Position numbers and translations under genes: made by a program | Assembly: GCF_004210375.1 (NCBI RefSeq) | Contig: NC_134830.1 | Coordinates: forward strand, 169,267,874-169,331,873 | Length of the DNA: 64,000 nt | Reading direction: 5' to 3' | Source of the DNA: Tachypleus tridentatus | Taxonomy: Eukaryota; Arthropoda; Merostomata; Xiphosura; Limulidae | Shown: piece after piece, positions 1 through 64,000 of the stretch | Numbering within the stretch: the first letter of the stretch is position 1 | Layout: every line of letters starts with the position of its first letter | The notes under the pieces: generated by a model | The model's database searches: none | Seen by the model: the letters and a program-made list of their open reading frames with translations, nothing else | Told to the model about the DNA's origin: nothing

Positions 1-20
1 TGAATCATACAGAAACTTAC

Positions 21-3000
21 TTTCCTTTTTTGAAGAAATGTTTTCCAAGAAGGCCTATAAGGCAGTTCATAATTTTCTTATCAGCCAAAAAAACATTGAA
101 ACCATCAGCTAGATGTCGTTTAGCTTCATGGGGTTTAAATTCTGTACGTAATTGTCTTAATGGAATAACCTAAAATGTTAACAACACATGATGTAAAACA
201 TGATATTTCAATGACTTTAACCACAATCATAAGCTTCAAGAAATATGACATACTTTCTTCCAGAAACTGTTAAATATCTAAATCCAGATGTGTAATATGT
301 TCTAAGGATACCATTAAGTTTCATCTCAAATTTCTCAAATGAAACCTATTAGCATATTGCATGAAAATGTCTTAACCTTCTATTGGCTGAGGTGTTTTAC
401 CAATCACATCATTAATTTTGTTTGTTTTTTTATGTGGAAACTAAAGTGATGTGCTTAAAAAAAAATAAATTTTTGAAAGAATATAGCTTTATTCAAGTAG
501 ATAAACATCATTAACAACACAATTTCAACAACTGCATAAATGCATGCAGCTCATTACAGAACCATCTCGGGCACTGGACACTGAGAAAGATACTTTTTCT
601 TACCAATGAAAATATTATAGTTTGTATAATACCACCATTCAAACTTGGTATAAAGATTACATTATAAAACAATTAAAGATTATTGGAAATTTAAAAGAAT
701 TCAGCTACATTAATTATAAACTTTCTTACAACCAACCTCAGATATACAGTTGATCCCTTTTTCTGCTAATAAATCCTTATAGTGTTGAATTGTTGGTTCT
801 ATGTCAGCCTTAATATTCCACCTGTTTAGGTCTCCAGTAAACAAACACACACTAGTGTCTTCAGTCATCAAAGTATGTGGTAACGGTCTGAATAAAATAT
901 AATTTTATATGTGATATCACTTTCAACTAATTTCTGCATCTAAACTTGAACAAAGTCTAGCACTAAAAAAAACAAGTTGTTAACAATCATGTTTTCAAAT
1001 TTAATGAAAGACAAACTTTTGTCTCCAGATTTTTGTACGCAAGTTTTCTTATCATTAAGGTTTTGTCTTCCTCCAGCAATATTTTGTTACAGTTAAATCC
1101 TTTGAGATTTAAATAACTGATACTTGAAATCATCCATACTAGATGGAATTCTATAAATACAGAACTGAGAGAAAACAAGACAAGTGTGTGTTTCACAAAT
1201 ATGTCACTGATTATAACCACGGCTTTACTGGCAAAACAATGATCATAATAAATGACATTCATGAAACATACAACTATCTTGTTTCTCCCCAATTCTTTGA
1301 GATTTAATTTTTCAGTATATACACACCAATATAATATGCACTGTTTAAAAAAGGTTAATCCTACTTAATACAGGTCACATCTCCAATGACTTCCAGTATG
1401 AGTAGCAGTAAGTGAAGTCTTTACTAAAATCATTACCCCTTATATTTGAGCCACAGAACAACTTAATATGATATGTCACTGGACCATAATGAAACCATCT
1501 AATTTTAAATTTGACCTTGATTCTTCCCTTTTACTTTTATACACTCACACACATTTCTGGGATGTTTTCTAATATAGGTAATAAATAACTGCAATTACAA
1601 AACCAGGCTTTCCTGATTTTGAAATGTCTAAAAACACATTGTTACATTTTACAAATATAGTTCTTGTTAAAACAAACAGGAATTCAAAATAAACTTCATA
1701 TTTAAAACCAAAGTATGTTTTTACTGATATGACAAATGAAGTAGTACTTGTATGTATAAGTTTATTTTGATAAAGAAGTGGTTTAAACATAAATAAAATA
1801 AATAAAAACAACTAAGTGAACACCAATCCTAGTGCAGCATTAAAACAACTATCCATCTTCTAAAATTCTCTCAATGTCAAAAACACCACTCACATTAAGG
1901 GTACCCAATGGAAAAAATAAGATATTCTTATCTTTAAAGAAAGAAAGTATATATGGCACAATTAGGTATATTCCTTATTTTTGGTAGCTGGCTTTGATCA
2001 GAAGTTAATATTAACTATTATTTACTAACTTGACGTGTTCATGATTAACAAAATACAGATATGATACAGGTTTTTTTGCCACAAGTCATAACACATGTAT
2101 ATATTAAATGTGGGTGAATCAAAGCTAAAAATCTAGCAAAATAAAAACAAAAATATTTATAGAACAATATTTTCACAAATCACTCAGGTATATTATAAGT
2201 GTAAATGGTCAAGACAATAAATTTAAACAAAAGTTAATTACAAAATATAAAAAGAAGAAATCAAACACAAGTAATGAAAAACAAACATGGTTGTGTCTAT
2301 ATTATGTAAAAACTACACTGACAAACACAATATTATTTATAAAATACAATATGATAACTGCCACGACTTCTATATTGGAGAAACAAGGAAAAAAATGGAA
2401 ACCACATTCACAGAACACAAAAAGTCACCTTCACACATTTTTGAACACTGCAAGTCAAATAAACACAACATAACCATAGAAAACACCCAAATACTAAATG
2501 AAGAAGCAAACATAAACAAATGGAAAATTTAAGAAACCTTACTTATTCAACAACTCAAGCCCAAAATAAACCAATACAAAGAAACACCTTTATTCCTATA
2601 TTAATAAATATAATCCAACATCTAAGCACGCCCTCTACATTCCTACACTCAATTACACAACCGCCTTCAAATGTGGTCAGCTATCAGTCAGTTACCTCCT
2701 TATTTCTTTGTGAACCTGACGATGACCAAAGAAGGTCAAAATGTTGTTCGCTCCTCTATATAGTGCTTTCTCTACCCATACCATATATAAACTAATTAAC
2801 TGTGTGATCTTTCTTGTTTTCCTGTTTTTGTTTCATTTTAGAAATTTATAGAAAAAGTAATATCATAATCCTAGGGTATATTTATTGCCCAGAAATTGCT
2901 GTAAAGCACAAATTTGTAGTTAATAATTTAGAACATTAATTTTGATTATTTTTGTGCAGCATGACATTAATCAGTTTAACTGAACAATCTTGAATTAATT

Positions 3001-6000
3001 GAAAATAACAAGACATCACAATGGCAATAACTTGAACAGTTAAAATAATCAAAAACAGTAGTAACCAGAAATAATAATACTATTTAGTCAATAATTTTCA
3101 TCACACTAATCGACTTGCATTTAATTTTGATTAATCAATTATTTCACACTACAAAAACACCCAATTTTGTTTGGGTTATTAAGTTAATGTATTCCAGATA
3201 AATGTCAGCGTGTTTATCCTTAACTCATGTTAGCATAAAAGTTTAACCCAAATACTTTTGTCACTAAGCAACATGACATCGTTTCCAAAATGCATTTGCT
3301 GTTCTCAACCTAAGATCTACAAAAGTAATACTGAGGCATTCGTGAACTCTTTTCTTTAATTAAATACTGCATACAAAGACATAAAATAACAACACGTAAA
3401 AAATAAACTATTTCGTAATTATCACAATTTTTCTGGCTCCTCTACATATGCGAGAAAACCCATTAAAAATTCACCTAGCTTATCAATGTTTTCTCAAGGA
3501 GAAAAAATTAGGATTACAGTATCAATAAAGCAATGCCAACCATCTCATCAAATAAGTAATTTTTCAATACTGCTGTTCTTTCAATTGCACATTCAGTAAA
3601 ATGTATCTTTTATTTAATAGCAAAAAATGGGAAAACAAGTTGACTATTAATTAATAAAATAGGATCTTCTAAAAACAACAAAAAATGATAATAAAAGAGG
3701 TCCTTGGGGGTGAAAAGATTGGGAACCTCTGTATTATAAATTGTTATATTGGGAATAACTTCTTTTCCATGTGCTTTTTCCCTAGCTTGCCTTATTAAAA
3801 ACATGTGCACACACATGGATATAAAATGTCAGGTGTCTAGGTTCTTTCTTCTTTGAACAATGGTGGTCACACACAACAGGCACTCAAAGTGTGTGCACTT
3901 TTCACCATATTGATTGATTTATTTGTAGTATTCATTAAATTGATTACTTTACATTACACTATTTAATGTAACCAATCATAATAAGTGATTGATTATATCA
4001 ATCAATCATCAAGCTATGGAGTTCAACATTGATGTGAAACTTTAATGTATCACCCCAATTCAGAAATGCCTTCAGTTCTATCTTTTGAACTTGAGGTTTT
4101 AAAAACAAAAACTATTTTCATTACAAATTTGATTTTTTTTCAATACCCATCATTATAAATCAATATTTATATACAGGATGGTCCAAACATAACAGTATTC
4201 TAGAAAATGTGCAAAATAAATAACTTCCTATTCTAACAGTTATACTAACAATAGACTGTACACAAAACTGTACACAAATAAAAATGGAATTAGATCAGAA
4301 TAATTTACTTCATTATGAGAATTTATGTTGCATCTATTTCTATACTGACTGTGAAAACATTACCTTTTTATGATGCATCTAAAATCATACATCTAAGTGG
4401 TTCCCATATACACAAGTATGCGAGTGTGAATTCACAGCTGCAAATATGTTTTATATAAAGAAAATACTGAGTATTGTACACTAAAAAACAAATGGAAAAT
4501 GTCAACAGTGTAAATACACGTTGAATTTGCACAATTTATTTCAAAGTAATCATACTCCCACTAATCACGAACTGTCTTTAAAAACATTGCAATGATTGCT
4601 GAACCTGTTCTTGCTAGTTGGTAGTGACCAGCAAGTAGTGTTAAAGCCAAAAACAGGGTGTTAATTCAAAGTGACTGGACCAACAAGGATCAAGCACATC
4701 AAATGACAGCTCTCTTCATACTTTACTTTGGATCTAGAAGCATTTATTATTTGCAAACAAAAACTTTAAAACTATTTAAAATTATTTTTAAATCACTGAA
4801 TTTGTAAAAACAAAGCCATACAAAAAAACTTTGTGGTGAAGATTAGTTAAATGCTTAAATCAATACTTAGATATGTCTACCCAAAACAAACCAACATGTA
4901 AAAAATAATGAATAAGAAATATAAATAGACTACATACTGGCTTGGCAACAAGTTGCTTTATGTCATATTATAGAGCATAAACAGAAAATATGTTGTTCTG
5001 AAAACAGTTTACTATACATCATATAATTGGGTGTGGCAACAAATAATGTATCAATTACATAATGATTTGACATAGAACAGAGAAAGGTTATTACTGATAC
5101 ATACCTGTCAATCATGGTAATTCAAGTTTACAACCAATGAGAAAAAACATATTTTTTAACAAGTACACAAGTATGCTCATACATCATTATTAAACTTTAG
5201 CTATTGACAATTTATATTTAGCAATATAATATGAGTTCATATTTATGAGTTAGAACCTGAAGGGCTTTATTGGGACTACATTTTATCTTGCCCTGACACA
5301 GGTGTCACAGTATCAGGTTACCAGGTAAAGCAATAATTTGATATCAATCTCTGCCACTTTATTAATATTGTTCCAAGGGAAAGGATGATTAACGGGTACA
5401 ATTTTTAATTTCTTTTCACTAAATATTAACTACATAAATGAACTTGCAGTATAAATTATTAATTTGTGACTAGCTTAATCAAATGGTGTACAATTTTATT
5501 TTCATTATCTAAAAAGTCACCAAAACCCCTAATACAACCTTTAAGCAATGTTATGAATGCTTCTCAAAATCTTTAACTTCTAGTAATGGGTCAAATAGTT
5601 GTCAACTACAATAATCTCAAATTCTCAGATCACAACAGCTAACTTTAAATACTCTCCAAATAAGCTATATATCAAATTATAACTGACAAGTATATAAGCC
5701 ATGTATCAAATTACTGAAAATTCAGGACCCATATATCAAATTATAATTGAGAAAGACTATATATTACTTTTAATATTAATAGGTCATCATCATAATTATA
5801 GTGATATTATTAGATAAAACTTAAGACTGCATTGTTTATTTTATCAAATATTTTTTCATCAAACTTTAAGCATGACAAGGTATACAGCATAATGCATTAT
5901 TTGTATACCATTACACTGTTCTTGGCTTCAGTGGTTGAAGTTATAAAAATACATACAAAAAGATAAAACAAGCCTTATAATAATATCCCACTGATTTTAA

Positions 6001-7160
6001 ATAATTTAAATCTATCAAAAAAGTAAACAAAAATATTTATTTAAAAAACTCACATTCTTATCATTTTCACAAATTTTTGGTTTGGCAACTTCTTCAAGGA
6101 AATTTGAAGGTGAACAATTTTATTACATTTGTCTTCAAAAAGTTGCTTTTTCGTTTTCTTGTTTTCATTTTTCTCTTCCCATATTTTGCTCAATTCTCTT
6201 AAAGCTGATATAGCTTCATGGATCTATTTATTATATAGAAAAATAAATTTATTTCAACAGTAATTGGATTATACAAGATGAAAGATGTGGTTACACAACT
6301 CATCAAAGAATAAACATTTTAATCAAAAATTATTTCAGCAATTACCCTTTGTCAGATCTACACAGTGACTTGTACTTATGGAGCAGTTGCTTGATGTGTT
6401 ACTGATCAAACTGTTTCTACTCTTGCAATTTTTCTAACATTATCTTTCATCTCTATTTATGATGTATATTTTTTGTACAGTTTTACAGTTACATGATATT
6501 TATAACCTAACTGCTAGAACAACAATCTCATTACTACGTACAACTTTTAACGTGAAGATTTTCTCAAATTTCCATGTTATGTGACATGGAAAAAAAATAC
6601 ATAATAGTATTTTATATAAGCTCCCACCATCCTAAACTTTGAAGATTTGACAACGGAGCTAAGACAGTAACGACATTGTTATGTATTGTTCCGAGAAATT
6701 AAGAGTGAAATTATGTGACAACATGTGAACAAACACTACTGTATTTACTATTTCCAGTGTTGATGAAGCCTTTTGTTTTATATCAACAGTTGGATAACGA
6801 CACTGTGCATGAACAATGACTGTTATTCGTATAAAAAAGATAAGGCTGGAAAAATAAATTTCGTGTCAATAGACTTCACCCTTAAGTTAAGGGTAAATAT
6901 AAATAACTTTAATTATTGATGTACTGTAGTCTATAATACAGAAAAATATACTGCAGAATTATCACTATCTAACTTGATTACGCCAAGTTTTTCACCTCGT
7001 GACAACAAAAAGTTAATGTATTTTTCACTTATTCACGGAAACAAATCAAATATTAATTAGTAATATCTTCAATATGTTCTCATTATCATAAAAGACAGAA
7101 CTAAAATAAAACAAGAATTACCTTTTTTTCCTCTACAAAATTACAATCTTCTACCGCCAT
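21..7160 (-). CDS. RSL1D1: RSL1D1-like ribosomal L1 domain protein, 5' four exons (partial)
   Basis: Coding exons read on the minus strand are 7122-7160, 6054-6223, 737-887 and 21-169. They join in frame with GT-AG sites at every junction and give about 169 residues before the gene leaves the window. The start is the ATG at 7160 (MAVEDCNFVEEKK). A lysine-rich helix follows in exon 2. Exon 3 has PLPHTL and VCLFTGD, and exon 4 has VIPLRQLRTEF and FNVFLADKKIM, which match the first half of the ribosomal L1 fold of RSL1D1 (cellular senescence-inhibited gene protein). The family is nucleolar and acts in ribosome biogenesis and growth control; that role is taken from the family. The C-terminal half, including the usual basic tail, lies left of the window. 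Intron 2 is about 5.2 kb and holds a Penelope-like fragment. I see no breaks in the coding part. Confidence 0.9.
2280..2815 (+). mobile_element. Penelope-like retroelement fragment (GIY-YIG end)
   Basis: A short open stretch from 2287 has the layout of a GIY-YIG endonuclease domain as found at the C-terminus of Penelope-like elements: IIYKIQ, then a Cys, then YIGETRKK and an EHKKSPSH stretch. The DNA after it resembles, in its last 60 bases, the end of a minus-strand fragment near 33.4 kb. It is a broken, 5'-truncated, old copy lying in intron 2 of the minus-strand RSL1D1 gene, in opposite orientation to it. The family call rests on motif recall only. Confidence 0.55.
2816..6053. other. RSL1D1 intron 2 remainder, nothing recognised
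   Basis: AT-rich intronic DNA without long open frames or repeats that I can name. Short open frames here lack any recognisable domain. The stretch 170-736 (intron 3) and 888-2279 are likewise plain intron. Confidence 0.5.
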
Positions 7161-7843
7161 GTTAATACAATTAAAAGCACGCGTGCAGCATCAGTGTCAC
7201 ATAGTGACCCAATAAGTTAAAATAAAATGTTTCAAACAAATATAAAAAAAAAATGTACGTTTTTTTATACTTATGTTTACAATACAGGGCATAATTTTGA
7301 AATGTTGTATTGTTGTTAATCATTTTGAGTTCATTTTTTCTTTGATTTTATAATATGATAATGGTTTCTTTTAGGTTTAATATATTTTCTTTCACCTTTT
7401 ATGATGTTATAAAAACACATAGGTTCAAGAAGTCTTAATATAAATGATTTAAATCCGTATATAATGATTTAATTCTTTTCAGACATCTTTACTTATTATT
7501 AAAGGTTTATTTTCATTATCATGAATCTTTCTAATGCAAAAGGCTACATTTTAAGCTGTATCTTATTTTCTTATTAATAAATTTATGATATATTACTGTG
7601 TGATTTTCTTTTGAATTTGATATATACATGTATGTATATAACTGCTATGAAAGCGTTCCTTCTTAGTGATTTCGCGTTGTGTTAACGATAAAGGGATATC
7701 ACATTAATTTTGGAACATGATTGTTCATAAAATAGTCATCGTCAAGTTTTACTGCTAGGTACAAAGTATCTTGGTTCAATTCAACATATTCCTGAATTTA
7801 TACTATTCAGCCCACCAGGTAGTTCTCATAAACTTGGATATTT
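7161..7843. promoter_or_regulatory. RSL1D1 upstream region, probable promoter
   Basis: The stretch just right of the RSL1D1 start codon must hold its 5' UTR and core promoter. Apart from a small GC-richer patch near 7175-7200 it is very AT-rich. I see no clear TATA box or initiator that I would assign. Confidence 0.3.
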
Positions 7844-8123
7844 GGCCTGGCATGGCTCAGCGCGTAAAGCGTGCGACTCGTAATCCGAGGGTCGCGGGTT
7901 CGCGCCCGCGTCGCGCTAAACATGCTCGCCCTCCCAGCCGTGGGGGCGTTATAATGTGACGGTCAATCCCACTATTCTTTGGTAAAAGAGTAGCCCAAGA
8001 GTTGGCGGTGGGTGGTGATGACTAGCTGCCTTCCCTCTAGTCTTACACTGCTAAATTAGGGACGGCTAGCACAGATAGCCCTCGAGTAGCTTTGTGCGAA
8101 ATTCCAAAAAAAACAAAACAAAC
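7844..8123 (+). mobile_element. SINE family A (tRNA-derived), full-length, with target-site duplication
   Basis: The head resembles a tRNA: GGCCTGGCATGG, an anticodon-loop region CTCGTAATC, and a B-box-like GGGTTCGCGCC. The body has TAAAAGAGTAGCCCAAGAG and CTAGTCTTACACTGCTAAA, and the tail is A/C-rich. A perfect 14-bp target-site duplication (AAACTTGGATATTT) flanks it at 7830-7843 and 8124-8137, so this is a recent, complete insertion. The loop suggests descent from a tRNA-Thr(CGT)-type gene (inference). It is the best reference copy of family A in the window. Confidence 0.92.
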
Positions 8124-8523
8124 AAACTTGGATATTTCAGGCTGCTTACTCTGGTACTTTTCAACACGGAACTTCTACTCCCTTTTTCTGTAATAACTAA
8201 ATACATTCTGTATGTACAAAGCTTCGGCAAAAGAACTTTCAAGGCATTTCTGGTTAAAATAAAACACTCCAGATGAAAAACATAGGAAACAAACGCTATA
8301 ATTTAACAATCGCTTTCTTATCTTTTGTTTCAACATATTGTTCTTCGTCTGCCGTAAAACATAAAGTAATATTTTTCCATTGTCCCTTGCAACTCCAAAG
8401 AGTATCCTCAGAGAATATATTCTCAGCATTTTGTTCTTTCAAACTATCTTGCACTTGTAGAGTTGTTGCATATTCTTTTCTTTTTTTTTGAAAATATGAT
8501 GCCAACTTTCTTCACTTATTCAT

Positions 8524-8793
8524 GGCCTGACATGGCCAGGTGGATAAGACACTCGACTCGTAATCCGACTGTCGCGGGCTCGAATCTCCGTCGCACCAAA
8601 CATGCTCGCCCTTTCAGCCGTGGGGGCGTATAATGTAATAACCAATACCACTATTCGTTGGTAAAAGAGTAGCCTAAGAGTTGGCGGTTGGTGGTGATGA
8701 CTAGCTGCTTTCCATCTAGTCTTACAGAGCGAAATTAGGGACAGTCTGCACAGATAAACCTCATATAGCTTTGCACGAATTTCAAAACAAACC
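8524..8793 (+). mobile_element. SINE family A copy
   Basis: Same layout as the copy at 7844 (tRNA-like head GGCCTGACATGG, body with AAAAGAGTAGCCTAAGAG, tail ending GCACGAATTTCAAAACAAAC). A short direct repeat TTATTCAT lies on both sides (about 8516-8523 and 8796-8803). It is a few percent diverged from the first copy. Confidence 0.88.
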
Positions 8794-9127
8794 ATTTATT
8801 CATAAAAAAAACTTACTTATGTTCACTCACCAGGGCGTTAGTAATATCTTTAAATAGTTATCGTTTCATGAGAATATCTTCATCAAAATTTTCAGCAGAT
8901 CGTTTAGAAACATTATTCACTAGTTTATAGTAAAGTTATAAGCATTTCAATGCATGAAATTTTTATTATTGTTCAACTAATTATATATAAGCTAAATCGT
9001 AAAAAAATAAAATAGTAAAAATAGATTTAGTTTTAAACACATCCATTACATGAGAAATATTTTAAAATGTGTTTATTTAACTGTCGTCTGTGTTCCCAAC
9101 CTGGACCACTGTCTATCTCATGTTAAT

Positions 9128-9250
9128 GATAGACGGTGGAACATCGGTAAGTTTAGAGACTTATGATGCTACAAACAGGGGTTCGATTCCCTGTGGTAGA
9201 CATGAATGCTAACTTGATGTGACATTGCGCTAAAATAAACAAATAAATGT
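9128..9250 (+). mobile_element. SINE family B (second tRNA-derived family)
   Basis: A shorter element of about 115 bp: GGTGGAACATCGGTAAGTTT, then ACTTATGATGC, then a B-box-like GGGGTTCGATTCCC, then a body ending in ATGTGACATTGCGCTA and an A/T tail. The same plan recurs at 9408, 11826, 39078, 49808 and 59280. The loop CTTATAA seen in other copies suggests a tRNA-Ile(TAT)-like origin (inference). Confidence 0.75.
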
Positions 9251-9407
9251 CATATTAAATAATATTATCGCAGTGTATGTTTGAGAGAAGTTCTCAACTA
9301 GTGTTATTTATAATAAACTGAGTTTAAATATCCAAAACATCATTTCTTTTTTTTTTTCAAAATTAATGAAGTTCTCGATTTCTATTAAACATAATGCAGA
9401 AAACTTT

Positions 9408-9524
9408 TGTGTGTTTTTCTTACAGAAAAGGCACATCGGGCTATCTGCTGTGTCCACTGAGGGGAATAGAACCCCCTGATTTTAGCATTATAAATCCAAA
9501 GACTGACTGCAGTCCTACCGGAAG
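9408..9524 (-). mobile_element. SINE family B copy, minus strand
   Basis: Reverse complement of the family B plan: it reads from a TTTCTTACAGAAAAGGC tail through GGCTATCTGCTG to ACTGAGGGGAATAGAACCCC (B-box region) and ATTATAAATCC. The open frames crossing here on both strands are not genes. Confidence 0.78.
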
Positions 9525-9669
9525 ACATCAGAATAGCTATTCTGTTTGTTGTGTGTATGCGTTTTTCAGGATTTTGCTTTATAAACATGATTCTTTTTTG
9601 TTGTTAAGTTTTGTTTCTGTTAATTTTCGTTTGAATTTTATGTGTTGTTTTTGTGGTTAATTCCTGTTT

Positions 9670-11280
9670 TATATCAGTTATAAATATTTGATAAATTTTA
9701 CAACTATTTTTTCATATTGTAATTGTGATGTTAATTTTATACAGGTTAATTAATCACGGATTACTTTCTAGGCCATTTTGCTGTTTGTTTGTCTAATTTT
9801 TGTCGACTTCACGACGTTTATGATTAGTCGCAGTCCGATTTTTTGGGTACCATTTTATGAATTTATTTTATATTATTGTGATGACAGCTTTCGGAGGTTT
9901 AAATTTTGTTGTTTGATGACATAGAATTTGTCCGAGCGCAAACAAACCGAAGCTGTGTTTAGGCGTAGTTAGTGTTGTTGCCACGTCAGTAATAGGTTTA
10001 TTATATATATATTTATACTTAATTTTAGGCGTATGCCATGTTCTATTCTATTTATCTTCAGGTCGTATCAGTACTTAAGTTATAAACTGAAAGTATGTGT
10101 ACTGTTATCGGTACAGAAATTAATTCATACTATAGTATAAGTGTAAGTAATACTGTATTATATTTATATATGAGACTGACGTTTTAAAACTAGTTTACAA
10201 AACTGAGTTTCAATTAAACTTTTTGACAAGTTATGAGACAAACTACACTGTATTATTTCTTAAATATCAGAATTAGTTATTTTTCATTTTTTATTTCAGT
10301 CAGAAGAGAATGTAGTGATAAAATAGTTTAATACATTATTTATTATTAAATGTTGCTGTCGTTATGCTTAGTGTTGTCAATGATCTAGATTGGGTGTAGA
10401 TATTTATTCCCAACCTGTAGTGTGTTAAACGCTCACAAATTGTAAGATACAGTTAATGGAAAGACTAAATTTTACTTGGGAACGAGTATGAACTTTTAAG
10501 AAGGCTAGTTGTGTAAATGTGTAATTTGTTTACAGATAGACGGTGAAATTAAAGGCCAGAAATGATTTTTAGAAAGCTAGGAATTGGCTAGAAGTAACGA
10601 ACTTAATTGTAATGAGCAGTTTATATTAATGGATTTTTTAGCCTTTAGCTTGTGCAGATTAGGATATATAGGAGGGAAGTAAAACAAAAGGGACGTATGG
10701 GGATGGTAATGAAGAACATAAGATTATATTTATAGATGATTCTTTAGTGTGGTAAGTGTATAGGAGAGTCTATGGAGTTAAAGCATATATATAGGGGAGG
10801 CTGAAGCAGGTTTTGCTAAATCCCCTGTTTGTGTTTCCCTAATAGAACAATGCTGTAAAGAAATGATTTCACTAAGAACAAATATGGATGGATGCTACTA
10901 TAGTATTTGGTCTGTGCAGCTACTATCACCATTTTAATGACTCACTAAAACATAATTTCTTGCTAAGTGATTTGTATCTGTTCACATTTTTGTTCAGTAA
11001 ATAATGATCATTTTATAAGTTGTGTTATAAACCAGTATCTGAAAATTAAGTCATAATTTCACTTGTTTTAATTGTTGGAACTTATTTAATTCTGATTACA
11101 TTTGCCCCAAAATATTTTGTAATGGTATTTTGTACTTTTATTTGTTTAAAAATGTTATTTACAATAACTGGTACCATTTGTAAGTAAATAAAAGTTAAAT
11201 GGTAATGATAATATCATTATATTATGATAATACAATATACAATGATAATATAATATCAGTGTAGTCTGCATACTATAGTA
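9670..11280. other. Gene-poor stretch upstream of CANT1
   Basis: About 1.6 kb of AT-rich DNA with no recognisable coding exon or repeat. It may hold an untranslated first exon of the CANT1-like gene, because that gene's coding exon is preceded by an acceptor-like site, but I cannot point to one. Confidence 0.3.
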
Positions 11281-11284
11281 GCAC

Positions 11285-11812
11285 CCACAGATGACTAATC
11301 ACATTGTATCTGCAAGAAGTGCAGTAATACTGTAAACAAATCTAGCACTAATGTTAGCATTTTGTGGGTTAGTCAACAACATGCCCCACATGCAAATGCA
11401 AAATGTAGTTCTGTGGAGGGTTACTTTAATAAAACAGAAACCATTCCTTTTCTTGACCACATCATCAGCAACCTTTCTTCCAGATTTGATGCATATATAA
11501 AGCAAACAACATCAGTTCAGAAATTTGTGCCATCAAAACTTACCAAAAAGAGTTTTTATCTCTGGTATCAGACAGGCTGTAGATTTTTACCTGGAAGATT
11601 TGTCAAGTTCTGCTACTTTTATGAAGATCTGTACCTCTCCAGGACAGCCCTCAGATACTGCTTGACTGCTTCAAAGTAAGCTTAATGTTACTTTGTCACC
11701 AAATTCATGTGAATGTTCAGCATCTGTTCTCTGTAGGTTGAATAATTACCTGAGGAATACACAAACTGAAGAAAGACTGTGTGTTGTAGCTCATATAACT
11801 TGCAGAGCAAGT
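11285..11812 (+). mobile_element. hAT-type transposase relic (C-terminal part)
   Basis: An open stretch at 11362-11679 carries PFLDHIISNLSSRFDAYIK, typical of hAT transposases and their 52 kDa repressor/ZMYM-like relatives. A second frame from 11693 carries SCECSASVLCRLNNYLRNTQ and a following EERL, the hAT dimerisation segment. The two parts are in different frames and the N-terminus and terminal repeats are not visible, so this is a decayed fragment. A family B SINE lies directly after it and has duplicated its last bases. Confidence 0.75.
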
Positions 11813-11825
11813 GATATTGTGAAGT

Positions 11826-11942
11826 TCCCTGCTGATACAACAGTTAGTCTACAGATTTACAGAACTAAAATCAGGGATTCGATTCCCCTTGGTGGACTCA
11901 GCAGATAGCCTGATGTGGCTTTGCTATAAGAAAACACACACA
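11826..11942 (+). mobile_element. SINE family B copy inserted in the hAT relic
   Basis: Family B layout: TTTACAGAACTAAAATC, B-box GGGATTCGATTCCCC, body CTCAGCAGATAGCCTGATG and a TAAGAAAACACACAC tail. A perfect 13-bp direct repeat (GATATTGTGAAGT) at 11813-11825 and 11943-11955 marks the insertion. The target was the hAT relic, so the SINE is the younger of the two. Confidence 0.88.
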
Positions 11943-11955
11943 GATATTGTGAAGT

Positions 11956-13372
11956 ATGCTAGTAGGAGTGATAGTTTTGGTATGTTATAGTGCATATAGG
12001 GGGCCAGTATCATTATATATGGGTAAATACAAGAGATTAATAGAAGCATTTAAAGAACGGTCATAAATGAATTTTGTTAGAGATACTGCCAGAACTTAAT
12101 TGTGGGAATGAAGTTATAATTCTAGGCTTAAGGTAATGTACAATAACAAGTAGACTGACTGCTTAGCCATCTGGGTAACATAAAAAAGATTGTCAGAGTG
12201 GATAATTTATGTGTACATCAAATAGGAACTGACTTGTTTGCAGGGGTTATTAATTCAACTGTGAAGACAGCTTTACATTAAGACTACACAGTAATAATGG
12301 GCCACAATAAAATAAATGAAGAGAAAAAATATAGAGAAAAGTGTATTTTTGGAACAAAATGAGCAAGTAGATTTAATGATGGATCACACTACTGTTGTCA
12401 TGATTGAAGTATAAGAAATAAAATGGACTTTATACCATCATTTGAAATAGAATTTTAATGTATTGAGAATAGCTGAAACTTCATAAATGTAAACAGTCTT
12501 GGTGAAAGGAATATTTTCGAAATACAGATTTATTTTATAGATAAAGTGAAGGAGAGGAATGGATTTGTTTGTTAAATGATAATTTCATTCTGTTAAAAAT
12601 GAGAGTGATAAAACTAATAGCAACGAGGTTGAATCTGTTTAGATTTTTGTTAGCAGTTATAAGGGAAGAAAGCTTCTAGTTGGAATTTATTACAAACTAC
12701 TAGATGAACCAGAAGGGAGTAGGAACTTTGGAGGATGGTTCTTTATCTTATGATTGAGATTACTGGAGTTATAGTTTTTCTTCTATTTTGGCAGTGAATG
12801 TTTAAGCAGTATTCTTCATTCTGAATAATTTTGTGATTGAGTTAAGAAGCTTCAATGGGACATGTTAGTTTTGCTTTCCCTCCTGCAAACTACTGAATGT
12901 GTTCTACACTTGGAATAACTTGAAGATCTAGGACTTTTTTTGATTGTAATGAATTCTGTCATCAAGAGGTAATGGTATATTTGCTGGTTGATAATTAACA
13001 CATGATTATAAATATTCAAACCAGTTGTAAACAATGGACAAAATTTAGGGTTTAAATGCCAAAATCTGGCAAAGCATTGAAAACTAATGGGCTCAAAATT
13101 TATGATAAAAGTAATACAAGTGGTAATTTTTTTTTAAATTTCTTTCCATATTCCTCTTGATCATTGGGCTGGTTAGCTTCCAGTGCATTACCAGCTTTTG
13201 ACATTTAAACAATAACTTTTAAGTATAAAGTGTTCTGTAACTTGGTTCATAAACATATTTGGTAAACAAAATAAAAGGTACAGTGGTCAGTGTACAAGAC
13301 TTATAACTTTTAATGTAGCTTTCATTGATGCAAGTTGGTCTGTTGAATATAATATTTACTTTTATGTCAACA
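11956..13372. other. Intergenic or 5' intron of CANT1, nothing recognised
   Basis: AT-rich DNA with no supported exon. An acceptor-like CAACAG at about 13367-13372 sits just before the CANT1 leader, suggesting that an untranslated exon is spliced in from upstream. Confidence 0.35.
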
Positions 13373-13406
13373 GTTTTGACCAAGGCACCATCAGATCAAA
13401 GTCAAG

Positions 13407-16400
13407 ATGAGGACAAGTTTATCTATGTCTGCTCTTAATTTAGAAGAATGGAGACAAGCCGTTCGTTCACCTCCAATGTACCGAATTGGCAATACAACCA
13501 TGCGAATGCAGTTTAATTTTGTTGGAGCTATAGTAATTGTTGGTGTTGCTTTTCTTGTAGTACTGTATACATTTATGCCTTACTCTAAAGATGGATTCCA
13601 CATGACCAATGACTTCTTAAAACATGAAGATCACAAACATAATTCATTAAGTGTGATAGAAAAAAACTATAAACCAAGTCTTTATTATAATACCACTTAT
13701 CCTCTGACTCCTCCAGTTCAAACAGATCATGGACTTCGATTCAGAATAGCAGTTGTGAGTGATTTGGATACAGCATCAAAAGCTGAACAAGAACCATATA
13801 CATGGATAAGTTACATTAAAAAAGGGTTCCTTACAATTGATCTTGCAAAGAAGTCGGTGGAATTAAAATGGGATAAAGAAATCATTGCAGTCAAGTCCAA
13901 GCTTTCACAAGAAGGTCGTGGGATGGAGCTTTCAGAACTTGTCTTCTTTAATGGCAGGTTATTAACAGTAGATGACAGAACAGGAATTATCTTTGAGCTA
14001 ATTAGCAACATAGCTATTCCTTGGGTTATTCTCACAGATGGAGATGGAAAAAATGCTAAAGGTAAACTTTTTTTGGGGGAGGATAAGTATTTAATAAATT
14101 TGTGAGTCTCGGAATTTGTGGAACTAGTGGATTAAAAATTTCTTTTTTGGCTGAAAATGTAAAAAATTAAAGTAAGGATTTCTTTATTTGCATTGAGGGA
14201 TGATAAAGGAAGGCTATATCTGATGATTATGAGATATCTACATTATTAAATTTTGTTTTTTTTTTGTTTTTTACTAATGAAGACAGTAATAGTATTCCAT
14301 GTCTTATATAGTGGATAAACAGATATGAGATCAAACAAGATGACTGGATTAATTCTGGGCTGATTAATAAAAAAAAATTTAGGAAGTTTAAAAACCAATA
14401 TGGCTCCTGAGCCAGATAATATTTCCTTAAGGTTTTGAAAAAGGTTAAAGATTGGACATGTGAGCCACTTATTTTTTGTCACTCTTTGAACAGTGGGCAA
14501 GTACCAGAGGATTGAAAATTAGCTTAAAAACTGGTACTTTTTTTGCCAACTTGTATGGATATTTCAATTTAAGAATTGATACTTTGTCAGTTCTGTAAAC
14601 CTTTTCCTTATAACTAGTACTTTTGTCAGCTTGTACAAACTTGATACTTTTTGTCAGCTTGTGCAACCTTTTACCTTAAAAACTGATACTTTTTGTCAGC
14701 TTGTGCAACCTTTTACCTTAAAAACTGATACTTTTATGTCAGCTTATGCAACCTTTTATCTTAAAAACTGGTACTTTTTGTCAGTTCTGTAAACCTTAAC
14801 CTTAAAAACTGGTACTTTCTTGTCAGTTCTGTAAACTTTTATCTTAAAAACTGATACATTTTTGTATGTTCTGTAAACTTTTTCCTTATAACTAGTACTT
14901 TTGTCAGCTTGTACAAACTTTTAACCTAAAAACTGATACTTTTTGTCTGTTCTGTAAACTTTTAGCTTAAAATAGCACTTTTGTCAGCTTATGTGGACTT
15001 TTTCACTTAAAAATTGGTACCTCTTTTAACAAATAATAATAAACATTAATCTTGTTATGTTATTATTTTAAATAGAGATTAAGGTTGTAAGTTTAATAAA
15101 ACTAAAGTTACTTAATTAGGTTGAAAAGGTCTAAATATTAAAACTTGTTTTTTTGGTCAGAAAATTTAACAGTGAGTTATACTTTAATAACAAATTGTCA
15201 CATTTCTCACTGAAAGTTTTTTGTGAATTTTGGTAAAAAAAAACTACTTTGTGAACCTTATGTGAGTCTTGTGTGAAAACCTGTTGTTAATGGTTCTGAG
15301 CACTTACTTTATAATGCCATTTTTGAAAGATATATGTAATGTTATGAATTTCTTTCCAAAAGTCTAGCTATGGAAACTTTTATTACAGACTACATTCTTA
15401 TAGTAGAAAGGTGCTGTTAGAAAATGAGTGTTACAGTCATTAGTACAGGTTTGCATTTGTTAATTTAAATGGACATCTTGTATGATTAGTTATTTCTGTT
15501 GCCTGTTGTATTAATCTGTAGGTTTCAAATGTGAATGGGCAACAGTAAAAGATGGACACCTTTATGTGGGAGGGCTTGGAAAAGAATGGACATCACCTCA
15601 GGGAGAACTTCTGAACTATAACCCTCAGTGGGTCAAAGTGGTTTCACCAAATGGTGAAGTGCAGCATCAAGATTGGCGGGACAAGTATGTTGCAGTCAGA
15701 AAACAAGCTGGTATTGACTTTCCTGGTAGGTTCATCCAGTTTTGTAATGTACTTTGTGTTATAATAAGCTTTATTGAATATGGTTTAATCATGAAGTTGA
15801 TCTGTATATTGTATTGGTAAATGCAAGATTTTTTATTCCTACATACGTAGCAAACCATGACAGTTTTAGTATTGCTTTTATACAGAGTATAGTAATGCAT
15901 TTGTGTTTTATTTACTTAGTTTTTTTTGTTGCATTACTTAAGTATTAATTACTTGTAAAGTCACTGTAATCCTACAGGATTGATAAAATATTTTGTGAGT
16001 GGAATATTGTAACTGGTACAATGATATATTCAACTCCAGGTATACAATTAGAGGAATGTTGAACCAAATTAGTTTTCTCTTCTCACTAAATTATTGGTGA
16101 ACAACCTTTTATACATCAAAAGCTCTACTCTTTTTTTATATTTCCGTAACACTAATTGGATCAAAATGATTTTACAAGGTTATTTTTTTTATAAATGTAT
16201 CTTGTGTTAGTTTCCTGTAATAAACATGTTAGTTCTACTAAATTTAAAGAACTACATTAAATTGTTAGTGTTAAATGAGTCAGAATAATTTGAAAGTTTA
16301 GGTTTTATTTCACTTGTCTATAAAATACACAACTCTAACTACAAAAAAGTGGTATATGAAACTTTTTGCTACGTTTGGAATAATGATTCAAAGTTTTTTC

Positions 16401-16787
16401 TTTTATACTCCCACAGGTTATATGATACATGAATCTGTTGTGTGGAGCCCAATCTATCGAAAGTGGTTCTTTTTACCCAGAAGAGCAAGCACAACCCGAT
16501 ATGATGAAAAAGATGATGAAAAAAAGGGAACTAATTTGATGATAGAAGCAAATGAAGATTTTACAGCCATAAATGTACATACTGTAGGACCTTTGATTCC
16601 ATCACATGGTTTCTCATCATTCAAATTTGTACCTGAAACATCAGACACTGTGATAATTGCTCTCAAGTCAGAAGAATTAGAAGGAAACATATCAAGTTAT
16701 GTTACTGTTTTTACTATAGATGGAGAAATTCTTCAACCTGAAACAGAGATAGGGAAGTATAAATTTGAGGGTATAGAATTTATATAA
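13407..16787 (+). CDS. CANT1: Soluble calcium-activated nucleotidase 1-like (apyrase)
   Basis: Three coding exons, 13407-14061, 15522-15725 and 16417-16787, join in phase at GT-AG sites and encode 409 residues, close to the roughly 400 of the human protein. The ATG at 13407 is the first after an in-frame TGA. A membrane anchor spans about residues 38-57 with a short basic N-terminal side, so a type II membrane protein of the ER/Golgi is expected. The nucleotidase domain follows: [11 protein letters not shown] (93-103), [33 protein letters not shown] and WVILTDGDG in exon 1; [10 protein letters not shown] in exon 2; [40 protein letters not shown]-like SHGFSSFKF and ALKSEELEG in exon 3. The protein ends EGIEFI like its relatives. 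The family hydrolyses UDP and GDP in a Ca2+-dependent way and supports glycosylation. Related secreted enzymes of blood feeders act as apyrases, but the anchor argues for the housekeeping type. Confidence 0.95.
14246..14525 (+). mobile_element. CR1-like LINE fragment (reverse transcriptase part)
   Basis: In intron 1 of the CANT1-like gene. Reading the plus strand gives pieces of a CR1/jockey-type reverse transcriptase: MAPEPDNIS-like, VKDWTCEPL and NSGQVPED followed by a stop and KLA, with frame changes between them. It corresponds to the same protein region as the larger minus-strand LINE at 47.4-49.2 kb. Short and decayed. Confidence 0.6.
14515..15025 (+). repeat. Minisatellite, unit about 42 bp, about 12 copies
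   Basis: The unit has the form AACTGATACTTTTTGTCAGC, then TTGTGCAACCTTTTACCTTA. Spacing is 40-46 bp and the copies vary by several bases. It starts at the end of the LINE scrap in CANT1 intron 1, whose last bases (AAAAACTGGTACTTTT) look like the first unit. Confidence 0.85.
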
Positions 16788-18850
16788 ATATTTATAGTTA
16801 AATGTTCATTAAAATTTGAAGATATTTTATTTCCAGACATAATAGTAATAGTGTTTGAATCTGTTGGGTTCTGATGCATAGACTTACCATCACAGTTATG
16901 TTATTTATATAGTTTTTAATTTTTTTCACCAAAATGTGGAGATCAGTAAAGAAAAGCTTTTGTAGAGGCCTAATCTGTTATTTGATTTGGTTCTGTTACG
17001 GTGAAACAAATAGTGGAATAAATGAGTGCATCGAAACCAAGAAACTGTTTACATTCCACCATTATATGAGGCCTAATTTATTTATTCTTGCTGAATTCAA
17101 TTAATGTGTTAATTTTCTATGTCATCTTTTCTTCACAGAAATTCAAAAATTTGATTTAAAATTAACTAAATTGTTTCTCAAGTTGGTTAACAAGAAAGTT
17201 AGTTATAAAGTCTGAAATTTAATTTTACATTCTATTTTAGTATTGTTAGAAATGTCAGTTTTAGATCTGGATTGGTGATATATTAATTTTAATTATTATT
17301 TACACAAGAATGAAATAAAAGAATGTTAAGACTTACGAGAATGTCAGTTTTTAGATTTTTGCATTTGACGTTTTGTCAGCAACTTTTTCACGTGTAAAGT
17401 TATACATAAAAAGAGAAATGCATGCAAGGACAACTGTTTTGACATTGTAAGACTCTAGAGATAAGGTATTAATTTGTGTTGTGATGCAACACAAGGATTG
17501 TGAATGCATAAGTTTCCCACATTTAGCATAATACATCAGAAATCACATTCTCCAGATCTTTACATTAAAAAAAAACGAAAAATGGAGAGCAGAAGAGAAG
17601 TAGTGTCTGCCTTAATAGGATGAGGTATTCTTTAACACAGTTGTGAAATTACAAAACATAATCAGAACCAAATCAGTTAATCGTACGTTTCGATTGGACA
17701 CAGTACTTCAGTGGGTATTCATGTGTTTTTGTCGTGTTCCAAATATATAAATAAAAGTAATTATTTGTAGTGGCAGTGGATTTTTCTCAAACTGTTTAAA
17801 CCAGTTAAAACATCTTGACAACATATAAAATATTAGTCTCTTTTCACTTAAAATAAAATAGTGATTTCATTGTTTCCTGTATCTTGTTAGCAGAAAAAGT
17901 TGATAAATGATAACATAGGTGTGTAACTTCACACTGTCCAAGGACAAAAATAAAAGTTAGTTACATATGAATTATTACCAATTTTCACTGCTAATATGAT
18001 ACCAGAAACATAATTCAGTTCAAGGTTGTTACAACTGAAGTAATAAATGAATGTATCCAGTAAGTTTGACAATTTTGGGGCTGTTTATTGAAATTAAATA
18101 TAAGATTTTGTGGAAAGATTAAATAAAGTTTCTCTAGAGTAAAAATACAAAAGCCAAAGATATATTTTATTTAGAATTGTTTGTTTGTTTTTATATATAA
18201 AGACACTGTTCCTAAGTCTGCAAATTTCAGATGTTCATTCTCTCTGGTTATACTTTACGGGAAGTTATATCAAATTGTAGAAGGGGTGGCTTTATGTGCA
18301 AAGCAATCGGATATTAGATTAAATGTAGACTATTACTTATTTTGGTTGTCTCTCTTTAACATTGAATTTGGTATGGTTGATAGGATACAGTTCTATGTTG
18401 AAAAACAGTATTTCTAGTAATAGTAACTGACTTACTGACCCAATATGTATTTCATTTTTAAGGTAACTATTAATGTGTTGCATGTAGTTTGGTACAAAGT
18501 GTTTTTACAGTTCATCTTTCACATTAAAACAGCAGTCATTACTCAATACATTGTAGCAACCCACCAGTTTACATTAAAAAAAAAAACAACAAACTCACTT
18601 ACATGTATTATATATCTATTCACATTCTCCTGTGATTTTCAAGAAATGATTATCCTACCCTATAATCCCTAAAACACTGCCAATAATTTTGGGGCTTGTA
18701 TGAAATTAAAAGGAGTAACATTTCTCATCTGACTCCATACTTGTACTGATATGTAATTTTGGAGAAATTAAGTATTAAATTATCTGATGGGTGCAGCTGA
18801 TGTTGGGATGGAAGTAGTTTCCAAGGCTTTACTCATATACGTCACAGCTC
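16788..18850. other. CANT1 3' flank
   Basis: The CANT1 3' UTR must lie at the left end. AATAAA hexamers occur, for example near 17009, 17313 and 17748, but I cannot tell which is used. Open frames at 18181-18417 and 18445-18672 have no recognisable domain. Confidence 0.35.
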
Positions 18851-18872
18851 AGGCCTTAAGTACTTAAGGCCT
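18851..18872. repeat. Perfect 22-bp palindrome
   Basis: AGGCCTTAAGT followed at once by its exact reverse complement, with no spacer. Confidence 0.9.
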
Positions 18873-20166
18873 ATGAAGCTCTGTTGTACAGTTTCTCTTA
18901 ATTATGGAGCCACATGTTACTGGACTGATTGGAAAGGATAAGTTCAGTTCTCACCTAGTTATTATGTAATATTTGTTATCCAGTGTAAGTGAGCAAAAAT
19001 GTTTGGTAATATATTTAATTTATAAAATCTTAATTGTATAGTATTTGTCATTAGAATGTATCTGTTGATCATGAAACACATTGATTTGAGTTTCATATCT
19101 GCTTATGAAATTAAAAGCTTCAGGCCAGTACTTTAGTTTTGGTTATTGTAGTAACTTCAAAGATACACTTTTATAATTTGTTCAGTTAATTGTATACACT
19201 TAATCAGCATTTAATTTCTTTAATTACAAATCAAATAATAAAATGTGAGTAGTATTTAGTCCTAAAGTTCTCATACACTTGACAATGAATTTTCATAGTT
19301 ATAGTACTCAGAAATTTACCTTCAAGACAAAATATATGATCCTTAATAAACTAAAAGTAGCAAGATGAACTTAAGTTAGTAAGCTATTAGCAAAAATTAT
19401 CTGAATAATATACTTCTTAAATATATGCATATACCTTTTAGGTTTTCATAAGAATAACTTCTGGTAATAAAGTAAATTAAAAACTAACCTTGAATATCAG
19501 TACTGCCAGGTCACAGTTCTATTTTAGCAACTATTGGTTCAATAAAGGATTGTTAAATTTATTTAAATTGTGTAAGGAAAAATCTTTCAACCAAATTTCT
19601 TCAGATGATCTTTCCTGCATGTTAATGTTTTGGTTATTGCTGTTCAAATTATGATAGCAATGATGTGTCAAAAGCATAATGATATTAGAAAGGGCTTTAT
19701 TTAATTGAAGTTATTGTGGTATAATAAACCGACATGTGAAACTCAGAGTTACTATAATATATTAGTGATTTATCTTGGATTTTTGCTGCTATTCATATTT
19801 CTTGGTCCAGAGAAATAAAGTAGGAAAAAAAAAATTCTGATTTAAGTTTGTTTGACAACTTTTTACATTTACAAATCTAAGATAGACCTTCATGGTACTA
19901 ATTTATCATCTTCAAAGTTATGTTTTGCTTCTGATAATAAAAATCAGTTTCATTGATTATAACTATGGTATTTTAAACCTGAATGACACCTTGCGTGACA
20001 TGTGGGTTAGATAGTTTAATTTATAACTGCAATCCAGAGGGACAGAACCAGTCAGCAGCACCCACCACCTATGTGACTACCTTTATCCAAGTAGTGTAAG
20101 TGATTTATAATGTCAGAAAAACAGGTAAGTTAAAGAAATCTCAATACAAAAGTGATAAAAACCCTG

Positions 20167-20267
20167 TAACCTGAGCACTTTTTCAGAAGGCATACTTTTC
20201 TTCAGGGACAAACTGGAAATGCCCCTGAAGAAGAAAAGTCAACCTTCTAAAAAAAGTGCTCAGGTTA
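20167..20267. repeat. Inverted repeat with 41-46 bp arms (hairpin)
   Basis: The left arm at 20167-20207 starts TAACCTGAGCACTTTTTC. The right arm at 20222-20267 ends AAAAAGTGCTCAGGTTA. The arms pair along nearly their whole length with small bulges, around a 14-base loop (ACAAACTGGAAATG). It would form a strong stem in RNA or as a cruciform. It may be a foldback element or part of a retroelement end. Confidence 0.85.
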
Positions 20268-20439
20268 TAATGAAAATAGTTGTCACTTTTATAAGACAAC
20301 CATTTCAATCTTCTAATCAGTAGCTTGGTATCTTAACCACCAGGCAATATTTGGTAGAAGTTACAAGTTCCTAATTTAATAATAATAATAAGGAAATAAT
20401 GTAAACTTTACCATTTCTTATTCTTCATCACAATTAATA

Positions 20440-21633
20440 ACTTATTTCAGCTAGTGGTGACAACAAGCTTGAGTTAAAAAATTTTTGTTACTTATTTCAG
20501 CTAGTGGTGACAACAAGCTTGAGTTAAAAATATTTCAGCTAGTGGTGACAACAAGCTTGAGTTAAAACATTTTTGTTACTTATTTCAGCTAGTGGTGACA
20601 ACAAGCTTGAGTTAAAAAATTTTTGTTACTTATTTCAGCTAGTGGTGACAACAAGCTTGAGTTAAAACATTTTTGTTACTTATTTCAGCTAGTGGTGACA
20701 ACAAGCTTGAGTTAAAACATTTTTGTTACTTATTTCAGCTAGTGGTGACAAAAGCTTGAGTTAAAACATTTTGTTACTTATTTCAGCTAGTGGTGACAAC
20801 AAGCTTGAGTTAAAACATTTTTGTTACTTATTTCAGCTAGTGGTGACAACAAGCTTGAGTTAAAACATTTTGTTACTTATTTCAGCTAGTGGTGACAACA
20901 AGTTTGAGTTAAAACATTTTGTTACTTATTTCAGCTAGTGGTGACAACAAGTTTGAGTTAAAACATTTTGTTACTTATTTCAGCTAGTGGTGACAACAAG
21001 TTTGAGTTAAAACATTTTGTTACTTATTTCAGCTAGTGGTGACAACAAGTTTGAGTTAAAACATTTTGTTACTTATTTCAGCTAGTGGTGACAACAAGCT
21101 TGAGTTAAAACATTTTTGTTACTTATTTCAGCTAGTGGTGACAACAAGCTTGAGTTAAAACATTTTTGTTACTTATTTCAGCTAGTGGTGACAACAAGCT
21201 TGAGTTAAAACATTTTTGTTACTTATTTCAGCTAGTGGTGACAACAAGCTTGAAAAGTTTTGTTACTTATTTCAGCTAGTGGTGACAACAAGCTTGAGTT
21301 AAAAGTTTTGTTACTTATTTCAGCTAGTGGTGACAACAAGCTTGAGTTAAAAGTTTTGTTACTTATTTCAGCTAGTGGTGACAACAAGCTTGAGTTAAAA
21401 ATTTTTGTTACTTATTTCAGCTAGTGGTGACAACAAGCTTGAGTTAAAAAATTTTTGTTACTTATTTCAGCTAGTGGTGACAACAAGCTTGAGTTAAAAA
21501 ATTTTTGTTACTTATTTCAGCTAGTGGTGACAACAAGCTTGAGTTAAAAGTTTTTGTTACTTATTTCAGCTAGTGGTGACAACAAGCTTGAGTTAAAAGT
21601 TTTGTTACTTATTTCAGCTAGTGGTGACAACCT
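20440..21633 (+). repeat. Minisatellite, unit about 50 bp, about 25 copies, acceptor-like in each unit
   Basis: The unit is TTACTTATTTCAGCTAGTGG, TGACAACAAGCTTGAGTTAA, AACATTTTTG. Copies are almost identical. A run near 20880-21060 shares a CTTGAG to TTTGAG change, an early copy is shortened, and the linker varies (AACATTTTTG, AAGTTTTG, AAATTTTTG). Each unit holds a pyrimidine-rich TTACTTATTTCAG, a good match to an animal 3' splice site. The minus-strand open frame at 21544-21831 runs partly through the array and is not a gene. Confidence 0.95.
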
Positions 21634-24126
21634 TTTTAATCGGAATATCTGGAACCTTTTAGAATCGAATATCGAAATTTTATTAAAATATTCACATTTG
21701 ATTGAAAAAACGAACTTTACATAATTAAATTCAGTGTGAAGAAAATAATGTATACCCATGGGAATAAAGATAGTGGGCAGATCAGGTGTGCTCCTATGGC
21801 AGGAAAAACAAATATGATTATAGATTTGCAAGCCTTGTAATTGCTATTGGCTTGGCAAAAATTTGGATATTTACACATTTTAGGAAGTTGTAAACTTAAC
21901 TTTTAGGATTTCTACAGGGATATTTTTCTTTTATTGGAAACTAAAATTACATGAAAAAAGTTAGGAAAAAGGAAATTCAGGCATCTATTAAAATCTCATG
22001 AAAATGCTCTTGTGTTATAAAGACAATAGATGTTCATCTGAAAAACAAAAAGAGGAGAGAAAAGTTACAAGTACATAATGTACAACTAAGTGTATAAAGG
22101 GAAACTGTTGTCCAACTCTTTTAGTTTAAGTAGCAGAAATACCAGCAACTTATAAACAGGAACCTTGATTATAGTGGTTGTTTAAAAATGAGAAATGACC
22201 AGGCTTTGAGTCAGCTCTACTGTCTTAAGAAAAGGAAGGATCAATGTTTGTTTTTGTTTTTTTGAGGGGGCTACCACAGAGCAATACATTTTTTTTTAAG
22301 TGATGATTTTTGAAACCCCAGTGGAAAGAACTTGGGTGTGCACTGACCATGGAAAGCACAAAATCAGAATAAACTGAAAGATTGAAAAGGGGTAACTAAA
22401 AGTTGCTATAAAAACTTAAGTTCTGATTTTTGGAAAAAAATGCAATGTAATGTCATTTATCTTCTAAACACTGAATATATTGTCCTTACACATATTTCTA
22501 ATGCAAGCTTTCAGTTTTCTTAATGGCAACTGGGACTAGAAAAGAAAAGAAAAACCTGAATGCAAATTGAAACAAACTTAACCAAAAATAGAAATGGATG
22601 AAAGGGACGTTTATCAAAAAACTGTTAAATGGCTAAATTCAATGCCAAAGTAATAAGACACATTAAGGAGCCATTTTTAATATTATTAGCCTAATCAACA
22701 TTTCCCTCAGCACACACAAAAAAACACCCAACAAATTACATTTCCTCTGAATAGCTAGTTGCATAATATTTTTGAGTTCAAATACAAAAACAAGACCAAA
22801 GACAGTATAAAAACAATTTAAGAAACAACTGCATCCCATTGCCTTAACTAATCTCAACCCAAACAATTTTATGGACACAAGTTTTGGTTATTCCAATGTA
22901 CATATAGGAATGGCCCAGGTTAGCCTGTACCAAAACTACAAATCCAATAACTCTTACTGTTAAGATAATGGAATCAGTAAAACTGGAAGTAAATATAAAG
23001 ATTTACAGATACATGCAAAGATCATTCAAAGACTTTCCTAGTCAACTAAGATGTGAAAAATAATGGCAAAAGACGAATTGACACCTTCTGTTACACAGAA
23101 TACTCAGTTGTTTTACCATTTTTAGCCAAGCCAACTTTCAAAATTTGGAGAAAATTGAGATGATTATTCCTGCCTGGTTGCATGGTCTGTTACTTGTATT
23201 TTTAAACTTCAAAAATTTGAAACTACATTTAGTTTCAAAACTGTATATAGTCTTGTAACATATCTGCCTGTCTTTGTTTTACCAGGGTATTCAAGTCAGA
23301 TATTTCCACAGAGGTCACTCTTAATTTCTATCTTTGTCTCTTGTTTTGCAGGTTTTTGGGCACATCAGAAAAAAGCCTGGGTAGTTTTGATAACCTAACA
23401 TTGTATTTGTTAAATAAAGAATTTTGTATTTAAAACCACATTCATTTGTTTCCCTTCCTGTACTGTCCCATGTTCAGTTTAATGTGTACATAACAGTCCT
23501 TAATCTGTGTTTTTACAGATGTTTATCTATTGTATATGCATACCATGAATACCACAACAGCACTTAATCCTACCTGTATATACAAAAACTGAACATTGCT
23601 GGAAACAGACCTGTACTCACATGGATAGCACATAAAACACTAAACCTTGATATTTGCAAAAAATAATTTTATCTTACAGATCACTCAGTATAATTACATT
23701 TTATATATTTAAACAAGTATAACAAAATTGCTTACATTGAACTGTATGTAAATCTGGGCTTAGACATTGTTAATGTCATTAAAAAAAACAAACTAGAACA
23801 AATACAAGTATCATGTAACAACAAATATACAATGAGCAGGTACCTTATTTTTCCAAAGTCTGTTACAAGGTAACAACTTCTTAACAATAAAAAGGTACTT
23901 CATCTTTCCAACAACTTGTTACACAGAGCAGTTTTAAAAATAAAATTATACAACAAAACAATATGCAAAGACAACATTCAGCTAATTATTGTCACAGTAT
24001 GTAACAAACGTTAAGAGCTTTTTTATCACAAATATTGGATTTAAAGGAATAAAAATCTTTATTGTTTTGAATTTTTATCAAAACAACTCTTTAGGACCAA
24101 AATTTATGGTTTACATATGTAATATT
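21634..24126. other. Intergenic, between two gene 3' ends
   Basis: No supported gene. The left part of METTL23's 3' UTR must lie at the right end of this stretch. The minus-strand open frame at 22663-22878 has no recognisable domain. Confidence 0.35.
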
Positions 24127-27100
24127 TCATGTCGTTTCTGTGCACTTCACACACATGCTTAAACCATTGTGGAATTCTGAAAGACAATGAAAAAAATTTT
24201 TTACCTTACAGTTAAAAGATTATTTTAATAAAATGTAAGTGTAGGTTGATAATGGTTACAAAAGGTACATGTCTGTTCATAAAGTCCACTAGATATTTTA
24301 ATATTACTCTAACAGAACTGAGTACAATGTCATTACTGTATACAGTTTAGATTCTTACAACTATAGACACATGATTAAAATTTAAGTGATTAAAAAAGGC
24401 TCTAATTTTTCCTTGAACAGACAAGTTTCTCTCCATATTCAAATAAAAAAGGTGACAGAAAAAATTCAATGCGTGTTTTTAAGAGAAGAATTGTTTCTAA
24501 TGTTACAACTAGTTACACGGACAGTTCTGTGTGAGGAAAAAAAAAAAATTTGTTTTGGAGCCTAAATACTATTAACAAGATGTCTATATAAATATAATGC
24601 AAGTTTCAGTACTTTACACAGTACCAAGTTTTACAGATAGTAGATTTTTAGGATGCATAACAAATAGTGTCTTGGTCCAATAACATTACTTGCAAGTCTA
24701 AAAAAACTAAGCCAACAACAAACTTAAGACACTGCTTAATATCTAAATAGTAAAACTACAGTACAAGTTATATTAGTGGATATTGTAATGCTAAATTTCA
24801 GAAAAATTTGGAAGTTATAAACAAGTCTACATTTTCTAGTTTATACTTCCAGTGAGAAACAACTGTTAGTCTACACAACATCTAGCATTGTTGGCACATT
24901 TGTTCATTCTCTAAAACCACCATTTGCTTTAACAACTTGTGTGCTAATGACAAGTTAGGTTAATGTATTGTATTTAATGTTACTTGAAATATATATGAAA
25001 GTCATTATAAATCACTTGATTCCTAATTTTAGACTGAGCTATATTGTTTTAAAAACATTACACCCTCTAACCACAAATCCTGGACAAGACCAAGTAAAAA
25101 TACTAAGGTTTTTTTAAGGTGGTAAACTGTATATTATAGGTACAATAAATTAAGTATCTTTCACTCACCACAGTGAAACTTATTTTTATATAAGACTTTA
25201 ATGTATACTAATATCACTAATTATTCTGAATTATTTTCTTTTGTCAAATATTTGTGCAATGTGAAACAAGGTATACTTGTACTAACCACCCCTAATTCTA
25301 ACATGACAGACTATAAAGTAGTTAGTCAATAACACTTTTCACCAATTTGTTAGACTACTATAGTCTAACAGCAGTATTTGACCATCACTTTTAAAACAAC
25401 CACACTGCACAGTATATAATATTGAAAAATTTAACCAATACAAAATGGGGAATTAATGTAATATTGTGTTATTTTATTACCATATAAACATTAAACATTT
25501 ATTGTTCACAATGTTTATAAAAAGAACTTGTGCTATTAATAATAATAAGACCAACATAATTATGTTATACAAATGATCCACTTCAATGAGTTGTTTACAT
25601 TAACACTACATGTTAGTGTAATGTTTTTCTTCTGAGAATTTAAATCATGATAATTTTTACTAAAAGTAAATGAAATTATAAATTCAAATAAAGACATTAT
25701 TACCTTTAAGTTTTATGACCAACAGGTGAATAGTGTGACAACCAGGCATGGTTGATCCTCCAATTTCTTCACCATCTGCATCAAAGTTTGCCAGAGGAAC
25801 TTCCTCACAAGAAAGACTCCATTTTGACAAAAGATGTTCAATCGTCCAATCTGAACTGACATTTCAATGTAGAATTAAATAATTAATGATATGTGTGTGA
25901 GATTCTTGTGACATATTTTCAAAAAGAAAAATATTTCTTGAAACAGAATAATGCAAACTCCAGTTGCAAGAAAATATAAATATGAAATAATAGATAATTA
26001 GAAATCAAACCTTCTCTCCTGATAGGCACACCAAAACTCTGCACTTGGATTCTGTTTCAGTAAAAATGTGACTGTAACAAGAATATCTTCAAAATCTAGT
26101 AAAAAAAAAAATTAATATTGATTAATTGAATAATTTACTTGCAATAACATAAACTTAAGGGGCAAAGTATGTTTAAATAAAAATCAGCATATATTATTTT
26201 ATTATTTACTTATTTAGAAAAGTTAAAAATTAAAGAAACAATAGCATGAATTTTACACATCACATCCAAACCTTAAATGAAATACAAATGTATTTTTTGT
26301 ATTTTTATGAGCATGAGAAACACTAAAAATAAATAAAGCTCTGTCTCACAAAACTAAGCTTATGAATGAAAGAGCCAAGCAAATGTGTATAAATTGTAAA
26401 TGTGTATACAATTAGAGTTCAGTGTATATATCATCTAATTTTTGTTACTTGTAAAACATGATTATCAGTGATAACATGTATTAACAAGGGTATCACAGGG
26501 ATGCAACAATGTTATATCCTTTAAATTAATGTTAGCATCTGCTGGATTACTGAAATGTCATAGAAGTGGCAGCTAACAACCAGGATGCTAAAACAGTAAT
26601 AAAATGCAAGATATGATAACATACAGTTCCAGGTAGTCAAAATTTGTTCACATGATAATACAAGCACAATACAACTAAATACAGAGTTACTGTGCTGGTC
26701 CAGATAGCCAAACTAAAACATTATTCAAAACCAGATTTTATTGGATGAAACCCACTACCTCTCTATTCATTTTAATTAGTAAAAATTTTAAAAAGTTATT
26801 TCAGTTAGACTGTCATTAATTAAGGCTTAAGTTCTTTTTAGGGAAGTAAAAATTACTTGAATATAAGAATAATGTACAAAAACTAAAGTGAAAATGAAAA
26901 ACAAATAAACAAAAAAGTTAAGTATTTGTTTATAAAAAGAAAACAGTCAAAAACAGTGATCCAAAGTCAATATTTCATTAATATATCTAGGAAAGATCAA
27001 ATATTTTCAGATCCACAAGGTCAGCAGAAATAAAAACTGTAAGTATCTCCACTTTTGCATGAGCATACAAGATTATTATAAAAATTTAATTTAATCATTT

Positions 27101-30100
27101 CAATTGACTTAACTTTAAGAGAACTTTATGTAGATTATAATTCTATTTGAATATTTTCACTTTTTAAAGTTATATTTGACACACATAGAAAAGTGTCTAC
27201 TACTGAAAACAGTACATAATCCCTGTAAACAATTATATACATTTATAAACTGTTATCACATTCATTATACAAAGGTAGCAATGAAAATGGAGATCAGTGC
27301 CTTCTTGTTTTTAGAAATACAGTCTAACATAAATCAACTTAAACAGGGTTCCCACACTTTCAGCACAAAAAAAATTCAAGAACAATTCCCAACTTTTTAC
27401 CTTTAGCTTCAAGAATTATATGTACTTTTTTCTAAAATTTATATTGTAAAGTTGAGAATCAATAACTGTAACAATATATTTAGAAGGTATAATGTTATAG
27501 TTATCAAGTACAATGTCAGTTTATTTACATTGATATGCTTCTATACCCTTAACATTCTCAGAATGTTTTGTCACAGAAAGTTAAAGAAATATGAATGACA
27601 TGTATGACAAACTTATAGCAACTTTGTTTTGGACAATATTTTATTTATTTATAAAACTAAACTTTTAAACTATCCTCATTTTAGACCATAATTTTATGTT
27701 TTCTAAAAAAATCTCCAGATCTGTTAACAATGAAAGTGATTTCTACCTGCTTTTAAGAATGAGGGCAAGTTAAAGATATTATTTTAAATACAATTGACAC
27801 TACACCCCTTCAGTTCTAACACTCTTTTAAGTGTTGTAAGAGTACTGTGAAAATTATTTAACTTAAAAATTACTTATACAGAGAACACACAACACTGGCC
27901 CAAGTGTCAAGTTATGAATAGAAGCACAAGTTTACCAACACCTAATCTTGACCTACTCCTTGTAATATGGCAATTTCTGATTGGATCAAGCTGTACATAG
28001 ATCAATGACAAACTGTGCAAAATCCACCAATGGTAAACAATATTGCAACCTAACCAAAATGACAACTAGTTGACCAATAAATCGAAATTACTTCACTAAG
28101 CTGGGGACTGAATACAATACTGAAAATTATTTGACTAAAAATAAAATGATTTTCCATAATCCTATTTAGGTTTCCAGAATATTTCAAGCAGCTCCAAAAC
28201 AGTCCAGACCTGGAATGTTAAATCAAAATCTTGATATTTCCTAATTAAAAAAAAATTAATTGAAACCTTGTTTAAACCTGCAAAATATATAAATCAAAAA
28301 GCTATTATCCAACACCAACCTTTGCATCTTTGAATGGGCTTACAATTGGGTATTAGAATTTTACTAGTTAAAATAAATTTCATTTGTTCCACTTTTTGTA
28401 CTACATGACTTCAGAACAAACCTTTTGTATCATAAAAGCAATCTGATCCCAAGATGATATCTACAGGTTTCAAGCTAAGAAGCTGCAAAGAGAAAAAACC
28501 CCAGGTTATGGCAACGACTGTTATTTTGGTAGAGTCTAGATCGTTAAGAGATATGTTCTTAGAGACATGTTCCAGGCACTGAGGAAGAAACTCTGTGTCT
28601 GACAAAACACTTCACCTCCAACTTTGGCAGCAACTATTCCTGGCAAAGCCACACCTGCACCAATCTGTAAGTGATTAAAAATAATTTGGGTTACTTTCTA
28701 TTAACTCATTATCACTACATGTTCCACCACTCATACCTACTAATAATATTCATGTGCATGTTAAAACACACTTAGAAGTAATAAAGTATAACAAAACCCA
28801 AAACTATAAAGTACTTTGGAGGAAATATAATATTATGCTTAGCATTTTGAAAATTGGAAAGTAAGTGCAACAATGAAACAGTTAGGTTTACTTTAAAATT
28901 ATGAATTGCTAATGAATTATCTCTATGTTGCCTATTGTTAACTGATTTCAGTAAATGTAAACACGGCATATCTGTATTATTAATAACTTCTACAGGAAAC
29001 AGATAATATAATGGACATTTTATATCCATTCACACATCATGAAGATATTACTTTATGTTACACACTAAATAATGAGCTAGGTAAATATGCCTGTCCTTTC
29101 TTCAAAATGAAATACTATCAGGAGTTACCATGTTGGCCACAATATTCTATTTTATCAATACTTTCCAGCCAATAAGTGACCCTTTAAAAAGAAAATACAG
29201 CACTATTCACTGGTTGGTCATATGAGTCTTACTGGAAGACTATCACGACCCACCAGTGGGTTGTGCGAGAGCCAACATGTTACGTAACAAGTCATAAAAC
29301 AACAACAACAGTTTTTGCATAGGATCCTATGATAACAATTTTAAATGTTACTAAAAATTACTGATTAAAAGCATTTATTTATAACATTAGTACACTTAAA
29401 TCACAGCTTGCAAAATGAAATAAAAAGACAAATTGGTGAGTACAAAAATGATAATTTTATATTGAGAATAGTTCAAAAACAAGCCAGTAGGATACATTTT
29501 GTATCTAGGAACATGTAAAGCATGCTACATTATTTATATATTGTTACTTTCATCAGCAGTATATTTCATACAATTATTATATCAAATGTATACCTTTTAA
29601 TTTAATTTTTTTTTATTAGTATAATTTTATCACAAAGATTGTTTTGATTACCAGCTTAATATCTTTATTTAGGAGTAGCCTAAAACTCCTAAACTGGCTG
29701 AGCCTTGCGAAATATTATTGGGAATATTGAAAATATTCCTAACTACAAAATCACCCAACTTATGAAACATTACATTCTAATTTCTGTAAGCAGAAACCTA
29801 ACAGATTCATCATACTAGTTGCCAAGTTAATTTTTAATGTTACAGTATATATAGCTTGCTTTGATCAGAAGTTAATTATTATTTGTTTCTTAAAAAACGT
29901 CATGATGAAGAGTTCCGATAACTATGTATAAATGTCTGAATTTTCACCACATCTTCATATATCAGAGTAGGGTTATTTTGTTTCAAGACAAACATTAGTA
30001 CAAGTCAATGAAATAAACATAATCTAACCATGAATCAATGAGATGGGCATAATCTAACCACACTTCTGACAAAATTATGAAAGGTTCAGCTGTGAAATGA

Positions 30101-31936
30101 CTGAAGAGGTTTAGAAGGTCACTGTTAAACACTAGATTAACAAAATAAAATTAGGTTCATGTTTTCAAAAATAATAAAAGGTTTCTTACAGGTTCAGTTG
30201 CAATTTAACCTAACTTGTCATTAGCACACAAGAATTAATTTCACTTTTTAAAATAATAAATATTATGTTATCAATACTTCAAAAAGAAAAACAGGTTTGT
30301 GTCAAACAAATACATCACAAGAATCACAGACTTGGACAGCATGAAGTAACTCTTTATATCTAGGTGAATTCAATACATCACTTAAAGCCAACTAAAGCAG
30401 CATACTAAGTAACATATAACCTTACAGCTACAATAAGAAATTCTTAGAGGGAATTTAAAATGAACAGATCTCGTTATTCCAAAACTCCATGAATAAGTAA
30501 TATGCAACTTAACTGTTTTCAGAAAGAAAAATTCCCATTTTGTGTAAGTTTTCATAAGTACTTGTAAACAGTACTGTCTCTCATAGCTAACATGGCATGT
30601 TCCACTAACACAAAATGGATGTCACAGTAACTAGACACAAGATGCTTGTAGTCAAGAAAAATAAATTACACAAATATTATTTCAACAGCTTATTCTTTTG
30701 AACAATGAACTAGAAATTTTTAAAGGAAAAGTTTCATGAACATACTCAACTAATTCTTTCATGATGATCAACAGAAATTTTCCAAACAACAACTATTCAT
30801 CAACAAGCCACAAATAAGTTTAAAGAATATTTCTGTGAACTTTTTCAACTTCACTGTAAGCAACTAACCTTCAACTTATAAAATCTCAAGTTAACCATTT
30901 GAGCACAAATAAGGAAAACTTACAAAACAGATATGTTTTCTTTAAAAGACTAGGAATAAGTAGCGATTTGAAAGATAAAGTTTTCTCATACTCAAAGCTC
31001 TTAAAAAGATTTATTGTGACAATGTATTAAAAAAAAGAAAGAAAAATCATATGTATTATTAGCCAAAGGACATGAAATACTTATTTTACTACAAATAAAA
31101 TGGAACATTTTTGTGATCTCCACACGGGTTTTATCTAAATAAACGTGTACATCAATTTTCTAACATAATACTAGTTACCTCAAGTACAACTTTTCCAGTC
31201 AACATCTCCCTGTTGTACCATACATACTGTGCTAACACAGGAGCTGAAGGCCATACATACAAACCATAACAAGGGTGAAGAACCTGTCAGAGTTGAAGAA
31301 ATAAAAAAATTATTTCTTTTGATAAAAACTAGATGTTATAATAAACTTTATGTATTTCTTTCCCTTTTTTTCATAAGGCAATATCAGATTATCATGAGAT
31401 CTGCAACTTTGTGAAAATAAGATTCATAACTAAAAGTAATACAATTTTCAAAAAATTTACAATAAACACGATATAAAAAAAAATCAAGGTTTATGTAAAA
31501 ATTCATCTTCATCAAGAAGACAATGTCTTCATACATCACACACGAGTAAGTCGTTAAAACCGTTAAAAAAAAACACCTGCAAAATAATTTTCTGTGCCAA
31601 GCAAAATGTGGTTGAATTATTTCAGTAAATTTAAATTTCTGGTGAATTAAGTTATCTGACAGTACACATACAACTGATAACTGTACCTCTCTGATCTTTA
31701 TTTTTAAATTTCTGGTGAATTAAGTTATCTGACAGTACACATAAAACTGATAACTGTACCTCTCTGATCTTTATTTTTAAATTTCTGCTTTTATTCCTGC
31801 TAGTAGTAGTACTGGTAGTAATGGCTGATCCTTCTTCAGAACTTGTAAAAACATCTTTTCCTGTTGCAACATAATCTTGAAAATAAAACGTTTTAAGAAC
31901 TGTTTTCGAACCACTTTCCTCATCTCTCACTGACAT
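24127..31936 (-). CDS. METTL23: METTL23-like protein methyltransferase, with a 1-nt frameshift
   Basis: Six coding exons on the minus strand: 31760-31936, 31179-31283, 28422-28664, 26011-26095, 25704-25855 and 24127-24176. Allowing for one missing base they give about 270 residues; the human protein has about 190, and the extra length is mostly an N-terminal, Ser/Thr-rich stretch. Landmarks are VLHPCYGLYVWPSAPVLAQY in exon 2, the S-adenosylmethionine-binding LEIGAGVALPG across exons 2 and 3, LSDTEFLPQCLEH, PVDIILGSDCFYD, DFEDILVTVTFLL (exon 4) and SSDWTIEHLLSKW (exons 4-5). The family is seven-beta-strand methyltransferases; human METTL23 is reported to methylate histone H3 arginine. Exon 3 is 243 nt where 244 is needed: after GGEV the frame shifts by one base near 28603-28610, at an AAAA run. 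This is either a sequencing indel or a true lesion. The last exon (about 16 codons, ending VKCTETT) is the least certain. Exon 1's donor region is duplicated. Confidence 0.88.
24177..25703. other. METTL23 last intron
   Basis: AT-rich intron between the final short exon and exon 5. No repeat family recognised. If the short exon at 24127-24176 is wrong, the coding region would end elsewhere in this stretch. Confidence 0.4.
26096..28421. other. METTL23 intron 3
   Basis: Plain AT-rich intron. An open frame at 27176-27406 on the plus strand has no recognisable domain. Confidence 0.4.
28665..31178. other. METTL23 intron 2
   Basis: Plain AT-rich intron of 2.5 kb with no repeat that I can name. Confidence 0.4.
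31615..31788 (-). repeat. METTL23: 73-bp tandem duplication spanning the METTL23 exon 1 donor
   Basis: The same stretch (on the plus strand ACTGTACCTCTCTGATCTTT, then ATTTTTAAATTTCTG) occurs twice with a 73-base offset. Each copy carries AGAGAG|GTACAGT on the minus strand. The outer donor (exon end 31760) keeps the frame, giving KIKIRE then VLHPCYG. The inner donor (exon end 31687) would add 73 nt and shift the frame. The copies differ by about one base, so the duplication is young. Confidence 0.88.
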
Positions 31937-32433
31937 GGTTACTCTAAGAGGGAGACGTGGAAAACATTTTCACAAACAGCTGATCGTCAACATGAGACAT
32001 CGGTCTACGCAAAATTGTTGTATTTTATAACTTAAACGGGTACTTTCGATATTATTCAAACTAGTTTTGCAAATTATGGTTTTTCGAAGTTTCAACCTTC
32101 AAAACTTTTTCTGCACATTAAAGCTACAAACTAATTAAATTAATAATTTAAATATGGTTACAGAAATTTTCTGTATATATATTACCACCCCAGCGACTGC
32201 AATATCACTAATCGCTGACGGAAACGAGCGAAGCGACGTTTACCAACACACGAAAGTTTCGACACGCCTAACGAATGATATTTGAACCTTCTTTCAGTTC
32301 TTACCGATAATTACACCTACGTTTCCAACTCAGAAAAGCGTTTCAACACACTTCATTTTTAATGATCTATTTTGCTCAAGATCTCTTTAAACAAATTTAG
32401 TTTATCTCTAAATCTGTCATGATATAAGTATTA
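31937..32433. promoter_or_regulatory. METTL23 upstream region, probable promoter
   Basis: The stretch next to the METTL23 start holds a small CpG-richer patch around 32205-32245, unusual in this AT-rich window and typical of a housekeeping promoter. No core element assigned. Confidence 0.35.
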
Positions 32434-32674
32434 TACAGGGTATTCGGAAAATCACTGTGCAGTTTTATATCAGCATTCATTCAGCATATTTCAAGCCAGG
32501 AACTGATAGCGGTGTTTGGAAACAAAATAAGAAGGATCTAAGCCTGTATTGATGCCAACGGGGGTCACTTTCAACATTGTTTATAATTGTCATTCATATT
32601 TACCTCCTGTATTCTATATTGAAACATGTCTGTTAATAAATATATAAGTGCACAGTGACTTCCCGAACACCCTA
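32434..32674 (+). mobile_element. Mariner/Tc1-type MITE with 28-bp terminal inverted repeats
   Basis: The left end TACAGGGTATTCGGAAAATC plus ACTGTGCA pairs with the right end, whose reverse complement begins TATAGGGTGTTCGGGAAGTC plus ACTGTGCA. The arms differ at about four places over 28 bp and the element is flanked by TA. The inside reads, on the plus strand, IDANGGHFQH, a string like the last residues of IS630/mariner-type transposases. This is therefore probably an internally deleted copy of an autonomous element. Confidence 0.82.
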
Positions 32675-32702
32675 TATGTATGTGTACCATAATAATATTA
32701 TT

Positions 32703-32978
32703 TGTTTGTTTTTTTTAATTTCGCGCAAAGCTACACGAGGGCTATCTGCGCTAGCCCTCCTTAATTTAGCAGTCTAAGACTAGAGAGAAGGCAGCTAGTC
32801 ATCACCACCCACCGCCAACTCTTGGGCTACTCTTTTACCAACGAATAGTGGGATTGACTGCCACATTTTAACGCCCCCACGGCTAAAAGAGCGAGCATGT
32901 TTGGCGCGACGGGGATGCAAACCCGCGACCCTCAGATTACAAGTCGCACGCCTTAACACGCTTGGCAATGCCGGGCCC
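32703..32978 (-). mobile_element. SINE family A copy, minus strand
   Basis: Complete family A copy in reverse: a TTTTAATTTCGCGCAAAGC tail region through to CTTGGCAATGCCGGGCC at the tRNA-like head. An 11-bp target-site duplication (ATAATATTATT) lies at 32692-32702 and 32979-32989. The open frame at 32795-32980 is the SINE read through. Confidence 0.92.
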
Positions 32979-33394
32979 ATAATATTATTATAATTAATTA
33001 TTTAATCCTCGACTTAAAAATTTTGATTGCACTGAATATCTTAGTAGCTAAATATTTTTAACTATTTTACTTTTTTAACATATAAATTAAAGATGATGTT
33101 CAGACCGAAATAATCTTCCATAAGTTAGGCCAGACCTGTACTACGAACTTTACATATCAAAGTGGTTATAATATGCATATTTTATTTTCGTGTATACATC
33201 TGATGTAACAACAAACAAACGATAATAATATCCTACCTTTATTGCACCATAGCATGTAAAATATAACACAAACATAAACGAAATACTATATTTTTAAAAC
33301 TTGATGCATTCTCATGTAATATCTCTATCTGGATAAACTAAATATATATAAATACGTATTTCTACCTTTTGGTTCACACACTGACAATTTTATA

Positions 33395-33900
33395 TATTTA
33401 AAAACGGCTGGTATGGATAGAGAAAGCACTAGAGGAGCGAACAATTTTGTTTTGTGAATATGAAACAATTTGGTATTTGTGTGAAGTCATGGAACGCGCG
33501 AGAAAATAAAGTTAGAATTATTATATGTAGATATATGTATAGATAATAAAGCAACAGTTTCATAACATAAAAATATAACTCCACAACAGCATCAAAACTT
33601 CAGTCCTAGCCCAGACACTTAAAAAGATACGCATGTAAAAAATAAGTTATTTAATTTACGTATTAAATTAAGTGTCTTTGGTTTCGAACTTTTGTATATC
33701 ACCTTTATTAGATGACTGTATATCATTCCATTCCGACAGGTGTTCGCCGATGATAGTTGGATACATACGACTCGTATTTTAATCTCTGATGTTCTTTGTA
33801 TGTTCTTCCGAAGCTTCCCGACACTTGAACCAACGTACTCGAATTTTTCATGTGGACATTCATACTTATGCACACAACAGAAGACTTTTGCATATATTCA
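33395..33900 (-). mobile_element. Probable Penelope-like fragment, minus strand
   Basis: The minus strand carries HKYECPHEKFEYVGSSVGKL, similar in layout to the YIG half of a GIY-YIG domain. Its far end near 33400-33450 resembles the end of the plus-strand fragment at 2.3-2.8 kb (TTCGCTCCTCTA and GTGCTTTCTCTA). Broken and old. Confidence 0.4.
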
Positions 33901-33947
33901 TTTTTGTCCTCAAGAGAATAGAATCTACATCTGGCTCGTAGAGCTTA

Positions 33948-34177
33948 GTTTGGTTTGTTTTGAATTTCGCGCAAAGTTACACGAGGGGTATCTGCGCCAG
34001 CCGTCCCAAGTTTAGCAGAGTAAGACTAGAGGAAAGGCAGCTAGTCATAACCAACCACCGCCACGTTATAACGCCCCCACAGCTGAAAGGGCGAGCATAT
34101 TTGGTGTGACCAGGATTCGAACCCGTGACTCTCGGATAACGAGTCAAGTGCCTTAATCATCTGGCCATGCCAGGCCT
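33948..34177 (-). mobile_element. SINE family A copy, internally deleted
   Basis: Family A in reverse, from GAATTTCGCGCAAAGTTAC to CATCTGGCCATGCCAGGCC. Compared with the full copies it lacks about 45 bp of the body: CCACCGCCA is joined directly to CGTTATAACGCCCCC. Confidence 0.85.
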
Positions 34178-34467
34178 TTATCATGGATGGTGAACATCAA
34201 TGAAAGTCAACTATGAGTACATTTTTGTAGAACCATCAAACAATTTGAGAAAAGGCCGCAGGCCCAATAACCTTCCGTAAGAACTAGCAGCTATACCTGC
34301 TAGGAAAGGGAGTATTTCTGCTACTATTTCTTAATGATTAAACTTGTGTAATTATTTGCGTAAAAAGATATTAATTTTTTTAGACTTGACTGGAGTTGCA
34401 TGACGCCGCCGTATGACACAAACGAGAACTTGTATTGCAGGCTACTGACCGAAAGGTGTAAATTTCG

Positions 34468-34495
34468 ATGGAGGAGGACGATTTTAACGAAGTGG
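34468..34495 (+). other. Candidate short first coding exon (unassigned)
   Basis: An ATG preceded by an in-frame TAA starts MEEDDFNEVG and runs into GTAAAC, a fair donor. It lies in a locally CpG-richer patch (about 34395-34500), promoter-like for this window. Joined to the next DHRS7B exon it would be out of frame with DHRS7B, so it is either a different gene's first exon, an upstream open frame, or chance. Confidence 0.25.
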
Positions 34496-34939
34496 GTAAA
34501 CGATATACAATAATTTTTATATTATTAATGTCAAGAAAAATCAAGCCATGAAACGTTATGTATAGGTTGAAATAACCGTGTAGTGTAATTCTATACAACC
34601 TAAACAAAAAGACAGCTTCAAAATCGAACTCTGATGAGACAGTTGTTTACTCACGTGTGATAGTTTGAACCATTGAATATTCTAATAATAGTATGGGGAT
34701 TAAATACATTATGTACTCATTTCTTGTACGTACTCTAATTCAAAATTAAACGGAAGTATAATTTTTAAGTTATTAACAGTTTTAAAAGTACAAACAGCTG
34801 ATTTGATGGCAGTGAGTGGCGAGAAAGTTGAAATTGAATCCTTGTTGTTAACTCGGATTAAAGTGTTAACTTTAACATCCAGGCCAAATATACACATTTT
34901 GAAATTCATACATCAAAATTTTTTGTAGTAAAACAAAAT

Positions 34940-35185
34940 AGGCTTGGTGGTTAGGGTGTGTGACTCAGAATCTGCAGGTCACAGGATCAAATGCTGAACG
35001 TGCTTGCTCTTTCAGCTGTGGGGTGTTATAATATGCCGTTTAATCTCACTGTTCATTAGTAACAGAATAGCCCAATAGCTGGGGGTGGGAGGTGTTGACT
35101 ATCCACCTTCCCCCTCTAATCTATCACTGCTAAATTAGGGACAGTTACTGTAAACTGTCCTCATGCAGTTTCGCACAATATTTAA
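34940..35185 (+). mobile_element. SINE family A copy, old
   Basis: Recognisable by CGTGCTTGCTCTTTCAGCTG, AACAGAATAGCCCAATAGCT and ATCACTGCTAAATTAGGGAC, with roughly 20 percent divergence from the full copies. Confidence 0.8.
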
Positions 35186-36798
35186 CACGCATACCAATCT
35201 AAAATGCAATTAGTTCCCTGTAATCTTTTCAAAATTGAAGAATGGTTTAGCTAATGATTTGGCATGCACTGTTGTAACAACATGAATCAATTTAAACATA
35301 CTGAATAGGTTTATAGACTATTAAGGGCCACATTTGAATTATGAGACAACAAGGACTTCCTTGATTCACTGTGCTGCCCTAGTCACTTTATCAAACATCT
35401 GTCCACCTACATCTAACTTCAGTTTCTTTAAGTGGTCATCAAACCTTCTTTTTCAATTACCAGTCCTATTATATCTACTATGGGTGAAGAGTGACCTTCT
35501 TGTTAAAAAGAAATAATACTGCTTAATTTTTATACTACTTATACCCTAAGAAATCTTAGATTTTGTCATTCGTACAGAAAAAAAGATGATGCATTAGTCC
35601 TCTCTGTTTCATTTATAATTTTTTAACACTTCAGTTAGAACTCCCAGTTAGATCCTAAAATGCCAAACTATTCATTCTGTAAATTACCCTAGTAGTCTCT
35701 CAAATTTTTTCTAACAACTCAATACCATTCTTGAAGTAAATGACCCAATAATTAGTGCAATATTCCACAGATATCTATACAAGGAAAAAATAACCTTCAT
35801 TGACCTGTACTCAGTAGTCCTGCAAATATAAAGTACTGTTTTTTTTTTTCCCATTTGAAACATCATGCCACATAAGAGATTGGTTACCAATAACACAAAG
35901 TATTAGTTGCACTTTTAAGGATATTGATGCAGAGTCAGGTTTGTTGAAGGTACTGAAATTCTAATAAATTAAGTGGTTTTGAGCCAGGCATACATGTTGG
36001 TCAGTGACATCAATAGATGATCTGTATCTATCTCTAATGAGAACCTTAATATAATTAATTAGAAAGTCTCATTGGTCATTTTCATTTTCGAAAACTTATT
36101 GATGCCATTGAGCATTTAATTGTCACGGTTGGCACTAGGTACTATTACAATATATTATCTTGCAGTGTTAGAGTTTTCTGTTATTAGTAGTCTACTATTG
36201 TGTTGTTTTGTCCTCTCTTCTCATTGCAGAAATAATGGATTTTGCAATCTTCTTTTCATGCTTTCCTTTCATATTTTAATTTTGTTTACACTAATATGAG
36301 TTATTGTCCTGTACATTTCTAGGTGGCACCCATTTTCACCTTTGTTTCATCATATATTCATTTTTTACTATTCCTGCAAAACAATTCTGATTGTTCCTTA
36401 CATTTTTTAAGTAGTGTCTGGAAGTTAATTTGTTAAGTGTATATCAGCCACAATGCACACACTTGCATTTAGCTAAATAAAAACAAAACTAACACTTCAG
36501 TGAGAGTAAAGCTTTTATAAAAGCTATTTTTTAAATTGCTTTTTGAAATGGATGTTTGTAATTACTCAAAGGAAACATATTTCACACATTATTTAGGTAT
36601 TTTGGGTTTATAAAAGATTGGTAATGTAGGTGAACATCAGTGAGCAGATAGCAAAACAAAAATGTTTTTGAAAAAGTAACTATAATATTATTACTCCAAT
36701 TAAAAGCCTAACAATTTATAATACATCATTACTGACAAAGGTATTATTATTAAATAAACAAGTTACTTAATTAACACATTATCCCAACTCTGCTAATA
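35186..36798. other. Intergenic, nothing recognised
   Basis: AT-rich with several short open frames and no domain. The look of 35230-36050 (few CpG, repeat-like) suggests an old retroelement end, but I could not place it in a family. Confidence 0.3.
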
Positions 36799-36800
36799 TA

Positions 36801-38357
36801 CACTGCTGGCCAAAATCTTAAGGCCAATGAACATAAAGAAAAATGTGCATTTTGCATTGTTAGACTCAACCACTTATTTGAGTAGAGCTTTGAAAGATGA
36901 AAGTAAAAATAAAAAAACTTTTTAGCATTTAATAGGGAAAATGTGAACATTATGAAACTAGCCTAAATACTAGCTGGTCAAAAGTTTAAGACCATATTGA
37001 AACAAAGTGTTAATCGGTAAACACGTAACAAAATTTAGTCATTTGTGTTCAAGCACTAGCGTTGTCAACATTTCTCACTGACATCTGTGTTACATTGGGT
37101 AAAAACATGGCAAAGGCTAAAAAGTTGACAGAGTTTGAACGTGGCAGAATTATCAAGCTGCAAAAGCAAGGTCTCTCTCAACTGCCATCGCTGGTGAGAT
37201 TGGGTGTAGTAAAACTGCTGTTGCAAGTTTCTTAAAAGACCCTGAGGAATATGGAATGAGAATTTCAAGTGGTCGGCCCAAAAAATTTCGCCGGCATTGA
37301 GCAAGAGGATTCGACAGGTTGTTCAGCAAGACACCAGCCGATCGTCAAACCAGATTAAGGCCCTTACAGACACAGAATGCAGCTACAGAACAATAAGACG
37401 GCATCTACAAGAGAAAGGCTTTAAAAACCATAAACGTCTTTAAAGGCCACGCCTTCTTCCACACCAAGAAACAACTCAGTTTAACTTTGCTGAGAAGCAC
37501 CAAACACTGCAGAAAAGTGGACGAAGATTTTGTTCTCTGATGAGAAAAAAATTAACCTGGATGGTCCAGATGACTTCCAACATTACTGGCACGATTAGGA
37601 TATCCCACCAGAGACATTTTTTACATGACACAGTGGAGGAGGTTCCATCATAATCTGGGGTGCTTTCTCCCTCCATGGAACAATGGAGCTTCAGGTTATA
37701 CAGGGGTGTCAAACAGCACCTGGCTATATTGGCATGTTGGAGAGAGCTTCCTTATTGATTGATGGCCCTCGCTTGTTTGGAAATGACTGGAGGTTTCAGC
37801 AGGACAACACGCAATCCATAATGCCTGCAGGACAAAGGACTTTTTCATGGCAAATAACATGGTTCTTTTGGACCATCCAGTGTGTTCGCTCGAACTGAAC
37901 CCCATTGAAAATGTTTGGAGGTGGATGGCAAGGGAAGTCTATAGAAATTGACGTCAATTTCAAACAGTGGATGATCTTCGTGAAGCCATCTTCACCATAT
38001 GGAATACAATTCCAGCTAGCCTTCTGCAAACGCTTATATCGACCATGCCAAAGCAAATGTTAGAAGTTATTTGCAGTGACAGCCATGCAACTCACTACTG
38101 AGACCTCTTGTTGGGTATTTCCTACCCTGTTTAGGACTTCTTTTTGGTATGGTGTTAAGCTTTTGACCAGCTAGTATTTAGTCTAATTTCATAGTGTTCA
38201 CATTTTCCATATTAAATGCATAAAAAGGTTTTTATTTTTAATTTCTCTTCTTATTTTCATCTTTTGAAGCTCTACTCAAATAACTGGTTGAGTCTAACAA
38301 CGCAAAATGCATATTTTTTCTTTATGTTCAGTGGCCTTAAGATTTTGGCTAGCAGTG
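36801..38357 (+). mobile_element. Tc1/mariner-type transposon, long inverted repeats, inactive
   Basis: The element starts CACTGCTGGCCAAAATCTTA and ends TTTTGGCTAGCAGTG, with TA on both sides (36799-36800, 38358-38359). The terminal inverted repeats run about 200 bp. The transposase region is about 37107-38102, starting MAKAKKLTEFERGRIIKLQK, followed by pieces that match Tc1-family proteins: [67 protein letters not shown] and GDWRFQQDN-like NDWRFQQDN. Several frame changes and stops show it is dead. A second copy lies on the minus strand at 60.7-62.2 kb. Confidence 0.93.
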
Positions 38358-38359
38358 TA

Positions 38360-38514
38360 TGTTGAAAACAGCTCACTATAAACCATGAGATTATCTTAAA
38401 TTGTTAACACAGTTCCTAAAGAAACAGATTACTGTGGAAGAAATAACAAAATGCAATGGGAAACCATAAAACCAATGTGCATCTCACTACTATCTTTATA
38501 GATACATGTAGTAA
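38360..38514. repeat. 155-bp segment shared with the second Tc1-like copy
   Basis: Directly after the right end and TA of the Tc1-like element. Begins TGTTGAAAACAGCTCACTAT and ends TAGATACATGTAGTAA. The same sequence in reverse, about 97 percent identical, abuts the same transposon end at 60711-60867. Confidence 0.93.
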
Positions 38515-39077
38515 TGCAGATAGGCTAAGTCCTTGTATAATGGATATATTTTATATACAGAGAACACAAACAAATATCTTCAACAAAAAATATAAAATAT
38601 AAATAAATGATTGAAATTGCTGTAAAAGAAAAAAAATTATTTTCCAATATTCTTATTGCTATAGTGGCATTCAAAATTAAAAGCAGAAATGTACTCAAGT
38701 GAGTATTCAAAAAATAACAAAATCATTTAGACAGGGAACACTAGGAACTCTTACCTTTGACCATTGTGTAGTGAGCTAGAAAGAATGAGAAATAATAATA
38801 GAGATAAAGTATTATTTGTGAAATAAATTGTGGGCTTTTAGTATGTCTATAGTGTACATGGTATGTATTTGCATTCTATTTAAATGTTGGTAAGTGTAAG
38901 GACTCTGATAAAAATCCCTATATATGAAGTTAATTTTTAATATGCTTATTTTTTCCAACTGTGCTACAAATAATTATTAATATTGATTTAATTAATCTGC
39001 ATGTCATTGTAGTTTTTAGTGTATGTAGAATTCCTTCGTAATGTTTTTTGTTGATGGATATTTCTCATGCTTGTAAT
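38515..39077. other. Intergenic, upstream of DHRS7B
   Basis: AT-rich, nothing recognised. The DHRS7B promoter or an untranslated exon may lie in this stretch or further left. Confidence 0.3.
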
Positions 39078-39187
39078 CTCTGGTGGGACATTGGTAAATC
39101 TTTGGATTTACAACATTCAAATTTCGGTGTGATTCTCCTCAGTGCACATAGCAAATAGCTCAGTTGGCTTTGTTGTGAGAAAACACA
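39078..39187 (+). mobile_element. SINE family B copy, old
   Basis: Family B plan in weakened form: GGTGGGACATTGGTAAATCT, GGATTTACAACATTC, GTGTGATTCTCC and a TTGTTGTGAGAAAACACA tail. Confidence 0.65.
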
Positions 39188-39356
39188 TTTCTCATTTGTG
39201 TGAACATTATTCAGTAGTTAGTTCATTTATTAAACATTTTCATGCAGTTAAATGTATATTGGCATTCAGTTCTTTTATTTGGAGATGTTTTTGATGGTAT
39301 TTAAAGTGAAAAATACGTCTTAACTCATCATGGCTACCTTTTCTTTACAGGACACA

Positions 39357-42300
39357 ATGTTTTCAGGTTTGAAGTATTGGTTCCGACTGATAGCAGGAGG
39401 TCTTTGCTTGCCTTTTCTTTTTCCATGGCTGGTGTATCAGCTGTACAATTCGCATTTCAGAAATAAAGTTCATCGTGATCAATCTTTACAAGAGAAAGTT
39501 GTGTTAATTACTGGAGCGAGCTCAGGTCTTGGAGAAGGTAATATTAACAATATCTTGGTTATTTTCTCAATTGTAAATGTAGTCTCATTGGTGATGTCAG
39601 TGTTAATATGCCCATAAATAGTTTTGATCATACTAGTTCTGTTAATAGGGATACTGATACATGTTAAAATATCAGGCCAAAGTTTTGTGGATTGTACTTC
39701 ATCAACTTTTGAGCAAAGTCTTGTATTCTAATCATATGCATTACAAAGAAAATGGCTTTAAATGGTCAGAACAAAGATTTTTATGATATTATATCATTGT
39801 ATACTCCATTAGATAATATATTTAAGCTTGAAACAGATAATTCAATTGAAACATTAACATTGCTGTGTGGAATCTGTATGGCCTGTAGCACTTGGCAATT
39901 AATTCGATTAATCAATATAATTGATTACCTATGAACATTGGTTAACATCTATTAGTTTCGTGTTAACCAACAAATAAAAAGAAAATACTATTAAATCAAT
40001 GTCACAAAAATAAATTATTTTTTCCAATTTTTCTATTTTTTAATATTCTGACTGCAAAGAAATTTAAACTGATTAAATTGATTGTAATGAAAATAATAAA
40101 CTTACCAAAATTAGTGTTTTCTGTTATTCCAGCTATTCAAATAGGTAAAATATTGCTGTCATGTTTGTTTATTGTGGATGTTTTGAAAGAGTGACAGACA
40201 GTGTAATTATTTGGTTAGAGTAGCCTCAGAGTTGTATGTGTGTGCTGTTGGTGAAATCCCTTCCATCTAATCTGTTAGTTCAAAATCAGGGATGGCTAGC
40301 ATAGATAGCCCTTGTTTATCTCTGTGTATTGGTTTGAATGTGTTCAGAGGTACAGCTTGATAACTTATAATAATAGTAGCCAAAGTTTAACAGATGTTGA
40401 TTAGAAAAAATTGGTTTGCATATTTGCATGAGAATAATTACTAATTGTTATTTTTCAGGCAATGTCAAATAATGTATAGAACTTGTATTAAAACAACTTT
40501 CATCAAATTCTCTTGATAATATTCAGATAAAGTACTTTGCTCTTCTCACAAGATTAGCTATTCTTGTTTAGTGCTATCCTCTATATGCAAAATATTTCTT
40601 TATGCATGCCACAAGCCTTCTGCTCCTCTATATTGGAATCAAATAATTCCAACATATCTCTCATGTAAATCATTGTGCATCGTCTCTCCACTAATAGAAG
40701 TGTGGCATATGTGACACATGCGACTCCCTCTGTACATCTCTACCAAACTATCATTTCTCGTTTGGCAGGACTTGTGCTCAGGCATCATCCGTTTTGTTTA
40801 TTAAGTTTCACATTCATCTTTAATGTACTCACGAAGTAGTCTTCATTTATTTTACTTCTAGTTTGTATTAAGACTCTTTCTTAATTACATGTTAGTTCTA
40901 GTTTATTACAGTCACATTGTTATTTATACTTTTGATTATTGGTTGATTCTTCCTGATTATGAATTCCAAAGTTCTTGTTACCACTTTGGGAAATTTCACC
41001 TGTAATTTGTGCCATGTGTCAGGCCTCAGGTATGGGTGACCTGGCAGGGGATTTATCTACATTTATTTTCCAGAAGGTTGAATACTACATGGGTCAACTT
41101 CTGTGTCAGGACCTCATCCCATTTCCTCCCAAACATGCTGAGCTTGTTCATACAGATGAGGACTTGAATCGCCTGCTTGCACCTTGTTATTTTGCTGTGC
41201 CTTCTCATGCCCTGCCTGAGGAGTCAGTTAGTTCTAATAGTCTTTTTGGATTTCATTTCTTGGGTATGCAACATTTTAAATATTTTCTATATTTCCTATG
41301 AACCACGCTCTTCCTTACTACATGAACAATCTACTCATTTCTGTTTGTTTTGTTTTTTTTTCACCTTCCTAGATATCTGGTACATATTGACCAGTTTGCC
41401 TCACAATTAAGTAAAAGGATTAGCATGCCTCATCCCAGTGGGCTTCAGATCAGTTTGCTCTTGTGTATCATTGTGCAGACTATCCTCTTCTGGACCAGCA
41501 ATTATAAAGTCCCAATTTTACTGTCTTTGTCTTACTCTCACAACTCTTTTGCAGTATTCTCTACCATTAAACTCCTCTCTGTGGTTCTTCACCAAAATCC
41601 TCAGGGGTTTCTATGGACATTCTCACTCTTCTTTCCTCCAAGTTGGATCATTTGTTATCTTCAGCTCTGACTTTACATATGTGATTTCTCTGTTTTTGGG
41701 ATCTTCTAGGTTATTTATGTGATCTTGCATCTGTTTACTATCATCTTATCTTTGGGATTTATATATCAGTGCCTTGTCTTATAATTTGTTTCAATGAGTT
41801 ACATTGTGTTACCAACACTGTTGGTGAGTTCTGGTGCAGTGGAAGCTCAGCTTGTATATATTTTTCATCAAGAATCATTGGATTGTTTTAGTTTTATTGG
41901 AAGGATTAATGATCTTCTTCCCCCGCCCCCCATCTCCCATGTCTCCTGTACCCATCAAACCTATTCTACATACTTCATGAGGTTTTTATTCCAGACTCTT
42001 TGTTGTTCCAAAGAAAACTGGGAACTGGATGTCTGTCATTGATTTGTTCTGCCTCATTTGCTTTGTTCAACTTCCTGTTTTAACATGAAGTCATTTCTCT
42101 CTTTTTGGTGGGTGTGTTTTACCAGATTTATGGACGACCAAGATAGGTGTTGCCAGTGCTTGTTCTCCACATCCTTATATCACCTCATGCTCCACGTTTC
42201 TCCTTTCCCTTAAAACATATTTCTCTCTCCTCTTAGCCTGTGAATTTCAAAGGTCTGTTTGCAGTTGATGTTTCATGTACATCTTACCACCCTACTTATC

Positions 42301-45300
42301 TTTTATCCAGATTATTCTTTCCTCTTAAAGACCTTGGTGGCTAGAAAAAGTAATTCACCTTTATCACCTATCTTTCTTCCTCATGCTTCTTCTCTCTGTC
42401 CTCGTTCTGATCTAGATAGACTTCTATATCTGGTTCATATTCTTTGTTGTTACATTACCTGCATGGGTTTCATCCATGGTACACATTCCAAGTTTTTTAT
42501 CACTTGACAGTCTTTCTCTGTTCAGGATCTTTCCCCTACTGTCCTCACCAATTGGGTTTGACTTTTAATTTGATTGGCTAATTTTTCCTTGTCTTCTCAC
42601 TCCCAGAATTTGTTCCAAGTGTCTTCTCATCAAATCTGACACTTCACCCTTACCCTTACATCTCATCTTTATCAGCTATTGGAGGAAATCCTAGTCAGGC
42701 ATGTGGAGTACACCTAATACGTCCATCTCCCATTATTTATACCGTATCTTAGTTTTTTCTTATCAGGTTTTTGTCTTCTACCTCTGGCTATTCTTCAGGT
42801 TTCAGTATCACTTTAAGTTTATATTCATATTTTTCTTTTGTTTCAGAGCCCCTTGCTTCACTTACTTGTTGCAGGTGAATAATTTTGTGATGTAATTGTT
42901 TCATAAATTTGCTCATTCTGGACCCATAGATAACATGGGGATAGCTGTCCAGCCCTGCTGTGCTTTTTTATTGAATAAATTGGTAGGTTCTGCTCTTCAA
43001 ACTAAGGTTTTATGGACATTTATTGCACTGTCTCAGGTGTTGATGTTCTCCCAGACCTAGTTCTCGCTCCCATTTCTTCTAGTGGAATATAAGAGTCTAC
43101 TATTTTACAGTTTCAAGTCATTGGGATGGTTGACAACATAACCATTCAGTGCAGAGTAGGATATGGGCATTCTGCAGGTGTAGATGACATGCTATTCTCT
43201 AATATGCAATATATACTGAAAAAGGAGTGAGATGTCAAATTGCAGTTCACCCATTCAATGGTTATATGTCAGCATCCTGTGGATGGGTTTTGAATTTATA
43301 GTAGAACCAATCACCATAAGTCCTTCCATATGTTTATGGTTGTCAGTTTCTTTATTGTTGGCTACAATGGAGAAAAGGGAGGTTGTTCCAGTTCTAACCA
43401 TTTTGCTGTCCTTTGTTTTATCTTATTTCAGGGATGTGACTGCTTTTTAGAGGGTTTGGTCTGTTTTGCAGTTGGGAGAGTTGATTTATATTATACAGAC
43501 ATTTTTTTGATACCATTGTAAAGTCTCCAGATCATTTCTCCAAAGCTAATGCATGTTATGCTCATGATTCAGAGTGGCTCTAGGTTCTCCCTGTTCTCTC
43601 CCACTTCAATGTACCCTTCTTTTTTTTCTGCCTGTATCTACTACACATTTTATGGTTTGGCAAAGGGTATATCTAGTTCAGAAATGTAGGTTCCTCTCAT
43701 CAGATCTTCAAATCAGATTTTCTCATTTCCAGGAGTATCCTTCAGATATTTTCAGGGAGTACTACTGTCATTCACTCACACTGGTTCTGCCACCTAATCA
43801 ATGTGGGATTCTAGCTAATCTTGTGAGAAGAAGGAAGTGCTGTAATGGAAATTATAATTTTACTATACTTAAAATGTATATCCAATAGGGACTTCTTTCC
43901 ACATGCACTTTTCTTCCTTATTTCTTCCAGTACTAATGTCTTCTGCCAAACCTCGAAGTGATAGTTTAGTATAAGCGTACAGGTGAAGTTGCATGTGTCA
44001 CGTATTTCATGCTCCCATTGATGGAGAAGTACCACATGATTATTTACATGAAACATGTTGAAGTACTTTGATTTCAATAGGAGGGAGCAGAAGGCTTGTG
44101 GCATGTGTAAACAAAATGCATATAGAGGGCAGCACTGGATGAGAATAACTAATCTTATGAGAATAGGGAAGTACCTCTTGGAAATACATTTTCAGTATAG
44201 GAAAATTATAACTTTGAAGAAAAATATAGATGTATGTTTATTTATATGTATACATGTATAACATACTCACTACTTTATTTAACAAGCTGGATATTAGAAA
44301 TCCAACAAAGTTCATGTAGTTTTCTTAATGTCAGTTGCTGTTGAACAAACTGAATATTAGAAAAGCAACAAGAGAATATAGTTAATTTTTCTAACACCAA
44401 TGACTAAACTTATTTATATCTTCAGACTGATGTAGCTAGATAAATCATTTAACTATAATAAGGAATACTGTTGTCAAAGTAACATGTATAAAGTTTTTGA
44501 TTCCATAACGGTTTGTTTTGTAACTGGATTGATATGGTCTTTAAAATGCAGTTATTTCCTGTCTGTAGAAATAACATTCAAACTTTATTTTAAGGCTACT
44601 ATTATTATAGATTTTAATTTAAAACTTATGCATTAACAGGAGGTTAACACATTTTATATTTATCTAAAGAAAGTTAAACTTTCTCACACAGATATGAGCT
44701 TAATTTATAATTGCTTAAACAAATTGTTGTGTTGAGTTGATAATATTTTTGATATTGTACAAATAGTCTGATCTATAGATGTTATTAATTAGAAACTTTG
44801 TTTAATAGGAGGAATGTTAGAGCTGGAAAACAAGTTTTTCAGTTCAAATAATTTGAGCTGGACCTACTAGTTTTAATAAGTAAATTTCTTTGAATCTTGT
44901 TTGAAAGATAGTGGTTACTGATTCTTAGAAGTAAGTTTGCCAAAAAATAAACAAAAATACAATGAGATTTTGATAAAAAGAGCTTGTTTGAAACATTAAG
45001 TGATGCTTTTAAAGAAAAACGTGAAGATCTTTGATGTTACTCCACTATTCTTATAGTTTAAGTAACAAGTGTGATTTTACATAAGTTGTTGGTTTTTTTT
45101 CAGCTCTTTGTCATGAATGTTTCAAAGCTGGATGCAAAGTGATCCTAGCGTCTAGGCGTAAAGAAGAACTCGAGAGAGTGAAAAAGGACCTCATACATTC
45201 AAAGACAGTGTGTACATATTATCCTCTTTTCATATCTTATTTTTATTTTGTACTGTATGTTTGTGTTTCCACATACATTTATGGTAGATTTACAGTGAAA

Positions 45301-48300
45301 TCTTACTAAATATTAGGCAAAGATTGGTGAAATGCATAAGATCTAGAAACCTTCTCATTGTTATAGATGTCTGGTTAAATGTAGAATAGATTTTTGTAAA
45401 CATGGTAAGACAAATGTTTGTTATTAGAAAATTTCGATATACATAATTACAGTTACAAGATTTCAAGAAACAAATCACAGATTTAGTAATGCCCAGACTT
45501 ATCAGTAAGATATGAAATGTGGTATTCTTTGCTGTGTTTTTATGGATCAACTGTATTTTCACTGTCTAAGATTATTTGTAAAATTGGTATAATTATGAAA
45601 TATATATGTACACAACTGCTTAAAAGACTTAATTAATACAGTACAGTGTGCTTTGGCCATTGAAATCAGATTATGTTAATAAATATGTACTTGTATTTTG
45701 AACATTGGAATCAAGGTTTGTTGAAAAATTTGTGCACTTGTGTTTTGGACATTGTGTTCAAGATGTATTTATAAGTTGGTGCACTTATACCTTAACCATT
45801 ACAAACAAGGTTTAATATAAAAATCTATACTATTTATTTGAATACTGTATTGGCAGGTTTCTAAACAGTACAAGTTATTCATGTGAATATGATATTTCTG
45901 ATGGTTTTAGAAATGGCCAGTTTATGAACCATACATTCTTCCCATGGATTTGAATGAACTAAAAGATATACCTACCAAGGCAGAAGAAGCTCTCAGTGCT
46001 TTTGGAAAGATTGATATTCTAATTAATAATGGTGGGATTAGCTACAGAGGAGAAATTACAAAAACTTCACTTGATGTTGATGTTAAACTGATGGTGGTCA
46101 ACTATTTTGGGCACATTGCACTTACCAAAGGTATTTTGTCACTATGACTATGGAGTATTTAAGAAATAAATGGTCAAATCTTTAAAATAAAATTGGGGAA
46201 GCCTAAATTATTTTGTATGTTTGACTCTCAGAAAGGTTTATTATTAATAGGTTTATAAATATTTTTTTTGCAGTGGCATGTGTGTCTGGTGTGGACATGT
46301 TTTTCTGTGGATGCCTAGTTATAGAAATAATAATGCTTTTAATATGTGTGAAGGGGAAAACTAATTCTGTATGTTTGTGTGTATGTACAAGTTTATGGTA
46401 TTTACTTAGGAAATAATAAGTTTGATGAATACCTGTTGTGTATGAAAGTAATAATAGTGTTTAAATACCTGTGTTGAAAGTAGTAGTGCTCTAACCACAT
46501 GTTTATGAAAGAATAAATACTGTAAATATCTTGGTCTGCAATTACAGGTGCTGTGGGTACTTGTTTGTAAATTTGAGTACTGTGGAGGAAGAATGTGTTA
46601 GTTCTTTGGAGATCTTGAATAGTGATACTGTTACCATAAATAGCTATTTATGGAAGTACTGGTACTGTGAATATCTATATACAGGTACCAGTGCTGCAAG
46701 TACCACCATGGATACCTAAGAGTGGCTGTATTAGTGCTGTGGAGATCTTGTATGGTAATATTTCTGCCAATATTGTGAATATCTGTATACAGGTATCAAC
46801 ACTGTGGCTGAAATGCTCTTTTAAATATGTGTACCATGGATACCTAAGGGTCAATATTTTAGTGCTTTGGAGGTCAGTGTATGGTGCTATATATAACATG
46901 TATATGTGTGGATATGAAGTACCAGTGCTGTGACTTCATTTTTTTGTGGAAACAATTCCACTGTAGTTACATTTCTATGGATGTAATATTCTAATAAAGA
47001 TACTATTACTGTAAGTGTCTTTAAGTATGATAACAAGAAGTTTTCTTGTTTGTGACATGTAACATATCTTTCCATAGTGTGAATAGTTGCTAATTGTTAA
47101 TTTCATCCCTAGCAATATTGCCCTCAATGATAAAAGCAGGAGAAGGACACATTGTTTCTGTCAGTAGTGTGCAAGGGAAAATAGCTATTCCATTTCGTTC
47201 TGCCTGTAAGTAAGAAGCTGTTCTTGTGGTTGTATTTACAACATTACAGAATAGTAAATTTGGTAAACATTTTCTTGTAATTTAATTGTACTTTATAACA
47301 TTTGGGACAGTGTGGGGCATATTGATCCATGTTCAGAACAGCTTATTAGCCAGAAGATGACCTAGGAAGGTTGAAACGTTTTCCTCTGCTTATCAATAAA
47401 ATTATTAATACCCATACCAGTCATTCTGAGATACAAGTATGAACTTTGTCAATTCCATTTACAGCCCTAAACACCTTTATCAGATCCACATCTTCTTTCA
47501 AGAGAAAACAATTTGAGAGATTTCAGCCTTTCCTCATACGACAATTCCTTCATCCCAGGGAATCATTCTAGTAACCTTTCTGTGAACCATTTCCAACAAT
47601 TCGATGTTCTTCCTATGTTAAGAAGCCCAAGACTGAACACATTACTCCAAATATACCTGACCAGTGACCTGTACAATGAAATTATATAACCTCTTTAGAC
47701 TTGTTTTCTGCAGATAAAATCTAAAACCTTATTTGCCATACCATTAGCAATAAAACACTGCTTTGTTCTGTTGAAAGACTGATCAACCATTACACTAAGA
47801 TCACTTTCATGATACTGTTAAGGTTATTCCCATTCAAATTATAATAACCTTTATCCATTATTTTATATTTATTACAATTAAAATCCATCTGACATTTATT
47901 TGCTCAACTCACTAAATGATCTAAATCCTTTTGTGAAGCAGCATCATCCTCATCAAAGCTACTATCATCAAGAACCTTGACATCATCAGAAAATGTTAAG
48001 TAACTTGTGAACTATTCTGTCTTCTATGTTGTTGGTGTAAATCAAAAAGAGCAAAAATCGTAAGACTGAGCCATGAGATAACCACTCGTGACATTAATCC
48101 AGTGTGACTGAACTCCATTTGTAACAACCCTCTGTTTTCTTCCATCCAGCTACTCGTCTATTCAATTTGCTAACTTACCTCCCACATTTAAAGAAACACT
48201 ACACTACACATTCCTGGCAGGCATTTAGTTTAAAGAGAGACAAACCAGGGTACTTCCCCCTCCTTCCCCTCATACTGGGGTTTTCAGGAACATTCTTGTT

Positions 48301-51300
48301 CTTCTTCAGTCCTGCCATTGGAATTTTGAGTTGATTGATACGTGATGAAATTGTGACTGGTATTGAGTTTTAAATGAAAATTGACTTTCCCAACTGAGAT
48401 TGGGGATGCCGGTGTCCTCTTTTGCCCTTCTCGTGATTTGATTTAGGTTAGTTATTATTTTCATGGTTTGTGTTGATTTTGTTTGATGGTTTTGGAAGTT
48501 TTTATTTATTGTGTCTCACCATTGAATTATTTGATTAATTTTGACAAAGCCTGAGCTGTCTGGTTCCTAGAGAAACAATTTTTTAAAAAAACCTTTTATG
48601 TGACACCTCGTAAAGTGCTTTCAGAAAATCCAGATACACCAACTCTACACCCTTACCCTCATCTACATAAGCAGTAACCTTTTCAAAGAATATCAAGATT
48701 TGTAAGACAGGATTTTGCTTTAGTAAAACCATTTTGACTGTTGAATTAAGTTGTAAAGATTGTTAAATATCATTGCAAAGTATTTTTTGACATACTTTCC
48801 AAAACTTTTCCTACAACTGATGTAGACTTAATAGACCTTGAATCTCTGGCATAATTTTTTATCATCTCCTTTGAAAAAAAGGAATGATATTAGCTAATTT
48901 CCAATCCTTTGGCACCTGCTTACTATTCAAGGACTAACATGAAATAATAGTAAGTGGCTTGCATGCCCAATCTTTAACCTCCTTCAAAACCCTTGAGGAA
49001 ATATTAAATGGTCCAGCAGCTGTATTGTTTTTTAAATTTCCCATTTTTATCTTAACCAGCTCAGAATTAATGCAGTCATCTTGTTTCATCTCATTTCGGT
49101 TTACCAAATTTATGAGACATGGAATACTGTATCTTCGTCAGTGAAAATTAATTTAATAACACAGACATCTCATAATCATCAGACTCTAGCCATCCTTTAC
49201 TATCCCTCAAGTGATCTACCCCTCTTCAAACATTTTGTTTACCCATAACGTATTTAAAGAACATTTTTCTGCAGTTGAACTATTGTACTTAATAAAATTT
49301 TTCTTTTTAACCCAATATCTTGTGGAAACAGTTGAATTATATCTGTTAGTTATTTCCTACAATCAGCCAAAACTAAAAAAGACAATTTCTGCTCTGTGAG
49401 AAGAGAGTATAGGAAAAATGATGGTGTAAAAATACCAAGTAAAGATGAATATTTTATGGTACTCATTTAAAAATACTGATCTTGTTTCTTAGTGTACCCT
49501 GGTGGCAAATCATATAAACGTTTTTGCAATTATCTTTTTGGAAGTATACTAAAGTATCTCCAGTAGGTAACTCTTTTGACAAAAAATATTAAAAATCTTG
49601 CACGTGTTTTGTTAGCTATCTTGATAAAAACATAAAAGGTGTGATAATTAAAACATTACTTTTAATAACTTTGTACAATTAAAAACAAAATTACCTGATG
49701 AACATAAGATACTTCATTAATCAAAAGTATTTATAAATGAAGAGAAATGAACTTATGGGTTGACTGAGAAATCAGTGTCTAATGTACAGGTAAAATTACA
49801 AAAGTAGCCTTTAGGTAGCTCAGTAGTAAGTTTGAGGGCTTATAATATTAAAAATTAGGTTCAGTGCTCATCATAGGTTGAGCTTTGTGCTTAATAATAA
49901 ATAATAAAATAATTAAGATTACGAGGAACGTCCTGCTGTAACTGGTTATGTTCTTCTGTAGAACAAATTAATTAATAAGTGATTATAGTTTTTCATAATA
50001 ACACAGTGAACATTTGTATTCTTAAGATGCAGCTTCAAAACATGCCACCCAAGCCTTTTTTGATGTCCTGAGGTCAGAACTTGAAGGTACTAACATTCAT
50101 GTATGTGTTGTTAGTCCAAGCTACATAAAGACTAACCTGTCTTTGAATGCTCTTCAGAGTGACGGTTCTACGTATGGAAGTGAGTACTAACTTTGAACAT
50201 TTTTCTAATTAGTGGGATTGTAAATCTTTGAGATGAATGCATTACGTGTTACAGTAGTTACAACTATCATGAACAATGAAAAATCTAAATATTGGAATGA
50301 AATATTAATGAGTGTGTAAAAGAATTCTTGATATGACCACAGTAAAGAGGAGGTTACTCATTGTTAAGTTTTCCTTGTACCTCCGAAAGAACTAGAAAAA
50401 CATCTTGTTCACAATTGTTGTATCTTTTTTTAATAATTATAATTTTGATGCATGTTGTGTGAAATATCTGCACTGTACTTATTACCATTTTTTTTAGTTG
50501 TTATGAAGAACATTTATTTCATGGAGTGAATGTTTGTTAGCTATGTACTTATGATATACATACAAGAAGGTTTACGTGTCTCTACTTGCATAATAAAAGT
50601 AAATCACGTTTGTTTTGGGTTCAAAACCTTGATATTCTTTGTCAAGGCGAGTTTTGAGTAATCATTATGATGTTTCTAGATTTATCTATTTAGACTAAAA
50701 GTTACTTTTTTTGGAAGACCAGTTCTACTATTTTATAATTAGAAAGATTATTTTTAATTACCCGTGGCATCAGCACATTAGATCAGTGTGTGACATATTC
50801 ACGATGTCATATCTACACCCTGAGAATGGAGAAAAATAAAAGTTCTCCATGAGAGGGAATGGAGCTTAAATGGGAAAATTGTGACTGCTGTTGCAAACCT
50901 ATATGCATACAAGATAAAAATTTTACAAAGTTAGGGGTTGCACATTGTGTAATAAAAACCTTTTTTCTGGTATCATATAAGCAAGAATTCATATTGTAGT
51001 GTGATATATTTATTTTGAATTGTATTTTCTAAATTTTTTCTTTTATAATTTATAAAATATTTTCAAAATAAAACCTAAAATAATGAAGTGTATAAAAGCT
51101 TGTTGTGATAACTGTGAACTAAAAAAACAAAATTAATGTGCAAATAGTTCTTCATCAATTCAAACCTGTTTGATTTGTTAAGTAGTCTAAACTGTACATA
51201 CATAGGTTAATTTAGCTCTTAAATAATGTAATAGTTCAATATTGTAAGAAAATCAAAGCCATTAAAAACTATTCACAACAACATAATGTGTGAAACAGTA

Positions 51301-52422
51301 TTGGAGTATGCAGGAAGCAAGCAGAAGAATGGGAAAGTTATGTATGTTTATGTGTTGAATGACTAGATAAACATGCACATTTATGCTTTTGAATAGAGAA
51401 AAGAAGTTATATAGATTAATGTGTTGAGGGAGTAAATAAATGCATACCTTTGTACTTGTAAATAGACAAAGAATGAAGTTAAATAGATTCTCATGTTGAA
51501 AGACAATAAACACATTTATACTACTAAGTACTTAATAAGGATTTCTGATTGAATCAATTCTCAAATTTATATTATAAAAAAAAATACCTTTTTCTGCCAT
51601 GTACAATAAATATTTTAAAAATACGGTAGTCACCTTAAATTTTAATTGTAAGCGTAAATTTAAAGTAATGCATGACTACTGCTAAAATGTAACCTTTAAA
51701 ATTGTAACAACCAAATGCATGCATCATCACATTAAAGTCACTGTAGGGTCAACAAAATTCAGGTTTATTTGAAACAATGACCAGTTTACCCACAAAAACT
51801 ATTAAAATTCAAAATTAAGATACTGTTAAAAATAACAGAAAAATTTCTTGACTTTATACACACAAAAAAGAGGATGGTATTGTTTAAAGTTTTGTTCATT
51901 TCATCACATAGTATATGAGAATAATATGTAAACGTGACTGTAGCTTTTATTTTGTCCAGTTATGTAGGTATTCAATAAAACATTTACAGAAAGTTTCTCA
52001 AATAATTATCTTATAAAATTTAAATTTGACTATTAAAATTCAGAGTTGTATCAGCCGTTTTAATTATTGTAGGAATTTCAAGGGATATAAAACCTAATGA
52101 ATGGGTTTAGAAGTTTATGAAAGCAGAGGACTGGATCTTTGAGAAAATTAAATTTTCTGTGCAGTCTTTCAGTATTTAGATGTGTACTTTGTTGTTTTCA
52201 GTCACTGATCAAACTACAGCAGAAGGAATGGACCCAGGAGAAACTGCCGATCTTATACTCAGTGCAATAATGTCGAGACAAGACGATGTCATTCTTGCAC
52301 CAATGACGCCAAGGCTGGCTGTTGTTTTACGTACTATTTGCCCTCCTCTTTACTTCCATCTGATGAAGAATAGAGCTTGGAGAATTCGGAAAAAGATAGC
52401 AGATGAACATCATAGAGATTAG
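39357..52422 (+). CDS. DHRS7B: DHRS7B-like short-chain dehydrogenase/reductase
   Basis: Six coding exons, 39357-39537, 45104-45207, 45911-46130, 47113-47205, 50027-50179 and 52202-52422, join in phase at GT-AG sites into 323 residues; human DHRS7B has 325. An N-terminal membrane segment (about residues 11-30) precedes the NAD(P)-binding TGASSGLG (52-59). NNGG is at 134-137, VSSVQGK holds Ser187, and YAASK gives Tyr200 and Lys204, so the SDR catalytic set is complete with the usual 13-residue Ser-Tyr spacing. The C-terminal [14 protein letters not shown] fits the family. DHRS7B (PexRAP) reduces acyl-DHAP in ether-lipid synthesis at peroxisome and ER membranes; this role is taken from the family. 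The ATG at 39357 is chosen because TTTTCTTTACAG just before 39351 looks like a splice acceptor. An in-frame ATG at 39330 would add nine residues. Intron 1 holds a DIRS-like element and intron 4 a LINE and a SINE. Confidence 0.95.
40212..40330 (+). mobile_element. SINE family A, 3' fragment
   Basis: Only the body end is left: TTAGAGTAGCCTCAGAGTTG, CCTTCCATCTAATCTGTTAG and GGGATGGCTAGCATAGATAG. Old, in DHRS7B intron 1. Confidence 0.7.
40540..44170 (+). mobile_element. DIRS-like (tyrosine-recombinase type) retroelement, broken
   Basis: About 3.6 kb inside DHRS7B intron 1, same strand as the gene. The ends are inverted repeats: about 40540-40690 pairs with about 44030-44170 (shared pieces include GCCACAAGCCTTCTGCTCC on the left strand). 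Between them lie stretches that resemble a DIRS-type first reading frame (about 40.97-41.7 kb) and a reverse transcriptase region (about 42.0-42.5 kb). The element is broken in many places and looks old. Family assignment is from the inverted ends plus recalled protein patterns. Confidence 0.6.
44171..45103. other. Right part of DHRS7B intron 1
   Basis: AT-rich intron. Positions 44171-44230 repeat, loosely, a stretch at 43820-43880 (GAGAAGAAGGAAGTGC versus GAGAATAGGGAAGTAC), probably part of the end structure of the DIRS-like element. Confidence 0.35.
46540..46935 (+). repeat. Diverged tandem repeat in DHRS7B intron 3
   Basis: Degenerate units of about 115-150 bp share GAATATCTATATACAGGTAC, then CATGGATACCTAAG, then TTAGTGCTTTGGAG. 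Two units (46665-46780 and 46780-46900) are clear and at least one older unit precedes them. Open frames on both strands here follow from the repeat and lack domains. Confidence 0.6.
47340..49200 (-). mobile_element. CR1-like LINE, minus strand, decayed and interrupted
   Basis: On the minus strand, from right to left, there are pieces of a CR1/jockey-type reverse transcriptase: [86 protein letters not shown], then [16 protein letters not shown] and the C-terminal KVTRMIP. Frame changes and stops occur throughout. Between SHKR (about 48590) and the next piece (about 48190) lie roughly 390 bp that are not LINE. It occupies DHRS7B intron 4 in antisense. Stretch 47340-47400 may belong to a different retroelement end. 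Confidence 0.75.
49808..49920 (+). mobile_element. SINE family B copy
   Basis: Family B plan: GGTAGCTCAGTAGTAAGTTT, GGGCTTATAATATTAAAAAT, a weakened B box (GGTTCAGTGCTC) and TTGAGCTTTGTGCTTAATAA with an A/T tail. In DHRS7B intron 4, sense strand. Confidence 0.7.
50180..52201. other. DHRS7B intron 5
   Basis: Plain AT-rich intron. The minus-strand open frame at 51262-51513 comes from a loose repeat of about 80 bp (ATGTGTTGAATGACTAGATA and related copies near 51350, 51420 and 51490) and is not a gene. Confidence 0.4.
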
Positions 52423-55400
52423 CATAATGTGCCAAGTATTCCTTACATCTAGTGCAGGACCAAGTTAGACTGTGATTAATGTCAAGAAAACTAGTTTTAA
52501 TTTACCAAAGATCAGTAAACACAAATACTGCCATACATATACCATCTTTGTTATTGTACGTTAATAACCTACAAATCAGATGTTTCTCTGAGGAAAGTAA
52601 TTTTTAGTTTCTGTATTGTTTGAAGTTTAAATTTTTGATAACAATAGAAACTTGTTGTATAGCTTAACCCTAAAATAAACCCACTTACTGGAGGTAAAAA
52701 CCTCTTAAGAAGAAACTGCTTGATATACACCAGTGGAAAAAAAAAGGTAATTTTCAGCTTGAGTTTTGTTGGCTCTTATTTATTCCAGTTAAACTTTTGA
52801 CATTATACAATTAACTACCAAAGGTGTAAATTATTCTAAAATAAATAGCTCATAAAACTTGTAAATTTGTTAAAGCCCCCACCCTTCTAAAGTGTCCTTG
52901 AAATCTGTAAAGAGCAAGTGTTAAAAACATAAAGCAGTGTTTTCTAGGAGCAAGGTGATGAGGCTGATAACAACATAATAACAACAATAACAATTACACC
53001 AGTAGTTTGTTTTTGTTTTGGAAGGTCATAAGTCAAGTTAGAGTAGCAACCTAAAGCTTCAAGTGCTTTGTTTGTAAGTCTAAAAGCATAAATCCAAAGT
53101 ATTACTGATTGAGAATTTAAGGAAATTGGTAAGAACTTTACATGTAAACAGTTCTTGAATGAGGTCAAAAACTAAATGATTTATTAATTAAGAAATTACT
53201 TAAATTGCTTAATGTTTTTTATAATTTTTTTAATTCACTTTAATAGCAAGAAAATGCACAGATAGAAATGTTGTATTATGTTATCAAACCTAACATCAAC
53301 ATTAAGCCTAATCAGGCATACCATTAAGTATCAAGCAAAGTTTCAGCAGTGTTTACTGTTATTTTTACATTTTTCTAAAATGAAAGAAAAGATATTTTGT
53401 TAGTAATATTCCAATATTTGGAAAACTAAACTGTATATTTGTTTTATATATAACAGCAACAACAACAACAACTATTTTAAGTTAATCCAAATTAAATGCA
53501 TTTTTGAATTCCATAGATATATAAATTAAACTCTGATAGTTTTTTTTTGTATCAATAAAGTTAGGATATTTTATCTGTTCCCAGTAAAACAGTCTGTTTT
53601 ATTTATTATACCTCTTGGTTTTATGTGGCATTTAGAACTTTTCAATAAAGTAATTAGAAATTTTCTGTAAAGGAAGACAAAAGAAAAATTGAAAAATTTA
53701 AGAGTAGAGTTAAAAACAACAAAAACACATCTTGATGTATTGTCACAAATATTAAGCCTAAAAGAGTTTATTTTCTAGCACTAGTAACCTTGTTGTGTTT
53801 CTTCATTATGTTATATAATTCTTTGAAGAAACTGTTTGTATCAAATGTCTTAATCAGCTAGTCTAGAACAATTCTTCATGTATGTGTGCCACATAATTGT
53901 ATCATTGTTGAAAGAAAATACAGAATCGTGGCCATAAGTACCTATAAAGATTTTCTATAGCATATGTTAGTGGTTCTCAAACATCTTGGTATTCTTTCCC
54001 AGTTCTTTTATATATCCATTTTTAAAATGTTATATTTAGTGTTCAATGGAACACGGACAAGCATTTAATTTGGCAAGAATGAAATAAACATAACTTTTAA
54101 TATTAACTTTAGTAAATCAATTTATTATGTTAGATATGCAAGTGATAACAATATTGCTTTTAGTGTGAACACATTATTCACAACAGTGAAAACAAATAAT
54201 TTTTATGGTAACTTTTTTCCCCCTAAATTTTATCACAGTCTCTTGAAATATGTTCATTGCAACTTTCCTTCAGTGTGGTACCTCATTTTAAAAACCATTA
54301 AACTATATAATATAGTAGTGTTGTATTAACATTTTTAGTCATCAGACTAAGTCTTTTTTTATGTAATTGTGTTGGTAAATAATGCTATTTAGGATGAAAA
54401 CTATCCAGTTTGTTCAGATTTTTTAATTTATATACATGTCATAAATATGCTGATATTCTCAGCTGGTCAGCCTTTAAATATAATTCAATTTTCATTTCTG
54501 TATGTTAAGTTCACATGATAAAAAACAACGTCAATGATTCAAAATTTTATGCTAGTCATTGTATGGGAAGTTTCAAAAAGTGTGCAGTTCATGTAATACA
54601 TATTGATAGCTTATATTCTGTTTTGGGTTATGTTATCTCACTGTGTTTGTTTAAATGGTTCATGAAAATGTGCATTTGATAATTCTGATATGTTATAGAT
54701 TATTTTTCTATCTATAGAAAAGAGAATGTTTTATTTCTCTCAAACTGTTTAAAGATGATGGGTTCAATATTTCATTGAAGAAATCTTTGTGTAGTATAAA
54801 TAAATAGAAGTTATGTGAAGGTCAATTCACTTTGTACATTTCAGTTATTTTATTACTATAGTAGAAGTTTAATTTATGAAACTGAACAGATTTAATCAGA
54901 AGATGAGACTTCAAAATGAAAAGGTGGTTTAGTTACTATCTTTGTATAAATTATAAATTTTAGTTGAAGATAGAAATTTTTATGAAAAAGTAAAATGCAT
55001 ATTAACTCATTCCACTGCTGGGATGAATTGTGCTTCTCATATTTACAACTATGAAGGTTGGAGTTCAATTCCTTTGATCACAATTATAAAATTGCAAAGT
55101 ATATATATCTCATTACTTGAACTTCAAAATTTAGGATTCCAAAATGAACATAATTCTGTGGAAATGAAAAGAAAAATGCCTCCTACTCTGTTATCTTTAA
55201 TATTTTTGCAATAATTAATCAGTAATAGAATGCTTGAGTTTTTTTGTTAAACAAAATTAATTATACAAATATGGCTTGATTTGAAGGTCTAACCGAACAT
55301 AATGAATATGAAAATATTTAAGGAAAATAGAAAAGTTCGACAAAAAACTAGAATTTAAGAATATTTTAGATCTGGTGTTTTATAATCATAATTAAAATGC

Positions 55401-56039
55401 CTGTTTATTTTCCTCCTAAGTCAGTTTCATTTTTAAGTTACTAAAGAAAGGAATTAATTAATACCACTGATAAACTATTAATAGTTTAATGTTTGTAAAG
55501 ATCTAACTGAAACCAAAACTCAGATGACTGTTGACAGTGGTCATTAATCCATTTGTAAAAGAGTTACCTATAAGTTTGATGAGCACAGAAATAAAAAATT
55601 GTTTACTTTTGACTGTAATTGGACTTGAGCAAACTAGCATTGACTTTTATTTTCTATTTAAATTAAACTTCATGCAAGTTTATTCCTATTGCTAATGTGT
55701 ACCATAAACAGTCAAATTTTTATTTTCAAAAGAAGAAAAAGGCTTACTTGTAAAACATAAAACTGTTTGTTTATTAAGTAAGCCAGTCGTTATTAATGTT
55801 GTAACAAAAGGTTTATAGGTTTATATTCACAACACTCATTTGTTTCAATCAAAACAGGAGGAGTCAAGAATTTTAGAATAAAAATAATGGTAATTGAGTA
55901 GTGATATTCCAGAAACTGGTTCTGTTGCTAGTCTTCCATTACTATTTAGTTGTGACAGTAATGTTTTATTCACTGCTTATTATTAATGATGGCCATTAAG
56001 TTAAATGAATTCAGGTTAAGTAATTAGCAGGCGAGATCA
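52423..56039. other. DHRS7B 3' flank and intergenic stretch
   Basis: The DHRS7B 3' UTR lies at the left. Candidate poly(A) hexamers are AATAAA at 53554-53559 and 53644-53649. The rest, up to the peroxidase 3' end, has no supported gene. Open frames at 52944-53168 and 55023-55214 lack domains. Confidence 0.35.
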
Positions 56040-56500
56040 CCTACAAAAGTTGTAACATTTTCAAAACGAGACCCAAAACTCGAGAGCTTTCAAATAGTTA
56101 ACTATTCTTCTTTAGGTGAATACAGGGTTATGTGTAATGAGTCTAATGAAATATATGAAAGTCAATATCATAAACTGAATGTTCAATATGAGTTGTCTTG
56201 AGAGCTAGCTAATAATAACCTAGAGTTGTGTCAAGTTCATAATAGTTATAGGAATTGTTAATTAATTTATATAAAGATAAACAATAGAAATAAATTTAAA
56301 TAGTGGCAAAAGGCAGTGGAAAATAGAGAAAATAATAATGTAGCTCAATATACAGGAAATCAAACCTACATATACATATATAAATATAAGGGAGAATAAT
56401 ACTAGTAATGTAAAACATGTTTAATCGTGAATTTAGTTTTGGAAATCATTTCAAGACTACTTGAAGGTGCTCAAGTTTTAGGTCTTGTTTTGAAAATGTT
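56040..56500. repeat. Inverted repeat pair, arms about 45-55 bp, 330-390 bp apart
   Basis: The left arm (about 56050-56100) in reverse reads CTATTTGAAAGCTCTCGAGT then TTTGGGTCTCGTTTTGAAAA. The right arm (about 56450-56500) reads CTACTTGAAGGTGCTCAAGT then TTTAGGTCTTGTTTTGAAAA. The arms agree at about 80-85 percent. Probably the ends of an old foldback or retroelement. Confidence 0.6.
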
Positions 56501-56962
56501 AAGAAAATGTCCACTTTTAAGATGTAATGAAAAACTTACAACTATAATGGTCAGTGAAAATATAACAGGGACTAGATGTGACTGGTATAAGGGCAGAATT
56601 AAACAAAAAAAACCTTCAGGTGTTAAAAAAATCATGAGAATTCTATTATAAACATAAATTAAAACATAGCTTTGAATACTTCTATAATACTATATATACA
56701 GTTACAGGAACTGAAGGAATATTTAGTAACATATATAACAGTTAAAACAGTAGTATATTTATTGTTTTTTTATCATTCACAAGAAAAAGAAATTTCATGG
56801 TACGTAAGATTGAAGGTTACATACAGAGAAATATTTGTTATATGCTTAAATTAGTATATTTTATGACTATGTACATAAAACAAAGAAAGTCATTTCCCAC
56901 TAACTATACATAAAAAGATATCAAATCACAGATACACTTTGAAAAGAGGGAACTGCTTCATA

Positions 56963-59900
56963 TCAACCAGGGCTCTCTATCCACTTATTCAAGTTCAGGT
57001 TTGGAAGACTGGAACTATTACACAACACTCGAGGGTTCCTACAGAAAAAACATTTTTTTTTTAATATTCTCAACATACGTACATGTGTCAGTTACTTGCT
57101 GAGTACATATTAATCAAGTGAAAAGAAGTCAATGTTTGAATACTGACCAGATTTTAATAATAGGAGATAGTTATATTGCCTTTATAAGTGAAGACAGGTT
57201 TCTCATTAATGTATTGTTTTTTGTTCCTTGGTTGATTGATTAAAAATCCTATGGTCCAATTCATAGTTAAGGCCTTGCAGAAATCACATCTATGTGTTCC
57301 TCCATTTATTTACACATAACTGTTAACAAGGTTGAAAATGGATTACAGAAATTTTTTTTTTTTCTGAGCCATCTATGTTTTTATTATTTAACATCATTGC
57401 CTTAAACAGGTACAAGAATAAAGACAGAATGTGTTTTGAATTTTGCCCAAAGCTATACGAGGGTTATCTGCACTAGCTGTCCCTAATTTAGCAGTGTAAG
57501 ACTCGAGGGAAAGCAGCTGGTCACCACCACCCACTGCCAACATTTGGGCTAGTCTTTTACCAACGAATAATGGGATTGACTGTAACATTATAAATGCCCC
57601 TACGGCTGAAAGGGCGAGCATGTTTAGTGCGACGGGGATTCGAATCCGCGACCCTCGGATTACGAGTCGAATGCTTCAACCACCTGGCCATGCTGGGCCC
57701 AGAATAAAGACAAACTTGTATATAAACAAGCTGAGGTAATAATGTAAGCCAGTATTTTTTACATAGACTTTCACTTGAATGAAAAAACACAGGAAAACTC
57801 ATAATAAAATTGTGGTCTGCATAAAACATTTCAATTAAGACTACATCCAGTTCTTCAGGATTGCATAGTAGTTAGTACAATAACGTTTTTACTTACAAGA
57901 CCTGAAATTGTTTGGGATATGTTTATTTATTAATTAAATACTTTCTTACCATCTAACATGCCACTGTTCCATTGGTCTGCGTTGAATAGTCATAATCTCA
58001 TCCATATTATCACACAAGATTCGAGCAAAAGATGTTTTCCTCAATTCCTGAAGTTGTTCTAGGAAAGAATTGCAATATTCAGGTATCAAATTTTTACCAA
58101 CTGTATACTTTATACCAATTTTACTGTTAATATTTCATTAACTAACGTACATGTTAATGTTTTAAATAATGCTAGTAGTAGTAGCATTTATCAGTATTTC
58201 AGCAAATTATCAAGGGCTGCCTTTAAAAAAACAACAAAAACAAATAGTTTTGATAACTTATACTCGTTTAAAACTATTAGCGCAGATAGCTCTCGAGTAG
58301 CTTTGCATGAAATTCAAAAAACAAACAAGTATTAATTGAAAAATTAACCCTTCCTAACGGCGCATTTATTAACTAACTCGGATGTAATAGAAATGCAAGT
58401 TGTTAAGCCTCGTATATTCATTGGTTGTAATATTAAGTTTACTAACCTCACTATCTGAGATATTAGAAAAAGAGAGAGATAGACACACTTGAAACTTTTG
58501 TTTTATAATTATTTACATGAAGTTTAATAATCCATTTTAAAACAAAAACATACTAAAACAATTAGAAAAGGAATACTTAGTTTGTGTTTTATAGTAGTTG
58601 TGTATTATGACACTAAATGTGCGTTACACTAGAAGTATTATAATAGTAACTTTGTCATAATAAAAGTTGTGTATTACAGTAGTTATATATCATAACAATA
58701 GTTGTGTATTATGAAAAGAAAATCAATAAATGAACGTGCCTGCATTAACGCCAGTAACTAACCCAATTAATCCGATCAAAATGACAGAGATAATCAACGT
58801 TAGACAAAAGCAAAGTACGTTTTTGGCATTCTTTATATAATTTTTTGTCTGAATAATTTACAAAAAACCATGAGATTGAGAATAAAATCATGAATCTTTC
58901 AATAACCAACTGCACCCAATCACCTGACAAATCTCTACTATTATAGTCATTTTAACAATTCTAGTAATGCCAGTAGCGTCACTGCTTGGTAGATAGTTAA
59001 GTCAAATTGTGAAAATACTTTTACCAGTGTAGCGAATACATTTAAACACATGTTTTCTAAATGAAAGAGTTTAAAAATTAATAGGTATTTGTGTGTGTGT
59101 AATATATGTACACACTTTTTAATATATCTTTATCTTTTTGGTGCAATTTTTTTTACAATTTGTGAATATCTTATATCTTTAGTTTTGTTATAACAATATG
59201 TAATTTGCTTTTAATTGAACACTAGTTTACATAGAACAGTAGTACTAAATACTGACAAATAATTTTACAGTACTGTTTTACAACGTTAAGCTTGCGGATT
59301 TATAACGCTGGAAATCTGGTTTCGATGCATGTGACGAGCGCGGCACAGATAATCCATTGTGGTTTGTTTTTTAATTTCGCGCAAAGTTACTCGAGGGCTA
59401 TTTGCGCTAACCGTCCCTAATTTAACAGTGTAAGACTAGAGGGAAGGCAGTTAGTCATCACCAGCCACCGCTAACTCTTGGGTTACTCTTTTATCAACGA
59501 AAAATGGTATTAACCGTAACATTATAACGCACCCACGCTAAAAGGGCGAGCATGTTTGGCGTAACGGGGATTCGAACCCGCGACCCTCGGATTAGGAATT
59601 GAGTGCCTTAATCACCTGGCCATGCGAGGCGAATGCATTGTGTTTCTATGTACTTAAACAAACAAACAAACAGAAACTGGCCTTTTCAGGTACCACAGTA
59701 ATTCTGTAAATTATGACCAACTAAAGTCAAGTACTAGGCGTCACAATTAACTTTCAAAGTGTTTTAATAGCGGCGTCCTCGGCGGTCAAAATTCTCATAC
59801 TTCATTTTCCTTTACATTAAATAAACACAAAAAAAACAAAGTTTTATTATTTTAAGCCCACTCAGTGTTCATTTAAGCAATATGAAGACATCATCTACCT

Positions 59901-62900
59901 ATTAAGTGTTTGATAATCAAATAATCTAAACAAGAAGCGGAACTAGCACGAGGGGTAATGTCTTAGAGTTCCGCGACGCCTTGAGGCCTTAACTGGTATT
60001 ATCTTCTGAAAAAAAGAGGTTCCGATTAGTTCTTTGCCCCGAAGCACCTGAACTGTTTGTTCCGCCACTGGTCCAAACCCATTTGTTTATCTTTATTGTT
60101 TCTTGATTGTTAAATAGCCACAGTTATGATTTACGAACTTTACATACGTAGTTACACGTATTTTGTACATTGTTATGGACGACAGCTCAATACACGAACG
60201 ATAAGAAAGGTAACATTTACAAGAATTGTAAATTTCACTTAAAAACTTTGTGATGTATTGTCGTGAACAATAAATACTCAGAAATGTGAACGTAACAACC
60301 CGATAATGCACAAAAAATGACGTTCGTCTTAAAATTATGTCGTCGTGTATTTTATGGTTTTTTTACCTGATGAAAAGGAAGATTCAAACCCCCCATTTTC
60401 ATACCAAAATCTATCACCGATTCTGGAATTTTGAAACTGTTGAGCAATAATACAGGCAAATGTGGGTCCGACCAACCCCCCAATTACTGGTTTCTCCGCT
60501 AGGCCTGCTATGTAAAGATCGATGTCGTCCACGGTTCTGTAACAAACAAATTATCGTTACACACAAAATAAACAAATATATATATTTTAAATCAAGTGCA
60601 AAAATGTAGAACAGAATTCTAACTTATCACAAAATGTACTGTTGTTATTTGTCACAACAAAGCACATTTACACACACACACACATTTATATACACTGCTG
60701 GCCAAAATCTTACTACATGTATCTATAAAGATAGTAGTGAGATGCACATTGGTTTTATGGTTTCCCATTGCATTTTGTTATTTCTTCCACAGTAATCTGT
60801 TTCTTAAGGAACTGTGTTAACAATTTAAGTAGATAATCTCATGGTTTATAGTGAGCTGTTTTCAACATACACTACTAGCCAAAATCTTAAGGCCACTGAA
60901 CATAAATAAAAAAATATGCATTTTGCATTGTTAGACTCAACCAGTTATTTGAGTAGAGCTCCAAAAGATAAAAATAAGAAGAGAAAATAAAAATAAAAAA
61001 CGTTTTAAGAATTTAATAGGGAAAATGTGAACACTATGAAATTAGCCTAAATACTGGCTGGTCAAAAGTTTAAGACCATACCAAAAAGAAGTCCTAAACA
61101 GGGTAGGAAATGCCCAACAAGTGGTCTCAGTAATGAGTTGCATGGCTGTCACTGCAAATAACATCAAATATTCGCCATCCAACCCCAAAAATTTTCAATA
61201 GTGTTCAGTTCGGGCGACACGCTGGATGGTCCAAAAGAATCACGTTATTCGTCATGAAAAACTCCTTTGTCCTTCGAGCATTGTGGATTGCAGCATTGTC
61301 CTGCTGAAGGATTCAGTCATTTCCACACAAGTGAGGGCCTTCAGTCAATAAGGATGCTCTCTCCAACATGCCAATGTAGCCAGCTGCTGTTTGACGCCCC
61401 TGTATAACCTGAAGCTCCATTGTTCCATGGAAGAAGAAAGCACCCCAGATCATGATGGAACCTTCTCCACTGTGTCATGTGGAAAATGTCTCCGGTGGGA
61501 TATCCTTATTGTGCCAATAACGTTGGAAGCCATCTGGACCATCTAGGTTAAATTGTTTCTCATCAGAGAACAAAATCTTCGTCCACTTTTCTACGTCCCA
61601 TGTTTGGTACTTCTCAACAAAGTTTAACCGAGCTGTTTCGTGGTGTTGAAGGAGGCGTGGCTTTTGAAGACGTTTACGGTTTTCAAAGCCTCTCTCTCGT
61701 AGATGCCGTCTTATTGTTCCTGAGTTGCATTCTGCGTCCGTAAGGGCCTTAATCTAGTTCAGCGATTGGCTGGTGTCTTCCCGGACAACCCGTCGAATCC
61801 TCCTGTTGAACGCCGGTGAAATTTTCTTGGGCCGACCACTTGAAATTCTCGTTCTGTAATCCTCAGGGTCTTTTAAGAAATTTGCAACAGCAGTTTTACT
61901 ACGCCCAATCTCACCAGCGATGGCACGTTGGGAGGTTGACAACGCTTATGCTTGAACATAAATGACTAAATTTCGTTACGTGTTTACCGATTAACGCTTC
62001 GTTTAAGTATGGTCTTAAACTTTTGAGCAGCTAGTATTTAGGCTAATTTCATAGTGTCCACATTTTCCCTATCAAATGCTAAAAAAGTTTTTTATTTTTA
62101 TTTTCCCTTTCCTTATTTTTTATTTTTCGAAGCTCTCCTCAAATAAGTGGTTGAGTCTAACAACGCAAAATGCATATTTTTTCTTTATGTTCATTGGCCT
62201 TAAGATTTTGGCCAGCAGTGTATATATATATATATATATATATTAACCAAAGTTACCAACAGTATATCTGATATGTATGTATATCTGTTCCACTCTATCC
62301 GTTTCCTGATTTATAAGAACCATTATGTGACATCTACTGGTATGCTTTGAAAATTATTCGATTTTAAAAACAACCTTTAAAAAATGTTTTTTTGTTGTTG
62401 TTAAGTTGCCGCGCATAGCTGCTCGAGAGATATTCTGTGATGATAGTCCGTAATTAAACAAGAGATAGCAGACAAGTGGTCAATACTACCTATCGCCAAC
62501 TTTTTACTAACGAATAGTGAGATCAGCCGTAATATTATAATGCTCCCCACGACTGAAATAGCGAGTATGTGTGGCGACGAGTTTTGATTCGGCGACTCGC
62601 AGATTGCAAGTCAAGCGCTCTAATCACCAAACCATTAATAATAATCGAGACACTTTCTATGTCACGTATAGTTTTCTGTTTCATCGTGAATTTAAAAAAA
62701 TACGTCTAACACACCACTTTTCTCTTTTGAACGAGAAACGCATTATTAGTCTTAAATAATGAATTGTATAAGATTATTAACCTATGGTTAACTTACTCGT
62801 ACATTTCCTCGAGTCTTCTGATGACATTATCTTCCATCAGACCTTGAAGATCGCTAAAAGAGTATACGGGCATGAGACTACAGTAGCGCCGCCAATCGGT

Positions 62901-64000
62901 GTAGGATGGAATACCGTGATCTCTGCCTCGTTGAATGTTCACGGCAAATAGATCCATGCCGTACATGTGGTGGTGACGCTGAAAGAGGTGATTACAGAGC
63001 TCTTCTGTGATGTATTCATCCACTTGTTGGGCTTTCTGGTTTAACAGGCCTAGCAGTAACTTATCCATGGATCCATCTTGAAGCATTGATCCAGGGTTAA
63101 AGAATTCGTTTCTTAAAGTTGTAGCTGATAAGTAAAATAGTAAAGAGTAATATACCAACAACGGTTAAATGATAGCTATTATATCCTCCTTCGTTAAGTT
63201 CTCTGAATAAGTGAAAACTAAAATTACTTACCAAACATTCATTGTCTCAATTTCACTTCTCCGGAAAAAGTCACAAAGGACAATATTTTTCTCTTAAAAA
63301 CTTTACTGCTGGTAACTATTTCGTGTCAAACACAGTTCGTTGTATTTTACTCATAAATTGTTATTTTACTAAAAGATACAACTGGCAACATTCTTATCAT
63401 CAGCTAATCTCTCTGTATCCTTATCATCAGTCAGTGTTTATCTAGAATAATAACAACAGTCCTCCATTATCTTATACTGCTATCAATAATTTCATGATGT
63501 TCAGTCCAGCGAAAGTGGAACACGCTGAAATGTAACAAACCTGTTTCGGTATGGTTTATTTCCATCAAAATTGTTCTCAATATAATAATTTTTGTTTGTT
63601 TGTTTGTTTACATTCCCATCAGGAGTAATGTAGCAAAGCTCTACTGTTTACTGGAATATTTACGAAGTTGAATGAGTTGTTTTAAAAATTTGTAACAATA
63701 ATACCAGTCGACAGTAGTCGACTGGTTGTATTTAAGTAATGTGCTACTGAACCTATATTATGAATCATCGAAATCATTATATGTTGAAACTTCTTCACAG
63801 TCTGACTTGAAATGATAAACTGACAAGAAAAAAAAAAGAAGAAGAAAACATTTACATGTATGTGTTGTTGTTTTTATCGTTGTGTTTTCTTCTCAAATTA
63901 TAAAATTTGTAATACAAACGTAAATAGAATACCGGAAGTTACGGAGTTGTGGTCCATGGAGTAGCGGAGAAATCTTCCTGGTACGAGGCTATGGCCAAAT
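56963..64000 (-). CDS. Animal haem peroxidase, C-terminal five exons (partial)
   Basis: Minus-strand coding exons are 63933-64000 (runs off the window), 62797-63124, 60367-60536, 57950-58058 and 56963-57038. They join in phase at GT-AG sites and give about 249 residues ending [18 protein letters not shown] carries the proximal haem histidine motif of the animal (MPO-like) peroxidases. [20 protein letters not shown] holds the Asn-x-x-Arg that contacts that histidine and the haem. [27 protein letters not shown] and GDRFWYEN follow as in arthropod chorion peroxidase, peroxinectin and salivary peroxidase, then [16 protein letters not shown]. The distal His, Gln and Arg lie beyond the right edge, so activity cannot be judged. 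Such enzymes use H2O2 in cuticle or egg hardening and immunity. The introns hold two family A SINEs, part of a third, a nested SINE pair and a Tc1-like copy. I cannot assign an orthologue. Confidence 0.93.
57427..57700 (-). mobile_element. SINE family A copy, minus strand
   Basis: Full-length family A in reverse, with a perfect 12-bp target-site duplication (AGAATAAAGACA) at 57415-57426 and 57701-57712. In the last peroxidase intron, same strand as the gene. Open frames over it are the SINE read through. Confidence 0.93.
58278..58330 (+). mobile_element. SINE family A, 3' tail fragment
   Basis: GCGCAGATAGCTCTCGAGTA then GCTTTGCATGAAATTC and an A/C-rich tail: the last 50 bases only. Confidence 0.75.
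59280..59682 (+). mobile_element. SINE family B copy, split by a family A SINE
   Basis: The front half is 59280-59361 (GTTAAGCTTGCGGATTTATA, ACGCTGGAAATC, GGTTTCGATGC, GGCACAGATAATC). The tail resumes after the family A insert at about 59636-59682 with CATTGTG and a run of AAAC. CATTGTG on both sides of the insert is its short target-site duplication. Confidence 0.75.
59362..59635 (-). mobile_element. SINE family A copy, minus strand, nested in SINE B
   Basis: Full family A copy in reverse, from TTTTAATTTCGCGCAAAG to ACCTGGCCATGCGAGGC, in the third visible peroxidase intron. Confidence 0.9.
60693..62220 (-). mobile_element. Second Tc1-like copy with an extra end and captured flank
   Basis: Whole unit flanked by TA, in a peroxidase intron. 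The transposon proper is 60870-62220, minus strand, 90 percent or so alike to the copy at 36.8 kb. Its transposase region (about 61120-61960) shows [33 protein letters not shown] and [12 protein letters not shown], but about 110 bp around the start codon and about 120 bp near the 3' end of the gene are missing, and stops and frame changes occur. Left of 60870 comes TA, then a 155-bp segment (60711-60867), then a further 20-bp transposon end, CACTGCTGGCCAAAATCTTA, at 60693-60712. Confidence 0.92.
62221..62243. repeat. TA microsatellite
   Basis: A run of about 11 TA units directly at the end of the Tc1-like unit. It supplied, or grew from, the TA target. Confidence 0.9.
62392..62640 (-). mobile_element. 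SINE family A copy, old, minus strand
   Basis: Weakened family A in reverse: GCTGCTCGAGAGATATTCTG, CCAACTTTTTACTAACGAAT, AATATTATAATGCTCCCCAC and GATTGCAAGTCAAGCGCTCT. About 75-80 percent alike to the full copies. Confidence 0.8.
63125..63932. other. Peroxidase intron near the right edge
   Basis: AT-rich intron, nothing recognised. The plus-strand open frame at 63242-63445 lacks a domain. Confidence 0.4.

Follow-up and report, generated by a model that had tools for sequence, protein, structure and literature searches.

In Pack-TYPE transposons, among them Pack-Mariner of rice, host DNA lies between element ends and the whole is flanked by TA. Passages of PMC8903248 set out a model in which two neighbouring insertions are mobilised together with the DNA between them, and propose local hopping for Pack-CACTA elements. 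With regard to repair within cut-and-paste elements, a part of PMC4161770 names abortive gap repair as the source of internal deletions in mariner elements. Excerpts of PMC5104497 describe mouse cells in which recombination entering sequence non-homologous to the second end is followed by microhomology-mediated joining or by added bases. For Sleeping Beauty, a section of PMC7827188 places the first-strand cut three nucleotides inside the element.

In this study, we analysed two Tc1-like copies in a 64,000-nucleotide stretch of the Tachypleus tridentatus genome (NC_134830.1, positions 169,267,874 to 169,331,873), hereafter the window, to which the positions below refer. Copy 2 proper occupies 60870-62220 on the reverse strand, 22 kb from copy 1 and in the opposite orientation, and carries at its 3' end a flank that also adjoins copy 1 (Table). 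The two ends of copy 1 are 85% alike in inverted orientation over about 200 bp, in the manner of Tc1/mariner terminal inverted repeats, and TA is present at all four outer borders as well as at the inner border, as the TA target duplication of these elements requires. The tip that closes the unit is interpreted as what is left of the 3' end that copy 2 originally had, and the inner TA would have been copied along from the copy 1 locus. The arrangement is thus like that of the Pack-TYPE elements described in PMC8903248, with TA-flanked host DNA between element ends, but differs from what those passages describe in that the DNA would have been added, through templated copying, to an element already in place, in an animal genome, and in that the copy 2 unit shows no further movement.

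Table. Features of the two Tc1-like copies and of the copied tract, in window positions.
Feature	Positions	Strand	Basis or remark
Copy 1 (donor), degenerate Tc1-like element	36801-38357	+	inverted ends, bordering TAs, many family matches
Final 116 bp of copy 1, the element portion of the copied tract with the strongest support	38242-38357	+	6/6 non-majority alleles, changepoint profile
TA target site at the 3' end of copy 1	38358-38359		
Donor flank, unique sequence, 152 bp	38360-38511	+	copied to 60713-60867
Distal-junction microhomology, TAA (TTA in reverse complement)	38512-38514	+	from the sequence; assignable to either side
Outer TA of the copy 2 unit	60691-60692		
20-bp element tip	60693-60712	-	canonical tip sequence; a single junction match in the genome search
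Captured flank in copy 2, 155 bp	60713-60867	-	genome search and alignment
Inner TA of copy 2	60868-60869		
Putatively converted 3' end of copy 2, bearing rare alleles of copy 1	60870-60986	-	
Ambiguous zone of copy 2	60987-61174	-	allele cluster 61143-61156 common with copy 1; elsewhere 17/189, about the divergence of unrelated copies
Deletion junction in copy 2	61174-61175	-	125 bp missing (copy 1 coordinates 37928-38052); 2-bp GC microhomology; read from alignments
Copy 2's own body, of non-copy-1 origin	61175-62220	-	111/1020 differences, 3/67 alleles shared
TA at the far end of copy 2	62221-62222		

The family is a large one: the genome search gave 7532 first-look candidates, 40 of which were scored. 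Neither copy holds an open frame of transposase length, the longest open pieces on the element strand being about 90 aa, and it is therefore not likely, judging from the reading frames, that either would produce its own transposase. A piece of copy 2 (61475-61753) matches HTH_Tnp_Tc3_2 with an E value of 5.2e-8 and 33.5 bits against a Pfam cut-off of 31.5, and a piece of copy 1 (37787-37951) matches DDE_3 with an E value of 4e-5 but 24.0 bits, below the cut-off of 28.6; the other two of the four transposase pieces of the copies gave no Pfam match.

The earlier note on this DNA had reported that copy 1 is followed by TA and a short segment, that the same segment adjoins the same end and TA of copy 2, and that it is closed there by a 20-bp element end within a unit bordered by TAs, the other flanks being different; all of this was borne out. 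The donor segment resolves into 152 bp of flank and 3 bp, TAA, that flank and tip have in common. Between the two loci, 151 of 152 flank bases are identical, with one substitution and one 3-base gap. Used as a query in a DNA search of the 2.17-Gb genome (205 contigs), in which repeat counts are lower bounds, the flank returned exactly two matches, both in the window, the second with an E value of 3.6e-70, so that its sharing by the two loci is not due to chance; its derivation from the copy 1 locus, as the earlier note had it, holds. The junction between tip and flank, allowing up to two mismatches, was found once in the genome. Donor sequence past the flank (beyond 38511) returned only itself, and no second tip was seen in the sequence read there. 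The outer flank of site 2 matched itself and, weakly, four places on contig C7 (69-88%). Over 1 kb on each side of both sites, the outer flanks gave only matches of at most 25 bases, with E values of 0.07 or worse. At the distal junction, the TTA overlap is a microhomology of 3 bp; since one of at least 3 bp has a chance of about 5% in a rough, simple model, it is by itself weak evidence.

The perfect 20-bp tip with its TA is continued by the canonical AGG at 3338 places in the genome, which rules out that the flank is a regular internal part of a longer element, and the two genome matches rule out a common independent repeat; these were the two outcomes by which, according to the earlier note, its reading would have been refuted. 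All three AGG positions are non-canonical at two places, a count that covers perfect tips and that position only: the copy 2 unit, and an ordinary full-length element with a small tip change (L085, at C10:72986358). The 59 family loci compared with their flanks are those that best match copies 1 and 2, not a random sample. Seven pairs among them have flank DNA in common that adjoins the element in both members. Six pairs (L040/L041, L045/L055, L053/L058 and the three combinations of L004, L018 and L020) lie in long duplications extending to both sides, and the pair of copies 1 and 2 is the only one with short, one-sided sharing. The abutting arms of the duplication groups are 86-99.7% alike, three of the four groups each lie on a single contig, and the arms beside L004, L018 and L020 match at many offsets, in the manner of tandem repeats.

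The similarity of the two elements is uneven along their length, a feature that the earlier note had missed. The alignment comprised copies 1 and 2 and, from each of 57 other copies, the stretch of 633-1590 bases that matched best (the duplicate L048 having been dropped); some of the 57 sit in long duplications and are therefore not independent. To these were added 20 tail-only copies, picked for likeness to the tail of copy 1. The allele count excludes sites with fewer than 15 other letters or with a gap in copy 2. At 88 sites copy 1 carries a non-majority allele, and copy 2 shares 14 of these, namely, 3/67 in the 5' part (36801-37926) against 11/21 in the 3' block (38053-38357; Fisher p 2.7e-6). 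None of 20000 shuffles of allele order reached the best value of the changepoint statistic. Beyond 38242, copy 2 has all six non-majority alleles of copy 1 (p 4.9e-7), a figure that is optimistic because the split at 38242 was picked from the data; the limit of the 3' block as a whole is set by the deletion of copy 2. At seven sites between 38221 and 38350, copy 2 shares all seven rare alleles of copy 1, against at most two in each of 67 other complete copies. At 38284, the common allele lies in a 25-mer present at 4291 places, and the counterpart with the copy 1 allele is present at 41 (both element ends can match). Two rare tip alleles are found together once elsewhere, at C8:57741 (L084), where the flank is absent, as are at least the copy 1 alleles at 38221, 38265 and 38284.

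Divergence follows the same division. The 5' part differs between copies 1 and 2 at 111/1020 sites, the flank at 1/152, and the last 113 compared element sites and the flank taken together at 6/265 (p 1.8e-6 against the 5' part); the element tail accounts for 5/113 differences. Ranked by likeness to copy 2, with copy 1 itself counted in, copy 1 is 26th of 47 over 36801-37070, 55th of 58 over 37171-37926, 17th of 73 over 38053-38220, and nearest of 70 over 38221-38357. Copy 2 is a mosaic, and its 5' 1.05 kb does not descend from copy 1, as the 111/1020 differences and the 3/67 shared alleles show. With 38060-38357 as the query, the highest-ranking match other than copy 1 itself is copy 2 (93%), closely followed by further copies at 92-93%, so that overall identity alone would have missed the transfer.

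The copied tract, made up of element end, TA and flank, measures about 270-460 bp, its start being blurred and uncertain between 38053 and 38244. The best changepoint falls just before 38072, and the next favoured ones lie just upstream of 38072 and just before 38242-38244, the lead of the first over this last being slight; no indel marks the changeover near 38242. Over 38053-38241, the two copies differ at 17/189 sites, and a cluster of four alleles at 38072-38085 is common to both and, as a combination, absent from 71 other complete copies. There are two readings: a tract beginning near 38242, with the cluster as a patch converted separately, and a tract beginning near 38066 that was blurred by later changes. 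The former is favoured by the flank differing at 1/152 sites against 13/151 in 38091-38241 (Fisher p 7e-4). For copy 2, copying from copy 1 followed by 4% change was compared, by likelihood, with letters drawn from the family. The comparison gave +5.8 nats from 38242 to the end and +9.6 over 38066-38094; the rest was negative on balance, at -314 in all. Of 2548 other ordered pairs, 10 reach 5.8 nats (the five shown are pairs in long duplications), and 10 contain a segment that scores 9.6 or more; the copying score beyond 38242 is modest. The 125-bp internal deletion of copy 2 lies close to the changeover zone.

As to timing, departures from the family majority in the 5' part amount to 67/1020 sites for copy 1 and 50/1020 for copy 2, while the tract differs between them at 6/265, for which reason the copying is likely to be younger than either insertion, provided that the family majority approximates the inserted sequence. 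Given the sharing of 3/67 alleles in the 5' part against 11/21 in the 3' block, copy 2 was most likely already an ordinary, aged element at its site when the tract was copied into it.

We consider it probable that copy 2 was repaired in place, by one-sided homologous copying from copy 1 that was closed by microhomology onto its own tip. Observed are the mosaic with its donor and recipient, the uniqueness of the flank, the 3-bp overlap at the junction, and the lower divergence of the tract; the steps would be as follows. Copy 2 would already have been at its site as an ordinary Tc1-like insertion when a break, presumably double-stranded and of whatever cause, arose in its 3' part. The break end on the body side would have invaded the homologous sequence of copy 1, and synthesis, presumably running outwards, would have extended it through the remaining element, the TA and the 152 bp of unique flank. 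The new strand, once released, would have had no homology with the other break end, and its end would have been joined at TTA to the last 20 bp of copy 2. A break made by transposase at the tip was considered as the trigger; with the Sleeping Beauty cut three nucleotides inside the element, the 20 retained bp are unlike simple excision.

Such a course would resemble non-canonical termination of homologous recombination, with a homologous start, copying beyond homology and a microhomology join to the second break end. On one side, the switch is homologous, the changepoint falling inside common element sequence at a place that is uncertain; on the other, the flank was copied past the homology and the far junction shares TTA. 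It differs from the events studied in cells in being old, in involving two diverged transposon copies, and in being known from its product only. As in the abortive gap repair that parts of PMC4161770 describe for mariner, templated repair within a cut-and-paste element would have been incomplete; the internal deletions treated there differ from the present case, in which the template would be another copy of the element, its flank included.

The same product could be reached in the opposite direction by replication-based template switching, presumably of the type named FoSTeS/MMBIR: a strand from the tip of copy 2 would slip at TTA to the flank of copy 1, copy inward through the element end, and return to copy 2 by homology. 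We give this a small probability. It predicts the same junctions, with microhomology on one side and homology on the other, and more than one switch could account for the separate cluster at 38072-38085; the sequence holds nothing that separates it from break repair, but it has to start from a pairing of only 3 bp, whereas repair starts from long homology.

The earlier note had held that flank and element moved as one unit, like a composite transposon, the transposase having used, or repair having created, an end beyond the flank. A second element end is indeed present, and repair is a likely author of the junction; the movement is what lacks support. On the mosaic pattern we reject transposition of the unit from copy 1, which over 37171-37926 is among the copies least like copy 2, and the comparison of segment and transposon divergence that the note had proposed goes the same way. 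A composite or Pack-TYPE transposon is likewise contradicted by an element body that is not common with copy 1 and by a unit junction that the genome search, also proposed there, found once. Movement could be rescued by supposing that, once the unit had reached site 2 from site 1, conversion from another family copy overwrote the 5' 1 kb of copy 2. In its favour are the element ends and TA on both outer sides and the large size of the family; it would nonetheless need a donor end after 38511 that left no trace, a transposition and more than 1 kb of conversion, and the shared rare alleles cluster on the flank side, all of which makes it very improbable. Just as improbable is a mosaic unit that arose elsewhere in the vicinity of copy 1 and reached site 2 by transposing as a whole: the outer ends and TAs are intact and local hopping has been proposed for Pack-CACTA (in the passages of PMC8903248 noted above), but the junction is found once, no remnant of a formation site was seen, and an extra step is needed. 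A local segmental duplication is ruled out by outer flanks that are unrelated over 1 kb on each side, and segmental duplication or assembly artefact, taken together, has a negligible probability: flank sharing through two-sided duplications does occur among other copies of the family, yet here the sharing is one-sided and of 152 bp, the copies differ by one substitution and one indel, and both loci lie in one 169.7 Mb contig.

In the neighbourhood of copy 2, an animal haem peroxidase piece (PF03098, E 2.4e-35) was detected at 62793-63164 on the reverse strand, and a stretch near 60400-60560, just left of the unit, resembles another haem peroxidase exon, by eye only. Given this exon-like stretch, copy 2 may lie in an intron of a haem peroxidase gene. 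Elsewhere in the window, an apyrase piece (PF06079, E 1.8e-32) lies at 13380-14102 on the forward strand.

Among the titles listed by literature searches on capture, gap repair, filler DNA and ectopic conversion, none describes such an event, which is no proof of absence. The locus is best read as a naturally occurring example of a repair outcome already known, instructive but ordinary. Its donor and recipient, separated by 22 kb, preserve a clear trace of homologous copying that continued beyond a repeat into unique DNA. The locus also serves as a warning that flank sharing next to a transposon end need not mean transposition, and a test of allele sharing along the element can tell transposition from copying. 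That ectopic one-sided repair between neighbouring Tc1-like copies might form a route of host-DNA capture, creating new TA-flanked and potentially mobile units, is a tentative and rather unlikely proposition; if true, host DNA would be captured without the transposition of two neighbouring insertions.
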